A stretch of DNA of 35,443 bases, taken from Chloroflexota bacterium (lineage in GTDB: Bacteria > Chloroflexota > Anaerolineae > Anaerolineales > RBG-16-64-43). The DNA lies in NCBI GenBank assembly GCA_026389925.1, contig JAPLGX010000169.1:1-35443 (forward strand). The letters run 5' to 3'. Shown here piece by piece: positions 1 through 35,443 of this stretch. Every line of letters starts with the position of its first letter. Position 1 is the stretch's first letter. The notes under the pieces were generated by a model that worked only from the letters and a program-made list of their open reading frames with translations, had not been told where the DNA came from and searched no databases. The position numbers and the translations under genes are program-made.

Positions 1-44
1 CTCTCCAAAAGCGGGGGTTGTGGGTTCAATTCCTGCCTGGCCTG
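1..44 (+). tRNA. tRNA-Trp (CCA), 3' part; 5' end lies outside the window
   Basis: Anticodon loop CTCCAAA (CCA at 5-7), T-arm GTGGG-TTCAATT-CCTGC, acceptor 3' strand and discriminator G at 44; located directly upstream of secE as in many bacteria. Confidence 0.85.
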
Positions 45-194
45 CCTACCCGGATCGTCGGCGGCCGTGAGCCGCCCTCCCCGCGGGAGGCCATCCACCC
101 CGGGGGCCGTGCGACGCCCCGCGTGACCCGGACGATCGGGGAAGTGCCCGGGTCGCCGTCAGGGGCGTCTTGTATCGCGAGAAGAGGATCAGCT

Positions 195-407
195 GTGCCT
201 AAGGCTCTCACCGCCCGACAACCCAATGCCATCGTGCGTTTCTTTCGCGAGACCACGGGCGAACTGCGCAAGGTCTCGTGGCCCACGCGCCGGGAAGCGC
301 TCAACCTGACCCTGGTGGTGCTGGCCGTTACGGCCAGCACGAGCCTGTTCCTGGGCTTCTTGGACTTTTTGTTCACGCGCTTGTTCCGCCTGCTCATCTC
401 GCTTTAG
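195..407 (+). CDS. secE: Preprotein translocase subunit SecE
   Basis: GTG start; RFFRETTGELRKVSWPTRREALNLTLVVLAV is a typical SecE motif; followed by nusG. Confidence 0.93.
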   Translation: MPKALTARQPNAIVRFFRETTGELRKVSWPTRREALNLTLVVLAVTASTSLFLGFLDFLFTRLFRLLISL

Positions 408-428
408 TGCGGGTGGGACAGTCTGACT

Positions 429-1205
429 GTGGAAGAGGACGTCATGCTTGCCTCGCACGAAGACAGCGAGCGCCCCGACGCCATCGACGCGACGCCCGCC
501 GACGAGACGGACGCGCGCCTCGTGGCGGAACCGATGCCGGTGGATGAGGAGCACGTTTCGGCAGAGCCGCTTCCGGCCGAGGAGAGAGCGCCCGCTGCAT
601 CCGATGAGAGCGAGGCGGGGCTCGAGGATTCGGCCGAGGCTCAGCCCGAGGCCGCCGCGGCGCCGGCCGGCGAGCTGGACGACGGGCGCGCCTGGTACGT
701 GATTCACTGCTATTCGGGCTACGAAAACAAGGTGCGCTACAACCTGGAGCAGCGCATCGACACGATGGAGATGAAGGACAGGATCTTCGACATCGTCATC
801 CCCACCATCGAAGAGATCGAGATTAAGGAAGGCAAGCGGCGCAATGTCGAGCGGCGCGTCTTCCCCGGCTATCTGCTGGTGCAGATGCTGCTCACCGAGG
901 AATCCTGGTACGTCGTGCGCAACACCCCGGGCGTGACCGGCTTCGTGGGCATGGGCAATACGCCCACCGCGCTGCGCCCGGAAGAAGTGACGCAGATTCT
1001 CAAGCGCATGGAAACCTCGACACCGCAGGTGCGCCCCACCTACAAGGCGGGCCAGCGCGTGCGGGTGATCGATGGACCGTTCAACGAGTTCATCGGAACG
1101 GTCGGCGACATCGATATGGATCGGGGCAAAGTTCGCGTGCTGGTCTCATTCTTCGGCCGCGAAACCCCCGTGGAGTTGGACTTCCTGCAGGTCGAGAAGG
1201 CCTGA
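429..1205 (+). CDS. nusG: Transcription termination/antitermination protein NusG with acidic N-terminal extension
   Basis: [22 protein letters not shown]...[10 protein letters not shown]...TPGVTGFVG...[15 protein letters not shown] (NGN + KOW); about 85 aa acidic extension; GTG 429 or ATG 444 start. Confidence 0.95.
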
Positions 1206-1220
1206 GGCGAAGTCGTTCGG

Positions 1221-1255
1221 GTGGGAGGGCGGCCCGCGCCGCCCGCTAACACCAC
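1221..1255 (+). promoter_or_regulatory. Stem-loop in nusG-rplK spacer (GTGG-GA-GGGCGGC-CCGC-GCCGCCC-GCTAACA-CCAC)
   Basis: Perfect 7-bp stem 1227-1233/1238-1244, outer GTGG/CCAC, just before the SD of rplK; near copy at 1699-1733. Confidence 0.6.
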
Positions 1256-1269
1256 GAAGGAGTGACCGC

Positions 1270-1695
1270 GTGGCAAAGAAACTCAAAGCCGTTGTCCGCC
1301 TGCAAATCGAAGCCGGCAAGGCCAACCCGGCGCCGCCCATCGGCCCGGCGCTGGCCGGCCACGGCATCAACCTGATGGCCTTCTGCAAGGAATACAACGC
1401 GCGCACCGGCAGCCGCCCGGGCGAAATCATCCCGGCCGAGATCAGCATCTTCAGCGATGGATCATTCACCTTTATCCTGAAGACCCCGCCCACGCCGGTG
1501 CTCTTGCGCAAGGCGGCCGGCCTCGAGAAGGGCTCCGGCGAGCCGAACCGCAACAAGGTGGGTTCGGTCACGCGCACGCAGGTGCGTGAAATCGCCGAGG
1601 TCAAACTCAAAGATATGAACGCGGTGGATATCGAAGGCGCGATGCGCATGGTGGAAGGCACCGCGCGCAACATGGGTATCACCGTCGAAGAATAG
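1270..1695 (+). CDS. rplK: 50S ribosomal protein L11
   Basis: [49 protein letters not shown] start at 1270 with AAGGAG SD. Confidence 0.97.
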
Positions 1696-1698
1696 TCT

Positions 1699-1733
1699 GT
1701 GGGAGGACGGCTCGCGCCGTCCGCTCGGACCAC
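1699..1733 (+). promoter_or_regulatory. Stem-loop in rplK-rplA spacer (GTGG-GA-GGACGGC-TCGC-GCCGTCC-GCTCGGA-CCAC)
   Basis: Perfect 7-bp stem 1705-1711/1716-1722, outer GTGG/CCAC; paralogous to 1221-1255 with a G-C to A-T compensatory change. Confidence 0.6.
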
Positions 1734-1744
1734 AAGGAGAGAAC

Positions 1745-2470
1745 ATGCCTGCACCGAAACACGGCAAGAAGTACAACGCGGCCGCCGCACAGGTGGACGC
1801 CGAAAAGCTTTACGCTCCCGCCGAAGCGCTGCACCTGGCCAAGACCACTTCCTTCACCAAGTTCGACGCGACGGTGGAAGTGCACATGCGCATGGGGGTG
1901 GATCCCAAGCACGCTGACCAGCAGGTGCGCGACGTGGTTGTGCTGCCGCACGGGCTGGGCAAGACCGTGCGAGTGCTGGTCTTCGCGGCGGGTGAGGGCG
2001 CGCGACTGGCGCACGAAGCCGGCGCGGACCACCTAGCCGACAGCGACGAAATGCTCAAGAAGATCCAGGATGGCTGGACCGAATTCGACGTGGCCATCGC
2101 CACGCCGGACATGATGGGCAAGGTGGGGCGCCTGGGGCGTGTGCTCGGGCCGCGCGGGCTGATGCCCAACCCCAAGGCCGGCACGGTGGTCCCCGCGGAA
2201 GACCTGGGCAAGGCCGTGCGCGAAGCCAAGGCCGGGCGCGTCGAGTTCCGCCTGGATAAAACGGCCAACCTGCACGTGCCTATCGGCAAGGCCTCCTTCT
2301 CGGAGGAAGCGCTCTACGACAACCTGGCGGCGCTGATGGAGGCGGTCAAGCGTGCCAAGCCGGCCGCCGCCAAAGGCACCTACATCCGCAAGTTGGTGGT
2401 GACGACGACCATGGGCCCCGGCGTGTGCATCGATCCGAACGAAGCCCAGGCTATGGAAGCACGCGGTTAA
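1745..2470 (+). CDS. rplA: 50S ribosomal protein L1
   Basis: [12 protein letters not shown]...[25 protein letters not shown]...[25 protein letters not shown]. Confidence 0.97.
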
Positions 2471-2524
2471 CGTCCCGGGCGCGAGCGGGCACGAGGCCCG
2501 CGCCGCGGGCGCTCAATCGAATAC

Positions 2525-2665
2525 TTGCTTCGCTGCAGACAGCAGGTGCCCCCGGCGTGCGCAAGCGCTCCGCGGGCCGAAGATCCTGCCGAGGCGGAGA
2601 TTTCCTCCCTCCATAGAGTGTGGGAAGTCTTTGCTTGGGCGTCTGCGAAGCAAAGACTTTTCATT
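2525..2665 (+). ncRNA. Ribosomal protein L10 leader (autoregulatory mRNA leader upstream of rplJ)
   Basis: Contains CTGCAGACAGCAGGTGCC and CCTGCCGAGG blocks typical of L10 leaders, followed by a perfect 12-bp hairpin with T-rich tail; precise boundaries approximate. Confidence 0.75.
2625..2663 (+). terminator. Putative intrinsic attenuator in the L10 leader
   Basis: AAGTCTTTGCTT (2625-2636) / AAGCAAAGACTT (2648-2659), 12-bp perfect stem followed by TTCATTT. Confidence 0.65.
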
Positions 2666-2685
2666 TGGGAAGGAGGTGATACCTC

Positions 2686-3237
2686 TTGGCGCTCAATGCA
2701 GAGCAAAAACGCGAAAGGGTGGCGGAGTACATCGACCTGCTGAAACGCAGTCAGTGCGTTGTGCTGGCTGAATTCAGCGGGCTGGCCATGCCCGGCATGA
2801 ACCTGTTGCGGTCGCGAGTGCGCGAAGCCGATGGCATCGTGCGCGTGACCAAGAACACGCTCATCCAGATTGCTTTCAAGGAAGTCGGCTTGCCGATTCC
2901 CGGAGAGCACTTGGCCGGCACCACGCTGGTGGCCTTCGCCACGAAAGACGCGGTGGCAGTCGCCAAGGCCGTAATGGACACGGCCAAGGAGATGGAGGCG
3001 CTCAAAGTTAGGGGCGGGCTGCTCGGCAGCCGCGTTCTGACCGCGGGCGAGGTTCGCTCGCTGGCTCAGTTGCCGCCGCTGCCGGTGGTGCGGGGGCGTT
3101 TGGTCGGCGTGTTGCAGGCTCCGGCCAGCCGCATGGTCGGCGTCTTGGCGCGCTCCGCGCGCCAGATGGTGGGCGTGCTCAAAGCCTACGCCGAAAAGGG
3201 GGCGGGTGGCGCCCCGGCTGCCGAAGCGGCAGCCTGA
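2686..3237 (+). CDS. rplJ: 50S ribosomal protein L10
   Basis: SD AGGAGGTGAT then TTG start; SQCVVLAEFSGLAMPGMNLLRSRVREADGIVRVTKNTL. Confidence 0.94.
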   Translation: MALNAEQKRERVAEYIDLLKRSQCVVLAEFSGLAMPGMNLLRSRVREADGIVRVTKNTLIQIAFKEVGLPIPGEHLAGTTLVAFATKDAVAVAKAVMDTAKEMEALKVRGGLLGSRVLTAGEVRSLAQLPPLPVVRGRLVGVLQAPASRMVGVLARSARQMVGVLKAYAEKGAGGAPAAEAAA

Positions 3238-3279
3238 CCCGGAACCGTTCTTATGGAAACAGCAAAGGAGATCTAGGCA

Positions 3280-3663
3280 ATGGCTGATTTGCAGAAGTTA
3301 GTTGACGAGCTCAGCACGCTGACCGTGATCGAAGCGGCCGAGCTTTCGAAGATGCTCGAAGAGAAGTGGGGCGTTACGGCGGCGGCTCCGGTGGCCATGG
3401 CGATGGCTGGCGGCGCTCCGGCGGCCGGTGGCGCCCCTGCGGCGGAAGAGAAGACCGAGTTCACCGTCATCCTCAAGGAGACCGGCCCGAAGAAGATCGA
3501 GGTCATCAAGGTCATCCGCCAACTGACCAGCCTGGGCCTAAAAGAAGCCAAGGAGTTGGCCGAGACCGCGGGCGCGAAGGTGGTCGAGGCCGTGGCCAAA
3601 GAAGCGGCCGCGGATGCCAAGGCCAAGCTCGAGGCGGCCGGCGCGTCGGTCGAAGTCAAGTAG
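3280..3663 (+). CDS. rplL: 50S ribosomal protein L7/L12
   Basis: [28 protein letters not shown]...[40 protein letters not shown]. Confidence 0.97.
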
Positions 3664-3685
3664 CTCCGGATCGTGTGCAAAAAGA

Positions 3686-3723
3686 GGGGCCGTCCCAACA
3701 CTTCCCCCTTTTGGGACAGCCCC
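3686..3723 (+). terminator. Terminator-like palindromic element downstream of rplL; also a dispersed repeat copy
   Basis: GGGGCCGTCCCAA (3686-3698) ... TTGGGACAGCCCC (3711-3723) then TTTGATTTG; reverse-complement near copy at 34890-34927. Confidence 0.7.
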
Positions 3724-3971
3724 TTTGATTTGTCCCGCGTGATTGCCAAGACTCCTCGCACGCCTGCGCTGCCACCCGGCGCGGAGGAACGGCCGTCAAA
3801 TCCCGGACTCACTCTCGGCGCGCGGCGCGCCAGCGAGTGGACACACACGATGCGGGTGGAACGGGCGCGGCAACCCGTGCGCATGCCACCCGCGGGCGCG
3901 GGCATGTGTAATGCGTGCCGGGCCCTCATCCGGTTAGCCACTTCCTGGCCTATCGCAGGCTGCGGCTGACC

Positions 3972-5309
3972 TCAGGCGGACACGTCTCCTTGCAGGCTCC
4001 AGGCCGTTGCCTGGCGGATGCGCACGTCGGCCAGCATGCCCTGCCACTCGCCCGGGTCGTCGAAGAAGACCAGGCGATTGTTGCGGGTGCGCCCCTTCCA
4101 GCGCCCCTTGTGCTTGCCCTCCACCAGCACTTGCAGCGTGCGTCCCACGCTGCGCTGATTGAGTTCATCGGCGATGCCGGCCTGCAAGTCCTCCAACGCG
4201 CGGAAGCGATCCCTCTTCTCGGACTCGGGCACGTCGTCTTCGAAGCGGCGTGCGGCCAGTGTGCCCGGGCGCGGCGAGTAGCGCGCCAGGTGGGCTACAT
4301 CGAGGCGCAGCTCCTCCAGCAAGCAGTAGGTGCGCTCGAACTGCTGCCGCGTCTCGCCCGGGAAGCCGACGATGATGTCGGTGGCAATCGAGGCCCCGGG
4401 CACCAGGCGGCGGATGCGTTCGATGAGGCGGCGGTAATCATGCGCGGTGTAGCCGCGCTTCATGCGCGCCAGCACTTCATCGTCGCCGGCCTGCACCGGC
4501 ACCTCGATGTGCTCGCACAGCTTGGGCAGCTCGGCCACCGTGCGCAGCACCTCGTCGTCCATCCAGTTGGGATGCGAAGTGAGGAAGCGAATGCGTTCAA
4601 TGTTCTCGACCGCATGCACCTGGCGCAGCAGGTCCGAGAGGCGAGGCCCGTCGGGCACCTCTCTGCCATAGCGGTCGACAATCTGCCCGAGCAGCGTCAC
4701 CTCGCGCACGCCCTGCTCCACGAGGCAGCGCACCTCGCTCACGATCTCGCCTACCGGGCGCGAGCGCTCCACCCCGCGGCGCATGGGGATAATGCAGAAG
4801 CTGCAGGCGTGCGAGCAGCCGTACACAACCGGCACATGCGCCGCTACCAGCCGGCCGCGCTCGGCTTCCGGCACGTTGAGCAGCACCGTGCCCAGGCTCA
4901 GATCGTCTTGCAGCGCGGCATGAGCCTCGGCTTCGGCGTACGCGAGCGCCGGCCCCTCGCTCTCGCGCGCCAGGAAGCGCAGCAGCGGGCGCGGGTCGGA
5001 GGGCGGCGAGAACACGTCGACATACGGCAGCGCATCGCGCAAGGCCTGTTTGCCCTTCACGCCCACCAGGCAGCCCATCAGGTTGATCACCAGGCCCGGG
5101 CGCTCGAGCTTGAGCGGGCGCAGGGTGGTCAGCCGGCCGTAGGCGCGATCCTCCGCGCTTTGCCGCACCACGCACGTGTTGAGCACTACCACGTCGGCTT
5201 CCTCCGGCGTGTCGGCATGATGGTAGCCGAGGCCCTCCAGCGCGCTGGCCACGCGCTGCGAGTCGGCCACGTTCATCTGACAGCCTTCAGTCCATATGTG
5301 ATAACGCAT
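3972..5309 (-). CDS. miaB: tRNA-2-methylthio-N6-dimethylallyladenosine synthase (radical SAM methylthiotransferase)
   Basis: RYHIWTEGCQMNVADSQ...NTCVVRQSAEDRAYGRL...VVYGCSHACSFCIIPMRRGVERSRP...TRM-like C-terminus VGRTLQVLVEGKHKGRWKGRTRNNRLVFF. Confidence 0.92.
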   Translation of the reverse strand: MRYHIWTEGCQMNVADSQRVASALEGLGYHHADTPEEADVVVLNTCVVRQSAEDRAYGRLTTLRPLKLERPGLVINLMGCLVGVKGKQALRDALPYVDVFSPPSDPRPLLRFLARESEGPALAYAEAEAHAALQDDLSLGTVLLNVPEAERGRLVAAHVPVVYGCSHACSFCIIPMRRGVERSRPVGEIVSEVRCLVEQGVREVTLLGQIVDRYGREVPDGPRLSDLLRQVHAVENIERIRFLTSHPNWMDDEVLRTVAELPKLCEHIEVPVQAGDDEVLARMKRGYTAHDYRRLIERIRRLVPGASIATDIIVGFPGETRQQFERTYCLLEELRLDVAHLARYSPRPGTLAARRFEDDVPESEKRDRFRALEDLQAGIADELNQRSVGRTLQVLVEGKHKGRWKGRTRNNRLVFFDDPGEWQGMLADVRIRQATAWSLQGDVSA

Positions 5310-5336
5310 GCGTGTGGCTCCCGGCAAAGGAGGCGC

Positions 5337-5342
5337 ATTCTA
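5337..5342 (-). promoter_or_regulatory. Putative -10 box (TAGAAT on minus strand) for miaB
   Basis: ATTCTA on + strand, about 28 bp upstream of the miaB start; no clear -35. Confidence 0.35.
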
Positions 5343-5369
5343 TCATCCCGGCCGGGGGCGGGTCAACGC

Positions 5370-5762
5370 TCAGGCGGATTTCTCTTGCAGGCGCGCCATG
5401 AAGCGGTCGTTGCGGATGATGGCCCGCTTGTGGGTGCCCTCGCCCACCTTCTCTTTGTCGTCATAGACCTCGGCCGAGAAGGTGAGGAATCGGCCGTCGA
5501 TGGCCTCGAGCACGACCCGTGCGCGCACGTGCATGCCCAGCGGCGTGGCCGCCAGATGGCGAACGTGCACCTCTGCGCCCACCGTGGTCTCGCCCTCGGC
5601 CAGGGCCGGCTGCACGAGTTCCATTGCCGTGCGCTCGATCAGCGCCACCATGGCCGGCGTGGCAAAGACGCCCATGCTGCCGCTGCCCATATGCGTCGCG
5701 CTGACGGCCAGCGTGACTTCGATTTGCTTTTCGCCAGACAACCCGACGTGGAGCGATGTCAT
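5370..5762 (-). CDS. Hotdog-fold thioesterase, fluoroacetyl-CoA thioesterase (FlK)-like family
   Basis: SATHMGSGSMGVFATPAMVALIERTAMELVQPALAEGETTVGAEVHVRHLAATPLGMHV; T/E/H pattern typical of the family. Confidence 0.75.
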   Translation of the reverse strand: MTSLHVGLSGEKQIEVTLAVSATHMGSGSMGVFATPAMVALIERTAMELVQPALAEGETTVGAEVHVRHLAATPLGMHVRARVVLEAIDGRFLTFSAEVYDDKEKVGEGTHKRAIIRNDRFMARLQEKSA

Positions 5763-5832
5763 ACGGCCTCCACCGTTCACGCTGAGCGTGAGTCGCGGCG
5801 CCACGCCAGAGGGCCGGCCGCATTCGCTCAAG

Positions 5833-5838
5833 TATAAT
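5833..5838 (+). promoter_or_regulatory. -10 box TATAAT immediately upstream of the 5846 start
   Basis: TATAATCCTCGGCATG: only 7 nt between the -10 and ATG. Confidence 0.5.
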
Positions 5839-5845
5839 CCTCGGC

Positions 5846-8719
5846 ATGTGGAAAACGCTGCGTGCGGCCCGGCATCACCGCTTGAGGCGCACTCGGCGGT
5901 GGTTGCGTGCGCCCGCAGGCAGCCTCGGCCGTCTGCGCCCGGCGGCAGTCCTCGCCCGCCTGGCGGCTGCGTTGCTGGGCGTCGCGGGCCTCATCCTCCT
6001 TTTGGCCGCCGCCTACTCGCTGTGGAGCGCGATCACATTGTTCCCCGCGGCAAGGGCGGCCTCGCGCGTGCGGCTCGATATCCCCGGCCCGCCCTACACC
6101 TCGCCGCGCTTTGTCGATCGAACTGGCAGCCGACTGCTCTCCTCGGTGGCGGACGCCGCTCACACGCCGTATTGGCTTTCGATCTCTTCCTCAGGAGAGG
6201 GACATGCAGTGCCGCCACTCGCTCTCGCCGCGGCACAGCTTGCGCTGGGTATCGACACAACGAGCCGACCGGCGGGGGTGGGCGCCGGGCTGACCGCCAT
6301 AGCGCACAGCCTCAAAGGAACGATGGACGCCGCCGGGTTGGCGGCCGAGGGCTTGGCCGAGCGGCCGGATTTGGCGGCGACCTTCGCCACCCGCCCGATG
6401 GCGCGGGCCATCCTGGCCGGTGAATTGGCCTCACGCTATTCGACTCAAGAACTCCTTGAGTGGTCCCTCAACACGCAGCCGTACGGTCATCTGACCCGCG
6501 GCCTGGACGCGGCGGCGCTCGAGGACTATGGCGTGCATGCGGAGCGGCTGGGGCTTGCCGAGTGGGCGACGCTGGCCGCGCTCTCGAGCCAGCCTGAGCT
6601 CGGCGGCAATGTGCATGCACTCGCCGCGGCACGCAATATTCTGGTGCGGCAATTGCGCGAGCGCGGATTGGTCGATGCGGCCTCTGCCGCAACGGCCGTG
6701 GCGGCCACTCCCGTCATTCAACCGGCGGTCTCCGCCCTCAGCCCGGTCACTTCGGACTTCCTCGCCCTGGCACGGAGTCAACTCGAAGAGCAAGAAACGC
6801 GGCTTGCGGCGAGTGCGACACCCCTTGTGGTCACGACCAGCCTCGACAGTGAGATGCAGTTGCAGGCGCTGTGCGCGGCGCAAACCGTGCTGGCCCGCGC
6901 TCAATCGGGTACTGCCGTAACGGCGATGCCCACCCTGGACGGACGCGAATGCGCCGCGGCAGAGTTCCTCGACACAGCGCAGCCGGCCGGCGAGGCCGAC
7001 CTGGCCGTGGCAGTCTGGGATGTCGAGCGGTCGGAATTGCTCGCCTATTTCACCTCCGCTCGCGGCAAGAGCGGCAGCGAAGCTTACGGTCAGGCAGGCA
7101 CGGCCGTCCTGCCGTTTGTCTATCTCACGGCCTTTGCCAAAGGGTATACACCCGGCACCATGGTGTTGGACGTGCCTCAGGCAGTTGGGCAAGCGCAAGG
7201 CACGCGGGTGACGCCCACGAACCTCGACGGCCGCTACCTCGGCCCGATGCTGGCCAGCCAGGCGCTGCGCGAGGAGCGCATCGTGCCGGCCGTCAGTGCG
7301 ATGGCCGATGTGGGCGGCGACAATCTGCGTCAGACGCTGACCGGCGTGGGCCTGGGTGCGCTGGCCGATACTGCGGGCGGCCTGCCGGGCCTGTTCAGCC
7401 AGCAGGGTGAGCTGTCGCTGCTCGAGCTGACGCGAGCCTATGCCATCTTCGCCGCGGGGGGCCTCGATCGTGCAGCTTCGGCCAACGGCCTGCCCATTCT
7501 CATTCTTGCGGCTCGCGACCCAGGCGGGAACTCGGTGATGCCCGCCGCGCAGGTCGAGCCGCGTCTCGTCCTCAGCCGCGGACTGGCCTACCTCATCCAG
7601 GATGGCCTCCGCCGGGAAGTGCTTGCCAGCAACGGCTCGCGTGCACCGTCCGGCGCGCTGGCTGCCGGGAGCAGCCTGAGCGGGATCCATCACTGGGCGT
7701 TCGCGTTCGATTCCCGTCTGGTTGTCGGCGTGCTGGCGACTTCAACGGGCCCTTCGGACGGTTCGCTGGATAACATCGCCGAGCCCGTCGCACGAGCGGT
7801 TCTGGCGTGGTCCGCCGGATCTTATGCGTCCGCGCAATTGGCTCAGCCGCCGGAGGTGAGCCGAGTGCGCGTGTGCTCGCCCTCCGGGATGCTTCCCACA
7901 CCGGCTTGCCAGCAGGTTGTCAGCGAAGTGTTTCTTTCGGGCACTGAGCCCACGTCCGACGATACCTACTATCAGTCCGTGGCGATCAATCGCGAAACTG
8001 GGCGGCGTGCCACGCTGTGGACTCCGACGGCGCTGGTGGAAAACGTGGGCTTCGTCAACCCGCCGCCAGCCGCCCGCGAGTGGGCTTTGGCCAATGGGTT
8101 GGTACTTGCGCCCCAGGAATACGACACGCTGCCTTTGGCTTTCGAAGCCACACCCGATCTGATCATTCGCGCACCGGCACCCTTTGCCATCGTGCGCGGC
8201 CCGGTGGAGGTGCATGGCACCGCGGCCACGCCCGAGATGGTTCACTTCCGGCTGGAGGCTGGCGAGGGACTCTACCCGCAGCGGTGGCTGCTTCTGGCCG
8301 AGGGCGATAAGCCTCTCACGGGGGCGCTGCTGGCGACGTGGGATACGGCCGCGCTGGACGGCACGGTCTCGCTGCAAGTCAGCACGACCGACGCGCAAGG
8401 CAACTTGCGCCGCATGGCTGTTCCGCTGACGGTGGACAACCAGGCGCCGGAGGTGCACTTCGCGACACCAGCGGCACAGGGTCGAGTCGATCTGCCGCGT
8501 GCGGCCCCGCTGGCAGCGGTGGTGGAGGCCAGCGACAATTATGGTGTGCAGCGGGTCGAGCTGATCCTTGACGGGCACGTCGTCATCGTATTCGAGCGCG
8601 CGCCATACTCGATGAGATGGAGCGGCCTCCCGGCCGGGCGGCATACCCTCCAGGCACGCGCCTACGACGCGGCGGGCAATTCGGCGCTCACGCCGATGCT
8701 CGAGATCGAAATCAACTGA
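5846..8719 (+). CDS. PBP1C-like bifunctional penicillin-binding protein homologue with C-terminal Ig-like region; catalytic motifs appear lost
   Basis: GT51-like segment (ILAGELASRYSTQELLEWSLNTQPYG...LGLAEWATLAALSSQPEL), transpeptidase-like segment (AGTAVLPFVYLTAFAKGYTPGTMVLDVP), PBP1C-type VCSPSGMLPTPACQQVVSEVFLSGTEPT, C-terminal Ig-like; N-terminal TM. Confidence 0.75.
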   Translation: MWKTLRAARHHRLRRTRRWLRAPAGSLGRLRPAAVLARLAAALLGVAGLILLLAAAYSLWSAITLFPAARAASRVRLDIPGPPYTSPRFVDRTGSRLLSSVADAAHTPYWLSISSSGEGHAVPPLALAAAQLALGIDTTSRPAGVGAGLTAIAHSLKGTMDAAGLAAEGLAERPDLAATFATRPMARAILAGELASRYSTQELLEWSLNTQPYGHLTRGLDAAALEDYGVHAERLGLAEWATLAALSSQPELGGNVHALAAARNILVRQLRERGLVDAASAATAVAATPVIQPAVSALSPVTSDFLALARSQLEEQETRLAASATPLVVTTSLDSEMQLQALCAAQTVLARAQSGTAVTAMPTLDGRECAAAEFLDTAQPAGEADLAVAVWDVERSELLAYFTSARGKSGSEAYGQAGTAVLPFVYLTAFAKGYTPGTMVLDVPQAVGQAQGTRVTPTNLDGRYLGPMLASQALREERIVPAVSAMADVGGDNLRQTLTGVGLGALADTAGGLPGLFSQQGELSLLELTRAYAIFAAGGLDRAASANGLPILILAARDPGGNSVMPAAQVEPRLVLSRGLAYLIQDGLRREVLASNGSRAPSGALAAGSSLSGIHHWAFAFDSRLVVGVLATSTGPSDGSLDNIAEPVARAVLAWSAGSYASAQLAQPPEVSRVRVCSPSGMLPTPACQQVVSEVFLSGTEPTSDDTYYQSVAINRETGRRATLWTPTALVENVGFVNPPPAAREWALANGLVLAPQEYDTLPLAFEATPDLIIRAPAPFAIVRGPVEVHGTAATPEMVHFRLEAGEGLYPQRWLLLAEGDKPLTGALLATWDTAALDGTVSLQVSTTDAQGNLRRMAVPLTVDNQAPEVHFATPAAQGRVDLPRAAPLAAVVEASDNYGVQRVELILDGHVVIVFERAPYSMRWSGLPAGRHTLQARAYDAAGNSALTPMLEIEIN

Positions 8720-8736
8720 CGGACCGTGGGATGAGA

Positions 8737-8742
8737 TAGAAT
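8737..8742 (+). promoter_or_regulatory. Putative -10 box TAGAAT upstream of the 8769 lipoprotein gene
   Basis: GATAGAATCGATT 27 bp before ATG. Confidence 0.3.
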
Positions 8743-8768
8743 CGATTCGCGAGGATGCCGGGTTCGAT

Positions 8769-9518
8769 ATGCGCATGACAGTCGGGAGAGGGTTTTTCAC
8801 GCTTGTCTTGGCGGGGCTGGCTTCGGCGTGCAGCCTGCGATTGGGCGCGCCCACGCCCGGTCCGGCGACCATCGCGGCCCTGACGGTTCAGGCCGTGCTC
8901 ACTCAGGTGGCACGCGACCACACGCCGACGCCTGGGCTGGCGATCACGCCGGGCTTGCCCACCGCCACGCCGGTGGCGCTGCCGAGCGCCACCTTGCGCG
9001 CGCAGCCGACTTTCTTTCCCACCGAAACCGATACTCCCATCCCGTGCTATCGCATGCAATTCGTTGCCGATGTCACTCTGCCCGACAACTCGCAAGTCAA
9101 GCCGGCGGATACGGTTGTCAAGACTTGGCGCCTGAAGAACGTAGGCGCGTGCATCTGGGGACCCGACGCGCAGATCGTGTTTTTCAGCGGCGACCGGATG
9201 GGCGGTCCGCAAAACCAGGCGATAGGCAAGACGATTCCTCCGGGCGGCGAGAGCGAGATCAGCATCACCTTGGTTACCCCCACCCAGGCCGGCACCTTCA
9301 TGGGTTACTGGATGTTGCGCAGCCCGGATGGGATCCGTTTTGGTTACGGCGTGCAAGGCGATCAAGCTTTTTGGGTGCAGTTGGTGGTCGTGGGCACGCC
9401 CACCGGAACGCTCAGCCCGACGCCCTCGCAAACGGCAACCGCCACCCCGCCCGCGACGCTGACGCCCACGCCTTCGCTGACCCCGACCGAGACTCCCACC
9501 CCCACCCCGACATCGTGA
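8769..9518 (+). CDS. Secreted lipoprotein with NBR1-type Ig-like domain flanked by Thr/Pro-rich linkers
   Basis: Signal/lipobox LAGLASAC; FVADVTLPDNSQVKPADTVVKTWRLKNVGACIWG...FFSGDRMGGP...GTFMGYWMLRSPDGIRFGYG matches NBR1-Ig-like pattern; PTPTPT tail. Confidence 0.75.
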   Translation: MRMTVGRGFFTLVLAGLASACSLRLGAPTPGPATIAALTVQAVLTQVARDHTPTPGLAITPGLPTATPVALPSATLRAQPTFFPTETDTPIPCYRMQFVADVTLPDNSQVKPADTVVKTWRLKNVGACIWGPDAQIVFFSGDRMGGPQNQAIGKTIPPGGESEISITLVTPTQAGTFMGYWMLRSPDGIRFGYGVQGDQAFWVQLVVVGTPTGTLSPTPSQTATATPPATLTPTPSLTPTETPTPTPTS

Positions 9519-10309
9519 GCACCGCCATCGTGGACATCGTCGTCTCGCTTGCCCAAATGCATGTCGAGGTGGGTCAACCGCAGGCCAACCTCGAGACCGT
9601 GCGTGCCTTTGCGGCGGAGGCGCGCGCTCGCGGCACGCAACTGCTCCTGCTGCCGGAACTGTGGTCCGTGGGTTATGACCTGGCTCATTGGCGCCGGCAC
9701 GCCACGGGTCTGGGCGAGGGTCTGTTCGCAGAGATGAGCCGGGTGGCTCACGAGAGCCGGATGTGGGTAGGCGGCACGCTGCTCGAGGCGGAGGGCGGCC
9801 AGGCCTACAACACCTTTGCTCTCTTCGATGCGGTGGGAGACCTGCGCGCCGCATATCGCAAGGTGCACCTCTTCCGGCTGATGGGCGAGGATCGCTGGCT
9901 GGCGCCGGGTGACCGCTTCGTTACCACGGATCTAGGATGGGGCACGGCCGGGTTGGCGACGTGCTACGACTTACGCTTCCCGGAGATGTTCCGTGCGCTG
10001 GTGAGCCATGGCGCCACGGTGCTGCTTGTGCCGGCGGCCTGGCCCGAGGCGCGCGCGAAACACTGGAGCCTGTTGCTGCGCGCGCGCGCGGTGGAGAACC
10101 AGTGCTTCATGCTGGGCTGCAACTGTACCGGCCGCGCCGGGGATCAAGGCTTTGCCGGGCTCAGCGCCGTCATCGATCCATGGGGTGAGCCATGTGCTGA
10201 GGCGGGCAGCGAGCCGGGCCTCGTCACCGCCACAATCGCTCTCGGCCTGGTCGAGCAGGTGCGGTCAACCTTGCCGGCCCTGGCCGATCGTCGGCCCGAA
10301 CTCTATTGA
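9515..10309 (+). CDS. Carbon-nitrogen hydrolase (nitrilase/omega-amidase-like)
   Basis: LLLLPELWSVGYD (Glu), YRKVHLFRLMGED (Lys), GLATCYDLRFPEMFRAL (Cys); GTG start overlapping the upstream TGA (GTGA), alternative GTG at 9530. Confidence 0.88.
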   Translation: MSTAIVDIVVSLAQMHVEVGQPQANLETVRAFAAEARARGTQLLLLPELWSVGYDLAHWRRHATGLGEGLFAEMSRVAHESRMWVGGTLLEAEGGQAYNTFALFDAVGDLRAAYRKVHLFRLMGEDRWLAPGDRFVTTDLGWGTAGLATCYDLRFPEMFRALVSHGATVLLVPAAWPEARAKHWSLLLRARAVENQCFMLGCNCTGRAGDQGFAGLSAVIDPWGEPCAEAGSEPGLVTATIALGLVEQVRSTLPALADRRPELY

Positions 10310-10370
10310 ACCCGGGCCATGACCGCACCGCGCTTTCGGCGAGCGAGAGTCGTAAGGAAAGGTTTGTTTT

Positions 10371-11270
10371 GTGAGCAGTGAATTGCCCTTGACCGCATCC
10401 CCGCTGATGCTCTCGCCGATCCGATGGGCAGCACGCGCGTTGCGCATGCCCCGCCTATCGCGTGCGGGCATGTATCTGATGAGCGCGTTCGTGGCAACGC
10501 TTGGGCTCATCATGTGGGTCTGGTGGCCGCTGGTCCGCGACTATGTGGCCCTGTTCGACCCACAGCGGCCCCTCTGGAGCCAGATTGACTGGCTGCTGAT
10601 CGGCATCTTCGCCGCCATGTCGATTCTCATCATGGCCGGGGCGGACTTGCGCAGCGACGTGTGGATCGTTGGGGTGGGGTTGGCCGGCGGACTGGCCATC
10701 GAGGGCTGGGGCACGCAGACGCACATCTGGAATTACTTCACACTGGAACGCCCGCCGCTGTGGATCATTCCTGCCTGGCCGATTGCCAGTCTGTCGATTG
10801 ACCGGCTGGTGCGCCTGCTCGCGCGCCTATTGCCGCGTGAGCGCGGGCGGAACTTCGCGATCGCCCACAGCGTTCTCTTCGCCGGCTTTTACGCGTTGAT
10901 GCTGCAATTCGTCTGGCCGACGCGGGGCATGTCGCTCACTCAGGCGGCGCTCGTCATCTGCGCGCTGATCGCATTCACGATGCGCGACCGGCGCACAGCC
11001 GTGCTGACATTCGCGGCGGGTGCGGGATTGGGCTACTTCCTCGAGTTGTGGGGCACGACGCGTGCCTGCTGGACCTACTACACACTGGGGACGCCGCCCT
11101 TGTTTGCGGTGCTGGCCCACGGCATGGCGGCGGTGATCTTCTGGCGTGCGGGCGAGCTGGCGCGCCAGTTGCTCGCGCGCGTGCGCCTGCCCGCGCCGCT
11201 GCGCGCCCGTACCTCCCCGCTCAAGCCTGAACTACTACGCGATGCGCCTCTCCGTACGCAGACCATTTGA
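10371..11270 (+). CDS. Polytopic membrane protein with internal sequence duplication, function unknown
   Basis: Multiple hydrophobic segments; two copies of E-x-W-G-T-x4-W-x-Y-[FY]-T-L-x2-P-P-L. Confidence 0.7.
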   Translation: MSSELPLTASPLMLSPIRWAARALRMPRLSRAGMYLMSAFVATLGLIMWVWWPLVRDYVALFDPQRPLWSQIDWLLIGIFAAMSILIMAGADLRSDVWIVGVGLAGGLAIEGWGTQTHIWNYFTLERPPLWIIPAWPIASLSIDRLVRLLARLLPRERGRNFAIAHSVLFAGFYALMLQFVWPTRGMSLTQAALVICALIAFTMRDRRTAVLTFAAGAGLGYFLELWGTTRACWTYYTLGTPPLFAVLAHGMAAVIFWRAGELARQLLARVRLPAPLRARTSPLKPELLRDAPLRTQTI

Positions 11271-11294
11271 CCACTGAGAGCACGGAGAACACAG
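11271..11294 (+). repeat. Short CACAGAG-type dispersed intergenic repeat fragment (CCACTGAGAGCACGGAGAACACAG)
   Basis: Shares the CACGGAGAACACAG core with the hairpin at 25093-25145. Confidence 0.5.
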
Positions 11295-11457
11295 TCAAGC
11301 TGACGGGTATCAACCGCGGACGAGCCATGTGCCGGGGGACGTCCCGCACCCTGGGGCTCAAGCGACCTGCCTGGTAGCGATGCAGAGTCTGGTCCTCTGG
11401 GCGGTCTCGGCGTACTCGGTGGTGAGACACCCGCCGCCGCGGGTGCTGCTTCTTGCT

Positions 11458-12210
11458 CTATCCGCCAGTTTTCTCGACCACCCACAGATGAGAAAGGCCG
11501 AAAGCGCGCAGAGGCGTGTTTTCGAGGGCTTGCAGCACGCCGCGCAGCAGGCGCCCCAGACGGGGCGCGCGGGCTACGATGTTGTCGTACCCGCCGAAGA
11601 CGATCGTGCGCTGCACCGGGTGCGCCGGCAGGCCGCGCAGCAGCCCATCGAGTTCGCGTGAGGTGTAGGCGCGAACATGAGGCGCCAGGCGGTCGCGCCA
11701 TGAGCGGGGCAGGTAGTTGACGAGCGGGATATTGCCGAAGTGGTAGCGCCCGCGCCAATACACACCGTGGGTCTCGAAGGGGTAACTGCGATTCGGCACG
11801 AAGAGGACCAGCCGGCCGCCGGGCCGCAGCACGCGCATGATCTCGCGCAGCGCCTGGCGATCATCCGCCACGTGTTCGAGCACTTCGTTGGAGAGGACCA
11901 GGTCGAACGAGGTCGAGGCGAAGGGCAACGCCTCCGCCTGGCCGGCGAGCAGCCCCGCGATTCCTGCTCGCGAGCCCTCACGCACGCGTTCGATCTCGAT
12001 ATCCAAGCCGGCCACGGAGCGCGCGAAGGGCCGCAAGGCGCGGACGTACATCCCCAGCCCGCAGCCATCCACGAGCACGCGCGCCGAGGCGAGCTGCGGC
12101 GCGGCACGTCGGATCATCTGCAACCGGCGCTCTTGGCCGGCGCGCCACACGTGCGAAGGCTCGCCGCGTTCGGCGGCTTTGCTTAAGCTGGAGGGCTGGT
12201 CCACTGCCAT
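11458..12210 (-). CDS. Class I SAM-dependent methyltransferase
   Basis: [28 protein letters not shown]...[39 protein letters not shown]. Confidence 0.88.
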
Positions 12211-12638
12211 TCCTCTTTGTGGCCGAAGCCTTTGCGGTTATCGACCACGCGCGCCCAGCTCAGCCGGAAGAGGTGCAGCCGGGCGCCGGCCAGCGCTGCC
12301 TGCAACTCACCCACGAACGGAAAGCGGGCGCGGTACACCTGCCAGCCGCGCTCGTGCTGCGCGCCGTCCACAAGCTGCGCCGTCCCGCGCATCTGGGCGC
12401 CGCGGATCTCCTGCCAGGCGCGGCTGGGCGGGAAGAGCGTTACCGCCGCGCGCGGGTCGCGCGCCAGGTTGCGGCCATGCTGCGTGTCGGGTGTGGAGAG
12501 AAGAAAGAATTCGAGCTGCGGGGTGTAGGCGAAGTACACCGCCGCCGCCATCGGCTCGTCCGCAGCGCCTGCCGTGGCTAAAGTGAAAGCGTGGCACTCG
12601 GCGCACAGCTCGAGCAGCGCAGCTACAGTCGGTTCCAT
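12183..12638 (-). CDS. Pyridoxamine 5'-phosphate oxidase-like FMN-binding protein
   Basis: [68 protein letters not shown]. Confidence 0.75.
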
Positions 12639-13184
12639 ACCTTGAGCAGGTCGCTTTCGATGCCCAGCCGCGCCAGAACTCGCCCCACCGTCTGGTCGAC
12701 AATGTCTTGAATCGTGCGCGGGTGAGTGTAAAAGGCGGGTAGCGGAGGCATGATCACCGCGCCGGCCTCGGCGGCCTGCGCCACCAGCCGCAAATGACCC
12801 AGAGGGAGCGGGGTCTCGCGCACCACAAGCACCAGCGGCCGGCCCTCCTTGAGCGTCACGTCGGCTGCGCGCCATAAGATCGGCCAAGTAGGAGGTGGCA
12901 ATCCCCGAGAGGCTCTTCATCGAACACGGGATGACGGCCATGTCGCGCGTGGCAAATGAGCCGGAGGCGATCGCCGCTCCGATGTCGTCGGGCGAATAGC
13001 TGGTATGAGCCAGCGCCTCCACCTGGCTCAGCTTGTATTCGGTCTCCTGGGCAATCGTCACCCGCGCGGCCTTGGAGAGCACCAGGTGCGTCGCGACCTG
13101 AGTGCGCTGCAGCGCCTCCAGCAGGCGAATGCCGTAGGTCACGCCGCTCGCGCCGGTTATCCCCACAACCAATCGTTCGATCAT
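12623..13184 (-). pseudogene. ubiX: UbiX-family flavin prenyltransferase, interrupted by a single frameshift near 12870-12876
   Basis: Frame 1: MIERLVVGITGASGVTYGIRLLEAL...ASGSFATRDMAVIPCSMKSLSGIATSYLADL; continues in another frame: WRAADVTLKEGRPLVLVVRETPLPLGHLRLV...MPPLPAFYTHPRTIQDIVDQTVGRVLARLGI. Confidence 0.85.
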
Positions 13185-13234
13185 CGCCGGGTCAACTCAC
13201 TCTCTGCCGGCGTCCGCTGCCGGACTGGCCAGCG

Positions 13235-14230
13235 CTAGAAGGGCAACGGCGAGGCCAGCAGGCTCAGCAGCAGCTTGACCGCATTCTCGGCGTCGCTTAG
13301 ATCCACCATCTCGGAAGCGGTGTACAGATAGCGGCACGGCAGGCCCAGGCCCGCGGTCACAATTCCCGCGCGGCTGGTCTGGATGGCCGTCGGATTGGAG
13401 GCGGAGGTATCGAAGACGCCGAGTTGATGCGGCAGGCGCGCCTCGCTGGCCCGCCCCGCCATCCATTCGACGATGCGCGGATCTGAAATGGCGAACCCCT
13501 CGCGTGCGCGGATGACCGGGCCGCGCCCGAGCGCAATGGCCGCCGGGCTGCCGCGCGGAATGTCGCTGGCCGGCGCCGGGCCAAGCGTGAGGGCCACCTC
13601 CGGCTCAAGGCTGTAAGCCGCGGTACGCACGCCGCGCGAGCCCACCTGCTCCTGGACGCTGAACACGAACTGCACTTCATGCGGTGTGCGCTTGAGATGG
13701 CGCAAGGTTTCGAGCAGCACCGCCACGGCCGTCCGCCCGCCGAGGGCTTTGCCCACCAGCCGGCCGTCGATCTCGGCCAGCGAGCGGTCGAACACGGCGG
13801 CCTCGCCCGGTTTGAATGTGCTGCCCTCGCGATCGACGGCGCCCACGTCGACGAAGAGTTGGCGCACGGTTGGGAGAGCCGAGGCCTCGCTGCGCGGCTC
13901 GAGTCCAATCACGCCCACCCGGCCGTCGGCAAAGCGCACCCGCGCGCCCACGCAGTGCAGCGGGTCAAGCGGCCCCAGGGGGGCGAAGCGCAAGAATCCA
14001 TTCTCATCCACATGCGAAACCTGCAGGCCCACTTCGTCCATCGGCGCCGCCAGCATGATGCGCCGGCCGCTGCGCGCCTTCTGCTTGATCACCGCGTGCA
14101 GATTGCCGAGTGGGTCTTCCGAGATGTAGTCCGAGAGACCGCGTAGTTCCGCGCGGATGATCTGCCGCAGCGCGTCTTCGCGCCCGGAGGGGCCGTAGGC
14201 CTCGGATAGTTTGCGGATGAGTGCTTTCAC
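13235..14230 (-). CDS. M42-family (glutamyl aminopeptidase/TET-like) protein lacking the canonical metal ligands
   Basis: M42 fold motifs with AAPMDEVG (H to P), KALGGR (DD to GG), QEQVG (EE to EQ), LTLGPAPASD (D to G), RYLYTASEMVD (H to Y). Confidence 0.8.
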   Translation of the reverse strand: MKALIRKLSEAYGPSGREDALRQIIRAELRGLSDYISEDPLGNLHAVIKQKARSGRRIMLAAPMDEVGLQVSHVDENGFLRFAPLGPLDPLHCVGARVRFADGRVGVIGLEPRSEASALPTVRQLFVDVGAVDREGSTFKPGEAAVFDRSLAEIDGRLVGKALGGRTAVAVLLETLRHLKRTPHEVQFVFSVQEQVGSRGVRTAAYSLEPEVALTLGPAPASDIPRGSPAAIALGRGPVIRAREGFAISDPRIVEWMAGRASEARLPHQLGVFDTSASNPTAIQTSRAGIVTAGLGLPCRYLYTASEMVDLSDAENAVKLLLSLLASPLPF

Positions 14231-14272
14231 ATCGTCCTCCCTCAGCGCCCGGCGCAGCGGCGCGGTCGAGCT

Positions 14273-15421
14273 TCAGCGGATGTCGTCCGGACGCAGGCGA
14301 GCCAGCGCCGCGCGCACCAGGGACACGCTCGCGCGCCAATCCTCCCAATGGATCATCGAGAGCGGCGTGTGCAGGTAGCGCCCGGGCACCGACAGGGAGA
14401 TGCTGGGGATGCCTTTGCGGGCCAGATGAATGGCCGCCGCATCGGTCGAGCCGCCGCCCGGCTGGCGGTATTGATAGGGCAGCCCGGCTGCCTCGGCCGT
14501 GCGCACCAGGTGCTCGATCAGGCGCGGGTTGGGCAGCGTCCCGCGATCGCCGACGTAGATGGCCGGCCCGAACCCCAGACGTGTGTTGTAGGTCGTATTC
14601 TCGCTTCCATCCCACAGCGGCAGGTCGTTGGCCGGCGTGCAGTCGAGCACAATGGCCGCTTGTGGATCGAGAGCATGCGCGGCCACGGCCGCGCCCCGCA
14701 GGCCCACCTCTTCCTGGGTGGTGAACGCGGCCAGCAGTTCGATGCCCCGCGGCGGGTCGAGCACCAATTCGATGAGCGTGGCCACACCCACCCGGTCGTC
14801 GAGGGCCTTGCCGCGCAGTACGTTGCCCAGACGCTCAAAGCGCGTGGCGAACACGGCCGCATCGCCGGGGTGGACCCGCTTGAGGGCCTCCTCCTTCGAG
14901 CGCGCACCGATATCGATGGCCAGCGCCGTGATCTTGTACGGGCTCGGCTCGTCCTCCCAGTCGATGAGATGCGGCGGCGCGCCGCCGATGACGCCCGGCA
15001 CGCGTGCGCGGCCCACGAGCACGGGCTTGGCCACCAGCGCGCGCTCATCGACCCCGCCCACGCGGTCGAACTTGAGCATCCCCTCGGCGGTAACGCCGAT
15101 GACCATCAGCCCCACTTCGTCCATGTGGGCGGCCAGCATCACCCGCAAGCCGCGCCGCGAGCCAGTCCGCGCGTGGGCAAGCACATTCCCCAGCGCATCC
15201 ACCCGGACCTCGTTGGCGTGCCCGGCAATGGCCTCCAGGACGATCTGCCGGACGGCGCCCTCGTCGCCCGAGACGCCGCTGGCTTCGCTCAATCGGCGCA
15301 GAAGCTCGAGCGAATTGCGCAGCACGGCGGGCGAGGCGGGTCGCGGACGAATCCCTCGGCGACGGGCGGCCGGGGCCGGGCGCGGTCGAGCGCGAGGGTG
15401 GGCGGTCGAGGTGCGTGGCAT
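14273..15421 (-). CDS. M42 family metallopeptidase (intact motifs)
   Basis: MLAAHMDEVGLMV, GKALDDRVGVATLIE, TQEEVGLRGA, IVLDCTPANDLP, VPGRYLHTPLSMI; true start may be internal to this ORF (e.g. near RNSLELLRRLSEASGVSGDE). Confidence 0.88.
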   Translation of the reverse strand: MPRTSTAHPRARPRPAPAARRRGIRPRPASPAVLRNSLELLRRLSEASGVSGDEGAVRQIVLEAIAGHANEVRVDALGNVLAHARTGSRRGLRVMLAAHMDEVGLMVIGVTAEGMLKFDRVGGVDERALVAKPVLVGRARVPGVIGGAPPHLIDWEDEPSPYKITALAIDIGARSKEEALKRVHPGDAAVFATRFERLGNVLRGKALDDRVGVATLIELVLDPPRGIELLAAFTTQEEVGLRGAAVAAHALDPQAAIVLDCTPANDLPLWDGSENTTYNTRLGFGPAIYVGDRGTLPNPRLIEHLVRTAEAAGLPYQYRQPGGGSTDAAAIHLARKGIPSISLSVPGRYLHTPLSMIHWEDWRASVSLVRAALARLRPDDIR

Positions 15422-15424
15422 CGG

Positions 15425-16283
15425 CTACTCCCAAACCAGGCGCTGCATGTAATCGTCGTCGAGTGCGGCAATCACAGCCGCGATCAGCCGGCCCGTGCGT
15501 TCGATATCGCCGAGATCCACCACCTCCACCGGCGAGTGCATGTAGCGCACGGGGATACTCACCACCATGGTGGGCACGCCGTCCTGCGTCACCTGCATCG
15601 CGCGGGCATCGGTGCCCGAGTGCCCGGGCATCACCTCCAGCGTGTAGGGGATCTCGGCTGCCTGGGCCGCCGCCTCGAACGTATGCAGCCAGCCCGGGTG
15701 GATATCGGAACCCATGCCCAGTGTCGGCCCGCCGCCCATGGGGAAGACTTTGAACTCCGGCAGGCCGGGCAGGCCCGCGGCGTGCGTGGCATCCACCGCC
15801 ACCGCCAATTCGGGACGCAGGCTGAAGGCGGAGGTGAAGGCTCCGCCGTAAGTCATTTCCTCATTGACCGTCGCCACCGCGGCCACTTCCCAGCGGTGGG
15901 CCACATGCTGCAACTCGTGCAGGCAGACCGTGGGCCACGACGGCCGCGAGAGCGCGCCGGCCATGCACAACGACCGGCTGGCCGGGCAGCAGGCGCGCGT
16001 CCACGCCGCCGATGTCGCTCACGCGCAGGAAGCTGCCAACCACCTGCTTCACCATCAGGCCGACCGCGTCCATGTGAGCGGCCAGCATCACGCGTGGGCG
16101 CGGAGCGGGGCCGCGGCCGTGGCGCAGCGCGTGCAGGCTCCCCAGTCGCGAAACCTCGATCTCGTCCACCAAAGGTTCCCATGTCGGCCGTACCACGTCG
16201 CGCGCCGGCTGCTCGTGGCCTGAGATTCCTGCGGCAGAGAAGAGATCCTTGGCCAACGCGACAAGCTCTTTGCGATCCATCAT
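15425..16283 (-). pseudogene. M42 family peptidase remnant with internal deletion plus frameshift
   Basis: ORF 16283-15861 gives the N-terminal half (VMLAAHMDAVGLMV...PVVVHGRRAL); ORF 15970-15425 gives the C-terminal half (LHELQHVAHRWEVAAVATVNEEMTYGGA...AVDATHAAG...IPVRYMHSPVEVVD); the expected middle region is absent. Confidence 0.75.
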
Positions 16284-16302
16284 CAGCCTCGCGAAGTGTG
16301 GG

Positions 16303-16695
16303 TCAACTGGTGGGGCTCGGTTCGGGCGTGTCGCTCGGCGGGAGCGGCGTGTCGCTGGGTGGAGGGGTCGCGCTGGGTGTCAGGGTCGGTGTCGCGCTGG
16401 GCAGCGGTGTGGGCGTGAGTGTGTTGGTGGGCGTGAGAAAAGGCGTGCCCAGGGTGGAGGTGGGGCTGGGCGTAGCGGATGGCAGGAGCGTGCCGGTTGG
16501 CGTGAGAGTGGCAGGCATCATGGTCGAGGTCAACGTCGGCATCGAAGTGGCCGTCGGTTGGAGCGGCGTCTTTAACGCAATTAATATTGCCTCGGCGCAG
16601 TAGCATGGAAGAGCGGCCAGGATGACGATGCCCAGCACGATATGCAGGCGACGCGAGCGCGGCCGCGGCCGTCTCTCGAAAATCGTGGGCTTCAT
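16303..16695 (-). CDS. Membrane-anchored Thr/Pro/Ser-rich protein
   Basis: Single N-terminal TM (LHIVLGIVILAALPCYCAEAILIAL) followed by about 90 aa of PTPTxT-type low complexity. Confidence 0.6.
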   Translation of the reverse strand: MKPTIFERRPRPRSRRLHIVLGIVILAALPCYCAEAILIALKTPLQPTATSMPTLTSTMMPATLTPTGTLLPSATPSPTSTLGTPFLTPTNTLTPTPLPSATPTLTPSATPPPSDTPLPPSDTPEPSPTS

Positions 16696-16769
16696 GCGCA
16701 GGTGGGAGTTGCCGCCGAGATGCAATGTCGGCGATGATAGCAGACGGACATGCGAATTGCAACCCTTCG

Positions 16770-16788
16770 CCACGTGCGCTGCACGTGG
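16770..16788. promoter_or_regulatory. Perfect inverted repeat CCACGTGC-GCT-GCACGTGG, candidate operator
   Basis: 8-bp perfect arms in the divergent intergenic region 16696-16920. Confidence 0.45.
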
Positions 16789-16881
16789 TCGCTGTGCGTT
16801 GACGTGGCCGAGGACGGCAGTCGATGCGTGCTGGAGGCCGACGACTCGCAGCCGCGCCGAAGACCGATCGAAGGCCTGGGG

Positions 16882-16887
16882 TATAAT
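16882..16887 (+). promoter_or_regulatory. -10 box TATAAT upstream of the B12-binding protein gene
   Basis: GGGGTATAATCGG 34 bp before ATG 16921. Confidence 0.45.
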
Positions 16888-16920
16888 CGGAGGGCCGCAT
16901 GTCTGAGGGAGCCGCAAACC

Positions 16921-17340
16921 ATGAGCCAGCCCACGATTCGGGTGCTGATCGCCAAGCCGGGCCTTGACGGTCACGACCGCGGGGCCAAGGTCATCGCCCG
17001 CGCATTGCGTGATGCGGGAATGGAGGTCATCTATACCGGCCTGCGCCAGACGCCGGAGATGATCGCCGAAGCCGCGCTGCAAGAGGACGTGCACGTGGTC
17101 GGGCTGTCGATCCTTTCGGGCGCGCACATGACGCTGGTGCCGCGCGTGGTCGAGCTCCTGCACGCGCAAGGGCAGGGTCAGGTGCAGCTTTTCGTCGGCG
17201 GCATCATCCCCGATGAAGACCTGCCCAAGCTCAAAGCGCTCGGCGTCAAGGATGTCTTCGGGCCGGGTGCCTCCACCGAAACGATTGCGGCCCGGGTGCG
17301 CCAGGCAGTCGAGGGGCGCGCCCATAGCTCTGGCCCTTGA
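16921..17340 (+). CDS. Cobalamin-binding protein, methylmalonyl-CoA mutase small/C-terminal subunit
   Basis: [64 protein letters not shown]...[25 protein letters not shown] (DxHxxG B12 motif). Confidence 0.93.
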
Positions 17341-17345
17341 GGCAC

Positions 17346-18398
17346 ATGAGCGACCATGCGGTTCTGGCACAGGCTGTGCGAGCGGGCCAGCGCCTGGCGC
17401 TGGCGCGGCTGCTCAGCCTGATCGAGAACGAGCAACCCCAGGGCGAGGCGGCCCTGGGCGAACTGTATCCTCTCACCGGGCGGGCGTACATGGTGGGCGT
17501 GACCGGCGCCCCCGGAACCGGCAAGTCGTCGCTGGTCAACGAGCTGGCCAAAACCCTGCGCGCCAAGACCTACCCCGGGCTGCACGGCTCGCGGCCCCCG
17601 GCGGTGGCGATCGTGGCCGTCGACCCCACCAGCCCGTTCTCGGGCGGTGCGATTCTCGGCGACCGCATCCGTATGCGCGACCTGGCCGGCGACGCAGGGG
17701 TCTTCGTCCGCTCGATGGCCTCGCGCGGCTCGCTGGGCGGCCTGGCGCACACAACTTCCAGTGTGGCCGATGCCCTGGACGCTGCGGGCTTTGAGGTCAT
17801 TCTTATTGAAACGGTGGGCGCCGGGCAGGCCGAGGTGGATATTGCCCGCCATGCGCACACTACGCTGGTGATCCAATCGCCTGGGATGGGCGACGACATC
17901 CAGGCTCTCAAGGCTGGTATCCTCGAGATCGCCGATCTCCTGGTGGTCAATAAGGCGGATTTGCCCGGCGCCGAGAACGCCGTCCGCGTGCTGCGCGCGG
18001 CGCTCGACCTGGCCGGGAACGCGGGTGGGCCGGCCGCCTCGGGCGGGACGGAGGCGCGCTGGCAGGTGCCGATCCTGCAAACGGTAGCCACCACCGGGCA
18101 AGGGGTGGAGCAACTGGTCGAGGCGCTGCTACGCCATCGCGAGTATCTGCAGGCCAGCGGGCTGTGGCGCGAACGCGGGCAGCAGCGTGTGGCCGCGGCG
18201 CTGGACGCGCGCCTGCGCGACCGGTTGGCCGAGCGCTGGCACGCGGCCCAGCCGGATGGGTGCTACCCGGAGATGTTGGCGCGCGTTGTGCGGCGAGAGC
18301 TTTCGCCCGCCGCAGCCGTCCAGGAAATGCTAGGAGATGGGCCCGCGCCCGATTCCGCCGCGCGCCTTCGGGCGGCACAGGCTGGGGTCCGGCGGTGA
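17346..18398 (+). CDS. meaB: Methylmalonyl-CoA mutase-associated GTPase MeaB (ArgK family)
   Basis: VGVTGAPGTGKSSLVNEL...VAIVAVDPTSPFSGGAILGDRIRMRDL...VFVRSMASRGSLGGLAHTT...ETVGAGQAEVDIA...VVNKADL. Confidence 0.93.
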   Translation: MSDHAVLAQAVRAGQRLALARLLSLIENEQPQGEAALGELYPLTGRAYMVGVTGAPGTGKSSLVNELAKTLRAKTYPGLHGSRPPAVAIVAVDPTSPFSGGAILGDRIRMRDLAGDAGVFVRSMASRGSLGGLAHTTSSVADALDAAGFEVILIETVGAGQAEVDIARHAHTTLVIQSPGMGDDIQALKAGILEIADLLVVNKADLPGAENAVRVLRAALDLAGNAGGPAASGGTEARWQVPILQTVATTGQGVEQLVEALLRHREYLQASGLWRERGQQRVAAALDARLRDRLAERWHAAQPDGCYPEMLARVVRRELSPAAAVQEMLGDGPAPDSAARLRAAQAGVRR

Positions 18399-18402
18399 CA
18401 TC

Positions 18403-18960
18403 ATGATGCAAACCACACGCATCCGCCTGCGGCCGCTCGAGCGCGAGGACCTGCCGCGCTATGTGGCCTGGTTTTCCGACCCCGAGGTGCGCCAGTATTT
18501 GGCGCGCTACCTGCCGCTGAGCATGGTGGGCGAGGAGAAGTGGTTCGAGGAGATGCTCACCCGCCCCGAGGACGAGCGGCCCCTGGCTGTCGACCTGCAT
18601 GCGGGCGAGGGCGCCTGGCGCCACATCGGCGGGGCCGGACACCACAACATCGACTGGCGCAACCACAGCGCGGAGGTCGGCATCGCCATCGGCGAGAAGA
18701 GCCTGTGGAACCAGGGCCTGGGCACCGAGGTGATGGAGACGCTCCTGCGCCACGGGTTCGAGACCCTCAACCTGCATCGCATCTTCTTGCGCGTGTTTGC
18801 AGCCAACCGCCGCGCACAGCGCACTTACGAGAAGGCGGGCTTTGTCTTGGAAGGCCGCATGCGCCAGGCCGAGTTCCGCGAGGGGGCATACCAGGACGTG
18901 CTTCTCTATTCGGTGCTGCGCGACGAATGGCGATCGCGCGCCGCAGCCAAGGCACGGTGA
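18403..18960 (+). CDS. GNAT family N-acetyltransferase (RimJ/RimL-like)
   Basis: RIRLRPLEREDLPRYVAWFSDPEVRQYL...GIAIGEKSLWNQGLGTEVMETLLRHGFETLNLHRIFLRVFAANRRAQRTYEKAGFVLEG. Confidence 0.9.
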   Translation: MMQTTRIRLRPLEREDLPRYVAWFSDPEVRQYLARYLPLSMVGEEKWFEEMLTRPEDERPLAVDLHAGEGAWRHIGGAGHHNIDWRNHSAEVGIAIGEKSLWNQGLGTEVMETLLRHGFETLNLHRIFLRVFAANRRAQRTYEKAGFVLEGRMRQAEFREGAYQDVLLYSVLRDEWRSRAAAKAR

Positions 18961-18970
18961 CGAGGTGGAC

Positions 18971-19930
18971 ATGTACAGCGGAATCAAGATCCTTGCCGGC
19001 ACTGCCTCCAAGGACCTGGCCAACGAAATCTCCACCTACCTCAACGAGGCCATCTGCGAGCACGACGTGATCGTCTTCCCCAACGAGAATGTCTTCGTGC
19101 GCCTGCGCAAGAGTGTGCGCGGGCAAGACGTGTATGTCATTCAGACGACCTCGACCCCGGTCAACCAAAACCTGATGGAGCTGCTCATCACCCTGCAGAC
19201 GCTCAAGCTCGACTCGGCCGGGCGCATTACCGCGGTCGTGCCGTATCTGTGCTACGCGCGGTCCGACAAAAAGGACCAGCCGCGCGTGCCGATCACTGCC
19301 CGCCTGGTGGCCGACATGATCCAGGTGGCCGGCGCTGATCGCTACATCGTGCTCGACCTGCACGCCGGGCAGATCCAAGGCTTCTTCTCCATCCCGGGCG
19401 ACGTGCTGACCGCCTTCCACCTCCTCAGCGGCTACTTCGTCGAACGCCGCGACCAGCTGAAGGATCCGGTTATCGTCGCCGCCGACCTGGGCTTCTCCAA
19501 GAAGGGGCGCAACTTTGCCGTCACGCTTGGCTGCAGCATGGCGTTTATCGAGAAGCGCCGCAGCTCGAACGACCCCACCGCCGAAGCGCTCACCATCATC
19601 GGCGATGTGGCCAACCACGACGTGATCATCGTCGACGACGAGGTAGCCACCGCCGGCTCGATGGTCCAGGCGGTCAATATCGTCAAGGCCCACGGCGCGC
19701 TGGATGTCTACATGTGCTTTGTCCACCCGGTGCTCTCGGGCACCGCGGCCGAACGGCTGGCGGCATTGCCGCTCAAGCAGATCATCACCACCAACACCGT
19801 GCCGATTGCTCCTGAGAAGAGGGCGTTGCTGGGCGACCGCCTGGCGATTCTCTCGGTGGCGCCGCTCCTGGGCGAGGTCATTCGCCGCGCGCATGAGGGC
19901 CGCAGCGTCGGCGAGATGTTTAACGAATAG
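18971..19930 (+). CDS. prs: Ribose-phosphate pyrophosphokinase
   Basis: ILAGTASKDLANEIS...VVPYLCYARSDKKDQPRVPITARLVADMIQVAGADRYIVLDLHAGQIQGFF...VIIVDDEVATAGSM. Confidence 0.94.
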   Translation: MYSGIKILAGTASKDLANEISTYLNEAICEHDVIVFPNENVFVRLRKSVRGQDVYVIQTTSTPVNQNLMELLITLQTLKLDSAGRITAVVPYLCYARSDKKDQPRVPITARLVADMIQVAGADRYIVLDLHAGQIQGFFSIPGDVLTAFHLLSGYFVERRDQLKDPVIVAADLGFSKKGRNFAVTLGCSMAFIEKRRSSNDPTAEALTIIGDVANHDVIIVDDEVATAGSMVQAVNIVKAHGALDVYMCFVHPVLSGTAAERLAALPLKQIITTNTVPIAPEKRALLGDRLAILSVAPLLGEVIRRAHEGRSVGEMFNE

Positions 19931-19991
19931 AGCGGCGGCGCACTCCTCGCACCGCCCTCTCGTTCGCCTCGGCTGGCGTGTGCCCGCGCGG

Positions 19992-19997
19992 TATACT
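19992..19997 (+). promoter_or_regulatory. Putative -10 box TATACT upstream of secA
   Basis: GCGGTATACTTCC 41 bp before ATG. Confidence 0.35.
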
Positions 19998-20038
19998 TCC
20001 TCGTTCGACGATTCCCAAAGAAGGCTGTCCTTTCTGCC

Positions 20039-23000
20039 ATGCTTAAGTCTTTTGTCCGCTTAATCGGCGGCGATCCGAACCGTCGCGACATACAGGAATA
20101 CAGCCAGCGGGTGACGCAGGTCAATGCGCTGGAGACCGAGTATCGCGGCCTCTCGGATGAGGCCCTGCGCGCCAAGACGGCAGAGTTCCGCGCACGCCGG
20201 GCTCAGGGCGAGAGCCTAGACGACCTCCTGGCGGAGGCCTTTGCTGCGGTGCGAGAGGCTTCGCAGCGCACCCTCGGCCTGCGTCACTACGACGTGCAAC
20301 TCATCGGCGGCATGGTCCTGCATGAGGGGCGGGTGGCCGAGATGCGCACGGGCGAGGGCAAGACGCTTGTTGCCACGCTGCCGCTGTATCTCAACGCGCT
20401 CGAGGGCCGCGGCGCGAATCTGGTCACGGTCAACGATTACCTGGCGCGCCGCGACGCGCGTTGGATGGGGCCGATCTACACGCTGCTTGGCCTCTCGGTG
20501 GGCGTGCTGCAAGAGGCGGCGCGCACCGACAACGCGCGCAAGGCGTTTGTCTACGACCCGGAGCGCACCTCCCCGCAGGAAGACGTGCACCAGTTACGGC
20601 TGGTCGATCGGCGCGAGGCCTATGCCGCCGATATCACCTACGGCACCAACCACGAGTTCGGCTTCGACTACTTGCGTGACAACCTGGCCCTGCGCCGCGA
20701 GGAGCGCGTGCAGCGCGTGCGCAATTTCGCCATCGTCGACGAGGTGGATAACATCCTCATCGACGAGGCACGCACGCCGCTCATCATCTCCGGCCCGGCC
20801 GCGGAAGACCCGCAGGAATACCTGCGCATGGCCCAAGCGGTGCGCCAGCTGCGCCCCGACGATTATGAAATCGACGAACGCGATCGCACGGTGACGCTGA
20901 CCGAGGTGGGCGAGCAGCATGCCGAGCAGGTCCTGGGCCTGCCATTGCGCGACCCCGACCGGCCGGAGGACGTCACGCCCGAGCAGGCGCGCCTGATCGG
21001 CCACCTGCAGCAGGCCCTGCGCGCTGAAGTCCTCTTCAAGCGCAACAAGGATTACCTGGTGCAGGCCGGCCAGGTGATTATTGTCGATGAGTTCACCGGC
21101 CGCCTGATGCACGGGCGGCGCTGGTCCGACGGCCTGCACCAGGCGGTGGAGGCCAAGGAAGGGCTGCAGGTCCAGGCCGAGAACGTCACCTACGCCACCA
21201 TCACCCTGCAGAACTACTTCCGCCTGTATGCGAAGCTGGCCGGCATGACCGGCACGGCCCTCACCGAGGCCGAGGAGTTTAGCAAGATCTACAAGCTGGA
21301 GGTGGTGCCCATCCCCACCCACCTCGAACACACCGCCGCCCAGCCCGAGAGTACGCTGGTGGAAGTGCCTTACAAGGAGAACGGCGACCGCTTCTTCTAC
21401 TTTGCCCGCAAAGACGACCCGGCCACACCGGTCTACTGGCGCCGCAAAGACCATGCGGACGTCGTCTTCCGCACCGAGGAAGCCAAGCTGCGTGCCATTT
21501 GTACTGAGATTATGCAGATGAACGCCCTGGGCCGGCCGGTATTGGTTGGCACGACCTCGGTGGAGCGCTCGGAAATGCTCTCCGAGCGGCTGCGCGCAGA
21601 ACCGCTGCGCCGCCTCGCGCTCAGCTTGCTCCTGCGGGATACCTGGTTCGAGCGCCACAACGCGCAAGAGGACGGCCGTCTGATCGAGGCCCTGGAATTC
21701 CTTAATCAACCTCTGGCGTCGCTCACGCCGGCTGTGTTGCGGCCCGCGGCGCGCGAACTCGAGCTTTCTCTCAATCCGGAGGCGGAGGAGAACGTCGATC
21801 GCCTGATGCGCCTCTTGGAGTTGCCGCCCGAGGCGCGCCCGCGCCTCTTGGAGATCCTCGCGCGCGGCATCCCGCACCAGGTGCTGAACGCCAAGCGCCA
21901 CGCGGAGGAATCACAGATCATTGCCTCCGCCGGCGCCTTCGGCTCGGTGACGATCGCCACCAACATGGCCGGACGCGGCGTCGACATCAAGCTGGGCGGG
22001 GACCTCGCGGAGGAAATTCTGGCGGCGGTCAACCGCGTGCTGCGCCGTAGCCGCACGGACAACCCTTACGACTTGACGCACGCCCAGCGCCTGGGCGCGC
22101 TGGAGGCGCTGCCCGCCGAGAGGCTCGGTATCTACGCCACCGAGATCGGCTTCTTCCGCACTCACATGCAGGAAGAAGCTCGCGTGCGCGCACTGGGCGG
22201 GCTGCACATCGTGGGCTCCGAGCGGCACGAGGCGCGGCGCATCGACAACCAACTGCGCGGCCGCGCCGCACGCCAGGGCGACCCGGGCTCCTCGCGTTTC
22301 TACCTCTCACTCGAAGATGACCTGATGCGCCGCTTTGGCGGCTCGCAGGTGTCGGACATGATGCAGCGCATGCGCATCGACGATGCGGTGCCGATGGCGA
22401 TGAACCTAGTGAGCCGCCTGATCGAGCAGGCCCAGACGCGCGTAGAAGGTGCCAACTTCGATGTGCGCAAACACCTGCTCGAGTACGACGACGTGCTCAA
22501 CACGCAGCGCAACAGGATCTACGAACAGCGCGAGCGGGTGTTCGAGAAGGAAGACCTGACCGAGGACATCCAGGCGCTGCTCGAAGCGGAGGTTAAGGCG
22601 CGCGTGGAGGCGGGGCTCAAGGAGAAAGAAGGCCCGTGGCGCCTGCTGGCCTGGCTGGATGAGATTCAGCCGCCGCTGGCGCGCACGAGCGGGGGATTGT
22701 ATCCCTCCTTCACACTGCGCACCGTGGCCGACAGCCTGGAGGGACAGAACCCTGTCGCTCCAAAGGAACTGACGGAACTCGCGGCGCGGGCGATGGATGC
22801 GGAGGCCGAGCATTTGCTGGCGGCCTTCGAAGAGCAGGCGGAGCAGGTGGCCGAGCGTGCCGAGAGCCAGGCGCGCGAGCGGCGCCAGGCGGCCGAGACC
22901 GCGATTGAGGGCGCCGAAATCGAGGCGCGGGATGCCGAGCGCGAGCTCACGCCGCAGGCGCTTGTGGCGGCTGTCGGGCAGAGCCTCTCGATCGAGGCCA

Positions 23001-24151
23001 AGGACGTTCCGCGCGAGCACATGCTGCCGCAGGCCATGGCAGCGCTCAGAGAGGATCTGGCTGATCTGGCTGAGCAAGCCGCGTGGGCACGCGCGGCCGA
23101 TCAACTGGCCACCTGGCTCCAACGCCGCACCGGCCTTGCCGCTGCGAAACCGGCGGAGGCAGGCGGCGACCTCGACAAGACAGTGGAGGCACTCCAGGCG
23201 CAACTGCAATCGGCGCTGGATGCGCGCCGCGAGCGCGTGCTGGCGGAGGTGGAGCGCGAACTCAGTGCGCCGGAGGCGGCGGGGCTCGAGCGAACGCGCG
23301 CCCTTCTGCAGATGACCCTGGCGACGCAGACTGTCTTCGATGCACGCACGCACCAACGGCGCACGGTGACCACCGGGCGCTTCAATTGGGTCTACCTGGC
23401 CGCCGTGCTCCTCGCCGACCAGAAGCTCGAGGCCGTAACCGACGACGTGCGCGAACATCTGCTGGGCGCGATGCAGGCCGTGCGCGAGGAGTGGGGCGAG
23501 CAGTTGTGGCTGCGCCAGGCGGAGGACACGCTGCCGGCGCTGACGGAGGCATTGCGCGCGGACCTGGAGGCGGATCTGGCAGAGGCGGGAGTGAACCCGG
23601 CCGCGTTGGCCGACCAGCCACTGCGCGAATGGCCGGCGGAAGCGCGCGGAGCGCTGGTGAGCGGGCTGGGAGGCTTTGCCCTTTCGCAGGCCTACCGCGA
23701 CCTGATGCTCACAACGATCGGCCAGCTGTGGGTGGAGTACCTCACTTCAATGGAAGCGCTGCGCACCTCGATTGGGCTGGAGGCCTATGCCCAGCGCGAC
23801 CCACTGGTGCAATACAAGAGCCGCGCCTTTGATCTGTACAAACAACTGCTGGATCAGGTGCGCGCCGGCATTGTGGCGCGCGTGTTTCGCATGCGGCTGG
23901 TCCAGCCGGGAGCCGGTGGCATGGCGGCGCCGGGGGCTGCCCCGGCCGGGCGGCGCATGTTAGGGCGCAACGACTCGTGCTGGTGCGGCAGCGGGAAGAA
24001 GTACAAAGACTGCCACTGGGAGGCAGATCAAGCCAAGACCGATAGTGCGGCATCGGCTGTGCCCGAGCCGCAGGCCGTGCCACAAAGCGGGCCGCAACCC
24101 GCCGACGGACCTCAGCCTGCAGGGGGGAAGAGGAAAAGGCACCGCCATTGA
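20039..24151 (+). CDS. secA: Preprotein translocase subunit SecA, 1370 aa, with large insertions and a C-terminal SEC-C zinc motif
   Basis: [123 protein letters not shown]. Confidence 0.97.
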
Positions 24152-24189
24152 AAACGCCGGTGCCACATGCCCTCTCGCGGTGTTACAAT

Positions 24190-24215
24190 CCCCGCCCTTA
24201 GCTCGGCGGGGTTTT
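24190..24215 (+). terminator. Putative terminator hairpin between secA and the MBL-fold gene
   Basis: CCCCGCC (24190-24196) - CTTAGCTC - GGCGGGG (24205-24211) then TTTT. Confidence 0.6.
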
Positions 24216-24223
24216 CGTTGCGC

Positions 24224-25069
24224 ATGCCTGTTCCTGAAATCCTCTTGCTCAATGACGGCACCGTTTGGCAAGACCCCGGCGGGCCGTTCGGTCTCGTCCC
24301 ACGCACGTTGTGGGAAGGCGAACTGCCGCCCGAAGCGCACGGGGCCACCCCCATGACGCTGCATGCATTACTCGTCCGCTCGCAGGGCACAACGGTGCTG
24401 GTCGAAACCGGGTTGGGCACCAAGCTCGACCAGGCCGCGCTCGCGGCCTGGGGGCTCGAACGGCCCGAGGGCACGCTGCTCGATCAACTCGCCCGCCAGG
24501 GGGTCTCGCCCGAAGACATAGACGTGGTGATCAACACGCACCTGCACGCGGACCATTGCGGCGGCAACACACGCATCGAGAACGGCCAGGTGGTGCCAAC
24601 GTTCGCGCGTGCGAAGTACCTTGTCCAGCGCCTGGAATGGGCCTCGGCGGCGCAGCCGGATGAACGCACGCGCAATACCTACTTGCCCGCCAACTTTCAG
24701 CCCCTCATCCAGAGCGGGCAGATGCGTCTCGTGCACGGCGACACGCAGGTGACCACCGGCCTGCGCACCGTCGTCACGCGCGGGCATACCCGCGGCCACC
24801 AAAGCGTCTTGGTCGAGGGCCCACGGCCCATTCTGTTTACCGGCGACATGGCCAGCCTGGCGGTGCATTTCGAGCGCCTCAACTGGCTGACCGCGTTCGA
24901 CGCCGAGCCGCTCGAAACGCTGGCCAGCAAACAGCGCTGGCAGGCGTGGGTCGAAGACAACCAGGCGATCATCATCTGCGCTCACGATCACTACCGGCCG
25001 GTAGGAAGCCTCACTCGCTCCGGCAAGCGCCTCGAACTCGTTCCCATTCCGCTTCCGCAAAGTCCATAA
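24224..25069 (+). CDS. MBL-fold metallo-hydrolase (lactonase-like)
   Basis: INTHLHADHCGGN (HxHxDH), GHTRGHQSVLVEG, LFTGDMA, ICAHDH. Confidence 0.9.
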   Translation: MPVPEILLLNDGTVWQDPGGPFGLVPRTLWEGELPPEAHGATPMTLHALLVRSQGTTVLVETGLGTKLDQAALAAWGLERPEGTLLDQLARQGVSPEDIDVVINTHLHADHCGGNTRIENGQVVPTFARAKYLVQRLEWASAAQPDERTRNTYLPANFQPLIQSGQMRLVHGDTQVTTGLRTVVTRGHTRGHQSVLVEGPRPILFTGDMASLAVHFERLNWLTAFDAEPLETLASKQRWQAWVEDNQAIIICAHDHYRPVGSLTRSGKRLELVPIPLPQSP

Positions 25070-25092
25070 ACCCTTTACCACAGATAACACAA

Positions 25093-25145
25093 AGATCACA
25101 GAGAATTCACAGGGACCCGATCGGTCTCTGTGTTCTCCGTGATCT
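25093..25145. repeat. Imperfect palindrome of the CACAGAG-type dispersed repeat
   Basis: AGATCACAGAGAATTCACAGGGACC (25093-25117) pairs with GGTCTCTGTGTTCTCCGTGATCT (25123-25145). Confidence 0.65.
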
Positions 25146-25214
25146 CCCCGGCCTAGCCCGCTGCCCTGGAGCGGTGGGCCAGGGGGCAGGCGGCGGCCAA
25201 GAGCTCGTGCGCAG

Positions 25215-26421
25215 CTACTCGTAGCGCAGCGCTTCTACCGGCTGCAGTGAGGCGGCGCGCGAGGCGGGGTAAATGCCGAAGAACAACCCAACTGCGGCCG
25301 AGAAGAGTGTCGCCAGGAGGATCGAATCGACTCCCACCACCGGCGTGAAATCATTGCCGGTCGCGGTCGCAATCTGCCCGATGGTCCACGCCAAGAGCCA
25401 TCCGAGCAGGATGCCGATCGTCCCGCCCGCCAGGCTGAGGGTCGCCGATTCGGTGAGGAACTGGATCAGGATGTCGCGCCGCCGCGCGCCAAGGGCCTTA
25501 CGCAGGCCGATCTCTCGCGTCCGTTCGGTGACCGACACCAGCATGATGTTCATGATGCCGATGCCGCCCACCAGGAGTGAGATGGCGGCAATCCCGCCCA
25601 GGAATATGGTCAGTACGCCGGTGATCTGGGCCGCAGTCTGCAGGATGTCTTGCTGCTTGAACGTGGTGAAGTCATCCTTGCCCACCTGCACCCGGTGGCG
25701 CGCCCGCAAGATCTCTTCGATCTCTGTCACCGCCTGCGGCACGGCCTCGGTGTTGACCGCCTGAGCCAAGATCGTATCCAACTGATCGGGTGTGCTGCCT
25801 TGCTGCGTGGTGAGCCGCGCCTGCGCCGTCGTGAGCGGAACGAGGACGTGATCGTCCTGGCTGCCGAATCCGCTGCCGCCCTTGGCCTTTTCCACCCCGA
25901 TGACCCGGAAAGGCTGCCCCTGCAACCGCACCGTCTCGCCCACCAGGCCTTCGGTGGTGCCGAAGAGGTTGGTGGCCACGTCGCTGCCCAGGATCACCAC
26001 CGAAGCCTGGCCGAGGACCTGCGAGTCGCTGATGAACTCACCGTCGCTGAGGGTCACGTTGCGCACCTGCAGGTACTCGGCCGTGACGGCCTGGAGTTGT
26101 GTGCTGCGGGTTTCACCGGCCGCGGCCACGTCAACCCGGCTCTGGATCATGGGCGCGACCAGCAGCACGGAGGGCGCATTGAGCGGGTCGGCAATGGCGC
26201 GTGCATCACCCATGGTGAGAGGCCGCACCACGTTGACATCTTCCTGACCGCCCGAGACGACGAAGATCAGATTCGTGCCGATCTCGTTAATCGCGCCGGT
26301 GATCGACGCCGAGGCGCCCTGGCCCACCGAGAGCATGGCAATCACCGCCGCCACGCCGATGACGATGCCGAGCATGGTCAGCCCGGAGCGCAGTTTGTTG
26401 GAGGTGAGGCTTTCGAGCGCC

Positions 26422-26447
<26 letters not shown>
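25215..26447 (-). CDS. ABC transporter permease, MacB/FtsX family
   Basis: [32 protein letters not shown]...[52 protein letters not shown]. Confidence 0.93.
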
Positions 26448-27123
<676 letters not shown>

Positions 27124-27124
27124 A

Positions 27125-28537
27125 TCAGCCTCCGCCGCGCATGAACACCGCGCCGCCGCCGTTCCCGCTGAACAGCAGCGACGGCGGGTTGAGCACCACC
27201 AGGTCGCCTTCTTTGAGATCCCCGCCGCGCACTTCGCTTTGCACGTCGTTCGAGGCGCCAAGCTCCACCTTGACCGCCACGGGCACCCCGCCCTGCAGCA
27301 CGTAGACCACGCGCTCGCCCTGCACTGAACGCACCGAGCGGTTGGGCACGAGCAGCACGTTCTCCAGGCGGGAGACCTCGATGTTCACCGCCACGGTCAT
27401 GCCTGGGCGGATGCGCTCATCAGGCGCATCCAGCACGACGGTGACCGGGTAAGTGACTGCGCCGACCGCAACCCGCGGCGCCAGGCCGATGCTGGTGACG
27501 CGGCCGGTAAAGGTTGCCTCGGGCACGGCGTCGAAGGTGAGCGAGGCCGATTGGCCGGCCTGCACGCGATTCACATCGACCTCGGCAATCGGAAGATCCA
27601 CATGCAACTCGGAGAGGTCGGCTATGGTGATGAGCACGGCGCCCGGCGTCGCCAGGTCGCCAGGCAAGAGGCTCATGCCGGTGATTGTCCCGCCGAAGGG
27701 GGCTTTGATGCGCGCCTGGTTGAGCGTGGCCTGGATGGCATCCACGCGCGCCTGGGCCGCCGCCACATCCGCGGCGTTGGGTCCGTCCTTCAGCCGGTCG
27801 TAAGTGCGCTGGGCCTCCTCCAGCTGGGCCTTGGCCACTTCGTACTGCCCGGTCACCGTGTCAATCGTCGCCTGGGAGGCGGAGCTGCCGGGCGACTGCG
27901 AATCCTCGACGGCGGCCTGCGCCTTCTGCACCGCCTGCAGGGCATGGATGTACTCGAGGTAGGCCTGCTGCAGCAAGATCTGGTAGCCAACGCTCGCCTC
28001 GGGCCGCAGCCTCAGGTAGTTGTAGCGCGCACTGGCTTTGGCCAGCCAATCCTGCGCATTGAGCAACCCGCCATTCTTGGAATCAACCACCACTCGCTCA
28101 TAGGTCGTCTTCGCGTTGTCAAACGCCTTCTGGGCATTGGCCAGGGCCAGCTGCGCATTGGCTCGAGGCACATCCGATTTGAGGAGGTCGTCGAGTGCCT
28201 TCTGGGCATTGACCAGGTCTGCTTGCGCGGCCACAACCTGCTGAGGCAGCGAGGCCGGGTCGAGGGAGGCCAGGATGTCATCCTCGGCAACCCTGTCGCC
28301 TAGTTTCACCCCCACGGTGCCCACCCGGCCGCTCAAGGCGAAACTCAGCCCGGTGGATTGGCGTGCCTCCAGGGAGCCGGTGGCCCCCACCGAGGCCGTA
28401 AGAGTGCCCATAACCGCCGGTTGAGTCTGAAGCGAGCCGAGCTGGCTTTGCGCCTGGCGGCGCGCGACCAACACGATGCCAAGAATCACGGCGATCACCA
28501 CGACCGCCGCGATAAGGATCCACATCCATTTCTTCAT
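27125..28537 (-). CDS. HlyD/MacA-family efflux RND periplasmic adaptor-like subunit
   Basis: N-terminal [25 protein letters not shown]; biotinyl-lipoyl-like and coiled-coil segments; [52 protein letters not shown]. Confidence 0.9.
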
Positions 28538-28607
28538 GCCGAACCTCCCGCGCAGAAACGAGTCTGGGTTGTCCTGCGCGCCTGCCATGCACGGGTATGA
28601 AGTGACA

Positions 28608-28613
28608 TTATAA
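28608..28613 (-). promoter_or_regulatory. Putative -10 box (TATAAT on minus strand) for the exporter operon
   Basis: + strand ATTATA in CATTATAAGG, about 70 bp upstream of the adaptor start. Confidence 0.4.
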
Positions 28614-29022
28614 GGAGAGAAGCGCCAGGGCGAAAGGGGAGCGTCGCAGGCGGCGCGCTGCGGCGAGCGCCATCCGCCGAGCGTGGCGACAATCGGCTCT
28701 TCATCCACATCAAAGTATCGGCCGAATGTGAAGCCGGCATACGCGAATGGTTAACGAAAGATGAGCGCCTCGCTCCGCATGCTGCGGTGGCGGCTCGACC
28801 TCGAAACGGACAGCTTTCGCGGCCGCCGGATGCCGGACTCCCTTGCGAGGGGACGCCGCTGCAGGCAATCCGGTCTTGCCTATCTGCAATCTCCACACCC
28901 ATCCCACGGGCGTCTCGGCGCGGCGCATGAGACGGGATCGTCCTCCCATGAGCGGGTGATGTTCATCTCCGGCAGATGTGACTTCATGCCCTAACTCGCC
29001 CCGAATTCGGCGATTAGACTCA

Positions 29023-29040
29023 TTGTGACTTGATTCACAA
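29023..29040. promoter_or_regulatory. Perfect CRP/FNR-superfamily-type palindrome TTGTGA-CTTGAT-TCACAA
   Basis: Half-sites TGTGA/TCACA with 6-bp spacer, 69 bp upstream of the 29109 start. Confidence 0.55.
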
Positions 29041-29108
29041 CACGGACTCTGGCATGTGCATCGCCTGGGTGCTCAGAGGCCGTTGCATCCCTTGAGGAGA
29101 GAAGTTCG

Positions 29109-30545
29109 ATGCAGACGACACCCAGCGACTCCAATGCCCTCGACCGCAAGGCGCGCATGAAGATCGCCTTCGAGGATCTGCCGGCGCGCGAGATCCGTGA
29201 GCGCATTCGCGATTTCAACGAGACCTTCTTGCCCTTCGATGCCGAACGTGCCAAACGCGAGGCGTTGCGCTGCATCCACTGCCCGGACCCGGCCGCGTGC
29301 ATGGAAGCCTGCCCGGGCCACAACGATATCCCCACCGCGATGACATTGATCGAGCAGGGCGATTTCCTCGGCGCCGCGGCGGTCTACCGCAAGACGTCCT
29401 CCATGCCCGAGATTTGTGGCCGCGTCTGCCCGCATGAGCAGCTTTGCCAGGGTGCCTGCGTGCGCAACAAGAAGGGCGAGCCGGTGCTGACCGGCGCACT
29501 GGAGGCGTTTGTCGCGGATTACGAACGCGAGGCCGGACGGGTCGAAATCCCGCGCGGCATGCCGACCGGCAAACGCGTGGCGATCGTTGGCTCCGGCCCA
29601 GCCGGCCTGGCCTGCGCCGAGCAGCTCGTGCAACGCGGGCACGCGGTGACGGTGTATGAGGCCTATCCCGCCGCCGGCGGATTGCTGGTCTACGGCATTC
29701 CCAACTTCAAATTGGCCAAGCGCGCCGTCCAGCCGCGCATCGACGACCTGCGCAGGGCGGGTGTCACCTTTGTCACCGGAACCCGGATCGGCAAAGCGCA
29801 CACCATCGAGCAACTCTTCGCGGAAGGATTCTCAGCGGTCTTTATCGGCGTCGGCTCGGGCATCCCCGCCACCATGAAGGCCCCCGGGGAAGATCTGCCG
29901 GGCGTTTATCAATCGACCGACTTCCTCATTCGCACCAATGTGCCCGAGGAATTCCTGCCCCCCGAGATGCGCGCGAAGCCACGCATCGGACGGCGCGTAG
30001 CCGTGGTGGGCGGCGGCGACACTGCTTCCGACTGCCTGCGCACGGCGCTGCGACTGGGCGCGGAAGAGGTGACCTGTGTCTACCGGCGCACCGAAGCCGA
30101 GATGCCGGGCGGCAAGAAGGACCGCGCCCTCGCGCGCGAAGAAGGAGCACGCTACCGCTTCCTCACCCAGCCGGTGCGCTTCCTGGCCGGCCCGGATGGA
30201 TGGGTGAACGGCGTCGAGTGCTTGCAGTGCGAGCTGGGCGAGGCGGACGCCAAGGGCCGCCGCAAACCGGTTCCCATCGAAGGATCGAACTTCGTGATCG
30301 CGGCCGACACCGTGGTGCTGGCCCTGGGCTACTGGCCGGATCCGGAAATCGGCGAGAGCACGCCGGATCTGAAGACACACGACTGGGGGCTGATCGAGAT
30401 CGACCGCGGCACCGGTGCAACCTCGCGCCCGGGCGTCTACGCCGGGGGCGACGACGTGACCGGGCCAGACCTGGTGGTGATGGCCATGGTCGCCGGGCGG
30501 CGCGCCGCGGCGAGCATTCACGAGTACATCATGGGCAAAGACTGA
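29109..30545 (+). CDS. NAD(P)-dependent oxidoreductase, glutamate synthase small subunit (GltD)-like
   Basis: N-terminal Fe-S cysteine clusters (CIHCPDPAACMEACP, ICGRVCPHEQLCQGACV), VAIVGSGPAGLACAEQL, VAVVGGGDTASDCLRTALRLGAEEVTCVYRR, GVYAGGDDVTGPDLVVMAMVAGRRAA. Confidence 0.92.
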   Translation: MQTTPSDSNALDRKARMKIAFEDLPAREIRERIRDFNETFLPFDAERAKREALRCIHCPDPAACMEACPGHNDIPTAMTLIEQGDFLGAAAVYRKTSSMPEICGRVCPHEQLCQGACVRNKKGEPVLTGALEAFVADYEREAGRVEIPRGMPTGKRVAIVGSGPAGLACAEQLVQRGHAVTVYEAYPAAGGLLVYGIPNFKLAKRAVQPRIDDLRRAGVTFVTGTRIGKAHTIEQLFAEGFSAVFIGVGSGIPATMKAPGEDLPGVYQSTDFLIRTNVPEEFLPPEMRAKPRIGRRVAVVGGGDTASDCLRTALRLGAEEVTCVYRRTEAEMPGGKKDRALAREEGARYRFLTQPVRFLAGPDGWVNGVECLQCELGEADAKGRRKPVPIEGSNFVIAADTVVLALGYWPDPEIGESTPDLKTHDWGLIEIDRGTGATSRPGVYAGGDDVTGPDLVVMAMVAGRRAAASIHEYIMGKD

Positions 30546-30566
30546 GCCACAGACACGCTCGACAAC

Positions 30567-30610
30567 ACGGGGCCGTCCACACGCACACCGTGGGCGGCCC
30601 CGTTTGTTTG
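30567..30610 (+). terminator. Intrinsic terminator of the GltD-like gene
   Basis: ACGGGGCCGTCCAC (30567-30580) / GTGGGCGGCCCCGT (30590-30603), then TTGTTTG. Confidence 0.75.
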
Positions 30611-30734
30611 AAGCGGCACAGTTACGCCGCAGAAGGTCGGGTTCTTTCACTTCCCCGGAGGCAGGAATGAAGCGCGGCCTTCTGAGTCCGTGCTGTGAGG
30701 GCGCACGACGGACATGCTGTGTGTCATGATCGTC

Positions 30735-30754
30735 ATTCCCGCGAAAGCGGGAAT
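30735..30754. repeat. dRS3-like 20-bp palindrome ATTCCCGCGAAAGCGGGAAT within GTCATTCCCGCGAAAGCGGGAATCCAG
   Basis: Perfect ATTCCCGC/GCGGGAAT arms; decayed related units at 30864-30888 and 30925-30990. Confidence 0.65.
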
Positions 30755-30863
30755 CCAGGCACAACCCTCGGGTGCGTGGCCTCCCCCGCATGGTATCGCC
30801 GAGCACCGCGCAAACCCTGCAATTCCAGAAACGGAGGCATGCCCAGAGCGGGTGCCCTGCTGA

Positions 30864-30888
30864 GTCCCCGCTTCGAACACGCGGGGAC
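30864..30888. repeat. Related inverted repeat GTCCCCGC-TTCGAACAC-GCGGGGAC
   Basis: Perfect 8-bp arms, followed by GACG as in the third unit. Confidence 0.5.
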
Positions 30889-31075
30889 GACGGTCTTGGC
30901 TGTGCGTACCTCGATCAATCCATGGAAGCGGGAATCCAGAAATGTGTCCCCTCGTGGCTGCGCGCCTTGAGCGTGCGGGGACGACGAGTTTGAGGTCGCG
31001 GTCGTCCGCGTGCCCCGGCGGGCACACTCCTTGCAGCCAGCCTCTCGATGCGAATCGCCCGCGAATCCTTCGGGT

Positions 31076-31081
31076 TACAAT
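31076..31081 (+). promoter_or_regulatory. -10-like TACAAT directly upstream of the 31088 start
   Basis: GGGTTACAATAGCGCCATG: 6 nt between the box and ATG. Confidence 0.4.
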
Positions 31082-31087
31082 AGCGCC

Positions 31088-33451
31088 ATGCCTGCTCTCG
31101 ATGCCGAAATCCTGCCGGTGCAATACTCCAACACTCGTCTGAGTGAGGAGATGCCACGCGGGTACCTGTTGCGCCCGGCGCCGCGGCGCAGTGCCCGCGG
31201 ACGCGGCAACGAAATGCTCCTGATGGGCCTGGCCATGTTGCCCGGCAGCACAGCGCCGGCCTCGCTGGCCGATGAGCTGTGCCAGCTCGGCGCGCGGGCC
31301 TACTTCGAGACCCCCGGTTCGGTCACCGCAGCACTGCGTGCGGCCTTCACGACTATCAATGAAGAACTGCTCCTGGCGGGCACGGGTGTTGTCTCGACCG
31401 CAATGCAGGCCAACCTGATATGCCTGGTCGTTCATGATGAGGCACTTTATCTGGGCTATGTCGGCTCGGTGCTGGCGGTGGTGGCGCAGCCAGGGCGGGT
31501 GAACCTATACCCTCCGCACGAGGAATCCGCCACGCGCCCGCTGGGCAGCTCGCGTGCGCTGGAGCTGCGCTACGGGCATATCCCGCTGGGCGACGATCCG
31601 CGCGAGAGCGGGGTGAGCCTGCTCATTGCTGCGTTGCCCGCGCCGAGCTGGAACGTCGCGCTGGACGGGGCCGAACGCCTCTCGCTGCGCGCTGTGGCCG
31701 AACGCATGGCCCAGCGCAATGTGGGCCAGACGAGCGGCATGCTGGCGCGCCTGGCTCCGGTCGCCGGCGGTGCGCAAAAGCAAGCGGACTTGGCGACCGT
31801 GGTGCGCGAACAGCGTGCCACGGCGGCGCCTCCGCCGCCGGTAACATCCGCCGGCCAGCGCTCGGCGGCCGAGGCCATCTCCATCATTCGCGAGGCGCAG
31901 CAGGCCGCACCTCGTGAGCGCGCAGCGGAAGAACCCGCTCCGTCGCCGCAGGCGCCGCAGGGGCCGATTATCGAGAGGCCGGCTTCCGGCCGTCCGCCCA
32001 TCCACGTGGCGCCTTCCCTCACTGAGCGTGGTGACGGGGCGCTGCCGCACGTCGCTCCATTCACTGATGCGCCACCCAAACCGCGGCTGAATGCCTGGGC
32101 GGCGCTGAGCGCTCTTGCCAGCGCCGCACGCACCACGACCCGCAGCGCATGGATGGCTTTGCGCAAAGGCATTGCCCGACTGATGCCGGCTGGCACACTG
32201 CAGGAGCGCGGCATGCTCACCTTGCCGCCGCAGCTCATGCTGGCCACAGCGATCGCCATCCCCGTCGCGGTGGTTGTTCTGGTCAGCGTGGTCTATTTCC
32301 GCCGCGGCCGCAGCGAGCAGTTTGCCGCGTTGATGGACCAAGCGCGCCAGGTCGCGGGCTCGGCCGCTCTCACCTCCGACCCGGCGCAGGTGCGCCAAGC
32401 GTGGGGCGAGGTCCTGGTGCTCCTGGAGGATGCCGCGCGTTTTGGTGAGTCGCCGGAACGGGCTGCGTTGCACCAGCAAGGCGTGGCGGCGCTTGATCAA
32501 CTCGACGGCATCACCCCGCTCGAATTCAGCCCGATGGTGCCCGGCGGGCTGGGGGCCAACACGCACGTTCGTGCGCTGGTGGCCGGCGACCGACAGATGT
32601 TCGTGTTGGACGCCACCCAGGGGCGCGTGTTGCGATTGGTGCTGGGGCAGGGCGGCTATCAACTTGACGAGACCTTCCATTGCGAATCGGGCGCTTACCC
32701 CGAGCACACGATTGAGACGCCGGTGGACATGGTGTGGGTGCCGGACATCACCGTGGGCACACAGATGCCTCAATCGGCGAAGGCCGGCGTGTTGGTCGCG
32801 GTCGACGCGCAGGGCGGCATCTTGTACTGCCCGCCGGGCGGCGCCGCGGTGGCCGGGGAGCTCGAGCCGCCGCGCACCGGGTGGCTTGGCGCGCGCGCTA
32901 TCGATTACTACAACGGCCGCCTGTATGTGCTCGACCCGCTGAGCAACGGGTTCTGGCGCTATGCCACACGCGGCTTTCATTTCGATCAGCCGCCCAACGA
33001 CTACTTCGATGCGGGCGTGCCCAACCTCACCGACACGATCGACTTGGCGGTGGCCAACGGGGATGTGTTCTTCTTGCACGCCGACGGGCAGCTCACGCGC
33101 TGCGCCTACAACCCGCTCTACGAACCGCCGGGCGGGGGGCAGACCGGTGCTAACGTGTGCGGCTCGGTGCTCTACAACGACACCCGCGCCGGACGTGCGC
33201 CCGGGCCGCGCATTGTGGATGCCCAGCTTATCCGCGTGACCTACAACGAGCCGCCCGAACCGTCGCTCTTCTTCCTGGATGGATTCGGCCGCGGAGCGTA
33301 CCGCTTCTCGCTGGCGCTCAACTTCCTCGAGCGCTTCCGGGTCACGACCTCCGAAGAAGGTGAAGCCACGGCGCTCGCCCTGGGCATCGATAAGACCCTC
33401 TATCTGGCCATCGGCGACCAGATCTATGCCGCCCGCACGGCCGTGCCCTGA
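31088..33451 (+). CDS. PP2C-like (degenerate) N-terminal domain, central TM helix, extracytoplasmic beta-propeller-like domain
   Basis: N-terminal PP2C-like pattern (VSTAMQANLICLVVHDEALYLGYVGSVLAVV), linker rich in Pro/Ala, TM MLATAIAIPVAVVVLVSVVYF, repeated blade-like segments (VRALVAGDRQMFVLDATQGRVLRLVL; RAIDYYNGRLYVLDPLSNGFWRY; DLAVANGDVFFLHADGQLTRC). Confidence 0.65.
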   Translation: MPALDAEILPVQYSNTRLSEEMPRGYLLRPAPRRSARGRGNEMLLMGLAMLPGSTAPASLADELCQLGARAYFETPGSVTAALRAAFTTINEELLLAGTGVVSTAMQANLICLVVHDEALYLGYVGSVLAVVAQPGRVNLYPPHEESATRPLGSSRALELRYGHIPLGDDPRESGVSLLIAALPAPSWNVALDGAERLSLRAVAERMAQRNVGQTSGMLARLAPVAGGAQKQADLATVVREQRATAAPPPPVTSAGQRSAAEAISIIREAQQAAPRERAAEEPAPSPQAPQGPIIERPASGRPPIHVAPSLTERGDGALPHVAPFTDAPPKPRLNAWAALSALASAARTTTRSAWMALRKGIARLMPAGTLQERGMLTLPPQLMLATAIAIPVAVVVLVSVVYFRRGRSEQFAALMDQARQVAGSAALTSDPAQVRQAWGEVLVLLEDAARFGESPERAALHQQGVAALDQLDGITPLEFSPMVPGGLGANTHVRALVAGDRQMFVLDATQGRVLRLVLGQGGYQLDETFHCESGAYPEHTIETPVDMVWVPDITVGTQMPQSAKAGVLVAVDAQGGILYCPPGGAAVAGELEPPRTGWLGARAIDYYNGRLYVLDPLSNGFWRYATRGFHFDQPPNDYFDAGVPNLTDTIDLAVANGDVFFLHADGQLTRCAYNPLYEPPGGGQTGANVCGSVLYNDTRAGRAPGPRIVDAQLIRVTYNEPPEPSLFFLDGFGRGAYRFSLALNFLERFRVTTSEEGEATALALGIDKTLYLAIGDQIYAARTAVP

Positions 33452-33487
33452 GACCGCGCCCGCTTTGACAGCCTCTTCACCCCCGAC

Positions 33488-33493
33488 TACAAT
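33488..33493 (+). promoter_or_regulatory. Putative -10 box TACAAT upstream of the coaE fusion
   Basis: GACTACAATCGAG 39 bp before ATG. Confidence 0.3.
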
Positions 33494-33532
33494 CGAGCTG
33501 CACCTATTCCCCCAGAGTGGATTCCCGCCTCC

Positions 33533-34654
33533 ATGAGCCGCTGGCCGGGCAAATACGTCATCGGGCTGACAGGCAACATCGCCACCGGCAAGAGCGTCGT
33601 GCGCAAGATGCTCGAGCACCTGGGCGCGTACGGTATTGATGCGGACGCGCTCAGCCACCGCTCGATCTCCAAGGGTGCGCCCGGCTACGCCGAGGTGGTG
33701 CGTACCTTCGGCGAATGGACCCTCGATGACCAGGGCGAGGTCAACCGCCAGGCTCTGGCCAAACTTGTCTTCTCCGATTCGAAACTGCTGGCCAAACTCG
33801 AAGCGGTGGTCCATCCTCTGGTGCGCGAGGCTCTCGACCTGCTGGTGCAGCGCTCGCGCGCGCCGGTCGTGGTGATCGAGGCCATCAAGCTGCTCGAATC
33901 CGGTCTAGTCGAGCTGTGCGACACCGTGTGGGTGACGCATGTTCCCGAGTGGATCCAACTGGTGCGCCTGCGCGAGAAGCGCGGGATGAGCGAGCAGGCA
34001 GCCCGCCAGCGCGTGGCCGTCCAGCCGCCGCAGCAAGAGAAGTTAGCCCGCGCCGACGTTGTCATACACAACGACGAGTCGTTCGAGTCGACCTGGAACC
34101 AGGTGCAAGCGGCCTGGGCCATGGTGCCGCGGCCGGCGGAAGCCGAAACCCAACCCCGCCCGCGCGGCGAAGCCTCGGTGAGGCGCGGACGCCCGCCGGA
34201 TGCGGATGAGATTGCGGGCTTCATTAACCTTGTGCGCCGCCCGACGCGCCTGCTGAGCCGGGCCGACATCATGGCGGCCTTCGGTCAGAAGGCTTACTTC
34301 CTGCTCGAGCTGAACGGAGAGATCATCGGCCTGATCGGCTGGCAAGTGGACAACCTGGTCACCCGCGCCGACGAGGTCCTGCTCCTGCCGGTCGTGACCC
34401 CCGAGCAAGGGTTGCGGCTCTTGCTGCATGCCATGGAGCACGCCTCGGCCGAGCTGCAGAGCGAGGCGGCCCTGGTGTATGCAGACCGCACCTTGGCCCG
34501 CAGCCCGGTGTGGCGCGACTCGGGCTACGAAGCCACGGGCCTGGGCCGGCTGAGCATCCGCGCCTGGGAGGAAGCCGCACGCGAATCGTTCGTGCCCGAG
34601 GCGCAGCTCTTCTTCAAACGGCTGCGTGCGGACCGGGTGATGAGGCCGATATGA
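33533..34654 (+). CDS. coaE: Dephospho-CoA kinase fused to a C-terminal GNAT-like domain
   Basis: VIGLTGNIATGKSVVRKMLEHLGAYGIDADALSH...VIEAIKLLESGLVELCDTVWVTHVPEWIQLVRLREKRGMSEQAARQRVAVQPPQQEKLARADVVIHND; C-terminal AYFLLELNGEIIGLIGWQVDNLVTRADEVLLLPVVTPEQGLRLLLHAMEHASAEL. Confidence 0.88.
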   Translation: MSRWPGKYVIGLTGNIATGKSVVRKMLEHLGAYGIDADALSHRSISKGAPGYAEVVRTFGEWTLDDQGEVNRQALAKLVFSDSKLLAKLEAVVHPLVREALDLLVQRSRAPVVVIEAIKLLESGLVELCDTVWVTHVPEWIQLVRLREKRGMSEQAARQRVAVQPPQQEKLARADVVIHNDESFESTWNQVQAAWAMVPRPAEAETQPRPRGEASVRRGRPPDADEIAGFINLVRRPTRLLSRADIMAAFGQKAYFLLELNGEIIGLIGWQVDNLVTRADEVLLLPVVTPEQGLRLLLHAMEHASAELQSEAALVYADRTLARSPVWRDSGYEATGLGRLSIRAWEEAARESFVPEAQLFFKRLRADRVMRPI

Positions 34655-34854
34655 AACGCCTGGGAGACTGGGTGCGCCGCCATCCGCGGCTGGTGGCCTG
34701 GGTCATCTTGGCGGCGGTGTTGATTGGCGTGGTCGCTTTCGATACGCGCGCGCTCGGCCTGAGGGGCCTGCGTATGGTTCTGCTCGTCGTGGCGGCGCTG
34801 GGGGTGTCGGCGGCTGCGGTGTGGATCGTCAGCTGGGATAGGCCGACCCAGTAG
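34651..34854 (+). CDS. Small two-TM membrane protein, function unknown
   Basis: ATGA overlap with the coaE stop; LVAWVILAAVLIGVVAFD...MVLLVVAALGVSAAAVWIVSW. Confidence 0.6.
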   Translation: MKRLGDWVRRHPRLVAWVILAAVLIGVVAFDTRALGLRGLRMVLLVVAALGVSAAAVWIVSWDRPTQ

Positions 34855-34889
34855 GCGCGCGGCCACGGGAGGCACATCCACAAAGCAAC

Positions 34890-34927
34890 GGGGCTGTCCC
34901 AAAAGGGCGAAACGTTGGGACGGCCCC
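34890..34927 (-). terminator. Second copy (inverted orientation) of the GGGGCYGTCCCAA palindromic element, terminator-like for the minus-strand gene
   Basis: Reverse complement GGGGCCGTCCCAACGTTTCGCCCTTTTGGGACAGCCCC differs from 3686-3723 at 3 loop positions. Confidence 0.7.
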
Positions 34928-34948
34928 ACTCTTCACAATTGCATCGGA

Positions 34949-34976
34949 CTTTTGAGTCAGCCCCCGTTGCCTTTCG
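34949..34976. repeat. Half-copy of the same element in opposite orientation
   Basis: CTTTTGAGTCAGCCCCCGTTGCCTTTCG vs CTTTTGGGACAGCCCCGTTGCTTTG (reverse complement of 34881-34904). Confidence 0.5.
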
Positions 34977-34991
34977 CGTGCACAAAGTGAC

Positions 34992-35443
34992 TCAGGCCGC
35001 GGCCGGCTGCGATGGCGGAGCGGGCAAAGGCACCTCACCGTAGGTGCGCGCCCCAAAGCGTGTCAGCACCACCGCGCCCAGTCCGATGGCCCCGACGATG
35101 GCCGAGCCCAGCCAGCCCACGCACGGCACGATGCCGATGAAATCGAGCACCAGGGTCAACACCAAGGTGCCCAGCGCGGCCGAGGCGGCCGGGTGCAGTT
35201 TCCACTTGAGGACCTGCGCGAGGCGGTTCCCGACCTCCACGCCGATGGCAATCCAGCCGAACACGACGGCTGCAAGGAGCAGCACTGCGCCCAGGGCCGC
35301 CACCGGGATCAGACACAACGTGATCGCCAGCAGAATGAGCAACCCAGGGGCGACGACCGCTGTTAGCAGCCCCAGCGCGCCGGAGAGGGGCGCATGCCGC
35401 AGCGAAGCGTGCGCAACACGCGCTGTTTGGCCCGGCCAGAAGA
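34992..35443 (-). CDS. Membrane protein, C-terminal part (5' end outside the window)
   Basis: Reading frame stays open from the annotated TTG at 35342 to the window edge (FWPGQTARVAHASLRHAPLSGALGLLTAVVAPGLLILLAITLC...), several hydrophobic segments. Confidence 0.65.
   Translation of the reverse strand, partial: FWPGQTARVAHASLRHAPLSGALGLLTAVVAPGLLILLAITLCLIPVAALGAVLLLAAVVFGWIAIGVEVGNRLAQVLKWKLHPAASAALGTLVLTLVLDFIGIVPCVGWLGSAIVGAIGLGAVVLTRFGARTYGEVPLPAPPSQPAAA

Follow-up and report, generated by a model that had tools for sequence, protein, structure and literature searches.

Domain Organization and Genomic Context

The stretch of DNA analyzed here (the window; 35,443 nt, contig JAPLGX010000169.1, from a Chloroflexota bacterium of the order Anaerolineales) bears an ORF related to class A PBPs, whose domains and motif sites are collected in Table 1 together with other features of the window. 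As had been predicted, its 957 aa frame reads through intact. An anchor, a GT51 domain and a transpeptidase fold are present in the order typical of class A PBPs; the protein is a class A PBP by homology, and its phmmer matches among solved structures are PBP1a and PBP1b. Concerning profile searches, the best NCBIfam match is PBP_1a_fam (E-value = 3.4e-38), with PBP_1c at 1e-34. Pfam Transgly scores above its cut-off, with an alignment only from profile position 87 onward, Transpeptidase reaches an E-value of only 0.14, and Big_7 matches the C-terminus (1e-9). The N-terminal GT51 lobe was called degenerate from the alignment and this partial coverage of the Transgly profile, and in the remaining part of the domain N209, G214, G219 and A223 are invariant in 41/41 aligned relatives.

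Table 1. Features of the window, with positions on its 35,443 nt.
Feature	Position	Strand	Basis and details
Catalytically dead class A PBP homologue, 957 aa	5846..8719	+	Intact ORF, NCBIfam/Pfam matches, AlphaFold model
N-terminal membrane anchor helix, ~residues 31-73	5936..6064	+	Hydrophobic segment; model helix 30-73
GT51 catalytic lobe remnant	6209..6346	+	EDxxF region reads ALGIDTTSRPAG, Glu to I136 (nt 6251); GASTITQQ motif reads GTMDAAGLAA
GT51 fold, C-terminal half retained (EWSLNTQPYGHLTRGLDAAALEDYG...)	6392..6745	+	Pfam match and alignment
Transpeptidase-fold domain, ~residues 401-660, without SxxK, SxN, KTG	7046..7825	+	Alignments and model
SxxK site, AGTAVLPF (S to T419, K to L422)	7094..7117	+	Alignment (nt 7100 and 7109)
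SxN site, LREERIVPA (S to E477, N to I479)	7265..7291	+	Alignment (nt 7274 and 7280)
KTG site, ALAAGSSLSG (K to A606, T to A607, G608 kept)	7655..7684	+	Alignment (nt 7661-7669)
Conserved cysteine-motif module (VCxPSGxLPTxxC ... NRETGxxAT ... YD)	7826..8170	+	C677 and C688 invariant
Two tandem Ig/FnIII-like domains, ~776-863 and 864-957 (second = Pfam Big_7)	8171..8716	+	Pfam 1e-9 and model
Putative lipoprotein	8769..9518	+
ORF with partial flavoprotein and PNPOx_N domains	12183..13184	-	Domain matches
SecA, ~1370 aa	20039..24151

The putative lipoprotein lies directly downstream of the PBP gene, is conserved there throughout the window's family (f1), and is a candidate partner. Synteny in this family comprises miaB, a thioesterase, the PBP and the lipoprotein, and in families f7/f14 it comprises ssb, NAD kinase, recN and the PBP. 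Neighbors are constant within families and differ between them, and no conserved operon partner was found across families; a conserved operon was discarded as a functional clue, since the gene order of f1 and that of f7/f14 are not common to both. Elsewhere in the window, SecA is well above the usual 800-900 aa; the order has repeated examples of SecA frames of 1,150-1,470 aa, and many outgroup SecAs from the same taxonomic class measure ~950-1,050 aa. The reverse-strand ORF, in which the partial flavoprotein domain is followed by PNPOx_N, could be a fusion or result from a sequencing frameshift.

The original prediction described a PBP1C-like protein. The architecture and the cysteine motif agree with this description, but PBP_1a_fam is the best profile, none of the equivalog cut-offs is attained and, in this order, another paralogue is the true PBP1C, so that the label PBP1C is doubtful. 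Specifically, the window protein scores 120.2 bits against the TIGR02073 PBP1C equivalog (cut-off 494.2), and its intact orthologues score 388-414 bits with PBP_1c and higher with PBP_1a_fam. BiPBP_C (PF06832) gives an E-value of 0.025 and 14.9 bits, under its cut-off of 26.8, and Big_7 fits the same region better. An identity with the PBP1C linked to alpha-2-macroglobulin (A2M) was also considered and rejected, as A2M genes lie near a different paralogue (L058 type; genomes G010, G015, G017, G023, G030, and G039) and the intact orthologues score best with PBP_1a_fam. The L058-type protein of the same order is likewise a class A PBP with a cysteine motif after the transpeptidase domain, and L058 itself reaches 485.8 bits against the PBP_1c cut-off of 494.2, but it is a separate paralogue with all motifs intact; no A2M match was detected in genomes G000-G004, nor in family f1, and the window genome has no detectable A2M gene. 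With the bifunctional PBP1A/PBP1C superfamily (TIGR02074, TIGR02073) the window protein shares the domain order, the anchor, the predicted fold and a common ancestry with the intact orthologues, whereas it differs by lacking the catalytic residues, by its degenerate GT51 N-lobe and by scores far under both curated cut-offs.

Loss of the Catalytic Motifs

Motif positions were read against the intact paralogue of the window's own genome (L002, contig C148), and the same register was obtained from two independent alignments, one built by MAFFT with ~50 relatives and one by hhalign between the dead-clade profile and L002 (E-value = 5e-85). At the aligned positions of the window protein neither the GT51 catalytic Glu nor SxxK, SxN or KTG is found. 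The Glu position holds Ile in both alignments, and the Ser and Lys of SxxK, as had been claimed, are replaced within AGTAVLPF. The claimed losses of SxN and KTG also stand, although not the triplets named for them: SxN aligns with E-R-I rather than REE, and KTG with AAG rather than SSL. These registers had been placed a few residues off, which leaves the conclusion unchanged. Motifs at shifted positions, named beforehand as a possible refutation, were searched for as well. In residues 380-660 the pattern [ST]xxK does not occur, and a single K[ST]G (KSG, 408) and a single [ST]xN (SAN, 545) are both missing from the orthologue of the other genome of the genus (G001), which is 82% identical. A rescue of catalysis by shifted motif copies was thus rejected, no conserved copy being found in this region, and the loss stands. 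As far as its sequence can tell, the window protein is confirmed to be devoid of any catalytic residue in either domain.

Distribution and Origin of the Dead Form

From the scan for relatives the best 80 of 202 were kept, and all of these belong to Chloroflexota apart from one contig labeled Arcobacter. The latter (L134, DYJN01000119.1) has a PBP of the dead clade, placed within Chloroflexota sequences, and is probably a mis-binned contig. The motif census covered 113 distinct sequences, namely 43 intact relatives, 69 members of the dead clade and L089. Glu, Ser, Lys, Ser, Asn, and KTG are all present in 43/43 intact relatives, while the SxxK Lys and the SxN Asn are each missing in 69/69 dead-clade members; the first two of these counts together show that the motif loss is not due to chance. 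Within the dead clade the GT Glu is missing in 66/69 members (three keep it), the SxN Ser is kept in 2/69 and a complete KTG in 10/69. The clade has an SH-aLRT support of 100 in a tree from which the motif columns were removed. Other members of the window's family, all of them dead, are 35-38% identical to the window protein, and the dead form also occurs in the cultured strains Anaerolinea thermolimosa IMO-1 (L088) and Longilinea arvoryzae KOME-1 (L114). Random frameshifts in orthologues had been named as a second possible refutation, and the frames were read accordingly: no frameshift or internal stop was found in any dead-clade ORF read, over ten lineages, and the flags "1 TAG" and "1 TGA" carried by some members refer to stops outside the coding frame.

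Outside the dead clade, L089 (JAHEEY010000009.1, Chloroflexi bacterium Ww301) has TxxK for SxxK, GxY for SxN and TTG for KTG and keeps the GT Glu. On these motif residues it is a second, independent, partial inactivation, in view of which the intact-type orthologue may be prone to loss of catalysis. A further pattern was noticed within the dead clade, where most members (e.g., L015, L088, L114) have Asp in place of the SxN Ser together with a still basic residue at the KTG Lys; the two co-occur in 52/52, and the window's family and f4 have lost the pair, as if the two residues formed a salt bridge closing the old cleft. Such an Asp/basic staple was not retained as a finding, because the perfect co-occurrence reflects only 3-4 independent changes and is not significant.

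Scores with PF00912 are bimodal, with intact proteins mostly at 168-219 bits and dead-clade proteins at 30-103 bits. A GT51 protein of intact score is also present in 34/35 genomes with the dead form, the exception being G001, which is 72% complete. A search for an active paralogue elsewhere in the genome had been proposed, and the window genome indeed has an intact one: its two GT51 proteins are the dead PBP and the intact class A PBP on contig C148, besides which it encodes four class B-type transpeptidases. None of the genomes examined has both the dead form and its intact orthologue.

In 9/9 cases an orthologue taken from another family or order of the class is intact, and the five proteins of family f8 are all dead. 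An earlier unrooted SecA tree left the number of losses ambiguous, and the addition of nine outgroup genomes settled the count. In the SecA tree rooted on these nine genomes (family labels assigned by program, long-branched G041 left out), families whose orthologue is intact (f2, f3, f9, f10, f15) diverge first, and one clade (SH-aLRT 96) unites the ten dead-form families (f1, f4-f8, f11-f14), so that the state changes once. One ancient inactivation in the common ancestor of ten Anaerolineales lineages, followed by vertical descent, fits best, because the ten lineages form this single clade. Additionally, a methyltransferase gene that adjoins the intact orthologue in f9/f15 is found in the window at 2.7 kb from the dead gene, a position that supports a shared ancestral locus. 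Four genomes inside the dead clade (G009, G020, G029, and G053; 91-97% completeness) lack the dead PBP gene, from which it follows that it is useful but dispensable, and not strictly essential.

Selective Constraint and Predicted Structure

Between the window gene and its congener dN/dS is 0.226 (bootstrap 0.18-0.27), with 0.20 for the GT, 0.24 for the TP and 0.24 for the C-terminal part, and neighboring genes of the same pair give 0.09-0.17. Six dead pairs range from 0.12 to 0.28 vs. 0.02-0.13 for six intact pairs. The dead protein is under purifying selection, looser than that on an enzyme. The place of the constraint differs as well: in the intact set identity is higher in the catalytic domains (0.64-0.67) than in the C-terminal cysteine module (0.51), whereas in the dead set the catalytic domains (0.38-0.45) fall below the C-terminal module (0.57). 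This reversed order indicates that the focus of constraint has moved to the C-terminal cysteine-motif/Ig-like module. The original view of a conserved pseudoenzyme, and not of gene decay, is borne out by the single clade, which spans ten lineages and has intact frames, by purifying selection and by the presence of another, intact class A PBP in the genome; judged by sequence comparison, conserved loss of catalytic residues under purifying selection, and hence the status of a pseudoenzyme, is strongly supported.

The AlphaFold model, built on 41 relatives, has a pLDDT of 85.2 and a pTM of 0.71. Its best PDB matches are class A PBPs (Escherichia coli PBP1b, 2.4e-24; Haemophilus influenzae PBP1A, 2.7e-24), and the overall PBP fold is predicted to be kept; the high full-length rmsd probably reflects the arrangement of the domains. 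Residues 655-957 are modeled with a pLDDT of 93.6 as strand-rich domains ending in two Ig/FnIII-like sandwiches. Among solved structures this region comes closest to an S-layer protein, adhesins, a biofilm scaffold protein and the FnIII-like modules found in a cellulosomal enzyme. Family f8 proteins lack the last Ig-like domain. In the window's genome, a small membrane-anchored protein (L003; C9 of G000, 1477-2133, reverse strand) carries the Ig-like domain of residues 769-862 of the dead PBP, and could possibly be an interaction partner or share a wall-binding module with it.

Proposed Function

On balance, we lean toward a pseudoenzyme of single origin and vertical descent that acts as a tethered scaffold or regulator of cell-wall synthesis. 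Trees and motif counts show that a class A PBP lost catalysis once, in the ancestor of the ten family-level lineages, and it was then inherited vertically under purifying selection. According to alignment and model, one N-terminal helix anchors the degenerate GT lobe, a transpeptidase fold without nucleophile or base, and the conserved cysteine/Ig-like module. Such a protein could presumably neither polymerize glycan, nor cross-link stem peptides, nor be acylated by beta-lactams; acting as a non-catalytic scaffold or allosteric regulator tethered to the membrane, it may position or activate the intact synthases, namely the PBP1A-type paralogue on contig C148 and the class B PBPs, through contacts made by its C-terminal module and by surfaces of both former catalytic domains. 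Degenerate LytM factors such as EnvC and NlpD are naturally inactive relatives of cell-wall enzymes that regulate active ones, although they differ from the dead PBP in having an unrelated fold and in serving another step of the pathway (amidase activation). The proposed role is supported by the fact that class B PBPs keep a structural role after loss of catalysis: that of PBP 2B outlasts it in Bacillus subtilis (PMC5656894), and SpoVD and PBP3 have non-catalytic structural roles in Clostridioides difficile (PMC12713402). The likeness lies in a role independent of catalysis; those proteins are laboratory active-site mutants of class B PBPs, in contrast to a naturally dead class A lineage. Against a scaffold or regulator speak the variable neighbors and the four genomes without the gene; moreover, sequence does not separate it from a purely structural surface protein. 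Whether the ancient dead PBP also took over the locus of the active orthologue and became a dedicated scaffold or regulator, with the C-terminal module now its functional center, appears to us evenly balanced.

The main rival, which we consider rather unlikely, is a structural or adhesive surface protein, with the PBP domains reduced to a membrane-proximal stalk or wall-binding spacer and the C-terminal module binding wall, S-layer or neighboring cells. Within the dead clade that module is conserved best, its nearest solved folds include surface and adhesive proteins, and the small membrane-anchored protein L003 has the same Ig-like domain; but the former catalytic domains are constrained too (dN/dS 0.20-0.24 in the window pair) with their fold apparently kept, and the f8 proteins do without the last Ig-like domain. 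Improbable in our opinion is a sensor or decoy that signals or titrates a ligand (lipid II, nascent glycan, stem peptide, or beta-lactam) still bound in the old clefts but not turned over. The predicted retention of the fold would suit it, as would the new pattern of most dead members (S/T-x-x-T, Asp for the SxN Ser, KTG Lys kept; Asp with a basic residue in 52/52), yet this pattern is missing from the window's own family (E477, A606), the co-variation lacks significance as described above, and there is no cytoplasmic signaling domain. Harder still to credit is a rebuilt active site with a new catalytic activity: Ser or Thr occupies the nucleophile position in most members and the KTG Lys is present in 50/70, but no residue set is fixed, the nucleophile position also holds P, A, G, M, or D, at least 11 residue types are found at the SxxK Lys position, and the window's family differs again. 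Finally, gene decay to a non-functional leftover could draw on a dN/dS above that of neighboring genes and intact relatives and on the loss of the gene in a few genomes; it was ruled out, to the point of being scarcely conceivable, by the intact frames over ten lineages and a dN/dS far below 1.

It is by their catalysis that class A PBPs are defined as drug targets, and most knowledge of PBP roles without catalysis comes from class B mutants made in the laboratory. A search of the open literature returned no description of a naturally dead class A PBP. Automated annotation will label the dead-clade proteins as beta-lactam targets, which, going by their motifs, is almost certainly wrong. The dead protein very probably does a non-enzymatic job that has not yet been described. 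Its presence in ten family-level lineages amounts to a natural separation-of-function experiment, in which the protein body alone proves worth keeping, and offers a clean system for finding which of its surfaces matter.

Follow-up and report, generated by a model that had tools for sequence, protein, structure and literature searches.

Sequence evidence for a natural M42 pseudoenzyme encoded beside an intact paralogue in one genus of the Chloroflexota

The M42 family protein encoded on the minus strand at positions 13235 to 14230 of the window (the whole 35,443-nucleotide stretch analysed here), called subunit C in this study, carries replacements at all five metal ligands, and on sequence evidence it is a natural pseudoenzyme that has been maintained by purifying selection after the ligands were lost. 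Our main reading, to which we give a probability of about 0.5, is that C is a non-catalytic M42 protein that likely takes part in a mixed tetrahedral particle with the catalytic subunit B, and with subunit A where A is intact. C is the third gene of a tandem M42 unit, A-B-C, that is common in its order. The original prediction was of a ligand-free subunit next to an intact one, suggesting a non-catalytic partner in a TET-like assembly. As an observation this stands, and the protein is conserved (dN/dS 0.17), but the unit is a triplet and not a pair; the third M42 gene had gone unmentioned. The genes of the unit are placed as follows:

13235..14230, minus strand: subunit C, an M42 pseudoenzyme by sequence, 331 aa, all five metal ligands replaced (profile match and ortholog alignment)
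14236..14241, minus strand: GGGAGG, a likely ribosome-binding site that precedes the GTG start of C by 5 bases (upstream sequences)
14273..15421, minus strand: subunit B, by sequence an intact M42 aminopeptidase, 382 aa, 42 bp upstream of C (profile match, 269 bits)
about 15425..16283, minus strand: subunit A, an M42 gene broken by a 209-bp deletion near 15930 (comparison with the congener, G001)

The C gene has 331 codons, from a GTG start at 14230 to a stop at 13235, and both the start site and the ribosome-binding site are also kept in the congener, Chloroflexi bacterium RBG_16_64_43 (G001, MGOA01000011.1; one genome present twice, as L006 and L150). C scores 188.1 bits against Pfam PF05343 (Peptidase_M42), for which the cut-off is 23.2, and its residues 42-320 of 331 cover profile positions 1-292 of 292, which places it in the family on sequence. 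This match to the whole 292-position model, together with a predicted fold that is intact, agrees with the original prediction that fold-level sequence and frame are undamaged. Neither C (best score 144.1 bits) nor B (214.4 bits) reaches the cut-off of 412 for the NCBIfam M42 equivalogs (PRK09961, lys_aminopep_Arch, glu_aminopep, PRK09864). The window forms contig C71 in an assembly of 524 contigs that is 89% complete with 5.3% contamination, and its relatives belong to the Chloroflexota, where most carry the label Anaerolineales or Anaerolineae.

Ligands are numbered here as in PhTET2, with H68, D182, E213, D235 and H323 as the five ligands and E212 as the general base, as given in the part of PMC8993905 that was available. 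Subunit B keeps all six active-site residues (HDEEDH), as its canonical motifs had suggested. When C was aligned with B and with orthologues, its ligand columns read P63 for H68, G164 for D182, Q195 for E213, G217 for D235 and Y303 for H323, so the five replacements first read from the motifs were borne out, on the minus strand. The codons concerned, with two other active-site positions, are:

14042..14044, minus strand: codon 63, CCG (Pro), replaces His68, an M2 ligand (alignment)
13739..13741, minus strand: codon 164, GGC (Gly), replaces the bridging Asp182; codon 165, GGG, is also Gly (alignment)
13649..13651, minus strand: codon 194, GAG (Glu), the general base E212, kept (alignment)
13646..13648, minus strand: codon 195, CAG (Gln), replaces the ligand Glu213; CAC (His) in the congener (alignment)
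13580..13582, minus strand: codon 217, GGC (Gly), replaces the ligand Asp235; GAC (Asp, retained) in the congener (alignment)
13394..13396, minus strand: codon 279, AAT (Asn), replaces the conserved Asp of the GSTDA loop (alignment)
13322..13324, minus strand: codon 303, TAC (Tyr), replaces His323, an M1 ligand (alignment)

In place of the five ligands of an active enzyme, the window therefore has P, G, Q, G and Y and the congener has P, G, H, D and Y, with D235 the sole survivor of the five in the congener. The general base E194 is kept in both genomes of the genus, and C also keeps D65, the Asp that follows His68. Beyond the five ligands, the second Asp of the KALDDR motif has become Gly (codon 165). 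An alignment placing other residues in the metal-binding positions had been named as a way in which the prediction could fail; no other residue falls in those columns, because the flanking conserved motifs align without gaps. Among 162 intact sequences, 71 columns are at least 95% conserved, and all five ligand columns are among them. Nineteen of these 71 columns are changed in the window or the congener, including all five ligands (hypergeometric p = 9e-4), and 17 of the 19 lie after residue 160. With most of the binuclear metal site lost, we infer that the peptidase activity of C has been lost as well.

The loss is confined to one genus in the sample. A match was obtained in 335 of 400 genomes of the order, of which only the matches nearest the window protein were read, and the C sample (110 loci and 80 loci, giving 188 rows and 167 distinct sequences) could miss a dead C in diverged lineages and may include rows of other M42 classes, for example from L034, where the match is B-like. 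All six positions (HDEEDH) are present in 162 of the 167 distinct C-type sequences. The remaining five are the window (PGEQGY), the congener (PGEHDY), L213 (HDAEDH) and two rows that are cut, by an N gap in L031 and by a contig end in L033. Replaced ligands were thus seen among these 167 sequences only in the window and the congener, which are the two genomes, both incomplete (89% and 72%), that represent the genus. The C genes of the genus group with those of the sister genus (support 0.998) and their operon position is identical. One of the 110 loci, L025, was left out of the C count since its frame holds both B and C; its C is intact by eye. The C orthologue at L213:6001-7068 (VGNE01000025.1) reads QAEVG, with the general base Glu changed to Ala, the five ligands kept and a short insertion nearby; as one sequence it was excluded from the ligand-loss count. 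A survey of neighbouring genomes for co-conservation of the dead/active pair had been suggested. On these alignments the pairing is specific to one genus in the sample and not a conserved system, and elsewhere in the order the C gene has the appearance of an ordinary enzyme. The open-access papers searched contained no report of a dead M42 subunit. MEROPS lists non-peptidase homologues in many families, and dead M42 sequences may be on record there.

At least two adjoining M42 genes on the same strand were found in 78 of 80 named loci (a single gene is seen in L175 and L181, and the order is C-B in L222); the labels A, B and C are unreliable in this 80-locus survey, from which only ligand states, gene number and gene order were used. 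Across 21 genomes the six positions are retained in all A and B genes of full length, except for three B genes with Glu in place of D235. Glu at this ligand (HDEEEH) occurs in B of several genomes, with 18 rows called B in the 80-locus survey, where the label may also cover A. No further M42 match beyond the triplet was found in the window's assembly. Two rearrangements of the unit were considered and rejected. An apparent fusion of B and C in G010 (L025, C209), which would have spoken for contact between the two, is a 692-aa open frame in which the join runs through N and is an assembly gap. G003 (L052, C75), from the same family, seemed to have lost C independently, but the break in its C gene is an N gap.

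Subunit A is intact in the congener but lies in two ORF pieces in the window (15428-15970 and 15864-16283). The 209 bp absent from the window are present in the congener (L050, 4227-4435), and their deletion takes out the region of Asp182 and shifts the frame; it may be either real or an assembly fault. On the other side of C, at 12183-13184 of the window (minus strand), one ORF begins as a ubiX-like flavoprotein and continues, across an apparent frameshift, into a PNPOx-like domain; what is left of the ubiX-like protein can be read in the next frame. Most of this ubiX-like/PNPOx-like stretch is absent directly downstream of C in the congener. The truncated A and the apparent frameshift mean that the region may be decaying in the window or that the assembly is imperfect.

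The codons of P63, G164, G165, N279 and Y303 are identical in both species, which indicates that the loss was ancestral to the genus. Codon 195 (CAG in the window, CAC in the congener) and codon 217 (GGC, GAC) differ; this comparison suggests that four ligands were gone before the species split and that D235 was most simply lost later, in the window lineage alone. Trees (FastTree, LG) were built from 17 genomes with full triplets, with the window added for B and C. With branches summed by hand, the path of C, measured from the node at which the sister genus branches off, is 0.52-0.57 against 0.26-0.27 in the sister genus, compared with 0.36-0.41 against 0.57-0.58 for B and 0.49 against 0.46-0.51 for A. 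Relative to the sister genus, C thus evolved at about double the rate, and A and B showed no such acceleration. Relative-rate tests gave the same picture: C has 58 unique changes against 23 on average, with chi2 above 3.84 for 14/14 outgroups, while B was significant with 2/14 outgroups, in the direction of a faster sister genus, and A with 0/14.

This acceleration was followed by constraint. Since the species split, dN/dS (Nei-Gojobori) is 0.173 for C (28.5/726 nonsynonymous and 53.5/267 synonymous sites) and 0.132 for B. With counts treated as independent, dN/dS = 1 is rejected for C (p = 3e-14) and the Nd:Sd of C does not differ from that of B (p = 0.51). A protein that has lost catalytic residues still present in its intact orthologues, and that has been held by selection since, is a pseudoenzyme. 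These rates bear directly on the proposal that the C gene is in the course of being lost, under relaxed selection after the loss of activity that is too recent for frameshifts in C itself. Some observations do point that way: A is already broken in the window, D235 was lost in the window only, and the ligand sites still drift, 2/5 ligand codons differing between the two species against 23/326 others (p = 0.048). However, a dN/dS far below 1 and no different from that of an active gene, a DNA alignment of C without gaps between the species, and the conserved start and ribosome-binding site make a dying gene improbable. Error in the sequencing or assembly of the window is more improbable still, to a degree that makes it almost negligible. 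The window assembly has other possible faults, namely the ubiX-like frameshift and the deletion in A, but the lesion recurs in the separately deposited genome of RBG_16_64_43, which refutes error for four of the five sites and answers the concern that the replacements might be a sequence error. The change of D235 to Gly rests on the window genome alone. In addition, substitutions in ligand codons without any indel are not an error pattern.

C could also have moved to a different chemistry or metal site that uses the replaced residues, such as His195 in the congener. The retention of E194 and D65, and of D217 beside His195 in the congener, would fit this. However, the residues at 195 and 217 are not the same in the two species, and at none of the five columns does the window carry a side chain that binds metal strongly. 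We regard a new chemistry as very improbable. A metal-free M42 dimer that acts outside the A/B particle, in a new role such as peptide or ligand binding or as a regulator that contacts proteins, is a possible but less likely alternative. Dimeric M42 forms exist in vivo and metal loss favours lower oligomers (PMC4745047, as far as the available text goes), a dimeric TmPep1050 has been crystallised (5ne6), and the ligand mutants 5ne7, 5ne8 and 5ne9 are described in their records as folded and solved. Remodelling of the former GSTDA loop and of much of the pocket would suit a new ligand. Against this, C lies directly behind B in one operon in both genomes, and the interface-loop residues Q193 and R199 are kept.

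The predicted M42 fold of C is intact, and poor order is confined to the former GSTDA loop of the active site. The AlphaFold2 model of C (42 sequences) has a pLDDT of 91.6 and a pTM of 0.92, compared with 94.2 and 0.93 for an intact sister-genus orthologue modelled with the same sequences in the alignment. The main difference is at residues 271-290 (pLDDT 68 and 63 in C against 89 and 85 in the intact orthologue), which hold the GSTDA motif and the following helix, spanning 279-286 in the intact protein and 281-284 in C. The top solved matches of the model are M42 proteins, the best being TmPep1050 (4p6y; VIA-align Z 46.8, rmsd 1.5 A over 323 residues, 36% identity; Foldseek TM-score 0.92-0.93). 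Q193 and R199, with Q present in 166/167 and R in 153/167 distinct sequences, have the spacing of Gln206 and Arg212, two interface residues in PfTET3, a match made by motif spacing and not from a printed alignment. In PfTET3 both residues belong to the ligand loop and form a bridge to the neighbouring subunit (PMC4745047, in the text available).

The mixed particle would arise as follows. C began as a member of an ancestral M42 A-B-C operon, and most of its binuclear metal site was lost in the ancestor of the genus; a phase of fast change and then purifying selection as a non-catalytic M42 protein is the part that the sequences support directly. Most likely, folding and formation of the PDZ-domain dimer are unaffected in C, which may then enter a mixed particle with B as a structural or peptide-holding subunit, where it would set the number, spacing or access of the active sites. 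According to the available part of PMC4745047, the active-site metal stabilises the dodecamer in the M42 enzymes studied. C should be unable to bind this metal, and published TET work therefore suggests that C alone is unlikely to form a dodecamer and either depends on a partner or stays a dimer. Retention of the loop contacts together with loss of the metal is consistent with a subunit dependent on a partner; the same two features equally allow a dimer that stands alone in a new role. Several points count against co-assembly. B shows no acceleration that would suggest adaptation to a changed partner, and removal of the M1 metal partly dissociates PfTET3 (PMC4745047, same portion), so C, lacking the metal, might fail to join any dodecamer. 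The truncated A in the window and the small base of two genomes also weaken the case. By analogy with known mixed particles, C could plausibly act alongside B in a TET-like particle. More tentatively, and with the odds somewhat against it, this would be a bacterial TET-like particle with a selected non-catalytic subunit, in which one genus turned a catalytic member of an active triplet into a structural or peptide-holding one that assembles only with an active partner because the metal driving self-assembly is absent.

M42 (TET) particles have been studied as homo-oligomers or as mixes of active subunits, and C appears to be a metal-free subunit kept by selection. As its relatives are intact, the transition to a metal-free subunit can be mapped on a tree and studied by comparison. 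C thus offers a natural test of the published idea that the active-site metal, beyond its part in catalysis, holds the dodecamer together, and it raises the question of whether the A-B-C triplets so widespread in Anaerolineae assemble into mixed particles.

Known systems resemble C in different respects. In Pyrococcus horikoshii, the M42 paralogues PhTET2 and PhTET3 form a defined tetrahedral heterododecamer from homodimers; the portion of PMC4220976 available describes both as peptidases and mentions no dead partner, and for B and C such an assembly is a proposal. A bacterial example is the YtoP-YsdC dimer of M42 paralogues from Bacillus subtilis (PDB 9a5r model), an AlphaFold-Multimer model consistent with crosslinking MS, for which the accessible text of PMC10090944 mentions no ligand loss, unlike C. 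Control of an active enzyme by a dead paralogue is known from the trypanosomatid AdoMetDC prozyme and the deoxyhypusine synthase pair (PMC5201418 and PMC3663545, in the parts available), though the enzymes and organisms are unrelated to C and the analogy is one of principle only. C has its best structural match over the whole length in TmPep1050, an M42 aminopeptidase of Thermotoga maritima. According to the entries, its mutants are H60A (5ne7), H307A (5ne8) and H60A H307A (5ne9), and in an alignment to 5ne7 the columns of H60 and H307 are those of P63 and Y303 in C. TmPep1050 is active, whereas C is a natural protein that has lost all five ligands, two of them lost at the same places as in the laboratory mutants.
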